From an uncultured Roseobacter sp. (GTDB lineage: Bacteria; Pseudomonadota; Alphaproteobacteria; Rhodobacterales; Rhodobacteraceae): a stretch of DNA of 64,000 nucleotides. The DNA lies in NCBI GenBank assembly GCA_947488305.1, contig CANKZM010000003.1:124001-188000 (forward strand), read 5' to 3'. Positions 1 to 64,000 of the stretch are shown here, one piece after another. The notes beneath the pieces were generated by a model, which was given only the letters and a program-made list of their open reading frames with translations, was not told where the DNA came from and did not search any database. Numbering within the stretch: the stretch's first letter is position 1; each line of letters opens with the position of its first letter. The translations under genes and the position numbers were made by a program.

Positions 1-1299
1 ATCCAGCATGGCGTCGTTCTTCCGCGTGAGCATCACGAAACGCGTCACATCAGGGCCCACTTGATCCACGACGTCGCGCAGGGTCACGAAGGTCCCTGCC
101 CGCTTGGACATCTTGAAGGGCTCACCATTCTTGAAGAGTTTGACCAGTTGCGTCAGCTTGATGTCGAGCGGCGTCTTGCCATCAGACAAGGCAGAAACCG
201 CGGCCTTCATCCGCTTGACGTAGCCGCCATGATCTGCGCCGAAAACGTCGATCAAGGCATCGAACCCGCGCTGCACCTTATCATAATGATAGGCGATATC
301 AGGCGCAAAATAAGTCCAGCTGCCATCAGATTTCATCACGGGGCGATCCACGTCATCGCCATGTTCGGTCGATTTAAAGAGCGTCTGTTCGCGTGGTTCC
401 CAGTCTTCGGGCTTCTTGCCCTTGGGGGGCTCCAGCACACCCTCGTAGATCAGGCCCTTGCCTTTCAGGTCCTCGATTGCCGCCTCGATGCGCCCTGTAC
501 CGTAAAGCGACTTTTCGGAGTAAAAGACATCCATCTCGACCCCAAGCGCCTTCAGGTCCGCTCGGATCAAGTCCATCATTGCTTCGGTAGCGAATTCCCG
601 AACATCTTTGAGCCAGTACTGTTCGCCCTTGTCGAGGTACGCGTCGCCCACCTTATCTTTCAGTGCCGCGCCCACTGGGATCAGGTAGTCACCAGGATAG
701 GTTCCATCGGGGAAAGCCACTTCCTGCCCATGCGCTTCGAGATACCGAAGGTAGACAGACCGAGCCAACACGTCGACCTGGGCACCACCATCATTGATGT
801 AATACTCCCGTGTCACATCAAAACCCGCAAAATCCAGCAGCGAGGCCAAGGCATCCCCGAATACTGCGCCACGTGTGTGGCCCACGTGCAATGGGCCCGT
901 CGGGTTTGCAGAAACATATTCAACGTTGACCCGCTGGCCCGCACCCAATGTGCCGCGACCAAATCCGTTGCCTGCCTCCAGCACAGCGTCGAGCACGGCG
1001 TACCACGCCGCTGGCGCAAGCCGCAGGTTCAGGAACCCCGGACCGGCCACGGAAGCCTCCGTCACCCGATGATCAGAGCGCAGTTTCTCGGCCAGCATGT
1101 CAGCAATATCACGCGGTTTCATCCCCGCTGGCTTGGCGAGCACCATCGCTGCATTGGTCGCCATGTCGCCATGGGCGGCATCGCGTGGTGGCTCAACCGC
1201 AACATTGTCCATCGCCAGACCCGCAGGCAGTTGCCCACTCGCGACCAAATCATCCAGGCAATCCAGAACGAGGGCGCGGATATCGGCAAAGAGGTTCAT
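1..1299 (-). CDS. argS: Arginyl-tRNA synthetase, N-terminal 433 codons (cut by window edge)
   Basis: Class I aminoacyl-tRNA synthetase that charges tRNA-Arg in the cytoplasm. The reading frame is open from the start to the window edge, so the C-terminal anticodon-binding part is missing here. The N-terminal additional domain is followed by the class I HIGH-type motif (PLHVGHTRG, about residue 130) and, close to the window edge, the KMSK signature (FKMSKRAG, about residue 410). Two ATG codons are adjacent at 1297-1302. A GGAG lies 7 nt before the inner one, so 1299 is chosen; 1302 is possible. dgt lies upstream on the same strand with about 100 bp between them. The family is certain from the two signature motifs. 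Confidence 0.96.
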
Positions 1300-1404
1300 C
1301 ATCGGGCTCCATGAAACGGTTGGGGGCGGTTTATCACTCGTGTAAGCCGGGTCAACTCGAAGCGTGCACAAGAGCCGAAGGCATCAACCGCAAATTCCCG
1401 CGCT

Positions 1405-2547
1405 CTAAGCCCTGCGGATCAACCGTTCATGTTCCTGCAAGGCAAAGCGATCCGTCATTCCGGAGATATAGTCTGAAACGAGCCTGGCCAAATCCGTTTC
1501 CGATTGCGCGTCGGCGACATCCTTACGCCATTGCTTTGGCAGCTGATCCGGATGCGCCATGAAATAGGGGAACAGCTCGGTCACAACGTCTGTTACCTCG
1601 GCGCGCATGTTCACAACACTCGGCGCGCGGTACATTCTGTCAAAAAGAAACGCGCGAATGACTTTTAGATCATCGAATACATCTTCCGAGAACCGTATGA
1701 TCGCGCCATCCGCTGCTCGTATGTCCTCGACGCGCTCGGGGCGCAATTCACCGATCAACCGCTCGCCCAACCGGATCACGTCTTCGACCAGAACACCAAA
1801 GAACCGACGCAATGCCTCGTGCCGCCTGCGGTAGTAATTCAGCCCCGGATGCAGCCGATCGACCTCTTTGAAACAGGCATCCAGGATCGGCAACTCGGCC
1901 AATTCGTCCGTTGAAAACAACTCTGCCCGTAACCCGTCATGCAAGTCATGGTGATTGTACGCAACATCGTCTGCGATCGCTGCGACTTGGGCTTCGGCGC
2001 TGGCATAGGTGTTCAATTCCAGATCATGCGTCTGATTATAGGCCTGCAACGCCCATGGAATGTCACCTGTTACCGGCCCATTGTGCTTGGCAATACCTTC
2101 CAGCGTTTCCCACGTGAGGTTAAGGCCGTCAAAGTCGGCGTAGTGGCGCTCCAGATGTGTGACGATGCGAATGGCCTGCGCATTATGGTCAAACCCGCCA
2201 TAGGGCAGCATCATCTCTGCCAAAGCGTCTTCGCCCGTGTGTCCGAAGGGTGTGTGCCCAAGATCATGCGCCAAAGCGACCGCCTCGGTAAGCTCGGCAT
2301 TCAGACCCAAAGCGCCGGCAATAGTACGCGCGACTTGCGCCACCTCAATCGAATGGGTCAACCGCGTGCGGTAGTAGTCACCCTCATGTTCGATAAATAC
2401 TTGTGTCTTGTGCTTGAGCCGCCGAAACGCGCTTGCGTGAATAATTCTGTCCCGGTCACGCTGGAAACACGACCGAAACGTACTTTCCTCCTCCGGAACA
2501 CGCCTTCCCCGGGCGCGTTTCGGATCGGAGGCATAGGGTGCTGTCAT
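1405..2547 (-). CDS. dgt: Deoxyguanosinetriphosphate triphosphohydrolase-like protein
   Basis: HD-superfamily dNTPase that hydrolyses dGTP or other dNTPs to nucleoside and triphosphate, tuning the nucleotide pool. About 380 aa, the usual length of the short bacterial dGTPase type. The metal site is visible: RLTHSIEVAQ gives the first His, LAHDLGHTPFGHTGE gives the HD pair and following His residues, and IADDVAYNHHD supplies the distal Asp. The start is the ATG of MTAPYASDP. The frame stays open 29 codons further upstream, but that stretch does not look like family sequence. The gene is divergent from the Fe-S carrier gene with 81 bp between the starts, so the two promoters share that gap. Substrate specificity cannot be read from sequence. 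Confidence 0.93.
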   Translation of the reverse strand: MTAPYASDPKRARGRRVPEEESTFRSCFQRDRDRIIHASAFRRLKHKTQVFIEHEGDYYRTRLTHSIEVAQVARTIAGALGLNAELTEAVALAHDLGHTPFGHTGEDALAEMMLPYGGFDHNAQAIRIVTHLERHYADFDGLNLTWETLEGIAKHNGPVTGDIPWALQAYNQTHDLELNTYASAEAQVAAIADDVAYNHHDLHDGLRAELFSTDELAELPILDACFKEVDRLHPGLNYYRRRHEALRRFFGVLVEDVIRLGERLIGELRPERVEDIRAADGAIIRFSEDVFDDLKVIRAFLFDRMYRAPSVVNMRAEVTDVVTELFPYFMAHPDQLPKQWRKDVADAQSETDLARLVSDYISGMTDRFALQEHERLIRRA

Positions 2548-2628
2548 TGCGCCGGTCCTTGTCGCCTGTTCTCGGAGTTTATATATTGCACGTATTCGGT
2601 TAATGAAACCGCTTGACGGAGCACGGCA

Positions 2629-2952
2629 ATGCAACTTCCCCCAAAGGTTACCCCCCGCGCGTTTGAACGCCTGGCCGAGATTGGCGCCTCTGATCAGGGC
2701 AAGGCGCTGCGTGTCGCTGTGGAAGGTGGGGGCTGTTCCGGCTTTCAGTACGAGATTGATCTCGACGAGCCCCGAGACGATGACCTCGTGTTGGAGGGAT
2801 CAGGTCAAAAGGTCGTTGTGGACGCGGTGTCATTGCCATTTCTGGCGGATGCCGTGATCGATTTTTCAGAAGAGTTGATTGGCGCTCGGTTTGTGATTGA
2901 AAACCCCAATGCCAGCAGTTCTTGCGGATGTGGAACGTCATTCTCAATGTAA
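2629..2952 (+). CDS. erpA: A-type iron-sulfur cluster carrier (ErpA/IscA family)
   Basis: Small cytoplasmic scaffold or carrier that delivers Fe-S clusters to apo-enzymes. The 107-aa length is typical. The three conserved cysteines are present: one in GGGCSGFQYE (about residue 36) and two in the C-terminal SSCGCGTSF motif. ErpA, IscA and SufA cannot be told apart reliably by sequence alone. ErpA is favoured because the gene stands alone, outside an isc or suf operon, and divergent to dgt, an arrangement I associate with alphaproteobacteria. The stop codon lies inside an 8-bp hairpin (2949-2969). Confidence 0.88.
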   Translation: MQLPPKVTPRAFERLAEIGASDQGKALRVAVEGGGCSGFQYEIDLDEPRDDDLVLEGSGQKVVVDAVSLPFLADAVIDFSEELIGARFVIENPNASSSCGCGTSFSM

Positions 2953-2969
2953 GTCGAAGTACGACTTAC
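2949..2969. terminator. Hairpin overlapping the erpA stop codon
   Basis: GTAAGTCG, a 5-nt loop, then CGACTTAC: a perfect 8-bp stem at the end of erpA. It lies between two convergent genes, since the gene on the other strand ends at 2998. There is no T-run on either strand, so it is not a canonical intrinsic terminator. It may still stop or stabilise both transcripts. Confidence 0.45.
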
Positions 2970-2997
2970 TAAACCCTGAAAACGTTCATATTTTCCA

Positions 2998-4047
2998 TTA
3001 TTGAGCCCGTGAAAACCCTTCGAAGAACATGTCGAATTGCCGGGATGATTTTTCGGCATCCCGCAAGATATGGTGATGCTCCTCAGCAATTGTGCGGTGC
3101 AACAAAGGTCGCATACGTCCCCAGTCGGAACTACGGGCCGATCTGAGCCGATACATGAGCTCCGAAATGGCGCGCAGGGGTCCGCTAGAGGCATGCGCGC
3201 GCTCAAAACGCAATCCACCAAATATCGGGGTGCCAAGAAAACCTGTCATTCCCGCCGTTCCCGCCCACCAGCTGGTGACCAGATATTCGTGATAGGCATC
3301 ATGGGCCGGTCCATCAGGTGCCGACGACAGAATGAAGCCACCTGCTTCCTGAGCCAACCAATCCTCCCATATCTCGCTGGGGGTTTGACCGGCAAAGCGC
3401 AAGGCTACACATACCTCTGACAAAAGATCGACGTCACGGTCCAAGAAAGCCAATAACCCTGCGAATTCCAGACTAGTCAGCGCATCTGCGACCAAATCCA
3501 GCGAATAGGCCCCGTAGTCAGACAGATAAAACACGATATGTGTAAGCTCGTAGGCTGCTTTTTTGTTCGGGCGTGAAAAGGTATCCGTCTGCGCGATGAA
3601 GTTCCTGAGGCGATCCTGCAGTTCTTCTGAGATTCCACCACATGACCTACGCGCCAACAGTCGTTGCGCTTCCGCCCGTTGCAAATCGGAGAGCTCACAT
3701 GCTGACAGATCAAGATCGTCAACCCGACGACAGAGTGCTTCCCCCATGTTCCCAGCCATGCCCAGATCTTCAAGATCCAGACAGATCGACAGAATGAACC
3801 TGTAGTACTGCGGAAAAAACTTCAGGCGCTCGTCAAGTTCGTCGTAGAAACCTCTGTAAACTTCCAGTGCCTCTGGTTGAAGCTCGGCACCTGATGACGC
3901 CAGAATATTGAGCAATTCCGCGTTTTCCTTCAGCCAGAAGACATCGTCCTTTTGTCGGCGGTGTCCTGAAAAGCTCTTCATCAGGGCACTTTGCCGCTGG
4001 GAAAGGTTTGGGCGCTTTGGCAGCCCGATTGAAACGATATTTGACAT
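2998..4047 (-). CDS. Uncharacterised 349-aa helical protein, partner of the repeat peptide (possibly DUF6902)
   Basis: I do not recognise a functional family with certainty. It resembles sequences I recall under DUF6902 in Rhodobacterales. The protein is cytoplasmic by appearance: no signal peptide and no convincing transmembrane segment. It is mostly alpha-helical, with a short basic N-terminus (residues 1-32) and an acidic, Leu-rich middle. Aromatic and His-rich motifs stand out: YHEYLVTSWWAG (about residues 253-264) and EEHHHILRDAE near the C-terminus. No Walker, HD, radical SAM CxxxCxxC or kinase motif is seen. It lies 79 bp downstream of the repeat-peptide gene on the same strand, separated only by a 10-bp hairpin, so the two are probably co-transcribed. 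The start ATG at 4047 has only a weak GGA about 12 nt upstream. Candidate roles are modification, export or regulation of the peptide; none is shown by sequence. Confidence 0.75.
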   Translation of the reverse strand: MSNIVSIGLPKRPNLSQRQSALMKSFSGHRRQKDDVFWLKENAELLNILASSGAELQPEALEVYRGFYDELDERLKFFPQYYRFILSICLDLEDLGMAGNMGEALCRRVDDLDLSACELSDLQRAEAQRLLARRSCGGISEELQDRLRNFIAQTDTFSRPNKKAAYELTHIVFYLSDYGAYSLDLVADALTSLEFAGLLAFLDRDVDLLSEVCVALRFAGQTPSEIWEDWLAQEAGGFILSSAPDGPAHDAYHEYLVTSWWAGTAGMTGFLGTPIFGGLRFERAHASSGPLRAISELMYRLRSARSSDWGRMRPLLHRTIAEEHHHILRDAEKSSRQFDMFFEGFSRAQ

Positions 4048-4082
4048 GTCAGGTGAAGTTCCAGTGCCGATTCTTGGTTTCA

Positions 4083-4114
4083 GTGAGCCGCGCCCGTACC
4101 CAAACGCGGCTCAC
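4083..4114. terminator. 10-bp hairpin between the peptide gene and its partner
   Basis: GTGAGCCGCG, a 12-nt loop, then CGCGGCTCAC: a perfect inverted repeat 13 bp after the peptide stop codon and 36 bp before the next start. No T-run follows in the direction of transcription. It therefore fits a partial terminator or a 3'-end stabiliser that would raise peptide mRNA over partner mRNA. Sequence fact: the perfect stem. Inference: the effect. Confidence 0.6.
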
Positions 4115-4126
4115 CGACCGCTCAGT

Positions 4127-4420
4127 TCAGGCTGATGGTGCCATGCTGGTTGTGAACAGTCCGGTCGCTTCACCGCTCATCGCGTCCTGACCGCCGACCA
4201 TGCTGGTCGTGTAGAGACCAGTTTCGGACCCGGTCAGCGCCGATGACTGTGGCGCCATCGATGTGGTGAAGAGCGCTGTGGCGTCACCAAGCAACATGTC
4301 GTTGCCGGGCGTGACCATCGATGTCGTAAATAGCCCCGTGGCATCACCTGCGTGGCAGCTACCGCTTTCGACCGGGTTGGCGTCATCAATTGTGATGGAT
4401 CTAAGTGCAGTCGTTTTCAT
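4127..4420 (-). CDS. 97-aa peptide with four repeats of a TGLFTTSM-type core
   Basis: Small protein of unknown function built from four near-identical 12-residue units. Their consensus is G-[DES]-[AE]-T-[GA]-L-[FY]-T-T-S-M-[VA], at residues 25-36, 45-56, 64-75 and 83-94. Spacers of 7-8 residues rich in Pro, Gly, Asn, Gln and Ser separate them. A 24-residue leader-like N-terminus (TIDDANPVESGSCHAG) holds the only cysteine. The start is the ATG at 4420, preceded by AAAGGGA with 8-nt spacing; the frame is open further upstream but without such a site. Synonymous codons differ between repeats (Ser TCG/AGC; Thr ACA/ACC/ACG; Leu CTA/CTC/CTG), so the repeats are old and conserved at protein level. 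There is no classical signal peptide or lipobox. It could be a multi-core peptide precursor, a repetitive binding protein or a toxin-like peptide. A perfect CtrA-type site lies 81 bp upstream. Confidence 0.85.
   Translation of the reverse strand: MKTTALRSITIDDANPVESGSCHAGDATGLFTTSMVTPGNDMLLGDATALFTTSMAPQSSALTGSETGLYTTSMVGGQDAMSGEATGLFTTSMAPSA
4139..4348 (-). repeat. Four degenerate in-frame 36-bp repeats
   Basis: Units at 4313-4348, 4253-4288, 4196-4231 and 4139-4174, with periods of 60, 57 and 57 bp. The translated cores are almost identical, while third codon positions and the Ser codon family differ. Recent DNA duplication alone therefore cannot explain the similarity. Confidence 0.88.
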
Positions 4421-4769
4421 TATGCATATCCCTTTCTGGTGGAGTGTTTCTGCACCGCAAAGCTTGCCCCCAGAGGATGAGTTTGAAAGGAATATTCGCG
4501 TTAAGGATATGTTAACCAAGGTTTATCCACAGGACGCCTGGAAAGCAGATTATTCTGTGGGTTCATGGTTTTGGCACCGGCACGTTAACCAATTTTTTTT
4601 TATCCACAGTGGATAACTCTGTGGATATTAACCATTAGGGTCGTTTTGGCCGGAAAAGGTTAACAAGAATCAGTTAACCATTTCTGGGGAGAGTGCGGTC
4701 GTATGGCACTTGCTCCGGTCGCAGTCTTGGGCAATAGCTCCTAAATCTGCGAATAAAGGAGCGGACGAC
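4421..4769. promoter_or_regulatory. 349-bp intergenic region dense in CtrA-like and DnaA-box-like motifs
   Basis: No gene is seen between the divergent peptide gene (start 4420) and xth (start 4770). A perfect TTAA-N7-TTAA CtrA-type site is at 4501-4515. Further TTAAC-type half sites are at 4585-4592, 4628-4635 (TTAACCAT), 4660-4664 and 4674-4681 (TTAACCAT). Consensus DnaA boxes TTATCCACA are at 4523-4531 and 4600-4608, with one-mismatch boxes in reverse orientation at 4608-4616 and 4620-4628. TTATCCAC-A-GTGGATAA at 4600-4616 is a palindrome. An AT tract (4591-4603) adjoins it. The peptide promoter should lie near the 4501-4515 site; xth has AAAGGAG just before its ATG. Confidence 0.7.
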
Positions 4770-5552
4770 ATGAAGATTGCGACCTTCAACATAAACGGTA
4801 TCAAGGCCCGGATAGAGGCCTTGCCCGCTTGGCTCGATGAGGCACAACCGGATGTAGCGCTCCTGCAGGAGATCAAATCTGTCGATGAGGCGTTTCCCAG
4901 AGAGATCTTTGAAGACCGCGGATACAATGTCGAAACCCATGGTCAAAAAGGCTTCAATGGTGTGGCAATTCTGTCGAAAAGTCCACTCGAGGACATAACG
5001 CGCGGATTGCCAGGTGACGACGCTGACGAGCAGGCCCGTTACATCGAAGCCACCGTTATGGGAGACAAGGAAGCCATACGCGTTTGCGGGCTTTACCTGC
5101 CCAACGGCAACCCTTCTCCAGGTCCAAAATACGACTACAAGCTTGCCTGGATGGAGCGTCTCCATGCGCGCGCCCAAGAATTGCTGCGTGAGGAGATCCC
5201 GTTCGTCATGGCGGGAGATTATAATATCATCCCGCAGGCGGAAGATGCCGCAAAGCCAGATAGCTGGCGCGACGATGCCTTGTTCAGGCTGGAAAGCCGT
5301 ACCGCGTTCCGGCGGCTTTTGAACCTAGGTTTGACCGAAGCCTTCCGCGCAAGAACAGCTGGCCCCGGCCATTATAGCTTCTGGGACTACCAAGCGGGCG
5401 CCTGGAACCGCAACAATGGAATTCGTATCGACCATCTGCTTCTCAGCCCGCAGGCCGCGGACCTGCTGGTGGACTGCCACATCGACAAAGACGTGCGCGG
5501 ACGGGAAAAACCGTCCGACCACGTGCCTGTTTGGATTGACCTGGCAGCCTAG
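4770..5552 (+). CDS. xth: Exonuclease III / AP endonuclease family
   Basis: Mg2+-dependent exodeoxyribonuclease and AP endonuclease of base excision repair, 260 aa, the normal length. Family motifs appear in order: FNINGIKAR at the N-terminus, LLQEIK (metal-binding Glu), GLYLPNG, the catalytic pair in MAGDYNIIP (Asp and Asn), and the C-terminal SDHVPVW (general-base Asp-His). The start is the ATG of MKIATFN; AAAGGAG lies 8 nt upstream, and an earlier in-frame start adds unrelated residues. It is convergent with the DUF533 gene, with only 6 bp between the stops. Its promoter lies in the CtrA/DnaA-motif region, so regulation by those motifs could be shared with the repeat peptide. Confidence 0.94.
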   Translation: MKIATFNINGIKARIEALPAWLDEAQPDVALLQEIKSVDEAFPREIFEDRGYNVETHGQKGFNGVAILSKSPLEDITRGLPGDDADEQARYIEATVMGDKEAIRVCGLYLPNGNPSPGPKYDYKLAWMERLHARAQELLREEIPFVMAGDYNIIPQAEDAAKPDSWRDDALFRLESRTAFRRLLNLGLTEAFRARTAGPGHYSFWDYQAGAWNRNNGIRIDHLLLSPQAADLLVDCHIDKDVRGREKPSDHVPVWIDLAA

Positions 5553-5558
5553 ACCGAT

Positions 5559-6347
5559 TTAGCGGTATAGCCTCGGCGCACCGAGCCCGTCATGGATCCG
5601 ATTGACCACCTCCGGCTGTATGCCAAGCCCTTCAGCAAGGCTGTGAAGGTACTGCGCTTCTGCCTGATTATCCGGATTAATCGCATTCAATGACATCGTG
5701 TAGACTTGTGTCTCGAGGCCACGAGGGGTCTCTGCTGCGAGCGTATTTGCGCTCACTGGTTCTTCTAGAACCGCCTGAACCACTTTCACATCCTCAGGAT
5801 CACCATCATCCAACTGCCCAAGAAGCTTTTCCTTTTCCTCGGCATCCAGATCTCCGTCTGCGCGCGCCGCTTGCGTCATCGCGCGCAACATCAAGCGGGC
5901 AACATCCGCTTCATCTGGTTCAACCACCGGGTTGTCCTGATTGATCACAGCCTCCAGCTCGCCTGCACTTGCCCCGCCCCGAGCATTCGCCAGACCACCC
6001 AACAGGCTGCCCAATCCTCCAAGACCGCCAGCTGAAGCAGCGCCCGCGCTACCACCGGTCAACTGGCCAATGAGGTCACCTAGGCCGCCGGCACCGCCTG
6101 GTTGACCGCCTCCCAGTTGCCCCAGCAAGTCGCCAAGCCCTCCGGCGCCGCCCTGTTGACCGCCAGCGCCACCAAGCTGACCAATCAAATCTCCCAGACC
6201 GCCCATGCCGCCTGCCTGTTGGGTACCCGCATTGCCGCTTATCCCTTCAAGGACGGAGCCAATACCGCCCTTGCGCTGGACCGCTTCCATCCCCTTTGCA
6301 ACCGCAAATCCGATAGCCATCTTTGTGACTGTGTTCATTAAAGACAT
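5559..6347 (-). CDS. DUF533-family protein with Gly-rich GGLGDLIGQL repeats (TerB-like domain)
   Basis: The 262-aa protein has two halves. Residues 1-20 are hydrophobic (MNTVTKMAIGFAVAKGM). About residues 35-130 form a low-complexity region with repeated GG-L-G-D-L-(I/L)-G-Q-L units spaced by Gly, Gln, Ala and Pro. The C-terminal half (about 145-262) is a helical domain of DUF533/TerB (YebE-like) type, with AMTQAARADGDLDAEEKEKL as the recognisable acidic helix pair. The role of the family is unknown; members are often membrane-associated. The start ATG at 6347 follows GGGAGGA closely; an ATG three codons later is also possible. The Gly-rich stretch is longer than I expect for the family. Confidence 0.82.
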   Translation of the reverse strand: MSLMNTVTKMAIGFAVAKGMEAVQRKGGIGSVLEGISGNAGTQQAGGMGGLGDLIGQLGGAGGQQGGAGGLGDLLGQLGGGQPGGAGGLGDLIGQLTGGSAGAASAGGLGGLGSLLGGLANARGGASAGELEAVINQDNPVVEPDEADVARLMLRAMTQAARADGDLDAEEKEKLLGQLDDGDPEDVKVVQAVLEEPVSANTLAAETPRGLETQVYTMSLNAINPDNQAEAQYLHSLAEGLGIQPEVVNRIHDGLGAPRLYR

Positions 6348-6502
6348 GTAATCCTCCCACTGAAATACCTTATACATGCAACCCAATCATGATGGCCTTC
6401 GATTGGGCGCAGGTCCAGCGACAAGATGAATTATCTGAAATGTCCGAAATTTGCGCCTTGAATCGGTGGCAATTCGGCAAACCTTTGCTGGTCGCTGAGC
6501 TT

Positions 6503-7087
6503 CTAAGCCTCCAACTCCGCATCCCAATAGAGAAAATCCATCCAGCTTTCATGCAGATGGTTCGGTGGAAACTTACGCCCCATATTTCGCAACTCTTCCG
6601 CACCGGGTTGGCGAGGTGGCTTGCGTAGCGATAGCCCGGTCCGGTGCAACGGCTTGGCCCCTTTCCGAAGGTTGCACGGAGAGCAGGCGGCGACGACGTT
6701 TTGCCAGCTTGTTACCCCGCCCGAAGCACGGGGAACCACATGGTCAAAGGTCAAATCGCCCCGGGCGCCACAGTACTGGCACCTGAATTCATCCCGCAAA
6801 AACAAATTAAAGCGCGTGAATGCCACGCGCTTTTGAGGTTTGACGTAATCTTTCAGGACGACAACCGAGGGTATCCTGATCTCCGTACTCGGGCTTCGGA
6901 CGATGTCCTCGTACTCGGCCACGATATCGACCCGATCAAGCCAAGCGGCCTTGACTGCCTCCTGCCAGGGCCAAAGCGACAACGGATAGTAGCTCAACGG
7001 CCTGTAATCTGCGTTGAGAACCAACGCTGGCCGGTGCTTCAAACTGGCAGGATTACGCGTAAACTCAGTTCTGAAATCGCCGTCCAT
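6503..7087 (-). CDS. HNH endonuclease family protein
   Basis: 194-aa HNH nuclease-like protein. The zinc knuckle is complete: FRCQYCG (CxxC) and CSPCNLRKG (second CxxC), with TFDHVVPRASGG giving the D-H of the HNH core and WQNVVAAC the Asn. An N-terminal region of about 70 residues (VLNADYRPLSYYPLSLWPW) is typical of the chromosomal alphaproteobacterial version. These genes are usually single copy and not part of a restriction system; their substrate is unknown to me. No methylase or toxin gene is adjacent. The start ATG at 7087 has only a weak AGGGG about 12 nt upstream. Confidence 0.9.
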   Translation of the reverse strand: MDGDFRTEFTRNPASLKHRPALVLNADYRPLSYYPLSLWPWQEAVKAAWLDRVDIVAEYEDIVRSPSTEIRIPSVVVLKDYVKPQKRVAFTRFNLFLRDEFRCQYCGARGDLTFDHVVPRASGGVTSWQNVVAACSPCNLRKGAKPLHRTGLSLRKPPRQPGAEELRNMGRKFPPNHLHESWMDFLYWDAELEA

Positions 7088-7615
7088 AATTGTACTGTAC
7101 CCCTGCCGTTCCGCGTCCGGTCCAGCGAGTCCTTCCCGCTGATACCGTGACTATATATCGTGTTTTTCGCCTGACAAGCCCTTCGTTGACCACAATATGT
7201 CGCCCGATACCTAGTATGGGTGAATGACAGGCAGATGACAGTTATCCACAGGGAAATGACCTCAATTCGGATTACTCTGCGAGAGGCTTCGGTTTAAGGG
7301 GGCGTGTAAGGTCTCAGACGAGTACACCTAACCGACCTTATCTTGAGATAGCCGAAACAGATCGTCTCGACACGAGTGCCGACTTGGCCTTGCTCCGACC
7401 AGGAAAGCAGCACTTTGGTGGGATTGGGAATGGAATGTCGCAATTCGACGTCGGTGTGTTGGGCGCACTCCACCAGCAGGCGGACAGGAAAACCGATATC
7501 CAGAACGTGTTCAGTACAATTTATTGCGTCCAACCGCTTATTCTCTACCGGTGCAACTTGCGTCGCGCCAATAATCTGCCCACACTGCGAAAAATTTCCC
7601 GGAAGACGAGACCTC
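7088..7615. other. 528-bp intergenic region, no supported gene
   Basis: It lies between the divergent HNH gene and the RND adaptor gene. Open frames exist on both strands but none has a good start, ribosome site or recognisable protein. A consensus DnaA box TTATCCACA is at 7242-7250. A 12-bp palindrome TATCTTGAGATA is at 7339-7350 and could be an operator for the efflux genes. The length is unusual in this compact window; it could hold a decayed regulator gene or a small RNA, but I see neither clearly. Confidence 0.5.
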
Positions 7616-8785
7616 ATGACATCTGTTTCAACCAAGGCTCCAACATCTTTTGCTGGATTGGTGAAATCCATCTGGAACGTTGCTTTTTGTACGCTCCTGA
7701 TCACCTCTGCGAGCGCCAATGCTCAAGAGGCAGCGCCACCGCCAAAGGTTACAATCGCTGCGGCCTACACCGAAGAAATCGTTCGAGAAGCAACGTTCGT
7801 TGGCAGAGGGGAAGCCTCCGCAGCGACTGATCTAGTTGCGCGCGTCACTGGAATCATCACTGAAATCGTCGTGGGAGACGGCGCATCAGTGAAGGAAGGC
7901 GACGTTATTCTGCGCATTGAACCGGATACCTACGCTGCGGAAGTCGCCGCCCAGAAAGCGGCCGTCTTGCGCGCCGAGGCCAACGTCAAGCTCGCTGAGA
8001 TCGAGTTGGTGAGAAAGACAGCCCTTGTCCAGCGGGAGACTGTTGCCCAGTCAGAGCTGGATATTGCCCAGGCAAACGCTTCGGTTGCTGAGGCGGATCT
8101 TGCCGCCGCGAAGGCGGCCCTCACGGAAGCAGAACTCAACCTGCAGCGTACTGAAATAAAAGCTCCTTTTGATGGACGTATCGGGCGAAACAACGTGAGC
8201 CTGGGCGCTTTGGTCAGCCCGTCGACGGGCCCATTGGTCACAGTCGTCCAGGAAACACCGATGTATGTGACTTTTTCGCTGTCGGAACCACAGTTGCTAT
8301 CCATTCTTGAACGACTTGACCGCGGCATTGATGATCTGATCCAAGGCGACCAATCCCCCAATGTCTTCGTGAAGCTTCCCAATGGCACGCTTTTGGATGA
8401 GCCCGGGTCCGTCGTCTTTCTGGACAACCGCATTGACCCAGCGACGGGTACGATTTCTCTGCGAGCGGAGTTCGAAAACGCCCAACGCGTCATTCTGGAC
8501 GGGGGATTCGTATCCGTTGTGATAGAAGAATTGGAACCGACGTTGAGCGTTCTAATTCCTCAGAATGCCGTGCAACGGGATCAGCGGGGCGACTTCGTTC
8601 TCGTGGTAACCGACCAGCAACTGGTCGAGCAACGCTACGTCACGCTTGGACCTTTCGAAGGTACAGCCGTCATCGTGGCGGACGGTCTTCGGGAGGGTGA
8701 AAGCGTCATCACCGAAGGACTTCAGCGGGTCAGGCCGGGTGTTTCAGTCGATGCAGTGCTGGCTGGCACCGGCGAAGGGAACTGA
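7616..8785 (+). CDS. RND efflux periplasmic adaptor (membrane fusion protein)
   Basis: Periplasmic adaptor that links an inner-membrane RND pump to an outer-membrane channel. 389 aa with a hydrophobic signal sequence ending near SASANAQ (about residue 36). A lipoyl/barrel-sandwich half (ATDLVARVTGIITEIVVGDGASVKEGDVIL) is followed by a long alpha-hairpin (about 110-175, Ala/Glu-rich coiled coil), the second lipoyl half (IKAPFDGRIGRNNVSLGALVSP) and the beta-barrel and membrane-proximal domains. The start is the ATG at 7616 (MTSVSTKAP); the longer frame upstream lacks family similarity. The pump gene follows after 3 bp, so the two are translationally linked. No regulator or outer-membrane factor gene is adjacent. 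Confidence 0.93.
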   Translation: MTSVSTKAPTSFAGLVKSIWNVAFCTLLITSASANAQEAAPPPKVTIAAAYTEEIVREATFVGRGEASAATDLVARVTGIITEIVVGDGASVKEGDVILRIEPDTYAAEVAAQKAAVLRAEANVKLAEIELVRKTALVQRETVAQSELDIAQANASVAEADLAAAKAALTEAELNLQRTEIKAPFDGRIGRNNVSLGALVSPSTGPLVTVVQETPMYVTFSLSEPQLLSILERLDRGIDDLIQGDQSPNVFVKLPNGTLLDEPGSVVFLDNRIDPATGTISLRAEFENAQRVILDGGFVSVVIEELEPTLSVLIPQNAVQRDQRGDFVLVVTDQQLVEQRYVTLGPFEGTAVIVADGLREGESVITEGLQRVRPGVSVDAVLAGTGEGN

Positions 8786-8788
8786 TCC

Positions 8789-11700
8789 TTGCTTTCAACT
8801 GTATTCATCAATCGGCCAAAGATGGCCATCGTCATTTCGACAGTGCTGACACTAATGGGGTTGATTGCCTATTCGGTGATCCCGGTCGAGCAGTTCCCGA
8901 ACATTACCCCCCCGGTGGTCAATGTATCGGCGACCTACACCGGTGCGAATGCGGAAACCGTTGAGGCAACGGTTGCTGCCCCCATCGAGGCCGAGGTCAA
9001 TGGTGTCGAAGACATGATCTACATGTCGTCCGACAGCTCAGACATCGGCTCTTATAACCTGTCTGTGACCTTCGACGTCGGTACAGATCCGACAATCGCC
9101 ACTGTTAACGTGCAAAACCGGGTGGCACAGGCCACCAGCGGATTGCCGGTGGAGGTGACATCGACCGGCGTTGTGACGGAAAAATCCTCCACCAGTATGC
9201 TTCTCGTGGCGACCCTTTTTTCACCCGAAGGCACCTATGACGAAGTCTTTCTGTCGAATTACGCGTCCATCAATTTAAAAGATGCGCTGGCGAGGGTACC
9301 CGGTGTCGGCAAGGCCGATGTTCTGACTGATTTTGCTTACGCGATGCGGATCTGGATGGACCCCGACCGCATGACCGGGTTGGGTGTCACGCCCTCCGAC
9401 GTCATTGCAGCCATCCAGGAGCAGAACATTGTCGTGTCTGCCGGCCAGATTGGTGCGCCCCCTGCCCCGGATGGACAACAGTTTCAATACTCCGTCACCG
9501 CCCAGGGGCGTCTATCCACCGCTGAGGAATTCGAAAACATCATCGTGCGCACTGGGGAGTCGGGCAGTGTTTTACGTTTGGGGGACATCGCGCGCATTGA
9601 ACTGGGCGCAAGTTCCTATGGCGTGTCGGGCCGCTACCAAGGGCAACCTGCAACCGTACTCGCAGTCTATCAGGCACCGGGTGAAAATGCCTTGGCCGTT
9701 GCAGCAGGTGTGTATTCCGAACTGGAACGCCTGTCTCGCGCCTTCCCGCAGGACGTAGCCTATGAGGTACCCTTCGACAGTACCGATTTCGTGGAACAAT
9801 CGCTCAACGATGTGGTGTCCACACTGATCCTGACCTTCATTCTCGTGATGTCGGTTGTCTTTGTGTTTCTTGGCAGTTTCCGGGCAACGGTCATCCCGGC
9901 TGTGGCTATTCCCGTCTCGCTGATCGGTACGTTCGCATTTTTGCTGCTGATGGGGATGACGCTGAACACCATCTCGCTTTTTGCTTTGGTGCTCGCCATC
10001 GGCATCGTGGTTGATGATGCGATCGTCGTCGTTGAAAACGTGGAACGGATCATTGCGGACGAAGGCCTGAGCCCCCCGGAAGCAACTGCTAAGGCCATGA
10101 CGCAGATCACCACACCGGTTGTCGCGACAACACTGGTTTTGCTGGCTGTTTTTATCCCCGTGACGTTCATGCCCGGGATCTCAGGACAATTATTCTCCCA
10201 GTTTGCCGTCACTATTTCGGTGGCGGTTGTTATTTCGTCCATCAATGCTTTGACATTGTCGCCTGCGCTTTGCGCCATCGTTCTCAAAGCGCGTTCCGGC
10301 CCTCCAAAAGGAGTATTGGCTGCTTTTGAAAAAACTATTGGCGGGCTGCGCAATGGGTATGCCGGGATCGTCGGCAAGTTGATCCGCCTCCCCATTATAG
10401 GGCTTGTCATTCTTGTAGCCCTAGGGGCCGCCTCCGGGTCGATGATGAATATGCTGCCGAAGGGCTTCCTGCCCCTGGAAGACAACGGATATGTGTTTGT
10501 CGATGTCCAGCTTCCTGATGCGGCAACGGTGCAACGGACGGAAATCGTCGCTGACAGGTTCGTCGAGAATATCGGACAGATACCTGGCGTGGTTAACACC
10601 GTTCAGGTAAACGGGTTCAGCCTCTTGAACGGTGTGGGGTCGAATGGTGCGATGATCATCGTCAACCTCGAAAACTGGGAGGAACGACCCGAAGAGGAGA
10701 AAAGTGCCGACGGCATACTGGCCACCATCTATGGCCTTGCTGCGCAGGAAGCTTCTGCCAAGATCATCGCTTTCAATCCCCCTCCAATCTCGGGCCTTGG
10801 CGTCAGCGCAGGTGTGGAGATGAAAGTCCAGCAAACTGGCGGTGGTACTGCGGGTGATCTGGCTGCGGCGGTGAATTCGCTGGTTTTTGCTGCCAACCAA
10901 CGACCAGAAATCGCGCAAGCCTACACCAGCTTCAGTGCCAATGTGCCGAAGCTATTTGTCGATTTGGATCGCGAGAAATCCCGAACGCTGGGTATTCCGG
11001 TGAGCGATGTGTTCCAAACCCTGCAGGCGCATCTTGGGTCGATCTATGTCAATGATTTGAACCTTTTTGGCAAAGTGTACCGCGTGATGATTCAGGCCGA
11101 TGCTGATTATCGCGACACAGTGGAAGACATTGGCCGACTACATGTCCGCACCGGCGACGGCCAGATGGCACCTCTTTCTACACTCATTGACGTTGAAAAG
11201 GTTCTGGGTCCTGTTTTGCTGAACCGCTACAACTTGTTCCGCGCTGCCACCGTGACTGCGGTACCTGCCGAAGGTTTCTCTACCGGCGATGCAATCCGAA
11301 TTCTTCAGGAGGAATCTGTAACTGCATTGCCTCCCGGATATAGCTACGAATGGACCGGCACCGCGCAACAGCAACAAGATGCGGGCGGTACCGTTGTTTA
11401 CGTTCTGCTCGCCGCCATAGTCTTCGGGTATCTATTCCTGGTCGCCCAGTACGAAAGCTGGACAATGCCGCTGGGCATCCTGTTGTCAGTCACCGTGGCC
11501 CTATTCGGCGCCTTGGCGGCGGTCTTGGTCACAGCGGGCGATGTCAATCTTTATACTCAGATCGGGATGATAATGCTGATCGGATTGGCATCAAAGAATG
11601 CCATTCTGATTGTCGAGTTTGCGATGGAGCAACGTGCCAAGGGTGCAACGATCCGGGAAGCGGCACTGGAAGCCGCCCGTCAGAGATTCAGAGCCGTTAT

Positions 11701-11923
11701 GATGACCGCGCTTTCCTTTCTGCTCGGCGTAGTACCCCTATTGATTGCTGCGGGTGCGGGAGCGGCCAGTCAAAAGGCGATCGGTATCGCCGTGTTCGGC
11801 GGAATGCTTGCAGCTACCGTCATCGGGGTTATTGTCGTGCCCGTGCTCTATGTGCTGCTTCAATCCTTGCGCGAGCGGGTCAAAACAGGATTTGGCAGAA
11901 AGGGGCCAACTACCGCAGAATGA
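8789..11923 (+). CDS. RND efflux pump, HAE1 (AcrB-like) family
   Basis: Inner-membrane proton/drug antiporter of 1044 aa, the usual size for the family. The N-terminus [20 protein letters not shown] is the standard first transmembrane helix, which supports a TTG start at 8789 with AAGGGA about 10 nt upstream; no ATG or GTG fits. The TM4 proton-relay aspartates are present in [17 protein letters not shown]. Two large periplasmic loops and twelve predicted helices follow the usual order, ending with [16 protein letters not shown] and the basic C-terminal tail. It forms an operon with the adaptor. The substrate cannot be inferred. The outer-membrane partner must be encoded elsewhere. Confidence 0.94.
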
Positions 11924-11973
11924 CCGGTGTCTTATGCGCTGTTTTGAGCGATCAGCTAAGCGATTGATATGTC

Positions 11974-12969
11974 TCAGGCGATCTGAGAAGTCTCTCGCAT
12001 GTGTGGTGCAAAAAAGACGTGCCGCCCCCGACCTGCATGTTTCGCTGCGTAGAGCGCGGCGTCAGCGTCGCCTAACAGTTGATCTGCAGTCGGGTTGAGG
12101 TAGTCGCCGGCGATGACAGAGCCGACACTGCCCGAAATGCGACAAAGCTTATCTTCAAACGGAATGGGGGTTTGAAGCTTCTCGATGATGCGCCGGGCAA
12201 TCCGGTCGATTACTTCTGGGTCTTCCGGAGCTTTCAGAAGGATGACAAATTCGTCTCCACCGACGCGACCAACAGAATCCACTTCGCGGGTTTCGTTGGT
12301 CATTATCCGGGCCACTTCCTGAAGCACGTGATCGCCGGCGGCGTGGCCCATTGTATCGTTGACCGCTTTGAAAAAATCCAGATCTGCATGCATCAAGGCA
12401 AAAGGTTCGCGCGCGGCCAAGGCGGCCAAAATATCCTGATCAATTGCCCGGCGGTTCTTCAGACCGGTAAGTGTGTCGGTCAACGCCTGTTGCTCCGCCT
12501 CTTCACGCGCGCACTGGAGCCGTTCGTTCAACTGCCGAGAAGCGTCCATCGCCGCCGATTTGGCCTCAACAAGGTAGAGCATCTCAACGGTCAAATCGGT
12601 CACAGCGAAGTCAGCCGCGGTCAGGTCAAATTCGCTTACGGCGTCAACAACAGAAATCCCGAATGACAGGTCCACAATGAGCTGCCCAGGTTCAGGACCC
12701 TCCATCACGACGCCTTTGAGCTGCCGGTTTTGCGCGGATCTGAAACGCAGATTTAGTCGCACACCTGTTCTTTCAAGCAACGCATCGATGGATTTGATCT
12801 CCCGCGGACGTTTGATCTCAAACACATCGAGAAAGTTCTTCCCGATCAAGTCATCCGGCGCGATTTTTCGAGCCGTGGGACCAGCAGCATTGATCGACCC
12901 GGCGCGATCAAAGATGACATGCATCGGACAAAGGACATCCAGCATCTTATAGCACTTCTTTTCACTCAT
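11974..12969 (-). CDS. Diguanylate cyclase with N-terminal HNOBA-like sensor domain
   Basis: Cytoplasmic 331-aa c-di-GMP synthase. Residues 1-130 resemble the heme-NO-binding-associated (HNOBA, PAS-like) domain found beside H-NOX proteins (CPMHVIFDRAGSINAAGPTARK). About residues 130-160 form a linker coiled coil. The GGDEF domain runs about 163-325 with an intact active site G237-G-D-E-F241 and an intact inhibitory I-site RxxD (R228-D231) exactly five residues before it, so both activity and product inhibition are expected. DxLTGLKNRR and DLDFFKAVND are also canonical. The start overlaps the H-NOX-like stop by 4 bp (ATGA), which strongly suggests a sensor-effector pair. No EAL domain is present. 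Confidence 0.92.
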   Translation of the reverse strand: MSEKKCYKMLDVLCPMHVIFDRAGSINAAGPTARKIAPDDLIGKNFLDVFEIKRPREIKSIDALLERTGVRLNLRFRSAQNRQLKGVVMEGPEPGQLIVDLSFGISVVDAVSEFDLTAADFAVTDLTVEMLYLVEAKSAAMDASRQLNERLQCAREEAEQQALTDTLTGLKNRRAIDQDILAALAAREPFALMHADLDFFKAVNDTMGHAAGDHVLQEVARIMTNETREVDSVGRVGGDEFVILLKAPEDPEVIDRIARRIIEKLQTPIPFEDKLCRISGSVGSVIAGDYLNPTADQLLGDADAALYAAKHAGRGRHVFFAPHMRETSQIA

Positions 12970-13553
12970 GCTGTCCGCGCTCCAAGTTCAAATTCCCGCC
13001 CGGCCGCATACTCGCGTTCCAAGAGCGCAATCTCGATGGTTTCCGCGCCGTCTTGCATCCCTTTGTGTTCGAGAAATGCTAACGCGCCATAGTCGTCCGC
13101 CATTGCTCGCAATACGCCCATGAAGAGGGACCCCCACCCTTCCATTTCCGAGTAACAACGTAGTGAATACCGCTCAGCACTATCTTCCATCAACTCCAAC
13201 CGGGGAATTTCCAGATCAGAAACGGCCAATCGTGCACGATCAGGGAGGTCATCCAGAGAATGCAGGAATTCGACGAAGGTAACGCCGCCAAACCGAAGGA
13301 GACGACGCAGCGCCTCTACATTGGAATGCGACACGATGTACGTGCCGATATCTTCGAGCAACTCGTCGTAAGGTCGACCCAACACATCGCAGACCGCCTC
13401 CAGAACGCGTGGTGTGATAGCATCATCATAGGTCCACATTGCCTCGAAGTCATTGAACCCAATGCCAGCTTGCCGCGTTGCCGCAAGCCAATTGGCTTCG
13501 CCATAGCTGTCGATAACAAACCTTTGAATGCCTCGGTTGATTAGCCCATGCAT
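12966..13553 (-). CDS. H-NOX-like protein lacking the canonical heme ligand
   Basis: 195-aa protein with the H-NOX N-terminus (MHGLINRGIQRFVIDSYGEANW) and fold-specific spacing, partner of the downstream cyclase by 4-bp overlap. Aligning by eye to the Thermoanaerobacter tengcongensis H-NOX, the proximal heme His102 corresponds to Pro104 (FLHSLDDLPDRARL). The YxSxRxG propionate-binding motif corresponds to C133-Y-S135-E-M137-E-G, so Tyr and Arg are lost and only Ser remains. The 29-residue distance between the two sites is preserved, which supports the alignment. His98 lies six residues from the expected position and is probably not the ligand. The start is the ATG at 13553; upstream in-frame residues do not match the family. 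Likely a heme-poor or heme-free regulator of the cyclase. Confidence 0.82.
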   Translation of the reverse strand: MHGLINRGIQRFVIDSYGEANWLAATRQAGIGFNDFEAMWTYDDAITPRVLEAVCDVLGRPYDELLEDIGTYIVSHSNVEALRRLLRFGGVTFVEFLHSLDDLPDRARLAVSDLEIPRLELMEDSAERYSLRCYSEMEGWGSLFMGVLRAMADDYGALAFLEHKGMQDGAETIEIALLEREYAAGREFELGARTA

Positions 13554-13649
13554 ATAACTGCTCACGTTGCCCGCGAGCATATTCGCGCAAAAGCTGTTAA
13601 CAATTCCCCAACAGGTAAAATTGAAAACTCTCAAATAGCACAAAAATTC

Positions 13650-15212
13650 TCAAAAGTCGGTCGGCGCGCCACCTTCTGATTTGCGCTTTGCGACAAATTC
13701 AGCAAGTTCCTCGCGGATCGCGACATCCATTGGCGGTGCTTCAAAGCTCTTTATGATTTCGCCAAACAGTGTGTGCGCACGTTCTGGTGTCCAGACACCA
13801 CCTGCGGCCTCCCATCCCTCATAATTCTTCCAGTCACTGAGGAACGGTTGATAAAAGGCCGTTGTATAGCGGTCCTGCGTGTGCTGGATACCAAAGAAAT
13901 GCCCCGCATTGCCTACCGATTTAATCGCGTCCAATGCAATGTCATCAACGCCGGTCGCGGTAATGTCAGGGTCCATATATCGCTGTATTTGCTGCAAAAT
14001 CTCGCAATCCATAATGAATTTTTCAGGGCTCGCGATCAAACCGCCTTCCAGCCATCCAGCCGCGTGATACACCATGTTGGTGCCAGACTGCACGGCCGCC
14101 CAAAGGCTGTTTGATGTCTCCCACATCGCCTGCCCGTCGGGGACATTGGCAGCGCAGACGCCGGAGGACCGCATCGGGAGCTTATAGTACCGGCAAAGCT
14201 GGCCTGTCATCTGTGTGGCCCGCATGTATTCAGGAGTGCCAAAGGCAGGCGCGCCTGATTTCATATCCACGTTAGAGGTGAAGGTTCCTATCGCCACAGG
14301 CGCGCCCGGTCGGATGACTTGCGCAAGCACAACCGCGCAGAGAGCCTCAGCCAGGGATTGCGCCACAGCGCCGGACATGGTGACGGGCGCCATAGCGCCT
14401 GCCAGCGTAAACGGCGTAACGATCAGCCCTTGCCCACGGCGCGCCATCCGCATCCAGCCGTCCAACATCGGGAAGTCATGCTTCAATGGAGATGTGGAGT
14501 TGATGTTCGTATACATCCGCGGTGATGCATCAAACTCATCATGGGTAAGCCCGCCAGCGATCCGCACCATTTCCATGACGTCTTCGACGCGCTCGCGCCC
14601 CAAGGAATAGGCATGCATCACCTTGTCGGTCAGTGTCAGCTTGTCAAAGAGGACATCGAGATGCCGTACGGACGCGTGTATATCAACAGGCTCTACCGGG
14701 TAGCCACCAGCGAAGTGAATACAGTTGAAATACTGAGTGAGTTTCAAAAGGTTGCGGCACTGTTCCCGGGTACCCGGCACCTTGGTTCCCAGCTTCATAT
14801 CCCAGTAATTTGGCGGGGATGAAACATTGCCAAACAGAAGGTTCTTACCACCCACGGTGATTTTTCGATCAAGGTTTCTGGGTGTCAAAGTAAACTCTGG
14901 CGGGGCTTTGGCGATCCATTCCATAACGAAATCGCGATCCATGCGTACGTTTTCGCCTTGAACCGTGCACCCTGCCTCTTTCAAGATCGTCACCGCTTCG
15001 GGGTTCAGGAATTCGACACCAATCTCTTCCAGAATTCGCATCGCGCCATCATGAATGGCTTCGACGCCTTCCGGTGTCAGCGGCTCCGTCGGGTGATCGC
15101 GATTGACCGGCGGATTCCAGGGCATTTGCTCGATGACCGCTTTGCCACGACGATTGGCCGCGCCGGCACGTCCCCCTGTCCGCGTTCTGCGTTTTGGTGG
15201 AGCATCATTCAT
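13650..15212 (-). CDS. MttB-superfamily methyltransferase, non-pyrrolysine type
   Basis: 520-aa member of the trimethylamine methyltransferase (MttB) superfamily. The frame is continuous with no internal amber codon, so it belongs to the pyrrolysine-less group, whose studied members demethylate quaternary amines such as glycine betaine or related methylated compounds using a corrinoid protein. Recognisable stretches are EPLTPEGVEAIHDGAMRILEEIGVEF, NVSSPPNYWD and NAGHFFGIQHTQDRY. The basic N-terminus (KRRTRTGGRAGAANRRG) is typical of roseobacter copies. Start: ATG at 15212 (MNDAPPK). No corrinoid protein, RamA or folate-methyltransferase gene is adjacent. Substrate unknown; the carnitine-to-betaine cluster 7 kb away makes a betaine-type substrate attractive but unproven. 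Confidence 0.88.
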   Translation of the reverse strand: MNDAPPKRRTRTGGRAGAANRRGKAVIEQMPWNPPVNRDHPTEPLTPEGVEAIHDGAMRILEEIGVEFLNPEAVTILKEAGCTVQGENVRMDRDFVMEWIAKAPPEFTLTPRNLDRKITVGGKNLLFGNVSSPPNYWDMKLGTKVPGTREQCRNLLKLTQYFNCIHFAGGYPVEPVDIHASVRHLDVLFDKLTLTDKVMHAYSLGRERVEDVMEMVRIAGGLTHDEFDASPRMYTNINSTSPLKHDFPMLDGWMRMARRGQGLIVTPFTLAGAMAPVTMSGAVAQSLAEALCAVVLAQVIRPGAPVAIGTFTSNVDMKSGAPAFGTPEYMRATQMTGQLCRYYKLPMRSSGVCAANVPDGQAMWETSNSLWAAVQSGTNMVYHAAGWLEGGLIASPEKFIMDCEILQQIQRYMDPDITATGVDDIALDAIKSVGNAGHFFGIQHTQDRYTTAFYQPFLSDWKNYEGWEAAGGVWTPERAHTLFGEIIKSFEAPPMDVAIREELAEFVAKRKSEGGAPTDF

Positions 15213-15305
15213 GGACCGAACCCTCGTCTTTGCTGGTTTGAGACCAAGAAGGACAGACGGATCGGCGGCAGGCCGTCTCATTCGCGACCTTATCGGTCGT
15301 TTTTG

Positions 15306-16013
15306 TCAGGCAGGCAGCAGGTTCTCGGAAGAAAGCCAATCCATAAGATAACTTATGTCGGGCAGCACAATTGCCGCATGCGGTGCAAGGACATCGGCGG
15401 TTGCGATACCTGTCAGCACACCAACGGCACGCATGCCTGCGTTTTTTGCCGCCAAGAGATCATGTAGACTATCACCCACCATCAGGACGTCCGATGGGGG
15501 CAACTTGGCACTCTCGGCAAAGGCAAGCAGCTGCCCAGGTGCTGGTTTTGCACCGTAGCCGCTGTCAAATCCAGCAATGAAATCAAACCGCTCGGTGATC
15601 CCAGCCGCATCAAGATGCGCTCGCGCCGGTTCTTCGGCGTCATTCGTCACAACACCAAGAACGTACCCGTGACCGGACAACGCATCCAGAAACGCCGGTA
15701 AAGGTGTGGCCTCTTTTTGAGGCGCGCGCGCCGCTTCTTCGTTCAGAATCCGGAGCACATCATCCACCGTAGCGCCCTGAACGAGAGGGTGCAGAGCATC
15801 CGCTATCTGGCCCGGCGTGCCGGCAATGACGATACTTTCCGGCAGGAAGCGCAGGGTCGGCACATCAAATCCGATTGCATGACCCAATTCTTCAGCGTGC
15901 GCCTCGTTTCCCGCCAATCGCCTCAAGAACGCCCCAGCCCAGGTCTCCCATGTGCTGCCAAAGTCGAAAAGTGTCCCGTCCTTGTCAAAGATGATCCCTT
16001 GCACGGGCGTCAT
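15306..16013 (-). CDS. HAD-family phosphatase, phosphoglycolate phosphatase-like
   Basis: 235-aa haloacid dehalogenase-type hydrolase with a helical cap. Motif I is IIFDKDGTLFDF (nucleophile Asp and acid Asp), motif II is VVTNDAEE (Thr in place of Ser), motif III Lys is in YGAKPAPGQLL, and motif IV is MVGDSLHDLLAAKNAGM. It probably removes phosphate from a small metabolite such as 2-phosphoglycolate, but the substrate is not determined by these motifs. It overlaps the DUF3572 gene by 4 bp (ATGA), so the two form one transcript. Confidence 0.9.
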   Translation of the reverse strand: MTPVQGIIFDKDGTLFDFGSTWETWAGAFLRRLAGNEAHAEELGHAIGFDVPTLRFLPESIVIAGTPGQIADALHPLVQGATVDDVLRILNEEAARAPQKEATPLPAFLDALSGHGYVLGVVTNDAEEPARAHLDAAGITERFDFIAGFDSGYGAKPAPGQLLAFAESAKLPPSDVLMVGDSLHDLLAAKNAGMRAVGVLTGIATADVLAPHAAIVLPDISYLMDWLSSENLLPA

Positions 16014-16294
16014 GTCCAGTTCACCTGCTCGCCACCGGGCAAAAGTTGCCGCGCTTGATAGAGACTGTCATAGGGCCGCGCAATGGCATCGCAACAGGCT
16101 ACAATCCAGGCATCGTCCATCAAAATGAAATCCAGAACCGAGCCCAGAAAGGCAGGATCTCCGGCCCCACTGCGGATGTCATCCTCACTCGCTCCAGACG
16201 CTCCTTGAAACACCGGCAAAAGCTCGTCATTCGTGATCAGCCAACCCAAAACCTGCAGCCCCAGAACTTCGGCGGTATCCCGCGTATAGGCCAT
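16010..16294 (-). CDS. DUF3572-family small protein
   Basis: 94-aa acidic helical protein of unknown function, matching the DUF3572 pattern common in alphaproteobacteria (AEVLGLQVLGWLI at the N-terminus, FLGSVLDFILMDDAWIVACCDA in the middle). No signal peptide or membrane segment is convincing. It is the first gene of a two-gene unit with the HAD phosphatase. It is divergent from pleD, whose promoter region holds a CtrA-like half site. In genomes I recall, DUF3572 often sits beside a PleD-type gene, so the arrangement here looks ancestral. Confidence 0.85.
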   Translation of the reverse strand: MAYTRDTAEVLGLQVLGWLITNDELLPVFQGASGASEDDIRSGAGDPAFLGSVLDFILMDDAWIVACCDAIARPYDSLYQARQLLPGGEQVNWT

Positions 16295-16332
16295 GAGACG
16301 CCTCGCTTTTTAACTCTTTTCGAAACCCTTTG

Positions 16333-16340
16333 TTAACCAA
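16333..16340. promoter_or_regulatory. CtrA-like half site upstream of pleD
   Basis: TTAACCAA, 54 bp before the pleD start; further TTAA words are at 16309-16312 and about 16366-16369, but none has the N7 spacing. Motif match only; weak on its own. Confidence 0.3.
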
Positions 16341-16393
16341 TATGCCATCAAAGTCGACACTCAGTTAATATCCCACGAAAGGACGCTGAGCGC

Positions 16394-17800
16394 GTGCAGG
16401 GCAAAATTCTCATTGTAGATGCGATTTCGACAAATCGCATTGTGTTAAAAGTTAAACTTGCTTCTGCTTTTTACGAGGTTTTACAAGCCTCTACGGCAGA
16501 CGAAGCATGCGTCGCTGCACTGCGGCACGCCCCCGATCTGATCATCTCCGCGATGGCGCTTCCGGATGGTGACGCCGGTGATTTGTGCAGAAGGCTGGAC
16601 CGGAACGCACAGACCCGTGCGGTGCCTGTCATGGTGGTTGCCTGTCGCCCAAACCCGGAAAGTCGGCTTCAGGCGCTGGAAGCCGGTGTTCAGGACGTAA
16701 TGGTCAAGCCGATAGATGACACATTGTTGCTGGCGCGCGTCAGAAGCCTGATCCGCGCCCACAACACAGCAGCGGAATGGCAAATGCGTGACGATACGTC
16801 CAGAGCCTTAGGGTTTTCAGAAGATCGGGCAGATTTCGGCCCGGCAGGACGGTCCGTTATTGTCGGCGCCGACAAGAATATTGCGCATAACTGGATCATG
16901 AAACTGCGTCCTCATTTGCGATCTTCATTAACTTTTAGCTCACCAGATACAGCTTTGCGGGATTTGGCGCCGGGCCGTGTGCCGGATGTCTTCATTCTGA
17001 TGCTGGAGGACGGCGATAAACTTTCTGGTGAAGTCCTAAGACTGCTGGCCGCCGTCAGGGCGACCGCCATTACACGGCACGCGGGCATACTTGTGGTACA
17101 GCCTCGTCCGGAACCGGGTCTGGGCGCTTATGCGCTTGATCTCGGCGCCGATGATCTCATGACGGATGGATTCGAGCAGAACGAGATTATCTTGCGGATC
17201 AAGGCGTTGATGCGCCGTAAGCGCATTGCAGATCAGATGCGCGCAACCGTTCGCACCGGCCTCAAGGCAGCTGTTTCCGACCCGCTAACCGGGTTGCACA
17301 ATCGTCGTTACGCAATGCCCCACCTTGCTCGGGTGGCCGAACATGCCGCCGCCACGGGGCGGAGTTTTGCCGTGATGGTGGCCGATCTGGATCACTTCAA
17401 ACGGATCAATGACTTCTATGGCCATGCGTCCGGTGACGCCGTTCTGGTAGAAGCTGCCAGAAGGTTGCGCGAAAACCTGCGCGGCGTCGATCTGCTTGCG
17501 CGCATTGGCGGCGAGGAATTCCTGATTGTCATGCCCGCTACACCGTTCAGCGAAGCACGTGTGGCGGCCAGCAGGCTTTGCCGAAAAATCGGCGGTGAGG
17601 GGTTTGTCGTTCCGGGTGCCAGCGAACCGATCAATGTCACGATATCCATTGGCGTTACCATGGGTGGCAACAGCAAATCTCGCAACAATGACAACGAGGC
17701 GATTGACGCAAACCAGTTGCTCGATGCGGCAGATAAAGCGCTTTATGAAGCCAAGCTACAAGGCCGTAACCAAGTCAATCTGGTTCGCCCCGCCGCCTGA
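16394..17800 (+). CDS. pleD: PleD-type diguanylate cyclase (REC-REC-GGDEF) with degenerate receivers
   Basis: 468-aa cytoplasmic c-di-GMP synthase with the PleD architecture. REC1 spans about residues 3-122, REC2 about 153-272 and GGDEF about 290-460. The catalytic motif is G372-G-E-E-F376 with an intact I-site R363-G-V-D366. REC1 keeps Asp9 and Lys105, but the second pocket acid is Ala10 and the phosphoacceptor position (Asp53 in Caulobacter PleD) is Ala53 in DLIISAMALPDG. REC2 also lacks a phosphoacceptor (VFILMLEDG). Activation by phosphorylation is therefore unlikely. The start is GTG at 16394 with an AAAGGA about 13 nt upstream; the N-terminus MQGKILIVD matches the family exactly. A CtrA-like half site precedes it. 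Confidence 0.93.
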   Translation: MQGKILIVDAISTNRIVLKVKLASAFYEVLQASTADEACVAALRHAPDLIISAMALPDGDAGDLCRRLDRNAQTRAVPVMVVACRPNPESRLQALEAGVQDVMVKPIDDTLLLARVRSLIRAHNTAAEWQMRDDTSRALGFSEDRADFGPAGRSVIVGADKNIAHNWIMKLRPHLRSSLTFSSPDTALRDLAPGRVPDVFILMLEDGDKLSGEVLRLLAAVRATAITRHAGILVVQPRPEPGLGAYALDLGADDLMTDGFEQNEIILRIKALMRRKRIADQMRATVRTGLKAAVSDPLTGLHNRRYAMPHLARVAEHAAATGRSFAVMVADLDHFKRINDFYGHASGDAVLVEAARRLRENLRGVDLLARIGGEEFLIVMPATPFSEARVAASRLCRKIGGEGFVVPGASEPINVTISIGVTMGGNSKSRNNDNEAIDANQLLDAADKALYEAKLQGRNQVNLVRPAA

Positions 17801-17810
17801 CCTTGCGTCT

Positions 17811-18302
17811 TTACCGACGTTTGCGACCTCGTTTGAGGAACTCCTCAACCGCATCCGCGTAGCGCGCGCGTTCCGCGTCGTCCATTCCTGCGACAACCTC
17901 CAGCCAAGCATCTTGAGCGCGCCTCTGAACCGTCACTGAGACCGCAGCCTGGCTGGTAACCACACTTTCCAGAGCTGCCGCGTCAAAGGGCGTCGCCCGC
18001 AATGTGGTGAGGACCTTGTCAAACATTTCTCGCCGCGCGCGACGGTTCGGAAGCTGTTCTTTCGAGCCCTTTCGCAGAGCGCCAAAAACCGCGCGCCTGT
18101 CCTCTTTGGGCAAGGCCAGCATGTAAGGTGCGCCAAATGCTCCGAGCCCCGGACCTCGGGAAAAGCGATCCCCTGCTCCGTCGGGGCGCAATAACGCTCC
18201 AGCAACTAGTCCGGCTACCGCCAGATTGAGCGCTAACGAAACACCTAGAAGGATTTTCATCCACCGGGGCCCGCGTGATTTGGTAACTTCACTCTCTTGC
18301 AT
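17811..18302 (-). CDS. Membrane-anchored periplasmic Spy/CpxP-like protein
   Basis: 163-aa protein with one N-terminal transmembrane anchor (about residues 15-38, MKILLGVSLALNLAVAGLVAGALL) and a periplasmic helical domain. The domain resembles the heavy-metal-sensor/Spy group (EDRRAVFGALRKGSKEQLPNRRARREMFDKVLTTLRATPFD). It is very Arg-rich and ends in KRGRKRR. It is the third gene of a unit with an ECF sigma factor and a single-pass protein, separated from the latter by 3 bp. It may sense envelope stress or act as co-regulator of the sigma factor; this is inference from position. It is convergent with pleD, with 10 bp between the stops. Confidence 0.82.
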   Translation of the reverse strand: MQESEVTKSRGPRWMKILLGVSLALNLAVAGLVAGALLRPDGAGDRFSRGPGLGAFGAPYMLALPKEDRRAVFGALRKGSKEQLPNRRARREMFDKVLTTLRATPFDAAALESVVTSQAAVSVTVQRRAQDAWLEVVAGMDDAERARYADAVEEFLKRGRKRR

Positions 18303-18305
18303 GCG

Positions 18306-18668
18306 TTATCCCTCCTGAACATCCCAGCCGAAACCCGTGAGCTCCGCCGGATCGTAATAGAGTTCGCTTTCCAGGGGCAGAAACAAACCGGCCGGATCCA
18401 ATACGTTCTCTGGCGGGCTGATGCCGATCCAGAAACCAACGCAGCTGGCGGCCGCGAGCCCCCCCAAGGCGGGCCAGCCGCCAAATCCATCAAACACGTT
18501 CAGGATCGTCCTTTTCCGGCGTTGAACGGGCTGGGGAGCGGGCTGAAAACGCTGCGCATCCATCATCACACGAGCGGTCAACACCGAAGGGACTTCGGGC
18601 GGGTCCTGTCGCATGTCGTCGAACATCGCCTCCAATGCCTGCATCTTAGATTCTTCACTCTGTGTCAT
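18306..18668 (-). CDS. Single-pass membrane protein next to the ECF sigma factor (candidate anti-sigma)
   Basis: 120-aa protein without a family I can name. Residues 1-50 are charged and would be cytoplasmic (SKMQALEAMFDDMRQDPPEVPSVLTARVMMDAQ). One hydrophobic segment lies at about 66-82 (WPALGGLAAASCVGFWIGI), and a short acidic tail faces the periplasm. Its start lies inside the end of the sigma-factor gene (14-bp overlap), so the two are translationally coupled. That topology and coupling are what a small anti-sigma factor would show, but no ZAS zinc motif (HxxxCxxC) is present. Confidence 0.75.
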   Translation of the reverse strand: MTQSEESKMQALEAMFDDMRQDPPEVPSVLTARVMMDAQRFQPAPQPVQRRKRTILNVFDGFGGWPALGGLAAASCVGFWIGISPPENVLDPAGLFLPLESELYYDPAELTGFGWDVQEG

Positions 18669-19248
18669 CTTCGAACCCCAGTTCTTCTCGACGTCCTATA
18701 AGTAATTCGGCCAATGCACGCTTTCCGCGCGCAGTCAGACTTTCAACGGCCCGCGCCGATATATCCATGATCTCTGCGATCTCGGGATTGGACAGACCAT
18801 CGAGGTGGCGCAGCACAACGGCCTGCCTTTGCCGCTCAGGCAGCTGTGCCAGCGCATGTTGCAGTGCACTATCCCGAGATTGCCTTTGCAGCCGCGTCTC
18901 CATCGCGGGGCTGGTGTCCATCGGCTCTGATATCTCATCAATGCCGACACTGCGCCGTCGTCGCAGCCGGTCAGTACAGAGGTTTGCCGTCACCTTGAAA
19001 AGCCAGGTAGAAACCTGCGCCTCACCGTAACGCCAATTTGGCGCACTCCGCCACATCCGCACCATGGCTTCTTGCGCAACATCCTCCGCCTCTGTGCCAT
19101 CTCCTAGAATTCGACGAGCGTGGCCATAGACCCGTGGCAAAAGCCGAGCAGTCAACTCTGACGCCGCCTTTTGGTCGCCCGTTGCATATAGTCGCAACAG
19201 GTCGTCATCCGACTGATCACGTGCAGCGTTCAAATGACGACCCACCAC
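18655..19248 (-). CDS. ECF-family RNA polymerase sigma factor
   Basis: Sigma-70 group 4 factor that would direct RNA polymerase to a small regulon. Region 2 is clear (AARRILGDGTEAEDVAQEAMVRMWR, WLFKVTANLCTDRLRRRR), as is region 4 with a helix-turn-helix (LPERQRQAVVLRHLDGLSNPEIAEIMDISARAVESL). The frame is open to 19392, but that would overlap the EF-hand gene by 86 bp. Family alignment starts near residue RDQSDDDLLRLYATGD. A GTG at 19248, about ten codons earlier, is the most plausible start (197 aa), though no good ribosome site is visible. The gene overlaps the next membrane-protein gene by 14 bp. Confidence 0.88.
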   Translation of the reverse strand: MVGRHLNAARDQSDDDLLRLYATGDQKAASELTARLLPRVYGHARRILGDGTEAEDVAQEAMVRMWRSAPNWRYGEAQVSTWLFKVTANLCTDRLRRRRSVGIDEISEPMDTSPAMETRLQRQSRDSALQHALAQLPERQRQAVVLRHLDGLSNPEIAEIMDISARAVESLTARGKRALAELLIGRREELGFEDDTE

Positions 19249-19306
19249 ATCATATGATGATGCGACGAAGTTAAGCGACACCTGTAACGCTGCACTGTAA
19301 CCGTCC

Positions 19307-19753
19307 TCAGTCCGCCTTGGCGCGGCGTTTCGCCATGCGATCACGCGCTGCATCGAACTCAGCTTCAGAGATTGATCCATCCGAATTGGCATCTACCCGA
19401 TCAAACAGCCGCATGGCGCGTTTTCCAGCCTTCATCTCTTCAGGTTCGAGCACACCATCAGCGTTTGCGTCCAATCTGTCCATCACTTTCCGTGCACGGT
19501 CTTTCGCGCGCTCAGCGCCTTGTACCTCCAACTCTTCGAGGCTGATCGCACCATCACCGTTTGTGTCGGCGGATTCCATCTTTCTCGCCCTCAGCCCTTC
19601 CATTTCGGTCCGTGTGATCTGACCGTCGCCATCCACGTCAAGCTGTTCAAACGATGTTGGGAAATGCGGGCCACCCGGTTTTGCAAATACGGCACCCGCC
19701 ACCAGTGTCGCCGCACAAATTGTTACACCTGCCGCAATAGTGAGTCGTTTCAT
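19307..19753 (-). CDS. Exported EF-hand calcium-binding protein
   Basis: 148-aa secreted or periplasmic protein. An N-terminal signal peptide (MKRLTIAAGVTICAATLVAGAVFA) is followed by four canonical EF-hand loops: DVDGDGQITRTE, DTNGDGAISLEE, DANADGVLEPEE and DANSDGSISEAE, all with acidic residues at loop positions 1, 3, 5 and 12. It should bind about four Ca2+ ions. The start ATG at 19753 follows AGGAG with 8-nt spacing. It lies immediately upstream of the ECF sigma factor on the same strand (58 bp to the chosen start) and may be co-transcribed with it or be one of its targets; this is an inference. Confidence 0.9.
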   Translation of the reverse strand: MKRLTIAAGVTICAATLVAGAVFAKPGGPHFPTSFEQLDVDGDGQITRTEMEGLRARKMESADTNGDGAISLEELEVQGAERAKDRARKVMDRLDANADGVLEPEEMKAGKRAMRLFDRVDANSDGSISEAEFDAARDRMAKRRAKAD

Positions 19754-19958
19754 GATTTGGTCTCCTGTGAATTCAATTTCCCGACGCACTTTTTTGCGCC
19801 AGTCACACCTTGAAACGGCGCAACAGCCCATTTCCGTCGCAGAAACTGGAAAATTTTCGCGACATCCCGCCGCAGCGACTTCGCACCGCCTTTCAATCGC
19901 CAAAGTGAAAGCGCAAGTGTGGGGTCCGACCATATAAGGGTGACCCCCCGTGAGAGAT

Positions 19959-20378
19959 ATGAGCAGCATGACAAACGACCACGCGCAAACGCATGGCGAT
20001 GACCACTTGGACGCAGCACGCGATACCAAGCAGGCAATCCTGCGTGGATGGCGTCGCAAATGCCCAAACTGCGGCAGTGGCCCGTTAATGAAATCCTATT
20101 TGAAGGTGAACGATACGTGTTCGGTGTGTCGGGAAGAGTTGTATCACCACAAGGCAGATGACGGCCCGGCCTACCTGACAATTCTTCTTGTCGGTCACCT
20201 GATGGCGCCCCTCTTGCATGTTGCCTTTGTGACCTGGCGTCCCGACCCCCTCACGCTCTTTACCATTTTTGCGGTTGGCTGCGTGGGATTGTCGCTTTAC
20301 CTTCTTCCCAGATTGAAGGGAGCCATTGTTGGCTACCAATGGGCGCGCGAAATGGGGGGATTCGGGGCATCGCGCTGA
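19959..20378 (+). CDS. DUF983-family membrane protein
   Basis: 139 aa with an N-terminal zinc-knuckle-like motif (KCPNCGSGPLMKSYLKVNDTCSVC, CxxC-x14-CxxC) followed by two transmembrane helices (about residues 72-95 and 100-118). This is the DUF983 layout, of unknown role; members often sit near NUDIX or cytochrome oxidase genes. Starts at GTG 19950 or ATG 19968 are also possible. A NUDIX gene follows on the same strand after 35 bp, so a two-gene unit is likely. Confidence 0.85.
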   Translation: MSSMTNDHAQTHGDDHLDAARDTKQAILRGWRRKCPNCGSGPLMKSYLKVNDTCSVCREELYHHKADDGPAYLTILLVGHLMAPLLHVAFVTWRPDPLTLFTIFAVGCVGLSLYLLPRLKGAIVGYQWAREMGGFGASR

Positions 20379-20413
20379 ATAGAGCCCCCCGCGCCAAGAG
20401 ATAAGGCGCACCA

Positions 20414-21115
20414 GTGACACAATCTGTCGACAAGACCGCTATTCGAAACGCAGCAACCGTCATCGTTTTGAGAGACAGGTTTACTACACCCCGCATTTTA
20501 ATGGGCCAGCGAGGCGCGAAAGCTGCCTTTATGCCCAATAAATTCGTCTTTCCAGGCGGGGCAGTAGATAACGATGACGCGTCAATTTCGCTGCATTCTC
20601 CTTTGAATGATCACTGTGCCGCGCGTCTGCGCGAAGACTGCGAAGCAGATCTGAACCATGCTCTGGCCGTGGCCGCGATCCGCGAGCTTTGGGAAGAAAC
20701 CGGCTTAATACTGGGCGCTCCAGGTCGTTGGCCGGGGTCCCCACCTCCCGATTGGCTGGGGTTTGCGGAACGCGGGCATTTGCCCGACGCAAGCCCCATG
20801 CAATTCGTTTTTCGCGCGATCACGCCACCGGGGCGTCCCAGACGGTTCGATGCGCGCTTTTTTCTGGTGGACGCAGCCGACATCGCCGGCGACCTTGATG
20901 ACTTCTCTGCTGCATCCGACGAGTTATCACATTTGCAGTGGGTGTCTTTGGCAGAAGCCCGCAGCTATGACATGCCGTTTATCACCGAGGTGGTTTTGGC
21001 GGAGATCGAGGCTCGCGGTGGAGACACCGCGCCGCCACAAACGGTTCCCTTCTTCAAGAACAACGATGAAGAGAGCTTGTTCCTAAGGTTGAATGGCAGA
21101 CAACTAGTCGACTGA
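20414..21115 (+). CDS. NUDIX hydrolase
   Basis: 233-aa pyrophosphohydrolase of the long NUDIX type. The NUDIX box is split from the preceding GG by an insertion: FPGGAVDNDD, then about 30 residues later AAIRELWEETGLILG with the essential R-E-x-x-E-E. Substrate unknown; the group includes CoA and nucleotide-sugar hydrolases. The start is GTG at 20414 (MTQSVDK), since no ATG fits. It is downstream of DUF983 and convergent with the DMT transporter (8 bp between stops). Confidence 0.88.
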   Translation: MTQSVDKTAIRNAATVIVLRDRFTTPRILMGQRGAKAAFMPNKFVFPGGAVDNDDASISLHSPLNDHCAARLREDCEADLNHALAVAAIRELWEETGLILGAPGRWPGSPPPDWLGFAERGHLPDASPMQFVFRAITPPGRPRRFDARFFLVDAADIAGDLDDFSAASDELSHLQWVSLAEARSYDMPFITEVVLAEIEARGGDTAPPQTVPFFKNNDEESLFLRLNGRQLVD

Positions 21116-21123
21116 AAATTTGG

Positions 21124-22041
21124 TCAGATCACCAGAACCAATATCAGGATCGACAAACTCAACACGGTCATTCCCGCAAGTTCGCGCAAGCTGCTGCGCT
21201 CCGAAAACAACAGGGCCGATACGACCAAACTGAATATCAATTCCACCTGACCAACGGCTTTCACGTAGGCGGCGGTTTGTAACGTAAATGCCCAAAACCA
21301 ACAGAACGATCCGGCGAGTGACATCAATCCAATCCAGATCGCCACGCGTCGTGCCTGCCATACGGCCAAAAGCTGTTCTGCATCCCGAAGCCTAAGCCAT
21401 AGCGCCATGCCCACCATTTGCATCGCCGTCACCGCAGAAAGGGTGAGCCCGGCTCGCACAACCGCATCAGTAGACGCAATCTCAAGAGAAGCTCCGCGAT
21501 AGCACACCGCCGAGACCGCAAAGAGCAGCCCCGCCCCTAATCCAAGTGCGACACTGCGGTTGGCCATTTCCGACCAGCCCCACCCCCGGATCTCCGGCGG
21601 TGTCGATAGCAGCAAGACCCCAATAAGGCCCATCAGGATCGCGCCAAAGGCCAAGAGATCTACCGTTTCATTCAGCAGGATCAGACCTACCACAACGGAC
21701 AGGATAACTTCGGTTTTCATCAAGGTTACCCCAACCGCAAAGTTGCGCGACTTGAACAGCGTTACGACAAAAACCGTTGCCATGACCTGTGCAAAACCAC
21801 CCAGCATCGCAAATCCCCAGAACGCAGGGGAAAGACTGGGAAAACTCTGCCCTGTCCAAAGAAGGTAGGTCGCCATCCCGACCGCGACGATGGGCGCCGA
21901 GTAAACGAAACGGGCAAATGTCGCCCCCGTTGGTGTCAGAGACCGGGTTGAAAGCACCTTTTGCAGCGCAAAACGAAGGGTCTGAAACCCCGCCGCCGCC
22001 AGAGACAACAGAACCCAAAAATCGACTGTCCAAGCACTCAT
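21124..22041 (-). CDS. EamA-family (DMT) transporter
   Basis: 305-aa inner-membrane protein of the drug/metabolite transporter superfamily with about ten hydrophobic helices in two EamA halves. The second half ends with the typical QVELIFSLVVSALLFSERSSLRELAGM motif. Substrate unknown. It lies 101 bp downstream of the carnitine dehydrogenase gene on the same strand and may be the last gene of that unit, in which case it could move a metabolite of carnitine breakdown; position is the only support. Confidence 0.9.
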   Translation of the reverse strand: MSAWTVDFWVLLSLAAAGFQTLRFALQKVLSTRSLTPTGATFARFVYSAPIVAVGMATYLLWTGQSFPSLSPAFWGFAMLGGFAQVMATVFVVTLFKSRNFAVGVTLMKTEVILSVVVGLILLNETVDLLAFGAILMGLIGVLLLSTPPEIRGWGWSEMANRSVALGLGAGLLFAVSAVCYRGASLEIASTDAVVRAGLTLSAVTAMQMVGMALWLRLRDAEQLLAVWQARRVAIWIGLMSLAGSFCWFWAFTLQTAAYVKAVGQVELIFSLVVSALLFSERSSLRELAGMTVLSLSILILVLVI

Positions 22042-22142
22042 GGCTTCTCATGACGTACGAAGAGGCAAGAGGCCAGAGCGTCTCGCAAATAAATGATGGC
22101 GTGCGCGCTTGCGCGCTCCTTTGGATTGCGACGTGCCGGCGA

Positions 22143-23621
22143 TTACGAACGCGGCGCGCCTACCCCGCGTCCGGCGCCATCTGGCAAGGGCAATGCCTTT
22201 TGTGCCTCGACAAACCGACGAAGCGCCGCATCAATCTCTGGGCTCGCATCGGATGGCTTTCGGGTCTCCAGACTTACATGCAGCAAAAAATGCTCCCCCG
22301 TCGCGATCAAGCCGTGAGGCCCGTACATCTCATGCCAAAGGTGCATTTTCTTGCCACCACCGCCCAAGACCCGCGTGTGAACCTCAATGATCGTTCCGGC
22401 TTGTGCTTCATCAATATGCCGGATATGAGTCTCCGCGGTAAAATAACTGCCGCCTTTCGCAATGTATGCCGCGTCGCACCCGATCAGTTCCATGAACCGG
22501 TCGGTTGCATCAGCGAATGCCTGCAAGTATCGCGCTTCATTCATATGCCCATTGTAGTCGGTCCAATCGAGCGGAATAGTTCGGTTGACGGTCAAAACAG
22601 GTTGGGCTGGATCCTCAATCTCTGCAGCGCGAACAGCAAGTTCAGTTCCTTGTCGCAACTCAACATCGTGCGCTTTCAAGAGCGCCCCTGCCCCCCAATC
22701 CTGCGCCTTAAGAGCGCGCATCATCGAGACAAGATTGTTGTCCCTGATCTGCTCCAGTTCCCGGATAGAATAGGCACCAGATTGCGCGTCGGATTGTCCG
22801 GCAATCAAATCCACCAGCGCGTCATCGAAGTCGGGTACATCCATCAGCTTGGTCCAGGGCCACTTCAAGGCCGGACCAAATTGCGCCATGAAGTGCTTCA
22901 TACCCGCTTCGCCGCCGGCGACACGATAGGTTTCAAACAAACCCATCTGCGCCCAGCGAATGCCAAACCCATAACGGATGGCATCGTCAATCTCTTCTGT
23001 TGTGGCAATACCATCCTTGACCAGCCACAACGCCTCGCGCCAGACTGCCTCAAGGAAGCGATCCGCAACGTGGGCATCGATTTCCTTTTTCAGATGCAGC
23101 GGATGCATGCCCAGGCTTTTAAGGACCTTTCTTGCCCGCTCCACATCCTCCGGCTCATTTGCATCCGTGGTCACAACCTCCACCAGCGGCAACAGATACA
23201 CCGGATTGAACGGGTGGCTGACCATGATCTGACCGGGGCGTTCAGCACCTTGCTGGAGTTCGGACGGTTTGAATCCCGAGGTCGAAGAGCCAATGATCGC
23301 ATCCGACCTGCAGCCCTCTTGGATGGCCGCAAAGGTCTGATGTTTGATTTCCAATCGTTCCGGGACGCTTTCCTGAATCCAGAGCGCGCCGTCGACAGCT
23401 TCACCAATCGTGGCGCAAAATCTCAGGTCCCCCTCAGCAGGAAGGACCACTTCAGACAATCCTGGCAGGCTGCGACGTGCATTTGCCAGAACCTCGCTGA
23501 TTTTCCGCTCCGCCTGCGGGTCAGGATCGAAGACTTGTGCATCCCATCCGTTGAGAAGGAACCGCGCGGCCCAACCGCCACCGATCACGCCACCTCCGAT
23601 TATTGCAGCGGTATTTTTCAT
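22143..23621 (-). CDS. lcdH: Carnitine 3-dehydrogenase fused to a thioesterase domain
   Basis: 492-aa bifunctional enzyme. Residues 1-320 are a 3-hydroxyacyl-CoA-dehydrogenase-type NAD-binding and C-terminal domain (AIIGGGVIGGGWAARF Rossmann motif; SSTSGFKPSEL; VSHPFNPVYLLPLVEVV with the catalytic His). This is the L-carnitine dehydrogenase type that gives 3-dehydrocarnitine. Residues about 345-480 are a hotdog thioesterase (LDWTDYNGHMNEARYLQAFADATDRF), the betainyl-CoA thioesterase fusion known in this family. With the BKACE enzyme two genes upstream, it makes the path carnitine to 3-dehydrocarnitine to betainyl-CoA to glycine betaine. Start ATG at 23621 overlaps the lipoprotein stop by 4 bp. 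Confidence 0.92.
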   Translation of the reverse strand: MKNTAAIIGGGVIGGGWAARFLLNGWDAQVFDPDPQAERKISEVLANARRSLPGLSEVVLPAEGDLRFCATIGEAVDGALWIQESVPERLEIKHQTFAAIQEGCRSDAIIGSSTSGFKPSELQQGAERPGQIMVSHPFNPVYLLPLVEVVTTDANEPEDVERARKVLKSLGMHPLHLKKEIDAHVADRFLEAVWREALWLVKDGIATTEEIDDAIRYGFGIRWAQMGLFETYRVAGGEAGMKHFMAQFGPALKWPWTKLMDVPDFDDALVDLIAGQSDAQSGAYSIRELEQIRDNNLVSMMRALKAQDWGAGALLKAHDVELRQGTELAVRAAEIEDPAQPVLTVNRTIPLDWTDYNGHMNEARYLQAFADATDRFMELIGCDAAYIAKGGSYFTAETHIRHIDEAQAGTIIEVHTRVLGGGGKKMHLWHEMYGPHGLIATGEHFLLHVSLETRKPSDASPEIDAALRRFVEAQKALPLPDGAGRGVGAPRS

Positions 23622-24109
23622 GATCCTGCCCTTTGTAGCTGGCTGACGTCCCATCCATAAAAATCGAATATGGCGCGCGCCGCCAAAGCTCTGTCGGGAG
23701 GCACTCTTCCGTCGCGGTCAATCAGGGCCCCAAAACTGCCCGATGCGGTGCCTACGGCTGCAGTCTCAAAATCCTCGTCTACCCACATCACGATCAGAGG
23801 CTGCCTGCCTGCAGTTGTCGGGATCAGCTCACCCGGCACGCCTGCGCGGTAGGTGCCGTCTAACTTGGCAGCACCAGTGCCGTTCAGGCGGATCGTCTCG
23901 GCGTCAGATGCGGTATCAAACTCGATTTCTCCTCCGGGCGCGGCTCCGAAACGCTCAACGACCACCCATGTTCCAGAGAAACCATCGCGATCAAATCGCG
24001 TGCTTGCGCCCATTGGGGCTGACTGGTCCCGAAAGACCCCGGGCGTTGTCGCGGCGCACCCACTCAACAGCATTGCGCCGATAATCCCGTATCGCGCCGC
24101 TCTCATCAT
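23618..24109 (-). CDS. Small lipoprotein embedded in the carnitine operon
   Basis: 163-aa exported protein with a lipobox (LLSGC, Cys18), so it is a lipoprotein. The mature part is rich in beta-strand patterns (FSGTWVVVERFG, LDGTYRAG, LIVMWVDEDF, FGALIDRDGR), suggesting a small lipocalin-like barrel; this is visual judgement. It overlaps both neighbours by 4 bp (ATGA on each side), which ties it tightly to carnitine catabolism. A role in holding or capturing a ligand at the membrane is possible. I know no named family for it. Confidence 0.82.
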   Translation of the reverse strand: MMRAARYGIIGAMLLSGCAATTPGVFRDQSAPMGASTRFDRDGFSGTWVVVERFGAAPGGEIEFDTASDAETIRLNGTGAAKLDGTYRAGVPGELIPTTAGRQPLIVMWVDEDFETAAVGTASGSFGALIDRDGRVPPDRALAARAIFDFYGWDVSQLQRAGS

Positions 24110-25020
24110 CCCGTTGCCGCGCGCTTTTGCAGACCCAGTTTGCGCCGCACCTCTTGCGGTCCAATGACACGCGCGCCCATGTTCTCGATGATAGAATGTG
24201 CCCTCTCAACCAATTGCCAGTTTTCGGCGAGAACGCCTTTTCCGAGCCAGAGGTTATCTTCCAACCCAACCCGCACATTTCCCCCTGTCAAAACCGCAGC
24301 GGCGACATATGCCATCTGGTTGCGCCCCAGTCCAAAGGCCGAAAACGTCCAGTCATTCGGCACGTTATTCACCATCGCCATAAAAGTATTGAGGTCATCG
24401 GGCGCCCCCCATGGCACGCCCATGCAAAGCTGCACCAATGCGGGGCTGTCCAACACACCATCTGCAACCAATTGTTTGGCATACCAGAGATGGCCAGTGT
24501 CGAATGCCTCTATCTCAGGCTTCACACCCAAATCGGTCATCATCCGCCCCATGGCAGTCAGCATGCCGGGCGTGTTTGTCATAACATAGTCAGCTTCCGC
24601 AAAGTTCATCGTGCCGCAATCGAGGGTACAAATCTCCGGCAGACAGGCTGCAACATGCGCAACACGTTCAGAGGCGCCAATCATGTCAGTACCTTCTTCC
24701 GAGAGCGGAAACGGTGCCTCGGGGTGGCCAAAAACCATGTCCCCCCCCATGCCAGCGGTAAGGTTCAGCACAACGTCGACTTCGGCATCCCGAATGCGGT
24801 CCGTCACTTCACGGTAATACGCCAAATCCCGACTCGGTTTGCCGGTGTCAGGGTCGCGTACATGGCAATGCACGATCGCGGCCCCTGCTTTTGCTGCGGC
24901 GATCGCACTCTTTGCAATCTGCGCAGGCGAGCGTGGCACATGCGGGCTCCGATCCTGCGTCCCACCCGAACCGGTTACGGCGCAGGTGATGAACACTTCC
25001 TTATTCATCGATAATGGCAT
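24106..25020 (-). CDS. BKACE (DUF849) beta-keto acid cleavage enzyme, probably acting on 3-dehydrocarnitine
   Basis: 304-aa Zn-dependent TIM-barrel enzyme that condenses acetyl-CoA with a beta-keto acid to give acetoacetate and a new acyl-CoA. The zinc His pair is in AAIVHCHVRDPDTGKPSR; CGTMNF and VRVGLEDNLWLGKG carry the other active-site residues. The family is broad (3-keto-5-aminohexanoate and others), but its place with a carnitine dehydrogenase-thioesterase gene points to dehydrocarnitine, the activity shown for BKACE members in such clusters. Start ATG at 25020 follows GGGGGAAG with 7-nt spacing; MNKEVFI at 25008 is an alternative. Confidence 0.92.
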   Translation of the reverse strand: MPLSMNKEVFITCAVTGSGGTQDRSPHVPRSPAQIAKSAIAAAKAGAAIVHCHVRDPDTGKPSRDLAYYREVTDRIRDAEVDVVLNLTAGMGGDMVFGHPEAPFPLSEEGTDMIGASERVAHVAACLPEICTLDCGTMNFAEADYVMTNTPGMLTAMGRMMTDLGVKPEIEAFDTGHLWYAKQLVADGVLDSPALVQLCMGVPWGAPDDLNTFMAMVNNVPNDWTFSAFGLGRNQMAYVAAAVLTGGNVRVGLEDNLWLGKGVLAENWQLVERAHSIIENMGARVIGPQEVRRKLGLQKRAATG

Positions 25021-25121
25021 GAAATTGCTTCCCCCGTCTGTTCCAAAATCCCCGCCCAGCTACCACGGAATCCAAGCGGTATCGGGTCCACGTTAGTGGG
25101 CAGTCTGCGATGAAAATGCGC

Positions 25122-26165
25122 TCAATACGGCATTGGATGTGCACGATGCGCCGCATCGATATCTGAAAGCACATCTTCAGAAAGCTCCAACTCGATCGCT
25201 CCGAGGCAGGTATCCAACTGATCAAGAGACGTCGCGCCAAAAATAATGGATCCCATGAAGGGACGCGTCTTGCACCAAGCAAGCGCCATCTGCGTGGGAT
25301 CCAGGTCGTGTTTTCTCGCGATGGCCAAATATGCATCTACTGCTTCGAACGCCCGCTCTGTTTTACGCCCGCCCAGATTCTCCACAAGCGACATGCGCGA
25401 CCCTTCAGGTATAGCGCCTCCCTGATACTTGCCGCTCAGCATGCCGGCAGCCAGTGGGGAGAACGCCAGAAGCGGTACGTCTTCCTGAATGCTCATCTCT
25501 GCCATATCGGTGTCATAGAGGCGGCACATCAGCGAATACTCATTCTGAACCGACGCAACGCGGGGGCCGCTCATTCGATTTGCAACTTCAAGCCATTTGG
25601 TTGTGCCCCATGCGCTTTCATTGCTTAGTCCAAATGCGCGAATGGTCCCGCGGTTCACTTCCTTTTGCAGCGCATCCAATGCGTCTTCCATGTGCTCATC
25701 GGTGTTCAGCATCAATTGGCCAGATGGGTCAAAAGACCAATTCTTGCGAAACATATAGCTGCCGCGATTGGGCCAGTGGAACTGGTAGAGATCGATATAG
25801 TCCGTCTTGAGGCGCCGCAGCGAGCCTTCGATCGCTTCCGGAATGGTCTGCGACGAGATCGGCGCGCCGTCACGCACAATGGCAAGACCTTCGCCGGAGT
25901 GCTTGGTCGCCAGTATGACATCCTCGCGTCTTGCGTCCCTTTCAAACCAAAGCCCGATTATCCGTTCCGTTCGCCCCACGGTTTCTTCGGAAACCGGATT
26001 GACGGGATACATCTCAGCGGTGTCGATGAAATTGATGCCTGCATCCAATGCCCGGTCAATCTGATCGTGCGCCTCCGCCGCGACATTCTGAGTGCCCCAG
26101 GTCATTGACCCCAGGCAAAACTCGGAAACCTTTAACCCCGACCGACCAAGCACATTCATCTTCAT
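25122..26165 (-). CDS. Aldo/keto reductase
   Basis: 347-aa NADPH-dependent oxidoreductase of the AKR superfamily (Tas/YajO-like branch). The catalytic tetrad is recognisable: Asp and Tyr in GINFIDTAEMYPVN, Lys in VILATKHSG, and His in LYQFHWPNRG. The cofactor-binding C-terminus includes WCKTRPFMGSIIFGATSLDQL. The start is the ATG of MKMNVLGRSG, with GAGGGAAG 5 nt upstream; two more ATG codons follow immediately. It is the first gene on the strand leading into the BKACE gene (101-bp gap), so it may head the carnitine unit, but its substrate is unknown. Confidence 0.92.
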   Translation of the reverse strand: MKMNVLGRSGLKVSEFCLGSMTWGTQNVAAEAHDQIDRALDAGINFIDTAEMYPVNPVSEETVGRTERIIGLWFERDARREDVILATKHSGEGLAIVRDGAPISSQTIPEAIEGSLRRLKTDYIDLYQFHWPNRGSYMFRKNWSFDPSGQLMLNTDEHMEDALDALQKEVNRGTIRAFGLSNESAWGTTKWLEVANRMSGPRVASVQNEYSLMCRLYDTDMAEMSIQEDVPLLAFSPLAAGMLSGKYQGGAIPEGSRMSLVENLGGRKTERAFEAVDAYLAIARKHDLDPTQMALAWCKTRPFMGSIIFGATSLDQLDTCLGAIELELSEDVLSDIDAAHRAHPMPY

Positions 26166-26448
26166 TGTGTCTTCCCTCTTACATTCGGGCGCCACAGTAG
26201 CCAGCCTAACGTTGTCTGCAAGTGGCTTCGGCCGATGCAAAAAACTTTGGAGACCTCGGTTTCGAAATGTGCCGGAAGATACACAAGGTTCAGTCGCGAT
26301 GCTTGCCTTCGGCAGTTTAGCGGATTGCAGTTGGCCTCAAAAATGGGCGTCCTCTAATCCTGCGAGCGCCCAAAACAGTAAAGACCGTGTGAACCAGAGG
26401 ACAAGAAGCCGGTTTCGCTCTATCTATGAAGAAAGCAAAGGGCAGCAC

Positions 26449-27045
26449 ATGGGCATTCGACTGACACGACGCGTTCTAATTGCTGGCGGCTTGGCAAGCC
26501 TTGCCACTGACGTTGCGGCCCGCGCGCAAACCTATGAGCTCGTTCCCCAAGGCTCGAAAGTCTCGTTCATTTTCACTACCGGCACAACGCGGCAAACAGG
26601 AACGGTGCCAGTGCAAACCGCTGATATCTCGGTCGACACTGCGAACCTAACGCGGTCGAAGGCAACGGTGACAGCAGATATAAGAAAAGTGACGTCGGGT
26701 TTGATCTTCATGACGCAGGCCATCAAGAGCCCTGAGCTGCTGGATGCAGCAAACCATCCCACCGTGCGTTTCCAGTCCAGCGCAATTCGTCTGGGCTCAA
26801 GGGGTCGAATCTCTGAAGGGGCAGAAATCGACGGCGACCTCACCCTCAGGGGAGTGACCCGCAAGATCACGCTACAGGCACTTCTGTCGCGCCCCGCCGG
26901 GACGCCGCCCGACGATTTATCCGTGCTCTTCATCCAGCTTAACGGTCATTTGAACAGGCAGGATTTTGGCGCCTCGGGCTACGCTGGTCTGGCCGAAGAC
27001 CGCGTCGATCTGGATATCCGAGCAGAAATTCGCGCCCGCGCCTAA
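26449..27045 (+). CDS. YceI-family periplasmic protein
   Basis: 198 aa. The N-terminus (MGIRLTRRVLIAGGLASLATDVAARA) looks like a signal peptide, possibly Tat-type because of the RRVLI pair. The mature domain is the lipocalin-like YceI beta-barrel (YELVPQGSKVSFIFTTGTTRQTGTVP, SPELLDAANHPTVRFQSSAI, GDLTLRGVTRKITLQALL), which in the family binds polyisoprenoids. The start ATG at 26449 follows AAGGG; an open frame extends upstream but is not family sequence. The MFS gene follows after 64 bp on the same strand. Confidence 0.9.
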   Translation: MGIRLTRRVLIAGGLASLATDVAARAQTYELVPQGSKVSFIFTTGTTRQTGTVPVQTADISVDTANLTRSKATVTADIRKVTSGLIFMTQAIKSPELLDAANHPTVRFQSSAIRLGSRGRISEGAEIDGDLTLRGVTRKITLQALLSRPAGTPPDDLSVLFIQLNGHLNRQDFGASGYAGLAEDRVDLDIRAEIRARA

Positions 27046-27109
27046 AAACGACGCGCTTTGTCGAATAGCTGCTAGGCGGCATGCTGCGAAAGAATATGGT
27101 GCAGGTAAT

Positions 27110-28342
27110 ATGCGCCTTCTCATTTCATTCGCTGCCCTCTTTCTGTCCGTCATTCTGCTGCAACTGTCGTCGGGGGGCGTTGGGCCCCTTGATGCTTTGT
27201 CAGGGCTGGCGCTGGGGTTTGACAAGCAAGACATCGGTCTTTTGGGATCAGCCCACTTTCTGGGGTTTTTCATTGGCTGTTGGTGGGCTCCCCGCTTGAT
27301 GGGCAGTGTTGGACACTCGCGGGCCTTTGCAGCCTTCACGGCGGCCGGTGCGATTGGTCTGATGAGCCACATGCTGGTTGTGGACCCGCTTGCCTGGGCG
27401 GTGATGCGGGTGGCCTCCGGCATGTGTGTCGCGGGGTGCTACACCGTGATCGAAGCATGGCTTCAGGCCAAGGTGACAAACGAGACACGTGGGCGCGCAA
27501 TGGGCGTCTATAGAGTCGTCGACATGACTGGTTCGCTGGCCGCTCAGATGATTATCAGCGTGCTGGAGCCTGCATCTTACGTCTCCTATAACCTGCTCGC
27601 GATCGTGTGTTGCGCTGCCTTGCTGCCGCTGACGCTCACCACCGTCAAGCAACCGGAAACCCCCACCTCACCCCGCCTGCGGCCAAGCCTTGCGCACCGA
27701 AAATCCCCGCTTGCCGCCGCCGCTGTGATCGTGGCGGCCCTCTCCAGCGCATCCTTTCGGATGGTCGGGCCGATCTACGGTCAGGAAGTGGGCCTCACAA
27801 CGGAACAGATCGCGTACTTTCTCTCTGCTTTTGTACTGGGTGGCGCGCTTGCCCAATACCCGATGGGATGGCTCGCCGACAAGTTTGACAGGCGATGGGT
27901 GCTGATATGGTTATCCGTAGCTGCCATCGTCTCATCAACAATCACCGTATACTCCGTGAGTTACGGCATCGCTGGCATTCTGATTGCAGCGGGATTGTTT
28001 GGATTGACCACCTTCCCGATCTATTCGGTCGCCGCAGCACATGCGCATGATTTCGCGACAGATGACGAACGGGTCGAGCTTTCAGCGGCGTTGATGTTTT
28101 ATTTTGCCTTAGGCGCAATTGCCGCCCCCTACATCGCGTCGTTGCTGATCGATCTCTATGGCCCCCGTGCATTGTTCCTGCTGATGGCGGCTGGTCACGC
28201 AATTCTGGTGCTGTTCGGGGTCACCCGTATGCGCGCCCGTCCGACACCAACAGACCGCACAAGGTACACCTACGCGCCCCGTACGTCGTTCCTGATCGGT
28301 CGATTGACCGGCAAAAGCCGCACCTTGGGAAAAGATGAATAA
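27110..28342 (+). CDS. Major facilitator superfamily transporter
   Basis: 410-aa inner-membrane transporter with about twelve helices. Typical MFS sequence elements are GFFIGCWWAPRLMGSVGH after helix 2 and QYPMGWLADKFDRRWVL after helix 8. The early members of this YfkF/YcaD-like branch are poorly characterised; the substrate is unknown. The start ATG at 27110 (MRLLISFAALFLS) begins directly with helix 1. Upstream in-frame residues overlap the yceI-like gene and are not plausible. Confidence 0.9.
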   Translation: MRLLISFAALFLSVILLQLSSGGVGPLDALSGLALGFDKQDIGLLGSAHFLGFFIGCWWAPRLMGSVGHSRAFAAFTAAGAIGLMSHMLVVDPLAWAVMRVASGMCVAGCYTVIEAWLQAKVTNETRGRAMGVYRVVDMTGSLAAQMIISVLEPASYVSYNLLAIVCCAALLPLTLTTVKQPETPTSPRLRPSLAHRKSPLAAAAVIVAALSSASFRMVGPIYGQEVGLTTEQIAYFLSAFVLGGALAQYPMGWLADKFDRRWVLIWLSVAAIVSSTITVYSVSYGIAGILIAAGLFGLTTFPIYSVAAAHAHDFATDDERVELSAALMFYFALGAIAAPYIASLLIDLYGPRALFLLMAAGHAILVLFGVTRMRARPTPTDRTRYTYAPRTSFLIGRLTGKSRTLGKDE

Positions 28343-28414
28343 CAATTGTCCGTGGCCCTCTGGCTTTCACTGCGCTAGAGGGGTGCAGTAATTTTCGACT
28401 TGGGGGCTTGTGCC

Positions 28415-30127
28415 ATGGAACGTCACCTCATCACATCAGCGATTCCTTACATCAACGGCATCAAACACCTTGGAAATCTAGTCGGCAGCCAATTGCCCGC
28501 CGATCTGTATGCGCGGTATTTGCGCGCCAAGGGTCATGAGGTCTTGTTCCTGTGTGCGACGGACGAACACGGCACGCCTGCGGAGCTTGCCGCCGCAAAG
28601 GCCGGGAAGCCGGTGGCGGAATACTGTGCTGAGATGCATTCTGTGCAGGCAGAATTGGCGCGTGGTTTCAGATTGTCCTTTGATCATTTCGGGCGGTCTT
28701 CCAGCCCGCAAAACCATGCATTGACGCAGCATTTTGCCGGAAAGCTGGCAGATGCCGGGTTGATCGAAGAGGTTTCCGAAAAACAGGTTTATTCGAACAC
28801 CGACAAACGTTTCCTGCCGGATCGATATATCGAAGGGACGTGCCCCAACTGTGGCTACGACAAGGCCCGTGGCGATCAATGCGAAAACTGCACCAAGCAA
28901 TTGGACCCGACCGATCTGATAGAGCCACGCTCTGCCGTGTCCGGTTCCACGGATCTGGAAGTGCGCGAAACGCGCCATCTCTATTTGCGTCAGTCCGTCC
29001 TGAAGGACCAGTTGGATGCGTGGATTGACAGCAAATCCGATTGGCCGGTGCTCACCACTTCGATAGCGAAGAAATGGCTTCACGACGGAAACGGGCTGCA
29101 GGACAGAGGCATCACCCGCGATCTCGATTGGGGAATTCCGGTACGCAAGGGCAAAGACGCCTGGCCCGGCATGGAAGGAAAGGTGTTCTACGTCTGGTTT
29201 GATGCTCCCATTGAATACATTGCCTGTGCCTCTGAATGGGCGGAAGCCAATGGGCAGGACGACGCTTCGGCGCAACGTTGGTGGCGCACGGATCAGGGTG
29301 CAGAAGATGTGACCTACACGCAGTTCATGGGCAAAGATAACGTCCCGTTCCATACACTGAGCTTCCCGGCCACAATCCTCGGTTCGGGAGAGCCTTGGAA
29401 ACTGGTGGACCAGCTAAAATCGTTTAACTACCTCAACTATGACGGAGGTCAGTTCTCCACGTCGCAAGGTCGGGGGATCTTCATGGATCAGGCCCTGGAG
29501 TTGTTGCCAGCCGACTATTGGCGGTGGTGGTTGTTGAGCCATGCGCCCGAAAGCAGCGACTCGGAATTCACCTGGGAGAATTTTCAGGTATCCGTGAACA
29601 AAGATCTGGCAGACGTGCTCGGCAATTTCGTGAGCAGGATCACCAAGTTTTGTCGTTCCAAATTCGGCGCCGAGGTACCGGAAGGCGGCACTTATGGCGC
29701 TGAGGAAGAGGCGCTTATCCAGTCTTTGCGTCAACGGTTCAAAAGCTACGAGGAACACCTTGAAGCGATTGAGGTCAGGAAGTCGGCACAGGAACTTCGC
29801 GCGATCTGGGCCAGTGGAAATGAGTATCTGCAAACTGTTGCTCCCTGGACAACCATCAAGTCCGACCCGGAGAAAGCGGCCATGCAGACGCGCTTGGGCT
29901 TAAACCTTGCGCTCCTGTTTGCAGACCTGTCAGCCCCTTTTCTGCCGGATGCCTCGAAAACCATATCCGCAGCTTTTGGAAACCAGGAGAACGCCTGGCC
30001 CGAGGATGTCGCGCTAAGCCTGGAAACGCTTGCGCCCGGTCACAAGTTTGACGTACCCGAAGTGCTTTTTGCGAAGATATCCGACGAACAAACTGAAGAA
30101 TGGAAAGCAAAGTTTTCCGGACAGTAA
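28415..30127 (+). CDS. metG: Methionyl-tRNA synthetase
   Basis: 570-aa class I synthetase that charges initiator and elongator tRNA-Met. The HIGH-like motif is [11 protein letters not shown] (residues about 15-25). A four-Cys zinc knuckle is complete ([17 protein letters not shown]). The position of KMSKS is occupied by FSTSQGRG (in [18 protein letters not shown]), a variant I associate with the alphaproteobacterial form. The anticodon-binding helices follow, and there is no C-terminal tRNA-binding domain of the EMAP type. Start ATG at 28415 ([15 protein letters not shown]) matches the family; an upstream in-frame GTG/ATG adds five unlikely residues. Confidence 0.95.
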
Positions 30128-30229
30128 GCGCGTGCCAATTTCTCTCCAGTAGACTGTGACAGTTGGTTAATCGATCAGGCGGTTCAGGTCGCGCAAAGAC
30201 CCGGTAGCGGCCTGTTTTATATGATTTTT

Positions 30230-30315
30230 TGGTACCCGCGGCCGGGCTCGAACCGGCACGGCCTTTCGGCCCAGAGATTTTAAGTCTCTTGTGTCTACCA
30301 TTCCACCACGCGGGC
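30230..30315 (-). tRNA. tRNA-Leu (anticodon TAA)
   Basis: 86-nt class II tRNA. The 5' acceptor strand GCCCGCG (30309-30315) pairs with CGCGGGT near the 3' end, with one G-T pair at the first position. The anticodon stem-loop AGAGA-CTTAAAA-TCTCT gives TAA. A long variable arm (CTGGGCCGAAAGGCC-type) and the T-loop GGTTCGAGCC are clear, and the CCA end is encoded (30230-30232). It lies alone downstream of metG on the opposite strand. Confidence 0.95.
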
Positions 30316-30382
30316 TATCATGCCGTGATTATACCGGGCCAGACACGCGCACAATAGCTAAGCGCCATGCAGTGTAAACGGG

Positions 30383-30943
30383 TTAGATTTCTTCACCTTG
30401 CACTGCAAGCGGCCCACCCGGCGAGAGGAGAAAACGCTCCGACAGCCAAGGATTATTCTTCAACGCGTCCTGCAGTTGCGTACGGGCTTCATCCAGACGG
30501 CCAAGGTTCATCAGAGTCAACGCCCTGCCCGATTGCGCACCTACATGTTTTGGTGACAACACGAGGGCCTGATCCAAATCCACGAGCGCCGCTTCGAAGT
30601 CCTGTTGCAGGAACAAAACGAATGCGCGTTGATTGAAGCCCTCAGCGTAAAACGGGCAGTAGTCGACCAATATCTCAAAAGCCTCCATCGCGGCGACGAA
30701 GTCATAGTTCGCCCGCGCGCGCATACCCTTGTCGAGCGCTTCCTGAGACACCTCATCCGGCGCCTTGAGCCAAAGTTGCCACATTTGCCCCGATACTTCC
30801 CGGCCTGCCATCTCGGTTTCGGCCCCGTTCGCCTGTTCGATCAGCAGGTCCAGGTCGGTTTTAATGTCTGGCGCATCCGGGCAGGATGCCAAAGCAGGCA
30901 TACCTATGAATAGTGACAGGACCAAAAGCGTTTTCATCTGCAT
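30383..30943 (-). CDS. Exported TPR-repeat protein
   Basis: 186-aa protein with a signal peptide (MKTLLVLSLFIGMPALAS), probably periplasmic. Three TPR-like helix pairs cover about residues 70-165 (ANYDFVAAMEAFEILVDYCPFYAEGFNQRAFVLFLQQDFEAALVDLDQAL and a following copy). Two cysteines in the N-terminal part may form a disulfide. Function unknown; TPR domains mediate protein contacts. The start is 30943 or the ATG two codons later; no strong ribosome site is visible. It lies downstream of putR on the same strand (25 bp). Confidence 0.82.
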   Translation of the reverse strand: MQMKTLLVLSLFIGMPALASCPDAPDIKTDLDLLIEQANGAETEMAGREVSGQMWQLWLKAPDEVSQEALDKGMRARANYDFVAAMEAFEILVDYCPFYAEGFNQRAFVLFLQQDFEAALVDLDQALVLSPKHVGAQSGRALTLMNLGRLDEARTQLQDALKNNPWLSERFLLSPGGPLAVQGEEI

Positions 30944-30968
30944 AAGTCTGGCGCATCTTCTCGCGCAG

Positions 30969-31466
30969 TCAAGAACCGTCCGACAACATCGTCTCTTTTA
31001 CGGCCTGCATGGCGACATAGGTTGATGTATTTGCTATATGGGGTAACGCTGAAATCGTCTCCCCCAGAAAGCGGCGATATTCCGTCATATCCCGTGTTCG
31101 GACCTTTAGTAAATAATCGAAATTTCCTGCAATCATATGGGCTTGCTCAATCTCTGGAACTTTTGCAATTGCCGCATTGAAGGCGGATAAAGCGGCTTCG
31201 CGAGTATCGCTCAGGCGCACTTCTACAAATGCAACATGATCAAGCCCAAGCCGAATTGGATCCAGCAAGGCGCGGTACCCGATAATCACTCCGGTTTGCT
31301 CCAACCGCCGCAACCTTGCTTGCGTGGGAGATTTCGACAAACCAATACGCTTTGATAAATCCGTAATGCTGATCCGACCATCTTCGGCCAAGACCGAGAG
31401 AATCGTTCGGTCAAATCGGTCCAATTCCAATTGCTCACTATTCCCGTGATATTCAGAAATATTCAT
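30969..31466 (-). CDS. putR: Lrp/AsnC-family regulator of proline catabolism
   Basis: 165-aa transcription factor. The N-terminal winged helix-turn-helix (FDRTILSVLAEDGRISITDLSKRIGLSKSPTQARLRRLEQTGVI) is followed by an RAM/AsnC ligand domain (HVAFVEVRLSD, AHMIAGNFDYLLKVRTRDMTEYRRFL). It is divergent from putA with 85 bp between starts, the arrangement of PutR in alphaproteobacteria, where the protein activates putA in the presence of proline. The start is the ATG at 31466 with GGAG 10 nt upstream; the frame is open six codons further. Confidence 0.9.
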   Translation of the reverse strand: MNISEYHGNSEQLELDRFDRTILSVLAEDGRISITDLSKRIGLSKSPTQARLRRLEQTGVIIGYRALLDPIRLGLDHVAFVEVRLSDTREAALSAFNAAIAKVPEIEQAHMIAGNFDYLLKVRTRDMTEYRRFLGETISALPHIANTSTYVAMQAVKETMLSDGS

Positions 31467-31513
31467 TCTTTTGCCGCTCCACACGCGTTATTCAGGAATT
31501 ATGACTTCCGATA

Positions 31514-31529
31514 GTCTGATATGCCAGAC
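31514..31529. promoter_or_regulatory. Candidate PutR operator in the putR-putA gap
   Basis: GTCTG-N6-CAGAC inverted repeat centred in the 85-bp divergent region, 23 bp before the putA start. Lrp-type regulators bind partially palindromic sites of about this size. Only one copy is seen. Confidence 0.35.
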
Positions 31530-31551
31530 AAATCAGCTTCAGGAGTTGGAA

Positions 31552-34500
31552 ATGATGCAGACCTCAGAGAGTTCGCGGCGGCGCAAAATCGACGCGATGA
31601 CATATGCAGACCATGATGAGGTTTTGGCTGGCCTCATCGAGCAAGCAGGTCTGACACAACACGACCGGCAAGAGATTTGCAAAACGGCTGTGGCGCTGGT
31701 TCAGGAAATTCGCGCGACAACCGCGCCCGGACTCATGGAAGTGTTTCTGGCGGAATATGGGTTGTCCACCGATGAAGGTGTAGCGCTTATGTGTCTTGCC
31801 GAGGCGTTGCTGCGGGTTCCGGATGCCGACACCATCGACGCGCTCATCGAAGACAAGATTGCCCCCTCGGATTGGGGACGGCATCTGGGTCATTCGACCT
31901 CCAGCCTTGTGAACGCGTCTACTTGGGCGCTGATGCTCACGGGACGGGTCTTGGACGACGACCAGCCGGGCCCCGTCCGACACCTGAGGGCTGCCATGAA
32001 ACGGCTGGGGGAGCCCGTCATCCGCGCCGCCGTCAGTCGTGCCATGAAGGAGATGGGGCGGCAATTCGTTCTGGGAGAAGACATTAACTCTGCAATGCAA
32101 CGTGCTGCAGGAATGGAAAAAAAGGGATTCACCTACTCCTATGACATGCTTGGCGAGGCGGCACGGACAGAGGCGGACGCGAAACGCTATCACCTGAGCT
32201 ATAGCCGGGCAATTTCAGCGATCGCCCTGGCGTGTTCTTCCGACGACATCCGCAAAAATCCAGGGATTTCGGTGAAACTCTCTGCCCTTCACCCAAGGTA
32301 TGAAGTGGCGCAGGAAGACGCTGTCATGACAGAACTGGCGCCGCGTCTGCGCGCGCTTGCCCTGCTTGCGAAATCTGCTGGCATGGGTCTCAATGTCGAT
32401 GCAGAAGAAGCAGACCGTCTTGCTCTGTCACTCGACGTGATTGACCAGGTGATGGCGGAACCGGCACTTGCAGGATGGGACGGTTTTGGCGTCGTTGTGC
32501 AGGCGTTTGGCCCGCGCGCGAATGTCGTCATCGATGCGCTTTACGAGATGGCAGAACGCCACGACCGCAAGATCATGGTCCGTCTTGTGAAAGGCGCTTA
32601 CTGGGACACTGAAATCAAACGAGCACAGGTCGCTGGCGTCGATGGCTTTCCAGTATTTACTCAAAAAGCAGCAACAGATGTGTCTTATATCTGCAATGCG
32701 AAAAAGCTGCTGGGGTTAACGGATAGGATCTATCCTCAGTTCGCAACCCACAACGCACACACCGTAGCGGCCATTCTTCACATGGCGACGGATCGCGAGA
32801 CATTCGAGTTTCAACGCCTGCATGGGATGGGTGAAACGATGCATACGCAGGTGCTTGAAAAACACGCGACGCGGTGCCGGATTTATGCACCGGTTGGCGC
32901 GCATCAGGATCTGCTTGCCTACCTTGTACGTAGGCTGTTGGAAAACGGCGCAAATTCCAGTTTCGTAAACCAGATCGTGGATGATGCTGTGCCACCAGAA
33001 GTCGTAGCAGCCGATCCGTTTGACACCCTTAAGCAGGCCAAACAACCAAACATCCCTCGTGGTCCGGAGTTGTTCGTGCCGCTGCGCGCCAACGCAAGGG
33101 GGTTTGACCTCACCCATACGCCCACGCTCGAAGAGATATTCAAGGCACGCGATGGTCATGAGAGCTGCCAGTGGAATGCGGCACCTCTCGTGGCGGGCAC
33201 ACTCGCAGCTACCAAAACGGAAACGCCAATCGCGAACCCGGCCCGGCCGACAGACCAACCGGGGTATGTACAAGCCGCGACACCTGAAGATGTGCAGCAA
33301 GCCTTCGAAAGTGCAGAACCCTGGGATGCACCACTGGCAGTGCGCCGGCAGGTGCTCACGAAGGCCGCCGAAATGATGGAGGAAGCCTTTGGCGCGCTTT
33401 TTGCATTGCTGGCCCGCGAGGCTGGCAAAAGCCTGCCCGACTGTGTTGCGGAGCTCCGTGAAGCGGTTGATTTTCTGCACTACTATGCAAACCAGGCCAC
33501 GGATACGCCTCCGGCTGGTATCTTCACCTGTATTTCGCCATGGAATTTCCCGCTGGCGATTTTCACCGGCCAGATTTCTGCGGCACTCGCGGCAGGAAAT
33601 GCTGTTCTGGCAAAACCCGCTGAACAGACGCCGCTGATCGCGCATCAGGCGGTGCAAATTCTGCATCGGGCGGGTGTGCCAGCTTCCGCGTTGCAGCTGC
33701 TGCCCGGTGGGGGCGACGTGGGCGCGATGCTCACCTCGGACCCGCGCGTGAACGGCGTCGCCTTCACCGGATCAACCACAACGGCTTTGCGCATTCGCAA
33801 GGCGATGGCGGAACACTGCGCACCCGGAACGCCGCTCATTGCGGAAACCGGTGGTTTGAACGCGATGATTGTAGACAGTACGGCCCTGCCCGAACAGGCC
33901 GTTCAGGCCATCGTCGAAAGCGCCTTCCAGTCCGCGGGTCAGCGGTGCTCTGCCCTGCGCTGCCTTTATGTTCAGGATGACATAGCGGAGGGCTTCACCC
34001 GCATGTTGATTGGCGCGATGGAAGCTTTGCGCATGGGTGATCCGTGGCTGCTGTCCACCGACGTTGGACCGGTGATTGACGAGGCCGCACGGCGCATCAT
34101 AACGGACCACATTGACGCCGCGCGACGCGACGGGCGGGTACTGGCCGAGTTGAAACCGCCCGAAGACGGCTGCTTTGTTGCGCCCACCCTGATCTCGGTC
34201 TCCGGCATCGGTGATCTGGAGCGGGAGATCTTCGGTCCGGTCCTGCACATCGCACGTTTCCGGTCGCAAGACCTCGACAAAGTCATCGATGACATCAATG
34301 CCACCGGCTATGGGCTGACGTTTGGTCTGCAGACGCGGATCGATGACCGGGTTCAGCATGTGTCAGAGCGGATTGAGGCAGGAAATGTCTATATCAACCG
34401 CAATCAGATCGGCGCAATCGTAGGAAGCCAGCCTTTCGGCGGCGAAGGGCTTTCCGGCACAGGACCGAAAGCGGGTGGCCCGAATTATCTGCCACGTTTC

Positions 34501-34977
34501 GGCGCGCCAGATCGCGTCGTTTTGGAGCATTCGGAAGAAACGCAAACCTCCGAACTACCGCCACTGCCAAAAGAAACCCATCGTCCACACAGTACCCAAA
34601 GCTTGCCCGGCCCAACAGGTGAATCCAACCGCCTGAGCCTCCTGCCCCGTCCGGCATTGCTCTGCCTGGGTCCCGGCGATGAGGCCCGAGCGGCGCAAGC
34701 AAGTGCGGTACGCGCGTTGGGCGGCATCGCATTGCAAGTCAGCGGCGCCATCACGCCAGAAGCGCTGACGACCGGACCGGCTTATGGTGGTGTTTTTTGG
34801 TGGGGCGACGACAAAATCGGACAAGAGATCGAAATGGCGCTGGCCAACCACACCGGGCCAATCATACCGATGATACCCGGCCGCCCCGACCCCGCACGTG
34901 TCCTCGCTGAAAGACATGTGTGTGTGGACACAACCGCGTCAGGCGGCAATGCGGCTCTGCTGGGGTCTGTGTCGTGA
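31552..34977 (+). CDS. putA: Bifunctional proline dehydrogenase / L-glutamate gamma-semialdehyde dehydrogenase
   Basis: 1141-aa enzyme oxidising proline to glutamate in two steps with substrate channelling. It has no N-terminal ribbon-helix-helix domain, so it cannot repress itself; PutR does the regulation. The PRODH barrel covers about residues 150-470 (RLVKGAYWDTEIKRAQ, YPQFATHNAHTVAAI, FQRLHGMGE). The aldehyde dehydrogenase domain covers about 520-980, with Glu765 in AETGG and catalytic Cys799 in SAGQRCSALR. About 160 C-terminal residues form a less conserved tail with a Pro/Ser/Thr-rich linker and a truncated Rossmann-like end. The start is the ATG at 31552 with AGGAG 6 nt upstream; an earlier in-frame ATG (31501) lacks one. 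Confidence 0.95.
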   Translation: MMQTSESSRRRKIDAMTYADHDEVLAGLIEQAGLTQHDRQEICKTAVALVQEIRATTAPGLMEVFLAEYGLSTDEGVALMCLAEALLRVPDADTIDALIEDKIAPSDWGRHLGHSTSSLVNASTWALMLTGRVLDDDQPGPVRHLRAAMKRLGEPVIRAAVSRAMKEMGRQFVLGEDINSAMQRAAGMEKKGFTYSYDMLGEAARTEADAKRYHLSYSRAISAIALACSSDDIRKNPGISVKLSALHPRYEVAQEDAVMTELAPRLRALALLAKSAGMGLNVDAEEADRLALSLDVIDQVMAEPALAGWDGFGVVVQAFGPRANVVIDALYEMAERHDRKIMVRLVKGAYWDTEIKRAQVAGVDGFPVFTQKAATDVSYICNAKKLLGLTDRIYPQFATHNAHTVAAILHMATDRETFEFQRLHGMGETMHTQVLEKHATRCRIYAPVGAHQDLLAYLVRRLLENGANSSFVNQIVDDAVPPEVVAADPFDTLKQAKQPNIPRGPELFVPLRANARGFDLTHTPTLEEIFKARDGHESCQWNAAPLVAGTLAATKTETPIANPARPTDQPGYVQAATPEDVQQAFESAEPWDAPLAVRRQVLTKAAEMMEEAFGALFALLAREAGKSLPDCVAELREAVDFLHYYANQATDTPPAGIFTCISPWNFPLAIFTGQISAALAAGNAVLAKPAEQTPLIAHQAVQILHRAGVPASALQLLPGGGDVGAMLTSDPRVNGVAFTGSTTTALRIRKAMAEHCAPGTPLIAETGGLNAMIVDSTALPEQAVQAIVESAFQSAGQRCSALRCLYVQDDIAEGFTRMLIGAMEALRMGDPWLLSTDVGPVIDEAARRIITDHIDAARRDGRVLAELKPPEDGCFVAPTLISVSGIGDLEREIFGPVLHIARFRSQDLDKVIDDINATGYGLTFGLQTRIDDRVQHVSERIEAGNVYINRNQIGAIVGSQPFGGEGLSGTGPKAGGPNYLPRFGAPDRVVLEHSEETQTSELPPLPKETHRPHSTQSLPGPTGESNRLSLLPRPALLCLGPGDEARAAQASAVRALGGIALQVSGAITPEALTTGPAYGGVFWWGDDKIGQEIEMALANHTGPIIPMIPGRPDPARVLAERHVCVDTTASGGNAALLGSVS

Positions 34978-35047
34978 TCCACTGACAGGAGATTTGTAAA
35001 CAGATTGCGTCTTGACCCGGCTCAGGCCTTAGGTCAGCCTTGGTGCC

Positions 35048-35791
35048 ATGTTTCCGATCCGAGACCACAATCCCTCCGGTCGCACCCCCTATGTGACCTA
35101 CTTCCTGATGGCCGCAAACATCGGGGTTTTTATGACCTATTTCAGCGCGATGAATGATGTCCGCGCAATGAACACCCTGTGGCTCACTTGGGCCATGATT
35201 CCCGCGCGTCTGAGTGAGGGTGAAGGGTTATTTACGCTCTTTTCGTCAATGTTCCTGCACGGCGGTGTTCTTCATCTTGCAGGCAACATGCTTTTCTTGT
35301 GGATATTCGGTGACAATGTGGAGGACCGCTTGGGGCATCTGCGTTACCTTTTTTTTTACATCGCTTGCGGCGTGTTGGCGGCTCTTTCGCAGTACATTGT
35401 TGATCCGACTTCGGGCATACCGATGGTCGGCGCATCTGGTGCCATTGCCGGGGTCATGGGTGGTTATCTGCTTTTGTTTCCAAAGGCCAAGGTTGATATT
35501 CTGATTATCATCATTGTTATCTTCAAGGTTCTGCCGATCCCGGCCTGGATCATGCTCGCGATCTGGTTTGCCATTCAGTTCGTGGGCGGTGTCGGATCCA
35601 GCACGACCGAAGCGGGCGTCGCTTATTGGGCTCATGCCGGCGGATTTATCGCGGGATTAATCCTCGTCTTCCCACTTTGGTTGCGATTGGGCGGACCTGA
35701 ATTCTGGCACCGAACCGAAGGACATCCGCCTCATCCGGCCGCGCGGTACCGGATGGTCGAAAGCCGCATCCCCAAGGTCACCCGGCGATGA
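35048..35791 (+). CDS. Rhomboid-family intramembrane serine protease
   Basis: 247-aa inner-membrane protease with about six helices. The catalytic Ser is in VGASGAIAGVMGGY and the His in AYWAHAGGFIAGL; the structural HxxxN motif appears as HLAGNMLFLWIFGDNVED. The L1 loop includes TLFSSMFLHGGVLHL. The C-terminal tail is short and cytoplasmic. Substrates are unknown. The stop overlaps the start of the next gene by 4 bp (ATGA), so the two are co-translated. Confidence 0.93.
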   Translation: MFPIRDHNPSGRTPYVTYFLMAANIGVFMTYFSAMNDVRAMNTLWLTWAMIPARLSEGEGLFTLFSSMFLHGGVLHLAGNMLFLWIFGDNVEDRLGHLRYLFFYIACGVLAALSQYIVDPTSGIPMVGASGAIAGVMGGYLLLFPKAKVDILIIIIVIFKVLPIPAWIMLAIWFAIQFVGGVGSSTTEAGVAYWAHAGGFIAGLILVFPLWLRLGGPEFWHRTEGHPPHPAARYRMVESRIPKVTRR

Positions 35792-36177
35792 CCACCCGGG
35801 GCGAGACCCGACGCGCAAAGTGTCATTGCGGTGCCGTTGAAATCGAAGCTTTGTTGCCTGACGGGCTTGGGTCAGCAGGGCGGTGTAACTGTTCATTCTG
35901 CCGTCGCCGGGGAGCCGCCGCAGTCACCGCGCTCACTAAAACCGTACGGGTGATGCGCGGGGCCGACAACCTGACCCGCTACACATGGGGCACCGGAACG
36001 GCAAAACACTATTTCTGCAGGATCTGCGGTATCTACACCCATCACCAGCGGCGCAGTAACCCGGATGAAACCGGTATCAATCTTGGATGCTTTGAGGGTG
36101 TGCTGCCGCAGGAGTATGAGCCGATCCCGACAACCGATGGCATCAACCATCCAAAGGACCGTGACCCGGAAACCTAG
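35788..36177 (+). CDS. GFA / CENP-V domain protein
   Basis: 129-aa zinc protein of the glutathione-dependent formaldehyde-activating (Gfa-like) fold. Zinc-binding cysteines occur as KCHCGAVEIE, CNCSFCRRRG and FCRICGIYTHH, in the family order. The specific reaction of most members, including this one, is unknown. It is coupled to the rhomboid gene by a 4-bp overlap and is convergent with suhB, whose stop overlaps its own by 4 bp. Confidence 0.9.
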   Translation: MTTRGETRRAKCHCGAVEIEALLPDGLGSAGRCNCSFCRRRGAAAVTALTKTVRVMRGADNLTRYTWGTGTAKHYFCRICGIYTHHQRRSNPDETGINLGCFEGVLPQEYEPIPTTDGINHPKDRDPET

Positions 36178-36959
36178 CCCCGAACGAGTTTCGCCAGCGG
36201 TGCAAACAGCGCCTCATTTGCGCAGACAATTGTCCCGTCTTCGACGATGTTGCCATTCGGATCCATCGGCTCTGCCAGCCCGCCAGCTTCACGCAAAATA
36301 ATAAGCCCTGCGGCGATGTCCCACGCGTTCAGACGACGTTCCCAGAACCCATCGTAGCGCCCGGCAGCAACGTAAGTCAGATCAAGCGCCGCCGAGCCCC
36401 AACGCCGCACGCCTGCACATCCGGGCAACACCCGCCCCAGTTCTTTCAACGTGTCCGGCAAATCAGGTCGCCCGCCGAATGGCAAACCCGTCGAGAAGAC
36501 GCTCTCAATCATCTTGGTGCGTCCCGACACCCGCAGACGGCCCTCATTCATCCAGGCACCGGTCCCTTTTTCGGCAAAGAAGAGTTCGTCTTTGTTTGGA
36601 TCGTAAACAACTCCTGAAACGATCTGGCCCTTGTGCTCCAGCGCGATGGAGACGGCCCAATGCGGCAGCCCGTGCAGAAAATTCGTCGTGCCATCGAGCG
36701 GGTCTACAATCCATCGACGTGTCGGATCCTGCCCTTCCTCTGCGCCCCCTTCCTCGGCCAGCCAGCCGTAGGTTGGGCGCGCGCCCATCAGATCTTCCTT
36801 GATGATCTTCTCGGCGTTGAGATCGGCCCGGCTGACGAAATCGCCCGCCCCTTTCATGGAGACTTGCAGGTTTTCCACCTCGCGGAAGTCCTTGGCAAGG
36901 GCACGTCCGGCGCGGCGCGCGGCCTTCATCATGATGTTGAGATTTGCGCTGCCAACCAT
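36174..36959 (-). CDS. suhB: Inositol monophosphatase family protein
   Basis: 261-aa Mg2+-dependent phosphatase of the SuhB/IMPase type. Metal ligands are seen in WLAEEGG (Glu), WIVDPLDGTTNFLHG (Asp, Asp, Thr) and LNAWDIAAG (Asp). Such proteins hydrolyse inositol-1-phosphate or related sugar phosphates and, in E. coli, also affect ribosome assembly; which applies here is open. The start ATG at 36959 (MVGSANLNIMM) matches the family length. Confidence 0.93.
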   Translation of the reverse strand: MVGSANLNIMMKAARRAGRALAKDFREVENLQVSMKGAGDFVSRADLNAEKIIKEDLMGARPTYGWLAEEGGAEEGQDPTRRWIVDPLDGTTNFLHGLPHWAVSIALEHKGQIVSGVVYDPNKDELFFAEKGTGAWMNEGRLRVSGRTKMIESVFSTGLPFGGRPDLPDTLKELGRVLPGCAGVRRWGSAALDLTYVAAGRYDGFWERRLNAWDIAAGLIILREAGGLAEPMDPNGNIVEDGTIVCANEALFAPLAKLVRG

Positions 36960-37048
36960 TCTGTGATTTCCCTCGATAGATCAGGCTGCGCGTATAGTTG
37001 CAGACGCGCGGCTTGCCAAGAGGCATCCCGCCGCGCGCTGGTTTAATC

Positions 37049-37834
37049 TCAAGGAGCATTGAGCCATTGTTGGACGCCGCCGGGCATCGGCGGGCGAAAA
37101 TAGGCGATCAGGCGACCTTCCGGCTCTGCCATCGCGCCCTGCGCCCAAGGGGCCACGCCATGAAGCGCAAGACGATGCACAAGTATTGCAGATCCCGGCG
37201 GCCCATGGACAACCACGCGCGCGCAGCTTTCGAAAACCTCTCGGCGTGCCTGCTGATAGGCCTCGGTGACATCAACCGCGCCAAGCTCTGCGCCATCTGA
37301 GGTCTCCATCGCTTGCCTAAGAGCGGCCCGCATCAGTTTGTGACTGCCTTCCCAGACGACAAGCGGCGCTGCCTGTTGATCCGCCTCGGTCAATGGCAGA
37401 CCGAGGATGAAGGCATGAGGTTCTTCGACAAAGCGACGCTTGGGGTCTCCCTTGCCAATGATACCATCCACATGGGCGGCATCTCTTTTTACTCTGTAAC
37501 GGAAACCGGCCTCTGTTTCGCCTGTGCGCGGTCGCGGATAACCCGGAAAAACCCCCGACACCTGTGCTTTGTGAAGCTCCGGCCAATCGCCGCAGTGTAA
37601 AGACACAAAATCGACCGCCGCCCCGCTTAACGCTGCGGAGCCTGCGACGCGCCCTTGGCGGTCGTTATTCAACACATCTAGACCAACAAACCACGTGCCC
37701 TCGCACTGGTGCCATTCCGCCAAGGCTGGATCGTTTATGGCGCGCAAAGCATCCTTACGTGCGTGATGAACCCAGTCGAGGACAGCCTCTTCGGGCGAAA
37801 ACACCGCCCATCCCTTGTCGAAGAAATGGTTCAT
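37049..37834 (-). CDS. Phytanoyl-CoA dioxygenase (PhyH) family protein
   Basis: 261-aa Fe(II)/2-oxoglutarate oxygenase. The iron triad is visible: HxD in DAAHVDGIIG and the distal His in ILVHRLALHGV, with the 2-oxoglutarate-binding Arg in EGRLIAYFRPPM. PhyH members hydroxylate many small molecules (for example ectoine in EctD); this one lacks an adjacent pathway that would name its substrate. It stands alone between suhB and dusA on the same strand, with 89 and 47 bp gaps. Confidence 0.88.
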   Translation of the reverse strand: MNHFFDKGWAVFSPEEAVLDWVHHARKDALRAINDPALAEWHQCEGTWFVGLDVLNNDRQGRVAGSAALSGAAVDFVSLHCGDWPELHKAQVSGVFPGYPRPRTGETEAGFRYRVKRDAAHVDGIIGKGDPKRRFVEEPHAFILGLPLTEADQQAAPLVVWEGSHKLMRAALRQAMETSDGAELGAVDVTEAYQQARREVFESCARVVVHGPPGSAILVHRLALHGVAPWAQGAMAEPEGRLIAYFRPPMPGGVQQWLNAP

Positions 37835-37881
37835 CTCTTATCCAAAGCGATCGCCACCATCGAAGTCACACCAATGCGAAT

Positions 37882-38892
37882 TCAACCAGCATTCCTTAGG
37901 TCATCCACATTTGTAATGTGTGACAATGCTTCCACAACCAATTGCACCCCCGCCCCCGGATGATGCGCCCCTTCCGAAAGGGTTCGGCGCCACATCCGCG
38001 CGCCGGGACGGCCCGCAAAAAGTCCAAGCATGTGGCGGGTGATCTGCCCCAGTTTACCGCCCGCCAATAGGTGCTCATCGATATAGGGCAACATCGCCTG
38101 AACCGCGTCCTCTGCCGACGTGACTAAACCCTTGCCAAAAATGACAGGGTCAGCACGGGACAGGATTTCAGTTGGATGGTGGTAGGCTGCTCGACCGATC
38201 ATCACGCCATCCAGTCCACCCTCCAGCAAGTCAGCCGCCTGATCGAGCGACGTCACCCCCCCGTTGATGGAAATATGCAAATTCGGGAAATACTCTTTCA
38301 TCCGAAAGACGAGCGGATAATCGAGCGGTGGGATATCGCGGTTTTCCTTTGGGCTCAGCCCTTGCAACCACGCCTTTCGTGCGTGAATAGCGACCCTCTC
38401 GCATCCCGCAGCAACTATCCGCGCGAGAAAGTCAGGCAGCACCTCTTCGGGGTTCTGATCGTCCACGCCAATCCTGCATTTGACCGTGACCGGCACCTCA
38501 ACCGCGGCCCGCATTGCCGCAACGCAATCAGCCACCAGGGCTGGCTGCTCCATCAAAACTGCACCAAAGCACCCGGATTGCACGCGATCTGACGGGCAAC
38601 CGACATTCAGATTGATCTCAGCGTATCCGGCGGCTTCGCCCAGATTTGCCGCAGCGGCTAATTCTCTTGGGTCGGAACCGCCTAGCTGAAGCGCGACAGG
38701 ATGCTCTTCTGGCGAGAACGTCAGCAAGTCCAGCGCACCACCTCGCACCAACGCGGCCGAGGTGACCATTTCCGTGTAAAGAAGGACCTCGCGGCTCAAC
38801 TGCCGATGCAGCATCCTGCAATGGCGGTCTGTCCAATCCATCATGGGCGCTACAGACAGGCGCGCTGCGCGGGTAGCGTCGATGGCTGGCAT
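37882..38892 (-). CDS. dusA: tRNA-dihydrouridine(20/20a) synthase
   Basis: 336-residue FMN enzyme that reduces uridine in the D-loop of tRNA. The catalytic Cys is in LNVGCPSDRVQSGCFGAVLM, and RIGVDD, AIHARKAWLQGLSPKENR and GRAAYHHP are the DusA-specific stretches. The start is the ATG of MPAIDATRAARLSVAPMMDWT with AAGGAG 9 nt upstream; a 74-codon open extension upstream is not family sequence. It is divergent from pobA with about 200 bp between starts. Confidence 0.94.
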   Translation of the reverse strand: MPAIDATRAARLSVAPMMDWTDRHCRMLHRQLSREVLLYTEMVTSAALVRGGALDLLTFSPEEHPVALQLGGSDPRELAAAANLGEAAGYAEINLNVGCPSDRVQSGCFGAVLMEQPALVADCVAAMRAAVEVPVTVKCRIGVDDQNPEEVLPDFLARIVAAGCERVAIHARKAWLQGLSPKENRDIPPLDYPLVFRMKEYFPNLHISINGGVTSLDQAADLLEGGLDGVMIGRAAYHHPTEILSRADPVIFGKGLVTSAEDAVQAMLPYIDEHLLAGGKLGQITRHMLGLFAGRPGARMWRRTLSEGAHHPGAGVQLVVEALSHITNVDDLRNAG

Positions 38893-39091
38893 GCTCCGTC
38901 TCTCCTTTTGCGCCCGGATATTGCAATAGGTCTGGCGCTGATCCACTACCGCAAGAGGACCAAACAAACAACACGTCGCCATGTCAAAGGCCGCGTCAAC
39001 GTAATGCGTTGTCGAGTTCGACGGGGTTTGCCCATAGTCAGGTTTGTCAAAGCGACACAGTCGGTTAGCATGCCATGACCAAGGAGATGCA

Positions 39092-40261
39092 ATGCGAACC
39101 CAAGTTGTCATCATTGGCGGCGGCCCGTCGGGCCTGCTGCTGTCCCAGCTGCTTCATACCCGTGGCATTGAAAGCGTCGTTCTGGAGAAGCGATCAAAAG
39201 CTTATGTATTGGGACGTATCCGGGCCGGCGTGCTGGAGCGCGGCTTTGTGGATCTGCTGACGCAGGCCGGCGTGGATCAGCGGTTGAGAAGCGAAGGGCT
39301 GCGACACGATGGTACGCTTCTATCTTACGATGATGACAGTTTCAGGATCGATTTCAAAAGACATACTGGCCATTCCGTTACCGTCTACGGCCAAACCGAA
39401 GTCACCCGCGACCTTTATGCGGCTCGTGAAGCCAGCGATGGCAAACTGATTTTTGAAGTCGATAACGTCAAGATCCACGACGCGGACCGCAACAGCCCGT
39501 TTGTTACCTTCGATCAAAACGGGACCGAAAGCAGGATCGATTGTGACTTTGTCGCAGGCTGTGATGGATTTCACGGCATCAGTCGAAACACGATCCCAGC
39601 CGATGTGCGACGCGAATATGAAAAAATCTACCCCTTTGGCTGGCTCGGCATTCTGAGCGAGACTCCTCCAGTCGACCACGAACTAATCTACAGCAGCTCC
39701 AAGCGCGGTTTTGCGCTCTGTTCGATGCGCAACCCGATGCTGTCACGATACTACATCCAATGCCCGCTCACCGACAACGCCGCCAATTGGACCGACGACG
39801 CGTTCTGGGCAGAATTGAAGCGCCGGATTCCAACCCAACGGGCAGAGACGCTAGTTACCGGGCCCTCAATCGAAAAGTCCATCGCGCCGTTACGCAGTTT
39901 CGTGACCGAGCCCATGCGCTGGGGGCGATTGTTTCTATGTGGGGATGCCGCCCATATTGTACCGCCCACGGGGGCCAAGGGGCTCAACACCGCCGCCTCT
40001 GACGTGCATTACCTGTTCGAGGGTCTTTGCCAGTGGTTTGACGCGGGAGACACTGAAGGGATCGACCGCTACTCAGAGCGTGCGCTGTCCCGCGTCTGGA
40101 AAGCGGAGCGTTTCAGCTGGTGGTTCACGTCACTGATGCACCGGTTCCCCGATCAGGGGGATTTTGACCTTAGGATGCAGCACGCGGAAATCGAACTGTT
40201 GCGCGATAGTGAAACGGCGCAGAAAGCGCTCGCCGAAAACTATGTCGGGTTGCCCTACTGA
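39092..40261 (+). CDS. pobA: 4-hydroxybenzoate 3-monooxygenase
   Basis: 389-aa flavoprotein that converts 4-hydroxybenzoate to protocatechuate with NADPH and O2, feeding the beta-ketoadipate path. The length equals the well-studied enzyme. Motifs: the FAD-binding VVIIGGGPSGLLLSQLL at the N-terminus, GCDGFHGISR (DG motif) and LCGDAAHIVPPTGAKGLNTAASD (GD motif with FAD ribityl site). The start ATG at 39092 has AAGGAG 6 nt upstream. No pobR regulator or pca gene is adjacent. It is convergent with the TRAP genes. Confidence 0.94.
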   Translation: MRTQVVIIGGGPSGLLLSQLLHTRGIESVVLEKRSKAYVLGRIRAGVLERGFVDLLTQAGVDQRLRSEGLRHDGTLLSYDDDSFRIDFKRHTGHSVTVYGQTEVTRDLYAAREASDGKLIFEVDNVKIHDADRNSPFVTFDQNGTESRIDCDFVAGCDGFHGISRNTIPADVRREYEKIYPFGWLGILSETPPVDHELIYSSSKRGFALCSMRNPMLSRYYIQCPLTDNAANWTDDAFWAELKRRIPTQRAETLVTGPSIEKSIAPLRSFVTEPMRWGRLFLCGDAAHIVPPTGAKGLNTAASDVHYLFEGLCQWFDAGDTEGIDRYSERALSRVWKAERFSWWFTSLMHRFPDQGDFDLRMQHAEIELLRDSETAQKALAENYVGLPY

Positions 40262-40290
40262 GCATCCGGCATTTCCACATTGGCCAACCG

Positions 40291-41691
40291 TCAACCTGCC
40301 AGCGACGGCAGGAACAGGACGATCCCGGGGAATGCGACCAGCAGCGCAATTGTGACGGCATCGGCAACAAAGAACGGTGTGACGCCTTTGAAGACGTCTT
40401 GCACAGTCAGGTCGTCACGCACGCCTGCAACAACAAAACAATTCAGCCCGATGGGAGGCGTGATCAGGCAAAACTCTGCCATCTTCACAACCAGAATACC
40501 GAACCAGATCGCGCACATGGGACCAGACATGCCAAAGGCGCTGTCAGCGGCGCTCACATATTCGCCGCCATTCAATGCCATCACTGCCGGATAGACGACC
40601 GGCAGCGTCAGAAGAAGCATACCGATTGCGTCCATGAACATGCCCAAAACCGCGTAGGCCAATAAAATACAGACCAGGATCAGCATCGGCGACATTTCAA
40701 GCCCGGTGATCCAATCGGAAAAGGCTTCTGGCAACTCTGCAAAACCCAGAAACCGCACATAGATCAGCACACCCCAAATGATCGAGAAGATCATCACGGT
40801 GAGTTTGGCTGTATCCAAAAGGGCTGTCTTGAGCTGTTGCCACCGCATGCCACGATAGAGCGCCATGACAAAAATGATAAAGGCGCCAATCGCTCCCCCT
40901 TCTGTCGGCGTGCCCCATGCATCACCAAACGGGTTGTAAACAAAGAAAATGATGATCACGACAACCGCCAGAATGGGCAAAGCCGGTGGCAGAGATTCGA
41001 AACGTTCGCGCCAACTGAACCCTCCAACAGGAGGCCCGACAGATTTGAAGATGACCGCGATGCCAATGATCAGCGCCGCATAAACGATGGCTGAGAACAT
41101 GCCCGGCAGAAAACCTGCAAGCAGCAGCTTTCCAACATCCTGTTCAACGATGATCGCATAAATCACAAGAATGGCTGACGGCGGGATTAGAGACGCCAAA
41201 GTCCCGCCAGCAGCGACCACTCCTGCGGCGAATTGCTTGTTATACCCGATCTTGAGCATCTCCGGGATTGCAATGCGCGCAAAGACAGCGGCCGTCGCCA
41301 CGGACGCGCCCGACACTGCCGCGAAGCCAGCCGTCGCAAAGACGGTTGAGACTGCCAAGCCCCCCGGTACCCAGGCGATCCAACGCTTTGCCGCGACGAA
41401 CAGCGCGGTTGTCAGTCTGGCGTGATAGGCGAGATAGCCGATCATGATAAACACCGGGATCAGGCTCAGAACCTGCGCAGAAACCTTAGAATGCGGCGTC
41501 AGGCCAGCGATCTTGACGCTGATCTCGACGGCCTTCCAGAACCGCTCGGGGTCGTAGTCAAAGCCGTTCCAGCGCAACCAGACAAGGCCCACAAAACCGG
41601 CAAGCCCTGCGGCAAATGCAACGCGCATGCCAAGCACGACGCACACCAACAGGCCCGCACTGACCCACAGACCAATCTCGATCGGTTCCAT
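40291..41691 (-). CDS. TRAP transporter large permease (DctM-type)
   Basis: 466-aa integral membrane subunit that carries the Na+-coupled transport step of a tripartite ATP-independent periplasmic transporter. About twelve hydrophobic segments; the family signature GGTLASLIPPSAILVIYAI is present, and the C-terminal helices contain FCLITPPIGLNCFVVAG. The start overlaps the stop of the small-permease gene by one base (TGATG). With DctQ and DctP it forms one operon. Substrate unknown; the adjacent pobA on the other strand is too weak a hint to assign an aromatic acid. Confidence 0.94.
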   Translation of the reverse strand: MEPIEIGLWVSAGLLVCVVLGMRVAFAAGLAGFVGLVWLRWNGFDYDPERFWKAVEISVKIAGLTPHSKVSAQVLSLIPVFIMIGYLAYHARLTTALFVAAKRWIAWVPGGLAVSTVFATAGFAAVSGASVATAAVFARIAIPEMLKIGYNKQFAAGVVAAGGTLASLIPPSAILVIYAIIVEQDVGKLLLAGFLPGMFSAIVYAALIIGIAVIFKSVGPPVGGFSWRERFESLPPALPILAVVVIIIFFVYNPFGDAWGTPTEGGAIGAFIIFVMALYRGMRWQQLKTALLDTAKLTVMIFSIIWGVLIYVRFLGFAELPEAFSDWITGLEMSPMLILVCILLAYAVLGMFMDAIGMLLLTLPVVYPAVMALNGGEYVSAADSAFGMSGPMCAIWFGILVVKMAEFCLITPPIGLNCFVVAGVRDDLTVQDVFKGVTPFFVADAVTIALLVAFPGIVLFLPSLAG

Positions 41692-42320
41692 CAGTCGGCC
41701 CCTTCCAGCGCTTCGGCCTCAAGCCGCGCCTGTTCGGCCACAGTCAGATTCAAAGGGACTGCAACGGGGTTTTCCAACCCCAGGATCAAGGCACGCCCGT
41801 AGCCCCACGCCTGCAGCAGTAAACGCAACACAAGGACCGCAAAGGCGATTGGCACGACAAGTTTGGAGGGCCAGATTGGAATGCCCACGTCTATGGAGCT
41901 GTCCCGGCTGCACAATGGGCGCGCGCAATCGAAAGAGCGGTCGAAATGCTCCCAAGCGCCCCACATCAGTGCGACGATCAGCACAAGGATCAACAGGACC
42001 GACACCAGTTCAAAGAACCACAGGACACGGCCCTTCAGCGCGCTTACCAACATGTCCATCCGCACGTGGGTGCCATCACGCTGCACATAAGAAATGCCCA
42101 TGATCGCAATGATCGGCATCATGGCCTCGATGTAATCCACATACCCGGCCATCGGTGAGGCAAAGAATTTGCGCCCGGTAACTGACCAGACCGCCAGAAA
42201 CATCAGTGAAAAAATTGCCAGACCGCTTAGTAACGCACAGAAGCGCTCAAGTGGTACTAGTGCCCGATCCAGCCGGCTGAGCAGGCTGGAATCTTCGAGC
42301 ACCGCAGCTGATCCTGCCAT
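41691..42320 (-). CDS. TRAP transporter small permease (DctQ-type)
   Basis: 209-aa membrane protein with four hydrophobic helices. It includes SLMFLAVWSVTGRKFFASPMAGYVDYIEAMMPIIAIMGISYVQRDGTHVRMDML, the region with the conserved G-R-x-x-x-x-P and HVR elements of DctQ. It helps fold and stabilise the large permease. It has an unusually long periplasmic loop (HFDRSFDCARPLCSRDSSIDVGIPIW) with two cysteines that could pair. It lies 65 bp downstream of dctP on the same strand. Confidence 0.92.
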   Translation of the reverse strand: MAGSAAVLEDSSLLSRLDRALVPLERFCALLSGLAIFSLMFLAVWSVTGRKFFASPMAGYVDYIEAMMPIIAIMGISYVQRDGTHVRMDMLVSALKGRVLWFFELVSVLLILVLIVALMWGAWEHFDRSFDCARPLCSRDSSIDVGIPIWPSKLVVPIAFAVLVLRLLLQAWGYGRALILGLENPVAVPLNLTVAEQARLEAEALEGAD

Positions 42321-42385
42321 CGCCCTGCCCCCGTTCTGTTATGCTGGGAAAAGCGGGCCGCCCTTAATCAGGCGACCCGACCCTG

Positions 42386-43402
42386 TTAGCTGCCGCCTTT
42401 GGCCTCAGCCAAGGTTTTAACAACCAGATCATAGAGCTCCTGACCTGGAAGGCCCTGAGCTTCCATGTCGGCGATCCAGGCGTCGCGTGCCGGATCGGCC
42501 GCTTTGGTGCGGAACTCATCGATCACCGCCGCATCGATCTCAACCTTTTGGACGCCCTTCTCTTCCAAAACGGAATCCCAGCGCTCCAGCAGGGCCGCGT
42601 AATTGGTGAGATAATGCTCAATCGCTTCATCGACAGAACTGTCCAGCGCTTCACGGTGCTCATCAGAAAGCGACTCGTAGGCGTCGATGTTCACCACAAC
42701 CGGGCAGTTGACGGTGCCTGGGTTGAGGTTCGCCGTCCACCAATCTGCCTGATTGATCGTACCAAAGCTCAGATGCGCGTGCTGCGCAAAGGCAACCGTA
42801 TCCACAACCCCGCCTTCCATGGCCTGATAGGCTTCGGTAGCTGTGACGGACGTAGGAACCGCTCCAACCGCTTTGAACGCTTCTCCCAATCCGCCGGTAG
42901 CGCGGACGCGCATCCCTTCGAACTCGGACAGTTCATCGCGAGGCTCGCCTGTGCCCACAATGTTGTATTGCGGCATGGGTGAGGTCATCAGCAGTTTGGC
43001 ATTCCACTGCGCCATCTCGTCGGCGGCGGCCGGGTGAGCATACACGGCTTTGGAGACCGCGACTTCCTGTTCGAGGTTCTCAACACCCAGGAAAGGCAGC
43101 TCGAGGACAGTGATCACACGGTTTTTGTCGCGGTGATACCCGGCGCAAAACTGCGCCATTTCAAACGCACCGATGGAAATCCCATCAAGGTTCTCGCGGT
43201 TTTTCGACAACCCGCCGTAGCTGACGTTCATGGTGAATTCGCCACCGGTCTTTTCGGACACCAGCTCTGCCAGCTTTTCAACATGTTCGGTGAAGGCGCG
43301 GCGTTTGCCCCAGACCGACACATTCCATTCGGTGGCGGCTGCTTCGGTAACGAACGCAAAGCTGATGGCACCGACCGCAGCGGCGCTAAGATATTTGTTC
43401 AT
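42386..43402 (-). CDS. TRAP transporter substrate-binding protein (DctP-type)
   Basis: 338-aa periplasmic receptor. A signal peptide (MNKYLSAAAVGAISFAFVTEAAA) is followed by the mature domain with the conserved Arg region MRVRATGGLGEAFKAVGAVPTSVTATEAYQAMEGGVVDTVA. That Arg usually salt-bridges a carboxylate, so the ligand is probably an organic acid, but the family also binds other compounds. It is the first gene of the TRAP operon. It is divergent from acs across a 346-bp region. Confidence 0.92.
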   Translation of the reverse strand: MNKYLSAAAVGAISFAFVTEAAATEWNVSVWGKRRAFTEHVEKLAELVSEKTGGEFTMNVSYGGLSKNRENLDGISIGAFEMAQFCAGYHRDKNRVITVLELPFLGVENLEQEVAVSKAVYAHPAAADEMAQWNAKLLMTSPMPQYNIVGTGEPRDELSEFEGMRVRATGGLGEAFKAVGAVPTSVTATEAYQAMEGGVVDTVAFAQHAHLSFGTINQADWWTANLNPGTVNCPVVVNIDAYESLSDEHREALDSSVDEAIEHYLTNYAALLERWDSVLEEKGVQKVEIDAAVIDEFRTKAADPARDAWIADMEAQGLPGQELYDLVVKTLAEAKGGS

Positions 43403-43748
43403 GTTTTTTCTCCCTGTTTGCCCGCATTAGGTAGAACGGACTTGGCGAAAAACTACCGAAGGTGCCGCCCGGTGCCAAGCCCTGTTTCACGCAATTCTGC
43501 GCCAGGGCGCGATGGGATAAGTGCGTTGCCCCAAGGCAACTCAACCAAAACGTGATAATCCCTGTAGTAGACAGAACAGCTTTCGCAAATGCGCGAAATT
43601 AAGTTGATTTTCCGGGCTGCTCTCTTGTTTTCCCCGGTCGGTATGCGCCAGAATGGCGAGGTGCGCGACCACCCCGATCAATGAAATTGGCCGAGGCGCA
43701 TTTCCCAGCCGGAAGGCGACGACACGACCAAAAGAGGGAGGAACCTCC
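43403..43748. promoter_or_regulatory. 346-bp divergent region between dctP and acs
   Basis: No gene is supported here. It must hold the promoters for the TRAP operon and acs. A perfect inverted repeat TTTCGC-N6-GCGAAA lies at 43581-43598. A Shine-Dalgarno GGGAGG lies before the acs ATG. The rest shows no clear structure to me. Confidence 0.5.
43581..43598. promoter_or_regulatory. Inverted repeat TTTCGC-N6-GCGAAA, possible operator
   Basis: A 6-bp perfect inverted repeat about 150 bp upstream of the acs start and about 180 bp upstream of dctP. The size and spacing fit a dimeric regulator, for example a short-chain-acyl-CoA regulator of the type controlling acs in relatives, but the motif is not matched to a named protein. 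Confidence 0.4.
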
Positions 43749-45713
43749 ATGCCTGACACCGAAAAAGGTACGACCACGTATCCGCCATCCGCCGATATGG
43801 CAGCAAATGCGCATGTTGATTCCGCGCGCTACGACGCCATGTACGCTGACTCAATCGCCGATCCGGAAGGCTTTTGGCGCCGCGAGGGTGGACGTGTTGA
43901 CTGGATCAAACCTTTCACAAAGGTCAAAGACGTCGATTATTCTTTCGGGAACGTTTCAATCAACTGGTATACCGATGGCACTCTGAATGTCGCGGCCAAC
44001 TGCGTTGATCGTCACCTAGCCACACGCGCGGATCAGACGGCGATCATTTGGGAACCTGACAGCCCGGACGAAGCCGCGCAGCATATTACCTACAAGGAGC
44101 TGCACCATTCGGTTTGCCGCATGGCGAATGTTCTGAAAGATCTTGGTGTCAGCAAAGGGGATCGGGTCATCATCTACATGCCGATGATCCCCGAAGCAGC
44201 CTACGCCATGCTTGCCTGCGCGCGTATTGGTGCCATCCACTCCATTGTTTTTGCGGGATTCTCGCCGGATGCCCTGGCGGCGCGGGTCAATGGCTCGGAC
44301 GCGAAGGTCGTCATTACCGCTGACGAAGCGCCCCGCGGCGGACGCAATACGCCGCTCAAGTCCAACGCCGACCAAGCGCTGCTGCACACGCCCGATGATG
44401 TGAAACTGCTGGTCGTCAAACGGACCGGCGGTCAGACCACTTGGACCGACGGGCGTGATTTCGATTACAACGCATTGGCGCAAGAAGCCTCAGATGACTG
44501 CCCGCCTGAAGAGATGAACGCCGAAGACCCATTGTTCATCCTTTACACCTCCGGCTCCACCGGCCAACCCAAAGGGGTCGTGCACACCACCGGCGGGTAT
44601 CTTGTCTATGCCTCGATGACCCATGAGATCGTTTTTGATTACAAAGAAGGGGATATCTTCTGGTGTACGGCAGACGTGGGCTGGGTCACCGGCCACAGCT
44701 ACATCGTCTATGGCCCGCTGGCCAATGGCGCAACCACGTTGATGTTTGAGGGCGTGCCCACATACCCCGACGCCAGCCGGTTTTGGCAGGTGTGCGAAAA
44801 GCACAAGGTGAACCAGTTCTACACCGCCCCCACTGCTATTCGTGCATTGATGGGACAGGGAAAAGAATATGTTGAGAAATGCGATTTGAGCGATCTGCGT
44901 ATTCTCGGGACGGTTGGCGAACCGATCAACCCGGAAGCCTGGAACTGGTACAATGATGTGGTCGGCGGTGGACGCTGCCCCATCGTCGACACCTGGTGGC
45001 AGACCGAGACGGGCGGCCATCTGATGACCCCCCTGCCCGGCGCGCATGCGATGAAACCAGGCTCCGCCATGAAACCCTTCTTCGGGATCAAGCCGGTTGT
45101 GCTGGAACCTGCATCAGGTGAGGTGATTGAGGGCAACGGAGTGGAAGGCGTGCTCTGTATCGCCGACAGCTGGCCCGGCCAGATGCGCACGGTCTGGGGC
45201 GATCATGAGCGCTTTGAGAAGACCTATTTCTCCGACTACAAGGGTTATTACTTCACCGGCGACGGCTGCCGCCGCGACGCGGATGGCGACTACTGGATCA
45301 CCGGCCGCGTCGACGACGTGATCAACGTCTCGGGCCACCGCATGGGCACCGCCGAAGTGGAAAGCGCACTGGTCGCGCACGCCAAGGTCGCCGAGGCTGC
45401 TGTGGTGGGCTATCCCCATGATATCAAAGGACAAGGCATCTACTGCTATGTCACGCTGATGAACGGCGAAGAGCCCTCCGAAGAGCTCCGCAAAGAGCTG
45501 CGCACCTGGGTCCGCACCGAGATCGGCCCGATCGCCTCACCGGACCTCATCCAATGGGCGCCGGGTCTGCCGAAAACCCGTTCGGGCAAGATCATGCGCC
45601 GCATCCTGCGCAAGATCGCCGAGGACGACTTCGGTGCCTTGGGCGACACCTCGACCCTCGCCGAACCAAGCGTCGTCGAAGACCTCATCGAAAACCGGAT
45701 GAATCGCAGCTAA
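43749..45713 (+). CDS. acs: Acetyl-CoA synthetase (AMP-forming)
   Basis: 654-aa enzyme making acetyl-CoA from acetate, ATP and CoA. Length and motifs are those of bacterial Acs: the P-loop-like [15 protein letters not shown], the WWQTETGG motif, [31 protein letters not shown] (hinge) and the C-terminal [17 protein letters not shown], whose Lys is the acetylation site in the family. The start ATG at 43749 follows GGGAGG closely; the frame is open another 32 codons upstream without similarity. A strong hairpin lies 20 bp after the stop. Confidence 0.96.
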
Positions 45714-45732
45714 AGTACGTCGTGATCGCATT

Positions 45733-45764
45733 TGCATTGGGCCTGCTTGGCGTGGCCCAATGCA
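45733..45764. terminator. 11-bp hairpin downstream of acs
   Basis: TGCATTGGGCC, a 10-nt loop, then GGCCCAATGCA: perfect 11-bp stem. No T-run follows, so it may be a Rho-independent stop only in part, or a 3'-end stabiliser. Confidence 0.55.
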
Positions 45765-45899
45765 CCCTGCGTGATCAACTTCATTTGGCCCATTGCCACA
45801 TCGCGGTGTCGCCTTACGTCCCACGCCAAGAGGCGACAGGTCTTAAACCCATGAACTAAACCTCGCCGCAAGCGAACTACCATAAGGTCTTCAATCTGC

Positions 45900-46424
45900 A
45901 TGACAGCCCGGTCCCATAGTTTCGAACCCACGCCCGACCGTGCCATTGAGTTGCGGAAAGCTTTTGGGAGTTTTGGCACTGGTGTGACGGTTATTACAGC
46001 GCAAACCCCAGATGGACCTCTTGGCATGACGGCCAATTCCTTTTCGTCGATTTCGCTGGACCCGGCTTTGGTCCTTTGGTCACCCGCCAAAAACTCTCGC
46101 CGTCACGATGCCTTTGTCGCGGCTGATCAGTTTTGCATCCACGTACTGGCAGCAGATCAACTGGAGCTGGCCCGGCATTTTGCCACCAACGGGACGGAAT
46201 TTGGCGACTTTGAATGGGAGACAGGCCCCTTGAGCGCACCAAGCCTCTGCGGATGTCTCGCCGAGTTCCATTGCAAAACATTTGCCGTGCACCCGGCCGG
46301 GGATCATTCCTTAATCCTTGGCGAAGTCCAGGTCGTTACACAACACGATCGAAACCTTCCTGGATTGCTGTTTGAAAAGGGTCAGTTTGGGTCCATTGAA
46401 CCGATTGGCGCAAAACCTCAGTAG
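45900..46424 (+). CDS. Flavin reductase family protein (flavin reductase-like domain)
   Basis: 174-aa FMN-binding split-barrel protein. Features: LRKAFGSFGTGVTVITAQTPDGPLGMTANSFSSISLDPALVLWS, which is the flavin-binding half, and the later FHCKTFAVHPAGDHSLILGEV. Members supply reduced FMN to two-component monooxygenases, with no partner gene seen nearby. It is convergent with tamB, with a 7-bp overlap at the stops. The upstream 186 bp hold the acs hairpin and no other gene. Confidence 0.9.
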   Translation: MTARSHSFEPTPDRAIELRKAFGSFGTGVTVITAQTPDGPLGMTANSFSSISLDPALVLWSPAKNSRRHDAFVAADQFCIHVLAADQLELARHFATNGTEFGDFEWETGPLSAPSLCGCLAEFHCKTFAVHPAGDHSLILGEVQVVTQHDRNLPGLLFEKGQFGSIEPIGAKPQ

Positions 46425-49400
46425 TCCCGTTCGAAAAAGAGGCCAATGCTGCTGTCGCCATCCTGCGCGACCGTCGCCTTACCTTTCAGGTCAGACGTCA
46501 GATCGATGTTCAGCGAGATATCCGTGCCTTTTTCGTTGTTTGTGGTCACATCCGTGTAAATCGTATCGGTAATATATTTGCCCGCCGAGACAGAGGTGGT
46601 TCCCTCCTCGTCGGTAGCCACGTTCAACTCATCAAGCCCAATGCCTTCTCTAAAGTTGCCAAGAACGTCGAAGCCGCCGCGCCCCGTCAACTGCGCAACA
46701 CCGTTCGCCAGTTGCAGAGCCTGAAACGCAGACAATTCGGATACGTAGCGACCGAATAGGATCAATGCCAGCACCTCGTCCTCAGGAACTTCTGGCACCG
46801 CACTAAAGACGATTTCTGGATCATCCGCTTCACCTTCGACAGAGATACTCGCTGTGCCGTCGGGCACTTCGGTCGTTGTCACGAACCTGATGTAGGGCGT
46901 TGTTGATCCCTGAAATTGGACGGACCCTTCGTCCAGATCAAAACGTTTGCCGATAATGGTGAAACGTCCTCGGATCAGATCAAAGCTGCCGGCGGACACG
47001 ATGTTGTTGGTATCCCCGCGAATCTGTAGGTCACCGCCCATTTCCGCGTTCAGCCCCCGACCGCGGATAAAGATCTTTGACGGGGCGTTCACATTCAACG
47101 CAAGCGGATAAGCTGGAGCATTTGAGCTTACGTCCTGCTCTTCCTCTTTTGGCAGAACCCCTGCGCGATCCTGCGTGGAAATGACCGCCCCAGAGGCACC
47201 CACATGCGAAATTTTGGGGATACTCCCAATCGCCGTTGAGCCGGTTGCGGGAACGGTTACATTGACCTCAGAAAGATTGATGTCCCCCGCGATGCGCGCA
47301 CCACCGGTAAGCGGCCCGTTAACGGAAACATCCGCTTCAAGCGACGCAGAATACAACGTCGGATCGATGAGCGTCGCGTTGCGCAATCCAATTGCAATAT
47401 CTCCCACCAACGACACCAGATTCACGTTACCGCCGACTTCGAGCCTTCCTCCGGTCACAAAATCACCCGTGACATCAAGTTGTGCAGCATTTTGCGCCAG
47501 ATCGACCTGCGTGGTGATATTCTTCAGCCCAATTCCTGATGATGGGTCAGAAAAGACAACACCCTCGGTCGTAATACGCCCGCTGACCGCATCCAGCGCC
47601 GGGGCGCCATTTATCGCCAAATCGAAATTGACCGGTCCTGTGACACTACGGGGCCGTACGAAAGGCCCTGCGAGAGCCAAAGGAATTTGCCCTGCAAGCG
47701 TCAAATCCAGATTGCTGGCGTCTCCGGCAACAATTCCGGCGATGTCAGCTGTCATGCCAGATGGCCCTTCGAGCTGCGTGTCCACCGCCCAGTCCTCGGC
47801 CCCTGATCGTCCCACTTCGCCGGAAAGCGCCAGCGCACCTGTCAGCTCCGGGATAAACACGCCCATATCGGGAAGCTTGGCCAGCAGGTTCACCCGAGCG
47901 TCCGGCCCTGTCGCCAGCCCTTCCACATCAAGGTCGACACCAAAGGGACCACCGGCTTTCACGTCAATTCGATACCCTTGCTCAGCCTGCCAGAGCCGGC
48001 CCTTTGCATCGAGCGGCCCTTGTGCAGTAGGGAGCAACGGTTGCACCTCCGGCACCGAAACCTCAAAGTTCAAATCGGCCTCCGGCCCCGTGGCGAGGCC
48101 CGAAACCAGAAGGCGGCTGTCGTAGGGCGCATCAAGGTCGGTCTCGATCTGCCACCATCCTTCTTCGGTTTGGCGCGCGTCCGCATTCAGCAATACTGCG
48201 CCTTCGTACTGCGGGACCACAAGGGCGATGTCGCTCAACGCAGCGCGCGCGACAACCTCGCTTCCGGAGCTGCGCAAGGCCACATCGGCAGAGACATCCA
48301 GCGCCGGGTTTTTCAGAATGAGATCTTTGACAAAGGTCCCGTCCTGATTTCGCTCGGCCTTTAGAGAGATATCCGTCTGCCCCTGCAGCACGCCGTCGGC
48401 CTGCGGTATATCCAGGACGATGTCCACTGTCCTGCCCGCGACGGTCAGATCAAACATGGACGAAAGCGGCGTAATGCTGCCCTCTACGGAAAGCTCGGCC
48501 GAGCCGGCAATGGACTGGCCAACCAACCCTGCAAAGCGCGACAGGTTGGCTGCTTTCACCTCGACGTTCAGATCGGTCGGAAAGCCATTGTCCAAACCTG
48601 CGATCACGATGTCCCCGTTAACGCCAATGTCTGGACCTACCAGCGTCAAATCTGCGATTTCAATGGGCGCATCTTCTTCGTAGGTAATCCGGGTACTGGC
48701 ACGGATCGTATCGCCAAGAGCTTCTGCCGCGACATCATCCGCCAACTCGACACCACGCGCGTCGATCTGGATATTCGCAACCACGCGACCAATCGCATTG
48801 ACGGTGCCATCCAGCGTCCCATCGACGGCCAAAGTGACATCACCAACGTTCACGGCCTCATGCATGAGATTGCTGATTTTGAAGTTGCCCGAAAGCGCGT
48901 CGCCCTTTGCGGCATCAAAATCGACATCCAGGGTAATTTCTCTGACCGAGACGCCATTATCTGACCCCGGCAGCACGACATCGGTTCCGTCTTGCGCGAT
49001 ACGGCCTTCAATATCTACAAAGCTTGGCCACTTGTCTGTGTTGAGGCGCACGGCACCTTGCAGGTCGACGGCCTGCGCGGACAGTGAAAACTCCTGGACG
49101 TCGATCGCGCCATCCGAAACCAGAACCGTATCGAGTTCGAGACCAACGTCAGGTCCAAAAAAGCTTTCATAGTCAGGTGCGATCAACGCCGTGATGTCAC
49201 CCCCTACATCCGCCAGAATGCGCCTGTTTGGCGGACCTTCCGCACCGTCTTCGCGCTCGACCTTCAACTCCACCTGCCCCGCAAGCCGAGTTTGGCCTTC
49301 GGTCGAAAGATCAATATCGGCCGTGAAATCGTCCAACGGACCAAGCCCGGCAACCTTGAGGTCCACATCCGGCAACCCCGGGAGGTTCATCAGGCGCGCG

Positions 49401-50044
49401 GCGATCCCGCCGGGGTCTTCATCCAATGTGAGGTCCAGATCGATCTCTGAGCCGTCCCGCACAATGTTTGTACGCAGACCGAACCGACCCGCCACCTCAT
49501 CAAGACGGTCGGCGGAAAGATCGAGGTTCAGGCCGTCGTCATCCAGCTTCATCGCGGCTTTCAGGTTAAGCCTCGCCGGAACACCGATGATGGCTTCTCC
49601 AAGGTCGATCTCCGACACTTCGAAAGCTTCGATATTTATCGTTACCGGCAATTCCGGCAACTCCAACTTGAACTCCTCAGCCTCGGCGGCAGGGACTTCA
49701 AATTCCTCTTCTTCGGTTTCAGGCAAGCGTGTGATCTGCAGGTATTTTGCCGTCAGGCTGTCCACCTGCAACCGTCCCCGAAGCAATGCCAGACGGCTCC
49801 AGTTCAGCGCCACATCTTCCAGCGTCAGCCAGATACCGTTCGCATCCGCGATTGTCAGGCGCTCAAAAGTTGCCTCTGAACTCAGTGCACCAGCAAAGCC
49901 GACAAGTTTTACCTCACGCCCACCGCCCGACAGTGCCCCTTCGATGGTCCGGGTCAGAAACCCGCCGTCGTCTTCGTCGTCCTGCGCCTGCACGTGGCCG
50001 GGCAAAAGCAAAACACAGAAAGAGAGGATGATAAGGGCTCTCAA
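46418..50044 (-). CDS. tamB: TamB (translocation and assembly module, inner-membrane subunit)
   Basis: 1208-aa AsmA-like protein that spans the periplasm as a long beta-taco and helps insert outer-membrane proteins or move lipids with TamA. The N-terminal signal/anchor (MRALIILSFCVLLLPGHVQA) is followed by hundreds of residues of repeating beta-strand segments rich in Asp, Gly, Leu and Val. The C-terminal DUF490 domain includes GRFTIIGKRFDLDEGSVQFQG and YVSELSAFQALQLANGVAQLTG, which is the TamB signature. It overlaps tamA by 4 bp (ATGA), so both are co-translated. Length is within the family range. Confidence 0.94.
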   Translation of the reverse strand: MRALIILSFCVLLLPGHVQAQDDEDDGGFLTRTIEGALSGGGREVKLVGFAGALSSEATFERLTIADANGIWLTLEDVALNWSRLALLRGRLQVDSLTAKYLQITRLPETEEEEFEVPAAEAEEFKLELPELPVTINIEAFEVSEIDLGEAIIGVPARLNLKAAMKLDDDGLNLDLSADRLDEVAGRFGLRTNIVRDGSEIDLDLTLDEDPGGIAARLMNLPGLPDVDLKVAGLGPLDDFTADIDLSTEGQTRLAGQVELKVEREDGAEGPPNRRILADVGGDITALIAPDYESFFGPDVGLELDTVLVSDGAIDVQEFSLSAQAVDLQGAVRLNTDKWPSFVDIEGRIAQDGTDVVLPGSDNGVSVREITLDVDFDAAKGDALSGNFKISNLMHEAVNVGDVTLAVDGTLDGTVNAIGRVVANIQIDARGVELADDVAAEALGDTIRASTRITYEEDAPIEIADLTLVGPDIGVNGDIVIAGLDNGFPTDLNVEVKAANLSRFAGLVGQSIAGSAELSVEGSITPLSSMFDLTVAGRTVDIVLDIPQADGVLQGQTDISLKAERNQDGTFVKDLILKNPALDVSADVALRSSGSEVVARAALSDIALVVPQYEGAVLLNADARQTEEGWWQIETDLDAPYDSRLLVSGLATGPEADLNFEVSVPEVQPLLPTAQGPLDAKGRLWQAEQGYRIDVKAGGPFGVDLDVEGLATGPDARVNLLAKLPDMGVFIPELTGALALSGEVGRSGAEDWAVDTQLEGPSGMTADIAGIVAGDASNLDLTLAGQIPLALAGPFVRPRSVTGPVNFDLAINGAPALDAVSGRITTEGVVFSDPSSGIGLKNITTQVDLAQNAAQLDVTGDFVTGGRLEVGGNVNLVSLVGDIAIGLRNATLIDPTLYSASLEADVSVNGPLTGGARIAGDINLSEVNVTVPATGSTAIGSIPKISHVGASGAVISTQDRAGVLPKEEEQDVSSNAPAYPLALNVNAPSKIFIRGRGLNAEMGGDLQIRGDTNNIVSAGSFDLIRGRFTIIGKRFDLDEGSVQFQGSTTPYIRFVTTTEVPDGTASISVEGEADDPEIVFSAVPEVPEDEVLALILFGRYVSELSAFQALQLANGVAQLTGRGGFDVLGNFREGIGLDELNVATDEEGTTSVSAGKYITDTIYTDVTTNNEKGTDISLNIDLTSDLKGKATVAQDGDSSIGLFFERDY

Positions 50045-51873
50045 AACGCGTGTCCTATCCCGATGTAGATCTGAAAGGGCTCATTATCATCATCGGGCCC
50101 GGACACGGGCACGGCAAGATCAAACCTGATCGGTCCGATGGGTGTTGCATAGCGCACGCCAAGACCTGCGCCGCTGTGCCATTCCCCCGATGATCCATCC
50201 GGGAAGGCTTCCTCGCCGATGTAACCAGCATCGACAAAACCCACGAATCCCAAGCTGCCTTCCGTCCGGAAACGCACCTCAGCCGAGAGGCCAAGGAAGG
50301 ACCGCCCGCCCACGATGTCATCCTCATCCGGACCAACCTGAATCCCCAACGACTGATAGTCCTGTCCTCGTACAGTATCGCCGCCCCCTGAATAGAACAG
50401 GAAATCCGCTGGCGATTCCCTCAACGAAGGACCGACGAGCGACCCAAGCTGGGCGCGCAGCGCAAGAGTGGTTGGGCTTGTTGACCCGAAGGTCTTGTAG
50501 GTTCGGAAGTCCAGATCTGTCAGCAGACCATTTTCGGTGCCCGAAACGGCGAGAAATGGCGTCAGATCGGCATCGAGGTAAAAACCGCGCCGCGCGTCAA
50601 ACTCGTAATCACGATAGTCATAGAGCGCGCCGACCGGCAGGCTAAAGATCGTGTAATCCCGTTTCCCCAACAGATCTTCTGTCAGCGCGCGGCGGAACCC
50701 GAGGCCAATCGAATACGTCCGCTGGTCGGATTCGATATACTCTATACCTGCCCCGAACGAGGTCTGGCGGGAAAAATAGTTGGGTTCGTCTTCCTGCTCG
50801 ATCTCGCCGAATGCCACAAAGTCGAAGTCTTTGCGAAAGGTCGCCGGGCGCCGGAACGTTGAACGCAGCAGGTAATCTGTCCCCCCTTCCGCGCCGCCTA
50901 CGCCGCCGGATGTTCCCCCGATGCCGCCAAGCTCCGCATCTATCCGCAAACTCTCGGCACCGCCCAGCAGGTTTCTGTGCAGCCAGTACCCGCTGATTGT
51001 CGCCCCTTCAATCGTCGCAATTTCGCCGCCGAAACCGAAGCGGCGCGGCTTGTTATCTGCAACACGCACATCTACCGGCAAAATATCACTGCCCGATGTC
51101 ACATCCCCTTCGATCAGCGCAACCGACCGGAAGGCACCCGACCGACGCAGACGGTCCGCGGCATCCTTGAGTTCCTGCGGCGAAAACTGCTCTCCTTCGG
51201 GAAGGCCCGCGATTTCCAGGATGCGCTCTCTCCTCACATAGGAGTCGCCCCTGACCCCCAAAGCACCAAAGCGCAACTTTGGACCCGTCGCGATGGTCAA
51301 CCTTGCGTCCAGCTCGCCCCGGTTGTGGCGTGCAGTAATCTGTTGGTCTGCCAGTTCGGCCTTTGCATAGCCCGCGTCGCGCCATCCGCTGACCGCCGAC
51401 TTTGCCGCAGATTGCAGAAGGCTGATGCGAGCCGTCTCGCCGGTTTGGAAACCCGTTGGCAAAGTGGTGTCAGGTGCAAGCGGCGCGACTTCGGCGACCC
51501 CAAATCGAAAGGAGCGCCCAAGCTGGACAGTGATAACCGCGGACGACACTGATTTTGGTGGAGAAACCGCCAGAATGCTGGACGCCTCAACCCCGTCCAG
51601 CTTGATCTGGATGGTTGGACCAAAGTAGCCCTCGTCATAAAGGATCGCCAGCAGTCGCTGATAATCGGCCTGAGCCGTGCTCACAATCTCGCGGACATTT
51701 AGCGGCTCTTCTTCAGTAGACCGCTGGAAAAGTAGCGACCCACCTTCCAGCAAAGCCGTGAGCTCTTCGTCTCCCGCGCCCTGCAGCCGGACATCATAGG
51801 CCATGGCGGAAGACGCCAGTGCACTGATCGCGACCGAAAATGCAAATGCTATGCCCGTTGATCGCTTGAACAT
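50041..51873 (-). CDS. tamA: TamA (outer-membrane BamA-family subunit)
   Basis: About 610-aa Omp85-type protein. A signal peptide (MFKRSTGIAFAFSVAISALASSAMA) precedes POTRA domains (about residues 30-260, e.g. LRFGALGVRGDSYVRRERILEIAGLPEGEQFSPQELKDAADRLRRSGAF) and a C-terminal beta-barrel (about 280-610). The barrel has the conserved VRGQDY (VRGF/Y-type) loop motif and ends in FQIYIGIGHAF with a terminal Phe. The start is the ATG at 51873; a TTG three codons upstream is closer to the GGGGGG but less likely. It is the first gene of the tamA-tamB unit. Confidence 0.93.
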   Translation of the reverse strand: MFKRSTGIAFAFSVAISALASSAMAYDVRLQGAGDEELTALLEGGSLLFQRSTEEEPLNVREIVSTAQADYQRLLAILYDEGYFGPTIQIKLDGVEASSILAVSPPKSVSSAVITVQLGRSFRFGVAEVAPLAPDTTLPTGFQTGETARISLLQSAAKSAVSGWRDAGYAKAELADQQITARHNRGELDARLTIATGPKLRFGALGVRGDSYVRRERILEIAGLPEGEQFSPQELKDAADRLRRSGAFRSVALIEGDVTSGSDILPVDVRVADNKPRRFGFGGEIATIEGATISGYWLHRNLLGGAESLRIDAELGGIGGTSGGVGGAEGGTDYLLRSTFRRPATFRKDFDFVAFGEIEQEDEPNYFSRQTSFGAGIEYIESDQRTYSIGLGFRRALTEDLLGKRDYTIFSLPVGALYDYRDYEFDARRGFYLDADLTPFLAVSGTENGLLTDLDFRTYKTFGSTSPTTLALRAQLGSLVGPSLRESPADFLFYSGGGDTVRGQDYQSLGIQVGPDEDDIVGGRSFLGLSAEVRFRTEGSLGFVGFVDAGYIGEEAFPDGSSGEWHSGAGLGVRYATPIGPIRFDLAVPVSGPDDDNEPFQIYIGIGHAF

Positions 51874-52082
51874 GCGAACCAACTGCCCCCCTCGTGCCCG
51901 ACACGCGTTGTTGCTTTTTTCGCAGCAAAATCGCGCGACTCTTGCAGAGACTATAGCTGCGAAAGCCGCTGGGCTGCAAACGCAGTTCGCACCTAATTCA
52001 GGAGAAAATGAGAATTCTGTTTGCAGCCGTTGATCTGCATCCGGTTGTGGCTATGGTAATCCGGTTCTCTCAGCCTGTCGTG

Positions 52083-55000
52083 CTAGACGACATTGACAGT
52101 TGTTACATCAATATCAGTGTCTATCCCCAGTGTCGCCAGCGGGTTGCCACCGCCGATATTGAAGGCATAAACATCGAGGCTGTTGCCCTCTGCATCAGCC
52201 ACTGTGTCGATCACCTCAACACTGTAGAGGCCCTGACCGTCGATCGTGAATCCATCACCGGCATCACCATAAAACGATCTGGCATTCGGCAGTGCCGCAT
52301 CCAACAAGTCCTGCAATGCGGTGTCGTCTTCGTCGGAGAAGGCAATCACCTCATCCACACTCAAAGTAAGATCATCGAACGCACCGTTGGTGATGTCGAG
52401 CGCTTCGATGCTCGAAAAATCGAGCGTGGCGATCATATCATTGATCTGACCCACCGCCTCAAATGCCAGCGTGTCGCGGCCAGCGCCGCCATCCACTTTG
52501 TCACCGTCTTCTGGTAGGGTGGTAAGCCGAATGGTGTCATCCCCTGCACCGGCAAGCAACGTGTCCGCGCCGGCCCCGCCGATCAAGGTATCATCACCGC
52601 CATAGGCCAGAACCACATCTCCGCCGCCCGCGCCTTCGATCGAATCAGCGGCGTCGCTCCCGAACAGCAAATCGTCACCTGACCGTCCCGTCAGGGTCTG
52701 CGCTGTTGCAGCCTTTCCGATGACTTCTGACCGCACAAGCGTCACTTCGGCCTCGTCGAAATCATTGTCGAGATCAAACTGTGCGGTAATGTCGATCTGG
52801 TTCACCTCGCCCAACAACTCAGCAATATTCGCAATGCTCGCAAGAGGGAGTTCAAAGTTCGTACCCTCAACGATCAACGCGTCACTGGTTTCATCCGCAA
52901 TCTCGAGAACACTGCCGCCATCAGCGACCAACTCAATCGTGAACCCGATCAATTCCGGGTTGAAAATCGGCGTTTCTTGGAAAGCGGCGGTCAGCTGGCT
53001 GGGCTCGCTAAAGGTTACGGGATCGTCGTCCAGTGCGTCGAGGCTGCCCACTTGGTACTGTGCACCAAAACCAAAAGCGTCGACGGTAACATCGAAATCA
53101 TCCGTGGGGTCAATGAGCGCATCAAAGGGTTCCACCCAGGTACCAGAGGACGGAATACCGTCCGTAACAAAAAGCAGATAGTTCAATTCGTTCGATGGCT
53201 CGTTGAAAAAGAACGCACCGGTTTGCTGGAAGGCGAGGTTCCAAGCGGTCGCTCCGCCGCTATAGGTCAAATTGCCGGGCGTAATCGCGGCAATAAGCGC
53301 CGGGTCCTGCAGATCATATATCTGCGTTGCATCCACATCGGACGCGTAGGTGATGATCTGCACATCGATCTGAGTATCCGCACCATCAAACAAGTCTGCC
53401 AGTGAAGTGACCGAGGTTTGAACCGCCGTCAGGAGGTTTCCCCATGCCTGTGCGCCAATACTGCCCGACCGATCCAACGCGATGGCCAGATTGATCGACG
53501 TTGTATCTACTTTCTGTACCGTAATCTCGACGGCTCCGGCAGCCGCATCATCGTTGGCCACAAGGTTGAGGCCAAGGCCAACGTTCTGATTGGGCACATT
53601 GTCGGGATCGTTTTCGACCAGCACCCTTGCCAGCCCGTTCGTCACGCCACCGTCCGCATCCGCCACCTGATATTCGAAACTGGCAATGCCTACGAAACCG
53701 GCAGAAGGCGTAAAGGTGAAACTACCGTCAGGGTTAAGCGCAACCGTCCCATTTTCTGCGCCATTTGGACCCAACGAGTAGGTCAGCTCCGCCACGGAGC
53801 CGTCAACGTCATTTGCGCTCAAGGCGCCTGAGATCTGCGCTTCCTCGATCGTTTCGAAGGTGACTACCGGCGTCAGAACAGGCTGGTCGTTTGTACCAGT
53901 GATGGAGACTTCAATGGCCTGTTGCACGCTGTTCCCGCCATTGTCCTCCGCAACGGCCAGTAAGGTTTCAACAACCACCTGCCCTTCGGTCAAGACATCG
54001 GCCAGCGCATTATCCAATGCGTAGGTCCAGCTGCCATCTTCGGCAATCGTGAAACTACCGAATTGCGCTTGCGACACTCCTGTCCAAGTCACTGTAGCGC
54101 CAGCATCCGGATCGTTGGCAACCACCTGTCCGCTGACTTCGAAGACCTCAGCCCCTTCTGTCAACGCGCCCAATGCAGCCGTAGGCGGAGAGACAACGTC
54201 AGGCAAGTCTTCAGTGCCGGTGATGCTGATCGGGATTTCTATGCTTTGCGAAAGGCCATCCTCATCGGTGACCGTAGCCGTGAAGGTTTCCGTGACAACT
54301 TGTCCCGCAAGCAAAGCGTCCGCCGCATCAGGATCAACAGTATAGGTCCAATCTCCACCCGGGGTGATCGAGAAAACGCCGTAGTTCCCGACCGCATTTC
54401 CGCTCCAGACCAATACCGCACCTGCGTCCGGGTCATCGGCCAACAAGGTACCGCCGACGACGATTTCATCGTCGCCTTCAATCAGATTCTGTTCCACTTC
54501 ATCTACGGCTGTGAGAATGAAGGGACGGTCATCCTCGGCATTCACCGTCACGGTCACCGTAGATAAAGCCGTTTCGCCTTCTGCGTCCGTGACCGTTACA
54601 ACAAAGCTGTCGACACCTGAGAAATCGGGATCGGGCGTATAGGTGAAATTTCCATTTTGAAACAGAAGGACCTCACCAGACGCGGGCAAGCCGGTTACGC
54701 TATAGTTCAGAACGTCATTGTCGATGTCCTGCGCGGCAATCGCACCCGACAAGATGCCGTCTTCTGCAACGGTCCCGTCAAAGTCCTCGGCTTCGGGCGC
54801 ATCATTGACCGGCAAAACCGTTATGACGACCGTGCCTTGTTCGATTTCACCAAGTTCGTTTTCCGCGACGAAGGTAAAGACATCTTCGCCGTTGAAATTC
54901 GGGTTTGGCACAAAGGAAAAGGAGCCGTCCGGGTTAAACTGGACAACGCCGTTTCCGGGGCCGTTATCCAAGGAAAATACCTGCCCTGCCAGGGCTTCAA

Positions 55001-56216
55001 TCGCCACCGAGCCTACAATGGCGTCCTCTTCAGAGGCATCTTCGTTGCCTTGCACCACGATGATAGTTTGCTCTTCGGGAACGGGTGCGTCTTGCTGAAG
55101 GTTCAGCCCTTCATCCAACGGCAAAGTATCGTCAACTTCCGGCACTTCTTCAATTGCGTCCGGAGGCGCGATTGTATCCGGGTCATCAATTGAATCGACG
55201 TTGAAATCGATATCAACGTCTTCACCACCATTGTCGATTTGCCCAACGGCAGCGGGATCGGTCAGGGTAACAAAAGTGTCTCCGGCTTCCACCCTGGACG
55301 TCGCAGCCCGGAACGCGGCGAAAGCTTCCGCGATCAGAATACTGTCAGACAATTCATCCTGAGGGCTTCGGCTAACCTCGCGGACAGCACCGTCGAAAGC
55401 CTGCACCACCCATTTGTTAATCGTCTCCTGGATGTCGGCGATCAGGTTACCTTCGATATCAAACAGTTCGATGCGCCCTATTTCGCCGTCGATATCCTCA
55501 GCCAGTGTGATTTCACTGGTGACAACACCATTCTCTGATGACACTTCGACAACGACGGTTGTTCCTCGAATACCCATTGTGGAGGATGGCGTGTTTACTT
55601 CCATGCCGCCCGTTTTGGCGACCTGCCCCGCGATAAAGACGAAGCTGCCCTGTATCAGGCTGAAGCCGCCTGAATTGTCAGACCCGTCTGGGTCATAAAT
55701 CAACTCGTCAATGATCATCCGCGAGGCTGACGCCAAGGTGAAGATCGTTCCATCAACGAAAGTCACAGACAGAGAGGTGTCCTCGCCGGTCTGCAGCACG
55801 TCGTTCTGGAAAATCTTCATGCCGACCTGCAGCATTTCGACCGTCCCATCGACGCGCTGAACCGATGCGTCACCGTCCAGAACTTCGACCTGACCAACAG
55901 GGCTGGCACCAATGTCGGCACCTGCCTGCGCGTATTGCCCTGGCGCAATAGGTCCTGCCATCAACGCAACATGCGCGCCACGGATTACCGCGCCGCTCGG
56001 GTCAAACAAATCAGCGGGCGGATCGGACAAGAAATAGCCGGGAATTCGAATGTCGGCCGCATTGTCATTGCTCAGAACGAGATCATGGCCGCTTCTGTGA
56101 AACTGCCCGTCAAAGAGGAACTCTGCTCCCGGGACGACAAGCTTGCCAGTGGCATCCGCTGTAAGCGTCTGTACTGGCTGTGCCTCGGTCTGCTCTATGA
56201 CGGTACGAATTGCCAC
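52083..56216 (-). CDS. Large type I-secreted adhesin: FecR-like, cadherin-like repeats, VWA, RTX
   Basis: 1377-aa surface or secreted protein with no N-terminal signal peptide, as expected for type I secretion. Domain order: a unique N-terminus (1-100), a FecR-like domain (about 105-260, VEMLQVGMKIFQNDVLQTGEDTSLSVTFVDGTIFTL), an acidic linker (320-395), about five Ig/cadherin-like repeats (395-870), a VWA domain (905-1090) with intact MIDAS residues D915-x-S917-x-S919, T990 and D1019, RTX calcium repeats (about 1177-1250, GGAGADTLLAGAGDDT), and a C-terminal tail that would be the secretion signal. A perfect CtrA-type site lies 31 bp upstream. HlyD/ABC/TolC genes are about 2.5 kb away. Likely role: calcium-dependent attachment or aggregation. 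Confidence 0.9.
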   Translation of the reverse strand: MAIRTVIEQTEAQPVQTLTADATGKLVVPGAEFLFDGQFHRSGHDLVLSNDNAADIRIPGYFLSDPPADLFDPSGAVIRGAHVALMAGPIAPGQYAQAGADIGASPVGQVEVLDGDASVQRVDGTVEMLQVGMKIFQNDVLQTGEDTSLSVTFVDGTIFTLASASRMIIDELIYDPDGSDNSGGFSLIQGSFVFIAGQVAKTGGMEVNTPSSTMGIRGTTVVVEVSSENGVVTSEITLAEDIDGEIGRIELFDIEGNLIADIQETINKWVVQAFDGAVREVSRSPQDELSDSILIAEAFAAFRAATSRVEAGDTFVTLTDPAAVGQIDNGGEDVDIDFNVDSIDDPDTIAPPDAIEEVPEVDDTLPLDEGLNLQQDAPVPEEQTIIVVQGNEDASEEDAIVGSVAIEALAGQVFSLDNGPGNGVVQFNPDGSFSFVPNPNFNGEDVFTFVAENELGEIEQGTVVITVLPVNDAPEAEDFDGTVAEDGILSGAIAAQDIDNDVLNYSVTGLPASGEVLLFQNGNFTYTPDPDFSGVDSFVVTVTDAEGETALSTVTVTVNAEDDRPFILTAVDEVEQNLIEGDDEIVVGGTLLADDPDAGAVLVWSGNAVGNYGVFSITPGGDWTYTVDPDAADALLAGQVVTETFTATVTDEDGLSQSIEIPISITGTEDLPDVVSPPTAALGALTEGAEVFEVSGQVVANDPDAGATVTWTGVSQAQFGSFTIAEDGSWTYALDNALADVLTEGQVVVETLLAVAEDNGGNSVQQAIEVSITGTNDQPVLTPVVTFETIEEAQISGALSANDVDGSVAELTYSLGPNGAENGTVALNPDGSFTFTPSAGFVGIASFEYQVADADGGVTNGLARVLVENDPDNVPNQNVGLGLNLVANDDAAAGAVEITVQKVDTTSINLAIALDRSGSIGAQAWGNLLTAVQTSVTSLADLFDGADTQIDVQIITYASDVDATQIYDLQDPALIAAITPGNLTYSGGATAWNLAFQQTGAFFFNEPSNELNYLLFVTDGIPSSGTWVEPFDALIDPTDDFDVTVDAFGFGAQYQVGSLDALDDDPVTFSEPSQLTAAFQETPIFNPELIGFTIELVADGGSVLEIADETSDALIVEGTNFELPLASIANIAELLGEVNQIDITAQFDLDNDFDEAEVTLVRSEVIGKAATAQTLTGRSGDDLLFGSDAADSIEGAGGGDVVLAYGGDDTLIGGAGADTLLAGAGDDTIRLTTLPEDGDKVDGGAGRDTLAFEAVGQINDMIATLDFSSIEALDITNGAFDDLTLSVDEVIAFSDEDDTALQDLLDAALPNARSFYGDAGDGFTIDGQGLYSVEVIDTVADAEGNSLDVYAFNIGGGNPLATLGIDTDIDVTTVNVV

Positions 56217-56246
56217 CGGTGAAATACCTTAAGAAAGAAGTTGACG

Positions 56247-56261
56247 TTAATGTATCTTTAA
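56247..56261. promoter_or_regulatory. CtrA-type site TTAA-N7-TTAA upstream of the adhesin
   Basis: Perfect spacing, and in the direction of the adhesin gene it reads TTAA-N7-TTAAC, the full consensus. It lies 31-45 bp before the start codon, so it would overlap the promoter or the leader of the mRNA. Only sequence similarity supports it. Confidence 0.5.
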
Positions 56262-56500
56262 AAGGACCTTGGGTCTGTGAACGAAGACACATTTGATCCA
56301 AATGCAGCTAAAAATTTGCCAGATTCCCGTCTATGTGGAAAAAAATCGTGGTTTTTTCGGCACATAGAGACAATCACGAGTTGTATTTTTTTCTTGGCGG
56401 CCTACACGAATCATTTTTTGCCGCTTGCTCCGGAGCGTCTTTCTCATTTCCCTAGCAGGCAATTCAGCACCCTTTGCCTTCCTTTCAAAGACTGTTGGAC

Positions 56501-58759
56501 ATGAGGCACTGGTTTGCAAAATGGGTCGGCTGGGTGCGTGTTTTCGCCCTAGCTGGATTGTGTTGTGCCTTGCTGGTTCGGATCGGGGATCCACCGCCGG
56601 TAGCGACGTTGCGCAATGCCGCATTCGATCTTTACCATCAGGCAAAGCCGCGCGATTACAGCCCCCTGCCGGTCGCGATCGTTGATATAGACGACCGCAG
56701 CATTGAAGCGCTGGGGCAATGGCCATGGCCACGTTCGCGGCTCGCTGAAATGGTAGATCAGGCGACTCAGGATGGCGCGGTTGCCATTGCGTTCGACATC
56801 GTATTTGCAGAACGTGACAGGCTCTCACCTTCGCAAATTGCACGTGACAACCCGACATTGCCGCCGCAGATCAAGGACGCAATGGCCAGCCTGCCAGACA
56901 ATGACGCCATCCTTGCGCAAGCATTTTCCAGATCGCGGATAATCCTTGGCCAGACAACTGTCCGTTCTGTGGCCGGCAACCGCTTGGAAAAGCGCGAAAT
57001 GGCACCGGTGCAGCATGCGCTGATTGGTCCTGACCCGCGCCCCTATTTGCTACAGTTCCCCGATATCGTACAGAATTTGCCGGAGTTTGAGAATGTCGCC
57101 GCAGGACGTGGCATGTTCAATGCGCGCCCGGACCGGGATGGTGTCTATCGCCGCGTGCCATTGGTTATGAGCGTACAAGGAGAGATCCGGCTTGGCCTTA
57201 CGCCGGAATTGCTGCGCGTCGCGACCGGGAGCCAGCCTTTTGCGGTGCGTACCAATGAAGCAGGTGTCGAAGGAGTAGTCGTTGCAAGGCAGCTTATTCC
57301 CACGGCCAAGGATGGAACGGTTTGGCCCTATCTGACACCGTCTCTTGCAAGCCGATACGTCTCTGCCTCCGATCTCATCGAGGGACGGATGCCTCCCGGG
57401 CGGTTGGCCGGTCATCTGGTTCTGGTAGGCACCTCCGCTATTGGTCTGGAGGACTTCCGCGCAACACCGCTGGGCATCGCCATGGCTGGGGTCGAGATCC
57501 ACGCGCAGGTGCTGGAGAATATCATGGCCAAGTCGCTTCTTGTTAGACCGAACTACACGATCGCGGTTGAACTGGTCACGATCTTCGCACTTTGTTTTCT
57601 CGTGATCATATTTGCCCCGGTGCTCAGCGCACGGGCCCTCATTTTCTTTTCCTTGGTGTTACTGGGCGCCTATATAAGCGCCAGCTACTACATGTTTTCC
57701 ATGCATCGCGTTTTATTGGACCCGTCTTTTCCGACCATTGCGACGATGACAGCCATCATTCTGATATCGACGGTCAACTACCTGCGGGAGGAACGGCAAC
57801 GCCGCCAGATACGTGGCGCGTTCGGGCAATACGTCTCCCCCGACCTTGTGGACCAATTAACCCAGAACCAGGAACAGCTTTCACTTGGAGGCGAATCCCG
57901 AGAGCTAACACTGCTGTTTAGCGACGTTCGAGGTTTTACGGCAATTGCGGAGGAATTTCGCGATGACCCGGAAGCGCTCACACTTCTTATGAACCAATTC
58001 CTGACGATCCTGTCCAATGCGATCATGGATCACAAGGGGACCATCGACAAATTCATGGGTGACGCGGTGATGGCGTTCTGGAATGCCCCGCTCGACAATG
58101 AGGATCATCTGCGCTCAGCCTGCCGGGCCGCACTTCGCATGATCGCTGATATCGAGCAATTCAACGTTGCCCGGATGGAAGCACCAAAGCGGCCCTCCCG
58201 AAAAAGCAAACGCGCGGGTCCCAAAAAGGCAAAGCAGAAAGTGCACCGGTTGAATGTCGGCATAGGTATCAATACCGGCCAGTGTGTTGTGGGCAACATG
58301 GGAAGCGATACCCGCTTTGACTACACAGCACTTGGCGATCCGGTAAATGTCGCCTCCCGGCTTGAAGGACAATCACGATACTATGGTCTGCCGATCATTC
58401 TTGGACAGTCCACCGCCTATGAGGTCAAAGAAGAATTCGCACTTCTCGAGCTTGATATGATCCGGGTTGTGGGCAAGGAAGTTCCAGAGAACATCTTCGC
58501 CCTGCTCGGAGATGAGTCGGTATATGCAGATGACAGGTTCCAGAACCTTCGGAAAAAAAATGACCATATGCTCGCCGCCTACCGCAGCCGCAAATGGGAC
58601 ACCGTCGAAGAACTGCTGCCAAGTCTGAGCGCTGGTCTCAAAACTTTAGGATTCAACGATGCGGTCTACCCAGCACTTTTCCAAAACCGTATTGAGGCGC
58701 TTAGAATGAGCCCGCCGCCCGAGGACTGGGATGGCGTGTTTGATTCCACGCAAAAATGA
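56501..58759 (+). CDS. CHASE2-domain class III adenylate cyclase
   Basis: 752-aa membrane-bound nucleotide cyclase. One N-terminal helix (about residues 12-27) leads into a periplasmic CHASE2 sensor (about 35-345), then three helices (about 350-430) and a cytosolic cyclase domain. Numbered from the ATG at 56501, metal-binding Asp475 is in LLFSDVRGFT and Asp521 in KFMGDAVM; transition-state Asn616 and Arg620 are in LGDPVNVASRLEG. Lys517 and Thr609 fit an adenylate rather than guanylate cyclase. Inside the domain is a 21-residue insertion rich in Lys and Arg (about 562-582). A TTG nine codons upstream is an alternative start. It is divergent from the adhesin (284-bp gap) and convergent, with no gap, with the secretion adaptor gene. 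Confidence 0.9.
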   Translation: MRHWFAKWVGWVRVFALAGLCCALLVRIGDPPPVATLRNAAFDLYHQAKPRDYSPLPVAIVDIDDRSIEALGQWPWPRSRLAEMVDQATQDGAVAIAFDIVFAERDRLSPSQIARDNPTLPPQIKDAMASLPDNDAILAQAFSRSRIILGQTTVRSVAGNRLEKREMAPVQHALIGPDPRPYLLQFPDIVQNLPEFENVAAGRGMFNARPDRDGVYRRVPLVMSVQGEIRLGLTPELLRVATGSQPFAVRTNEAGVEGVVVARQLIPTAKDGTVWPYLTPSLASRYVSASDLIEGRMPPGRLAGHLVLVGTSAIGLEDFRATPLGIAMAGVEIHAQVLENIMAKSLLVRPNYTIAVELVTIFALCFLVIIFAPVLSARALIFFSLVLLGAYISASYYMFSMHRVLLDPSFPTIATMTAIILISTVNYLREERQRRQIRGAFGQYVSPDLVDQLTQNQEQLSLGGESRELTLLFSDVRGFTAIAEEFRDDPEALTLLMNQFLTILSNAIMDHKGTIDKFMGDAVMAFWNAPLDNEDHLRSACRAALRMIADIEQFNVARMEAPKRPSRKSKRAGPKKAKQKVHRLNVGIGINTGQCVVGNMGSDTRFDYTALGDPVNVASRLEGQSRYYGLPIILGQSTAYEVKEEFALLELDMIRVVGKEVPENIFALLGDESVYADDRFQNLRKKNDHMLAAYRSRKWDTVEELLPSLSAGLKTLGFNDAVYPALFQNRIEALRMSPPPEDWDGVFDSTQK

Positions 58760-60082
58760 TCAGCGTTCGCGCAAAGCTTCGGACTGTGCCCGCAATATCG
58801 GTTTTGCCAGATATGACAGCACTGTCTTTTCGCCTGTTTGAATATCGACGGACGCAATCATCCCCGGCGTGATGGGCAATGGATTCTCGTCTGTTCCCAA
58901 ATGAGATTTATCTGTGCGGACGATGACGCGGAAAAACTCTGTGCCCTCATCGCTGGCAATGGTATCCGCACCGATGCGGACAACTTCTCCATCCAGCGCA
59001 CCATAAATAAGATAGTCGTAGGCCGAAATCTTCACCGATGCCCGTTCGCCCGTACGCACAAACGCGATGTCACGGGGGCCAAGATCTGCCTCAATCAGCA
59101 GGCTGTCGTCTATCGGTACAATTTCGACCAGCGTCGCTCCGGGCTGCACAACGGCACCGATCGTCTTGGCGTTGATCGTGTTGACGGTGCCTTTTACGGG
59201 CGCGCGTAGCTGCGCGCGGGTCACCCTGTCATTGGCACTGCGCAGTGTTTCCTGCACTACGGCGAGCTCGCCTTGCAGCCGTGCAAGTCTCTGGCGCGCC
59301 GTTAACACGTAAGCCGAACGCGCGGCATCAATCTGGTTTTCGGCCTCCGCCAGGGCGGCGCGCAAACGCTGCTCAGTCGCCTCGCTGACAGCAATATCGC
59401 CGCTGAGTTCTGCCATCCGCGATTGCAACCGCAAAAGCTCGATTTGTGGGACAAGACCCCGATCGAACATTTCCTTCGTCAGATCGATTTCTTCTGACAA
59501 AGGTGCAATAATTGCCCGAGTGCGCGCCCTTAGAGCCTGCACTTCGGCGATCTCACTACTCCGTTGATCAAGCTGCGCCTGCAGAACTTCGAGCTCTTCA
59601 TCCAGTTGATTTCGACGTGATAGAAAAACCTGCTGTTCTGCGTTCGTTGCCAAAGGACTACGGTCTGCCAGGCCTTCGGGGAAGGATATGTGTTCGGAGA
59701 ATGCAGCCTCAGCTTCCAGTCGCGCAATCTCGGCCCGAATGGCCACGTCCTTCTCCATAACTTCGCCAAGCGCCGCATCAAAACGGGTGTCGTCGATTTG
59801 CATCAAGACGGTTCCCGCGTCGACGATATCGCCCTCGCGGACAGCCACATGACGCACGATCCCTCCTTCGAGGCTTTGCACGATCTGAACTTGCTGAGAC
59901 GGGATAACCCGCCCAACCGCCCGTGCAGTCTCCTCGATCTTGTAGGTGGCGGCCCAAGCCAGGAAACCCGCAAGCCCCAAGGCTATGACCAACAGCAGCC
60001 GCCATCCTCCGCCGCCTGACACTGCGGCGTTAGCGCCTGCGACGTTGTTGGCGAAATCATCTTCGATCTTGTTGCCAAACAT
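58760..60082 (-). CDS. Type I secretion membrane fusion protein (HlyD family)
   Basis: 440-aa adaptor that bridges the ABC exporter and TolC. A short cytoplasmic N-terminus precedes a transmembrane helix (about residues 27-46, WRLLLVIALGLAGFLAWAA). A barrel-sandwich half (VQSLEGGIVRHVAVREGDIVDAGTVLMQIDD) is followed by a long coiled-coil hairpin (about 110-285), the second half (VKGTVNTINAKTIGAVVQPGATLVEIVP) and the C-terminal beta-barrel. The order is typical of the LapC/PrtE type. It is the last gene of the secretion unit, 3 bp after the ABC gene. Confidence 0.93.
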   Translation of the reverse strand: MFGNKIEDDFANNVAGANAAVSGGGGWRLLLVIALGLAGFLAWAATYKIEETARAVGRVIPSQQVQIVQSLEGGIVRHVAVREGDIVDAGTVLMQIDDTRFDAALGEVMEKDVAIRAEIARLEAEAAFSEHISFPEGLADRSPLATNAEQQVFLSRRNQLDEELEVLQAQLDQRSSEIAEVQALRARTRAIIAPLSEEIDLTKEMFDRGLVPQIELLRLQSRMAELSGDIAVSEATEQRLRAALAEAENQIDAARSAYVLTARQRLARLQGELAVVQETLRSANDRVTRAQLRAPVKGTVNTINAKTIGAVVQPGATLVEIVPIDDSLLIEADLGPRDIAFVRTGERASVKISAYDYLIYGALDGEVVRIGADTIASDEGTEFFRVIVRTDKSHLGTDENPLPITPGMIASVDIQTGEKTVLSYLAKPILRAQSEALRER

Positions 60083-60085
60083 CGC

Positions 60086-62293
60086 CTAACCCTTCGCTTT
60101 CGCAGTGCCCATGGCGCGCAGGCGGGCCAACACCTCATCGCGCGGACCGTCGAGGACGGCACGGCCCTGATCCATTACGATCAAACGATCCGCCATAGCC
60201 GCAAGCGATTGCCGGTGGGTAGAGATCAACAAGCCCGTGCCGTCGCGGTTCAACTCGCCCAATCGGGAAATGATCTGGCCTTGCATGCGTTGATCCATTG
60301 CATTCGTCGGCTCATCCAGAAAAAGTGTTTTGGGATAACGCAGCAACATCCGAGCCAGTGCAATTCCCTGACGTTGCCCACCAGACAATCGCCTGCCCTG
60401 CTCTCCGACAAAGAGATCCAACCCCTCGGGCACCTGGGCAAGAAATTCGTCCATCGCTGCGTAATAGAGCGCGCGGTTTATTTCTTCATCGCTGGCGCCA
60501 CCGTTTCCAATCATCAGGTTTTCGCGCAATGTCCCGGTGAAAAGATCGGTGGACTGCGGCAGGTACCCGATACCACGGCGCAATTCTGCCGGGTCATATT
60601 GCTCCAACGCGACGCCATCTATCAAAACTGAGCCGCTATCGGCTTGCATAAGCCCGGACAGAATTTTTCCCGTCGTTGACTTACCCGATCCGACACGGCC
60701 AAGGAGAGCGACGCATTCCCCGGGGGAAAAGTCAAAACCAAGGTCTTTCAGCGCGGGTACTTGCGCGCCGGGATAGGTGTAGTTCACGGACTTGAAGGTC
60801 ACCGCGCCGCGGGCAATCGTTGCGTCCGATGTCACCGCGCCCTGTTGTTCCACCGGCAAGGCCATGAAACGGTTCAAAGCCCCCAGCGACTTGAAGGCAT
60901 ATTGCGCCCGAAAAACAGTTTGAGCGATGGTGCCGAGAGGGGCCAGGACGCGCCCGGCCAAAATATTGGCCGCGATCAACCCACCAATTGTGATCGCGCC
61001 CTCTGCCACAAGGAACACGCCCCAGACGATGATCAGCACGCTAACGGCTTGTTGGATTGCCATCGTGCCATTCGTGGCGATACTGGACCAGAATTTCGTT
61101 CGTCCATTGACCTGAGAAGAGGCTGCGACAGCGCTTTCCCATTCGCGCTGCATCACCGGTTCGGCATTCAGGGTTTTAACTGTTTCCACGCCCGCCAGAG
61201 ACTCGATCAATACGGTGTGTCTTTTGGTAGCCATCTGCTGCGCCCGCCCGGCGGCACGACCGAGGGGTATCTGCGCGAATAATGCCAACGCAAGTACAAC
61301 AGGAACGGCACAAAGCGGCACCAATGCGATCGGGCCAACGATAAAAAACAGTGCTGCCACGAAGATGCCGATGAAAGCCAGATCAATGACCGCAACGAAA
61401 GTAGCAGAGGCGAAGAACTCCCGAACCACTTCAAAATCCCGGATCGTGCTTGCAATGCCTGCGGCCCCGCCGGGGCGTTCCAGCAACCGGGCCTGCATCG
61501 CTTGGCGAAAGAGCGTTGATGCCACCTTCAGGTCTACCCTGCGGCTGATGTTCTCGATGATGTTGCCCCGCAGAACTCGCAGCACAAGATCCAGCGCAAG
61601 CGCGATACCAACGCCTAGCGCAAGCGTCCAGAGCGTCACATAGGCCAGGTTTGGAATGACCTTGTCATAGACATTCATCACAAAGAGCGGCAGCGCCAGG
61701 CTCATCAGGTTCAGCAGTAATGCCGCCAATGCAACTTGCGTCCATCCCCGCCAATTGGCCCGCACGGGTGTCCAAAACCAATGCCCCTCTTCGGGTGCCA
61801 GACGTACCGCCTCCGGAGAGAGCATTGCGTGGCTCCGATCTTCGGCGGGGGTCACCAGCAGAACATGAGGCCCGATCATCTTGCGCAGGGCGCGCAGCTT
61901 GATCTCCTGCTCCAGGTTATCTGATGCAGGGTCCACAACGGTTGCGGTCTTGGCAGTTTTGGATACGGCCGTGACGACCAATGGAGTGCCCTTGTCACGC
62001 AAAACCACAGCAGGGAACGCGACCGGATCCACCACGCGGATATCTCGCAATATAGCACGCGATTTGAGCCCAATGCCTGCCAGCGCGCGTGACAGACCTT
62101 CAACCTTGTTCAAATCTGTGCCTCTGGGCAGGCGCGCCTCTACTGCGGCGGGTGTGAAAGGACGGTTGAACGCCTTCGCCAGCCACGCAACGGTTTCAAA
62201 GCCTTTGAGGTCTTCGTGATCATAAGGTGCGTCTTTCGACGAAACGTTACCAGACGGCGAAACCGTTGGTGCATTATCGTCATCAAGACTCAT
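60086..62293 (-). CDS. Type I secretion ABC exporter (LapB-like, C39-like domain)
   Basis: 735-aa transporter that energises one-step export of large proteins. Residues about 20-150 form a C39 peptidase-like domain in which the catalytic Cys position is not a cysteine (GFETVAWLAKAFNRP), so it binds but does not cut its cargo, as in LapB/HlyB. Six helices follow (about 165-455), then an ATPase domain with Walker A GRVGSGKSTTGK, signature LSGGQRQGIALAR, Walker B TLFLDEPTNAMD and the H-loop STHRQS. Overlap with tolC by 4 bp and a 3-bp gap to hlyD show one operon. The adhesin gene nearby is the best cargo candidate. Confidence 0.94.
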   Translation of the reverse strand: MSLDDDNAPTVSPSGNVSSKDAPYDHEDLKGFETVAWLAKAFNRPFTPAAVEARLPRGTDLNKVEGLSRALAGIGLKSRAILRDIRVVDPVAFPAVVLRDKGTPLVVTAVSKTAKTATVVDPASDNLEQEIKLRALRKMIGPHVLLVTPAEDRSHAMLSPEAVRLAPEEGHWFWTPVRANWRGWTQVALAALLLNLMSLALPLFVMNVYDKVIPNLAYVTLWTLALGVGIALALDLVLRVLRGNIIENISRRVDLKVASTLFRQAMQARLLERPGGAAGIASTIRDFEVVREFFASATFVAVIDLAFIGIFVAALFFIVGPIALVPLCAVPVVLALALFAQIPLGRAAGRAQQMATKRHTVLIESLAGVETVKTLNAEPVMQREWESAVAASSQVNGRTKFWSSIATNGTMAIQQAVSVLIIVWGVFLVAEGAITIGGLIAANILAGRVLAPLGTIAQTVFRAQYAFKSLGALNRFMALPVEQQGAVTSDATIARGAVTFKSVNYTYPGAQVPALKDLGFDFSPGECVALLGRVGSGKSTTGKILSGLMQADSGSVLIDGVALEQYDPAELRRGIGYLPQSTDLFTGTLRENLMIGNGGASDEEINRALYYAAMDEFLAQVPEGLDLFVGEQGRRLSGGQRQGIALARMLLRYPKTLFLDEPTNAMDQRMQGQIISRLGELNRDGTGLLISTHRQSLAAMADRLIVMDQGRAVLDGPRDEVLARLRAMGTAKAKG

Positions 62294-63663
62294 TCGAGCG
62301 GATCGATGGTCACATCAAAGACCGAAATCGGCTCCACCTGCGCACGGTCCTGGAACTGCGGCTCCAACGCCAGATCCGCCTTTGCAAGACCAAAATGGTC
62401 TGCCAGCTTGCTACGTGCCGCAAGCGCACGATACGTACTGAAAACAAGTCCTGCCTGTGATCCCACGGTTTCGAACTCCACATTGAACCGTGCGCGTTCA
62501 ACTTCCAACAGATCAAGCAAGGTGCGTTTCGCCGCCTCGAACTCATCGCCATAGACTTCGACGATCAGCCGGTTTATGCGCAACTGTTCTTCCAGTTGAC
62601 GGGTCCGCTCGAGGTTGGTGCTATATGTATTCCAGGTCCTTGACGCCAATTCCGTCACTTCTCGGACAGCCACCGCCTGCTCAGCCAAGGCGCGGCTTGT
62701 CAGCTCAGCCAAAGCATTTCTTTCCGCGACACGCCCTCCTTGGTAGAGCGTCCAGCTCAGACCCAGGCCGATGGATTCGTCATCACGCGTACCTGTCACG
62801 CCGTTGCGGTTGATGTCACGTGATACGCCTGCATTCAGCGTCACGCGCGGACGGCGGTCAGAAAGTATCGCCTCCGATTGAAATTTGCTCTGGTCAATTT
62901 GCGTTCGCGCGAATTGTACGCGGTAGCTGTTGGCCACTGCTTCATCAGTTAGCGCCCGTAGTGATTGTGGCGCTGGTGCGCGTTTGACATTCATGCCACC
63001 GCCCGGCGCCCGACCAATCACCCGTTCATAGCGCGCATTCGCATCCCTCAAAGCGCGCTCAACATCCAACTGTGCGAGCTTGGCAGAACGAATCCGATCA
63101 TCAATCGTCAACTCATCGCTGTAAGGCAACCGCCCCCCTGCCACGAGATCACGCACACGCTGGCCGATATCCTCGTGTTTCGCGACGTTGCGTTTGGCCA
63201 CTTCCAACAGGACACGATGGCGATAAACGTCGATGTAAGCTTCAGTTGCGTTCAGCGCCAGCGTTTCCGAGGCGTCCAGAAGCCTGAAGATGCTGCCATC
63301 CACACGTGCCGCATTGGCGTAGACAAGATTTGACCGCCGGAACCCGTCAAATAGCACAAGCTCGGCTCGCACACCGATCTGGCGACGGTCCTTCCAGTCG
63401 TCATTGTCTTCCGGTGTGAGGTTTGACGGGTCGTCAATCCTTTGGGTTCCCACATCGGCATTCAGCGTGACCGTGGGCAGGTATTCCCTGCTGAGCTGAA
63501 GCAATTCAAACGCCGCATTGCGCATCTCAGCTTCCGTTGCCTTCACGGAAGGATTGGTCGTCACGGCAAACCGCACGGCCTCTCGCAAGCTTTCAGCGGC
63601 TCCCCCGGTCGCGCAGATTGTCCAAATACCAACCGCGCCAAACACCTTACAAAACAAATTCAA
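62290..63663 (-). CDS. TolC-family outer-membrane channel (type I secretion)
   Basis: About 457-aa outer-membrane efflux protein of the AggA/LapE type. Two repeats of the helical-barrel domain are visible (AVRFAVTTNPSVKATEAEMRNAAFELLQLSREYLPTV; RAVADER-type arrays near SLGLSWTLYQGGRVAERNALAELTSRALAEQ). A signal peptide is plausible (NLFCKVFGAVGIWTICATGGAAES). No ATG start fits. TTG at 63663 has GGGGGA just upstream; TTG at 63702 is the outer limit, since a stop codon lies before it. The GTTAAC-type palindrome AGGTTAACCT at 63711-63720 lies upstream. First gene of the tolC-abc-hlyD unit. Confidence 0.9.
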   Translation of the reverse strand: MNLFCKVFGAVGIWTICATGGAAESLREAVRFAVTTNPSVKATEAEMRNAAFELLQLSREYLPTVTLNADVGTQRIDDPSNLTPEDNDDWKDRRQIGVRAELVLFDGFRRSNLVYANAARVDGSIFRLLDASETLALNATEAYIDVYRHRVLLEVAKRNVAKHEDIGQRVRDLVAGGRLPYSDELTIDDRIRSAKLAQLDVERALRDANARYERVIGRAPGGGMNVKRAPAPQSLRALTDEAVANSYRVQFARTQIDQSKFQSEAILSDRRPRVTLNAGVSRDINRNGVTGTRDDESIGLGLSWTLYQGGRVAERNALAELTSRALAEQAVAVREVTELASRTWNTYSTNLERTRQLEEQLRINRLIVEVYGDEFEAAKRTLLDLLEVERARFNVEFETVGSQAGLVFSTYRALAARSKLADHFGLAKADLALEPQFQDRAQVEPISVFDVTIDPLE

Positions 63664-63808
63664 ATTATCCCCCGGACCCCAAAACTGGATCGCAAGTCCC
63701 AACTGCTAGCAGGTTAACCTAGCTGAACAAAAAAGCAATTCTCATGCGGCGTGACGGCACGCACACGATTTCATGTAGCAATCAGATGGAAAATATGACG
63801 ACGAAGGT

Positions 63809-64000
63809 TCACGCGCTCCAAAGCAGCCACGCCCAGATCATGGCGACATAGGTGAACTGATGCATGGCTTGGTCAACGCCGGTTGCACGCCAAAAGGCGG
63901 CATCCTCGGGAGTTAATTTCTGGAGCGTTGTATGCCGCCCCTTCCACCAATCGATATGAAAATGGACGATCCATTCAGCGATAACGACCGGGATAATGAA
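63809..64000 (-). CDS. C-terminal 63 residues of a membrane protein (possibly DUF3307)
   Basis: The frame runs open to the window edge and ends at 63809. The peptide contains IAEWIVHFHIDWWKGRH, LTPEDAAFWRATGVDQAMHQFTYVAMIWAWLLW: a His-rich stretch, a D-Q-x-x-H-Q motif and a terminal hydrophobic helix. This resembles DUF3307-type membrane proteins of unknown role. Only the C-terminus is in the window, so the family call is tentative. Confidence 0.6.
   Translation of the reverse strand, partial: FIIPVVIAEWIVHFHIDWWKGRHTTLQKLTPEDAAFWRATGVDQAMHQFTYVAMIWAWLLWSA

Follow-up and report, generated by a model that had tools for sequence, protein, structure and literature searches.

The closest described relative of the system discussed here is the lasso-peptide epimerase of the DUF6895 family (Shi et al., ACS Catal 2026, cited in PMC13352647), which, judging by the title cited there, acts on a ribosomal peptide. 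DUF6902 is a related family with the Y/H/D/E/D/YH residues in common with it, but it is distant in sequence and goes with multi-core arrays. MslH, the epimerase of the lasso peptide MS-271, is described in PMC10406935 as an enzyme of calcineurin-like fold that uses Ca(II) and two pairs of His and Asp. The proposed analogy between MslH and DUF6902 is epimerisation at the Cα of a peptide by His/Asp acid/base groups, although the two must be different enzymes because a calcineurin-like fold with Ca(II) stands against a predicted all-α protein. Several cores per precursor and one processing enzyme are reported for the microviridins in PMC5934393. The multi-core precursor is common to both systems, whereas the family described here, unlike the microviridins, has up to 20 units per precursor and a core that is uniform within and variable between precursors. 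The microviridin maturase is different from DUF6902.

A likeness to class V lanthipeptides comes from one distant DUF6895 relative (L197), which is fused to a PF01636 domain. LanX of class V has a kinase fold according to PMC9486802 and PMC12291118, and DUF6895 was rejected as a class V LanX on that ground; in addition, few cores of the present family contain Cys, unlike those of class V lanthipeptides. The genome of the window has no match to the HopA1-type lyase family PF17914, which speaks against a class V lanthipeptide, and none to the B2-type lasso leader-peptidase family PF13471, which speaks against a lasso peptide. The (α/α)6 sugar 2-epimerases, such as cellobiose 2-epimerase, have sugars as substrates, unlike the proposed DUF6902 reaction, and none surfaced in PDB sequence searches with a DUF6902 or a DUF6895 protein. 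In the literature searched, DUF6895 is named in one paper, DUF6902, PF21836 and PF21843 are not named anywhere, the core strings tried and DUF6749 are absent, and no Rhodobacterales system of this kind is among the matches listed.

The precursor gene

The window, a stretch of 64,000 nucleotides from an uncultured Roseobacter sp., contains a small gene for a repeat peptide directly upstream of a DUF6902 gene (Table 1). The peptide consists of 24 residues, four 11-residue units ending in F/Y-T-T-S-M and four final residues, with spacers of 8–9 residues that place successive units 20, 19 and 19 residues apart. The initial annotation had described a 97-residue repeat protein of four 12-residue units with a conserved TGLFTTSM-type core. 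The frame is indeed open throughout and the four copies are present, but the unit is 11 residues long, and comparison with relatives divides the supposed core into a shared part, G-x-x-T-x-L-F, and a lineage-specific part, TTSM. The synonymous differences claimed between the copies, including both Ser codon families (TCG and AGC), are borne out by the codon print-out. Across the precursor family, MTA, MSA and MNA are the commonest N-terminal starts.

Table 1. Coordinates of the precursor gene, its units and the flanking features in the window
Feature	Position	Strand	Description	Basis
Precursor gene P0001	4127-4420	(-)	97 aa, four cores, 4-residue tail past last core	
Leader-like N-terminus	4349..4420	(-)	residues 1-24	sequence
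Unit 1	4316-4348	(-)	GDATGLFTTSM	codon print-out
Unit 2	4256-4288	(-)	GDATALFTTSM	codon print-out
Unit 3	4199-4231	(-)	GSETGLYTTSM	codon print-out
Unit 4	4142-4174	(-)	GEATGLFTTSM	codon print-out
Ribosome-binding-like sequence	4429..4436	(-)	GAAAGGGA, ahead of precursor start	sequence
CtrA-type full site	4501..4515	(.)	TTAA-N7-TTAA	motif scan
Perfect DnaA-box sequence	4523..4531	(.)	TTATCCACA	motif scan
Perfect DnaA-box sequence	4600..4608	(.)	TTATCCACA, 77 bp from first box	
DUF6902 protein	2998..4047	(-)	349 aa, probable α/α toroid	PF21843 E 4.4e-137
Exonuclease-III-like gene (xthA)	4770-5552		Exo_endo_phos domain; divergent, upstream of precursor	domain search

The precursor family is without a significant match in any library searched: the 97-residue peptide of the window matches nothing in Pfam or NCBIfam, PADLOC gives no match at E 1, and the PHROGs matches reach only E 0.051 and 0.17. 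A defence or phage family was rejected on the last two results. A phage or plasmid origin was likewise rejected, as a tblastn search with DUF6902 found no match in either a phage or a plasmid collection.

Core uniformity within precursors and variation between them

Relatives of the precursor that differ in repeat number and keep the DUF6902 neighbour do exist. They comprise 114 distinct precursors next to DUF6902, with 779 detected units, 1–20 in each (median 7), a set that excludes the peptides of L137, L139 and L142, which have two copies, and the mixed L105. Repeat numbers from draft genomes may be too low, because contigs seem to break within arrays, as they appear to do inside the precursor array of two genomes (G027, contigs C6/C20; G053, C8/C31). 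In the unit of 11 residues a four-residue core comes after the consensus G-[DE]-x-[VT]-x-x-F, and successive units are mostly 20 (289 cases) or 21 (298 cases) residues apart. Numbered from F as 0, position -6 is almost always G and position +6 is often P (0.83). The last core residue is also the C-terminus in 88 of 113 precursors, that of the window not being among them.

Differentiation between precursors is 0.99, 0.89, 0.92 and 0.94 at the four core positions (+1 to +4) and does not exceed 0.47 elsewhere between -16 and +10, so that core and recognition part are under different selection, as expected of a ribosomally synthesized and post-translationally modified peptide (RiPP). The 779 units were found with a matrix covering both the core and the G..F part, and the constancy of G..F is therefore partly built in; when the units were found again from positions -6 to 0 only (775 units in 113 precursors), the result for the core agreed. 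In this core-blind set, 756 of the 775 units carry the majority tetrapeptide of their own precursor, and 100 of the 113 precursors have a single tetrapeptide. The 13 others consist of nine in which two core types are mixed (L045, L047, L050, L051, L052, L076, L145, L147 and L149) of three with one odd unit each (L028, L062 and L083) and of L082, in which the deviation looks like a false unit. There are 33 majority tetrapeptides, including SSGS (20 precursors), TSGS (14), TSSL (12), TTSM (10), TSWS (8) and TSGL (6); most are without Cys, and the divergent core IAGL of L137 has no Ser, Thr or Cys. A further mixed precursor, in L105 upstream of position 6001, carries VSGS twice and MQSV twice.

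Uniform cores are not encoded by uniform codons. Among same-residue core codon pairs within precursors, Met and Trp left out, 5190 of 10159 (51%) differ, which means that recent copying of the DNA does not by itself explain the uniformity. A quick tree of 112 DUF6902 proteins, from which two of the 114 were left out as short and in which 34 of the 109 inner branches are uncertain, gives at least 45 changes of the tetrapeptide. In the sister loci L006 and L044 all copies read TSGS in one and SSGS in the other, while much of the spacer sequence is common to both. A core that is rewritten between species in almost every copy at once points to a family of modified peptides that has not been described before. 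Such cores, fixed within lineages and rewritten between them, record selection on a short peptide with unusual clarity and allow direct tests of what drives concerted change in repeated cores.

The DUF6902 partner and the EamA permease

Of 198 genomes sampled from the family of the window, 55 have DUF6902. At class level, a sample of 190 genomes gave matches in three, all of the same family, and one match below the cut-off (G395), which was kept. The best 80 of 289 relatives were taken as related loci, and with 20 more stretches and L157 the set came to 132 DUF6902 loci, some of which represent one genome present in two collections; 51 of the 55 DUF6902 genomes are included (G096, G119, G139 and G148 were left out). 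A repeat peptide lies just upstream of DUF6902 on the same strand in 126 of the 132 loci: 122 were found by script, L105, which shows no three-fold repeat in the script output, from the listing, and the two-copy peptides of L137, L139 and L142 by eye. Five loci are unreadable because of masked bases (L022, L104) or a contig end (L048, L074, L151), and L136 is the one readable locus without the peptide upstream. Its divergent DUF6902-like protein, at 3331-4428 (+), keeps G179 and D250 and has lost Y166, H170, D207, E211, Y252 and H253.

Precursor matches occur in 48 of the 198 genomes, and 47 of these belong to the 55 that have DUF6902; the remaining genome (G017) has a marginal match (E 1.9e-4) within a frame of 1507 residues. 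The association is far above chance. Such a small precursor, beside a dedicated partner and co-occurring with it (126 of 132 loci, 47 of 48 genomes), is the arrangement expected of a RiPP precursor and its maturase, and suggests a maturase role for DUF6902. Its gene starts 79 nt downstream of the precursor in the window.

The DUF6902 protein of the window has a second match, to DUF6895 (PF21836; E 7.4e-20, 71.9 bits with the cut-off at 23.8), and hhalign relates the two families at 91.7% over 100 columns. Residues Y166, H170, G179, D207, E211, D250, Y252 and H253 are common to DUF6902 and DUF6895-type proteins, and the two, by sequence relation and common residues, form one superfamily. VIA-align and the helix pattern indicate that DUF6902 is probably an all-α protein of the α/α toroid type, in which many invariant residues, among them His, Asp and Glu residues shared with DUF6895, would lie on the alternate, inner helices. 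Foldseek gave no match for DUF6902 at E 0.001 or better, and the PDB sequence search returned no structure for DUF6902 and one chance-level match for a DUF6895 protein. The relationship to DUF6895, a family with a published peptide epimerase, marks DUF6902 as the probable modifying enzyme, and there is a good chance that it modifies the cores. The initial annotation had rightly placed an unfamiliar protein beside the peptide; that neighbour itself would now be the enzyme. It had also expected any modification to be of a new type or absent, whereas the chemistry, if it is epimerisation, is partly known from the DUF6895 enzyme.

No co-variation of DUF6902 with the core was found (top z 3.3 over 266 columns, first label only). 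This fits an enzyme that reads the constant G..F part and tolerates any core, and it fits a receptor or target, rather than DUF6902, selecting the core.

An EamA-family permease directly follows DUF6902 in 91 of 129 loci, and in 88 of these it starts about -3 to +39 nt from the DUF6902 stop. Of the 198 genomes, 40 contain the dedicated EamA subfamily (E ≤1e-40); each of them is one of the 55 that have DUF6902, and the window's genome has no match. In this profile scoring up to 12 candidates per genome were scored for EamA and up to 16 for the precursor, so that weak members were possibly missed.

Distant DUF6895-type loci

All five readable loci of the DUF6895 type from outside the family have a small ORF 4 to 128 nt upstream of the DUF6895-type gene, a count made without a chance control; the DUF6895 matches of G734 (broken frame, undetermined bases) and of G285 and G274 (below the cut-off) were left out. 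L159 encodes two paralogous peptides, with LVGRWYVY and LVGPWFVL, the L160 peptide has two cores, ELAGPWYIYKE and ELVGPWFVLKEG, and that of L198 also has two, EVAGYVFVWDKYVYDV and EVAGYIYTEDKYTFIV. The motif being repeated or shared, the association with a peptide appears strong for these three loci and weaker for L161 and L197, where a small ORF precedes the gene. Taken together, the five loci suggest that the superfamily goes with small, sometimes repeated, peptides beyond Rhodobacteraceae. In L197 (2539-5250, +) DUF6895 is fused to an APH-type phosphotransferase (PF01636) in a 903-residue protein, 4 nt after an ORF of 128 residues. The compact group L159:4619-10241, with an MFS permease, an O-methyltransferase, a C39-like peptidase, the two peptides and DUF6895, is a candidate natural-product cluster.

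The promoter region

A CtrA-type promoter had been proposed for the precursor gene, and a full site is present upstream of it together with two perfect DnaA-box sequences (Table 1); both are named by their consensus motifs. The DnaA-box sequences are the more widely conserved of the two: within 350 nt of the start of the precursor, 64 of 94 loci have a perfect one, against an expected 0.3, and 14 of 94 have a CtrA-type full site, against an expected 0.4, which stands at -91 to -95 in the window and seven Roseobacter loci (L032–L038). The most shared upstream 9-mer, TGTGGATAA, is found in 62 of the 98 non-redundant loci, usually with the same orientation, and its copies are most often spaced 76 bp apart. 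Over 300 kb, the contig of the window has no more than three perfect DnaA boxes and four CtrA-type sites, and the precursor promoter holds two of the former and one of the latter. The third box, at 7242-7250, lies upstream of an HNH-endonuclease gene (6503-7087, -).

Among 30 xthA loci, taken as the best-scoring ones and not as a random draw, DnaA boxes stand upstream of xthA in 14 of 21 genomes with DUF6902 and in none of nine without it, and the possibility that the boxes belong to xthA was rejected on this comparison. A chromosome origin (oriC), which the DnaA boxes brought to mind, was rejected by GC skew over 300 kb of the contig: the skew is negative in 10-kb bins on both sides with no lasting sign change, and since it does not turn there, the locus is not an origin by this test.

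Proposed mechanism and alternative explanations

The reading that we favour, with somewhat better than even confidence, is a new multi-core RiPP-type system whose cores are modified by DUF6902, most likely by L-to-D epimerisation. The gene would encode the precursor of a modified peptide of ribosomal origin, with several cores in one chain and each unit presenting the constant recognition part G-[DE]-x-[VT]-x-x-F and then the four-residue core that is nearly uniform per genome. DUF6902 would bind the units and modify each core, most likely at the α-carbon, with H170 and H253 and with D207, E211 and D250 as the acid/base groups inside an α/α barrel. The array would be cut after each core, a position proposed because most precursors of the family end exactly there (that of the window four residues later), and the pieces would leave the cell, in most relatives via the dedicated EamA permease. 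Transcription may be tied to DnaA, and in the window's lineage to CtrA as well, in which case the output would follow the cell cycle.

The initial annotation had left the choice between a multi-core precursor and a repeat ligand, and the evolutionary pattern is what either would produce. As a multivalent ligand the array would be neither cut nor modified; its units would bind the DUF6902 toroid, the repeats would set the number of partners, and the cores would be uniform since a single site has to accommodate every one of them. Toroids of the α/α type are able to bind peptides, and the 22 most widespread conserved neighbour clusters showed no peptidase. We nevertheless regard this as unlikely: the invariant His, Asp and Glu residues predicted for the inner helices are shared with a family that has a reported epimerase, a pocket that reads the core should change with it and no co-variation of this kind turned up, the chain stops exactly at a core in 88 of 113 precursors, and a dedicated permease accompanies DUF6902 in 40 of 55 genomes. 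It is also doubtful that DUF6902 carries out another RiPP chemistry, by which it would dehydrate, cyclise, glycosylate or cleave Ser/Thr-rich cores, as IAGL in L137 offers no Ser, Thr or Cys, most majority cores lack the Cys for thioether rings, and the HopA1-type lyase was not found in the window's genome. A neutral low-complexity array, kept alike by tandem duplication and gene conversion around a functionless core, would account for the recent near-identical copies of some precursors, such as units 3–6 of L006, but the codon data already contradict it; the spacers have diverged around cores that are uniform despite codon differences in 51% of the pairs, and the gene goes with DUF6902 across the family, so that this explanation is hardly credible.

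Epimerisation by DUF6902, if it acts on many sites per chain, would provide a useful tool for making D-amino-acid peptides. A wider and quite tentative reading joins the elements into a cell-cycle-controlled, species-specific code of short D-amino-acid peptides, made by an iterative toroid epimerase and released under DnaA control, in which the four-residue core would be a species tag rewritten like a pheromone or self-recognition signal. Were it true, DUF6895 and DUF6902 would define a RiPP class across several proteobacterial lineages. A domain of unknown function and a peptide unmatched in the libraries are in any case turned into a testable pathway, found in 55 of the 198 sampled genomes of the family.

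Other genes around the locus

Conserved genes make up the wider surroundings, and those of the window include Fe-S_biosyn and HD domains. About 3 kb from the precursor, on the opposite strand, lies an RND efflux pair (HlyD-type and AcrB-type, 7376-11923, +), and no link between this pair and the peptide was seen. A DUF533 protein is encoded at 5559-6386 (-), and its N-terminal half is a Gly-rich repeat of the GGLGDLIGQLGG type.
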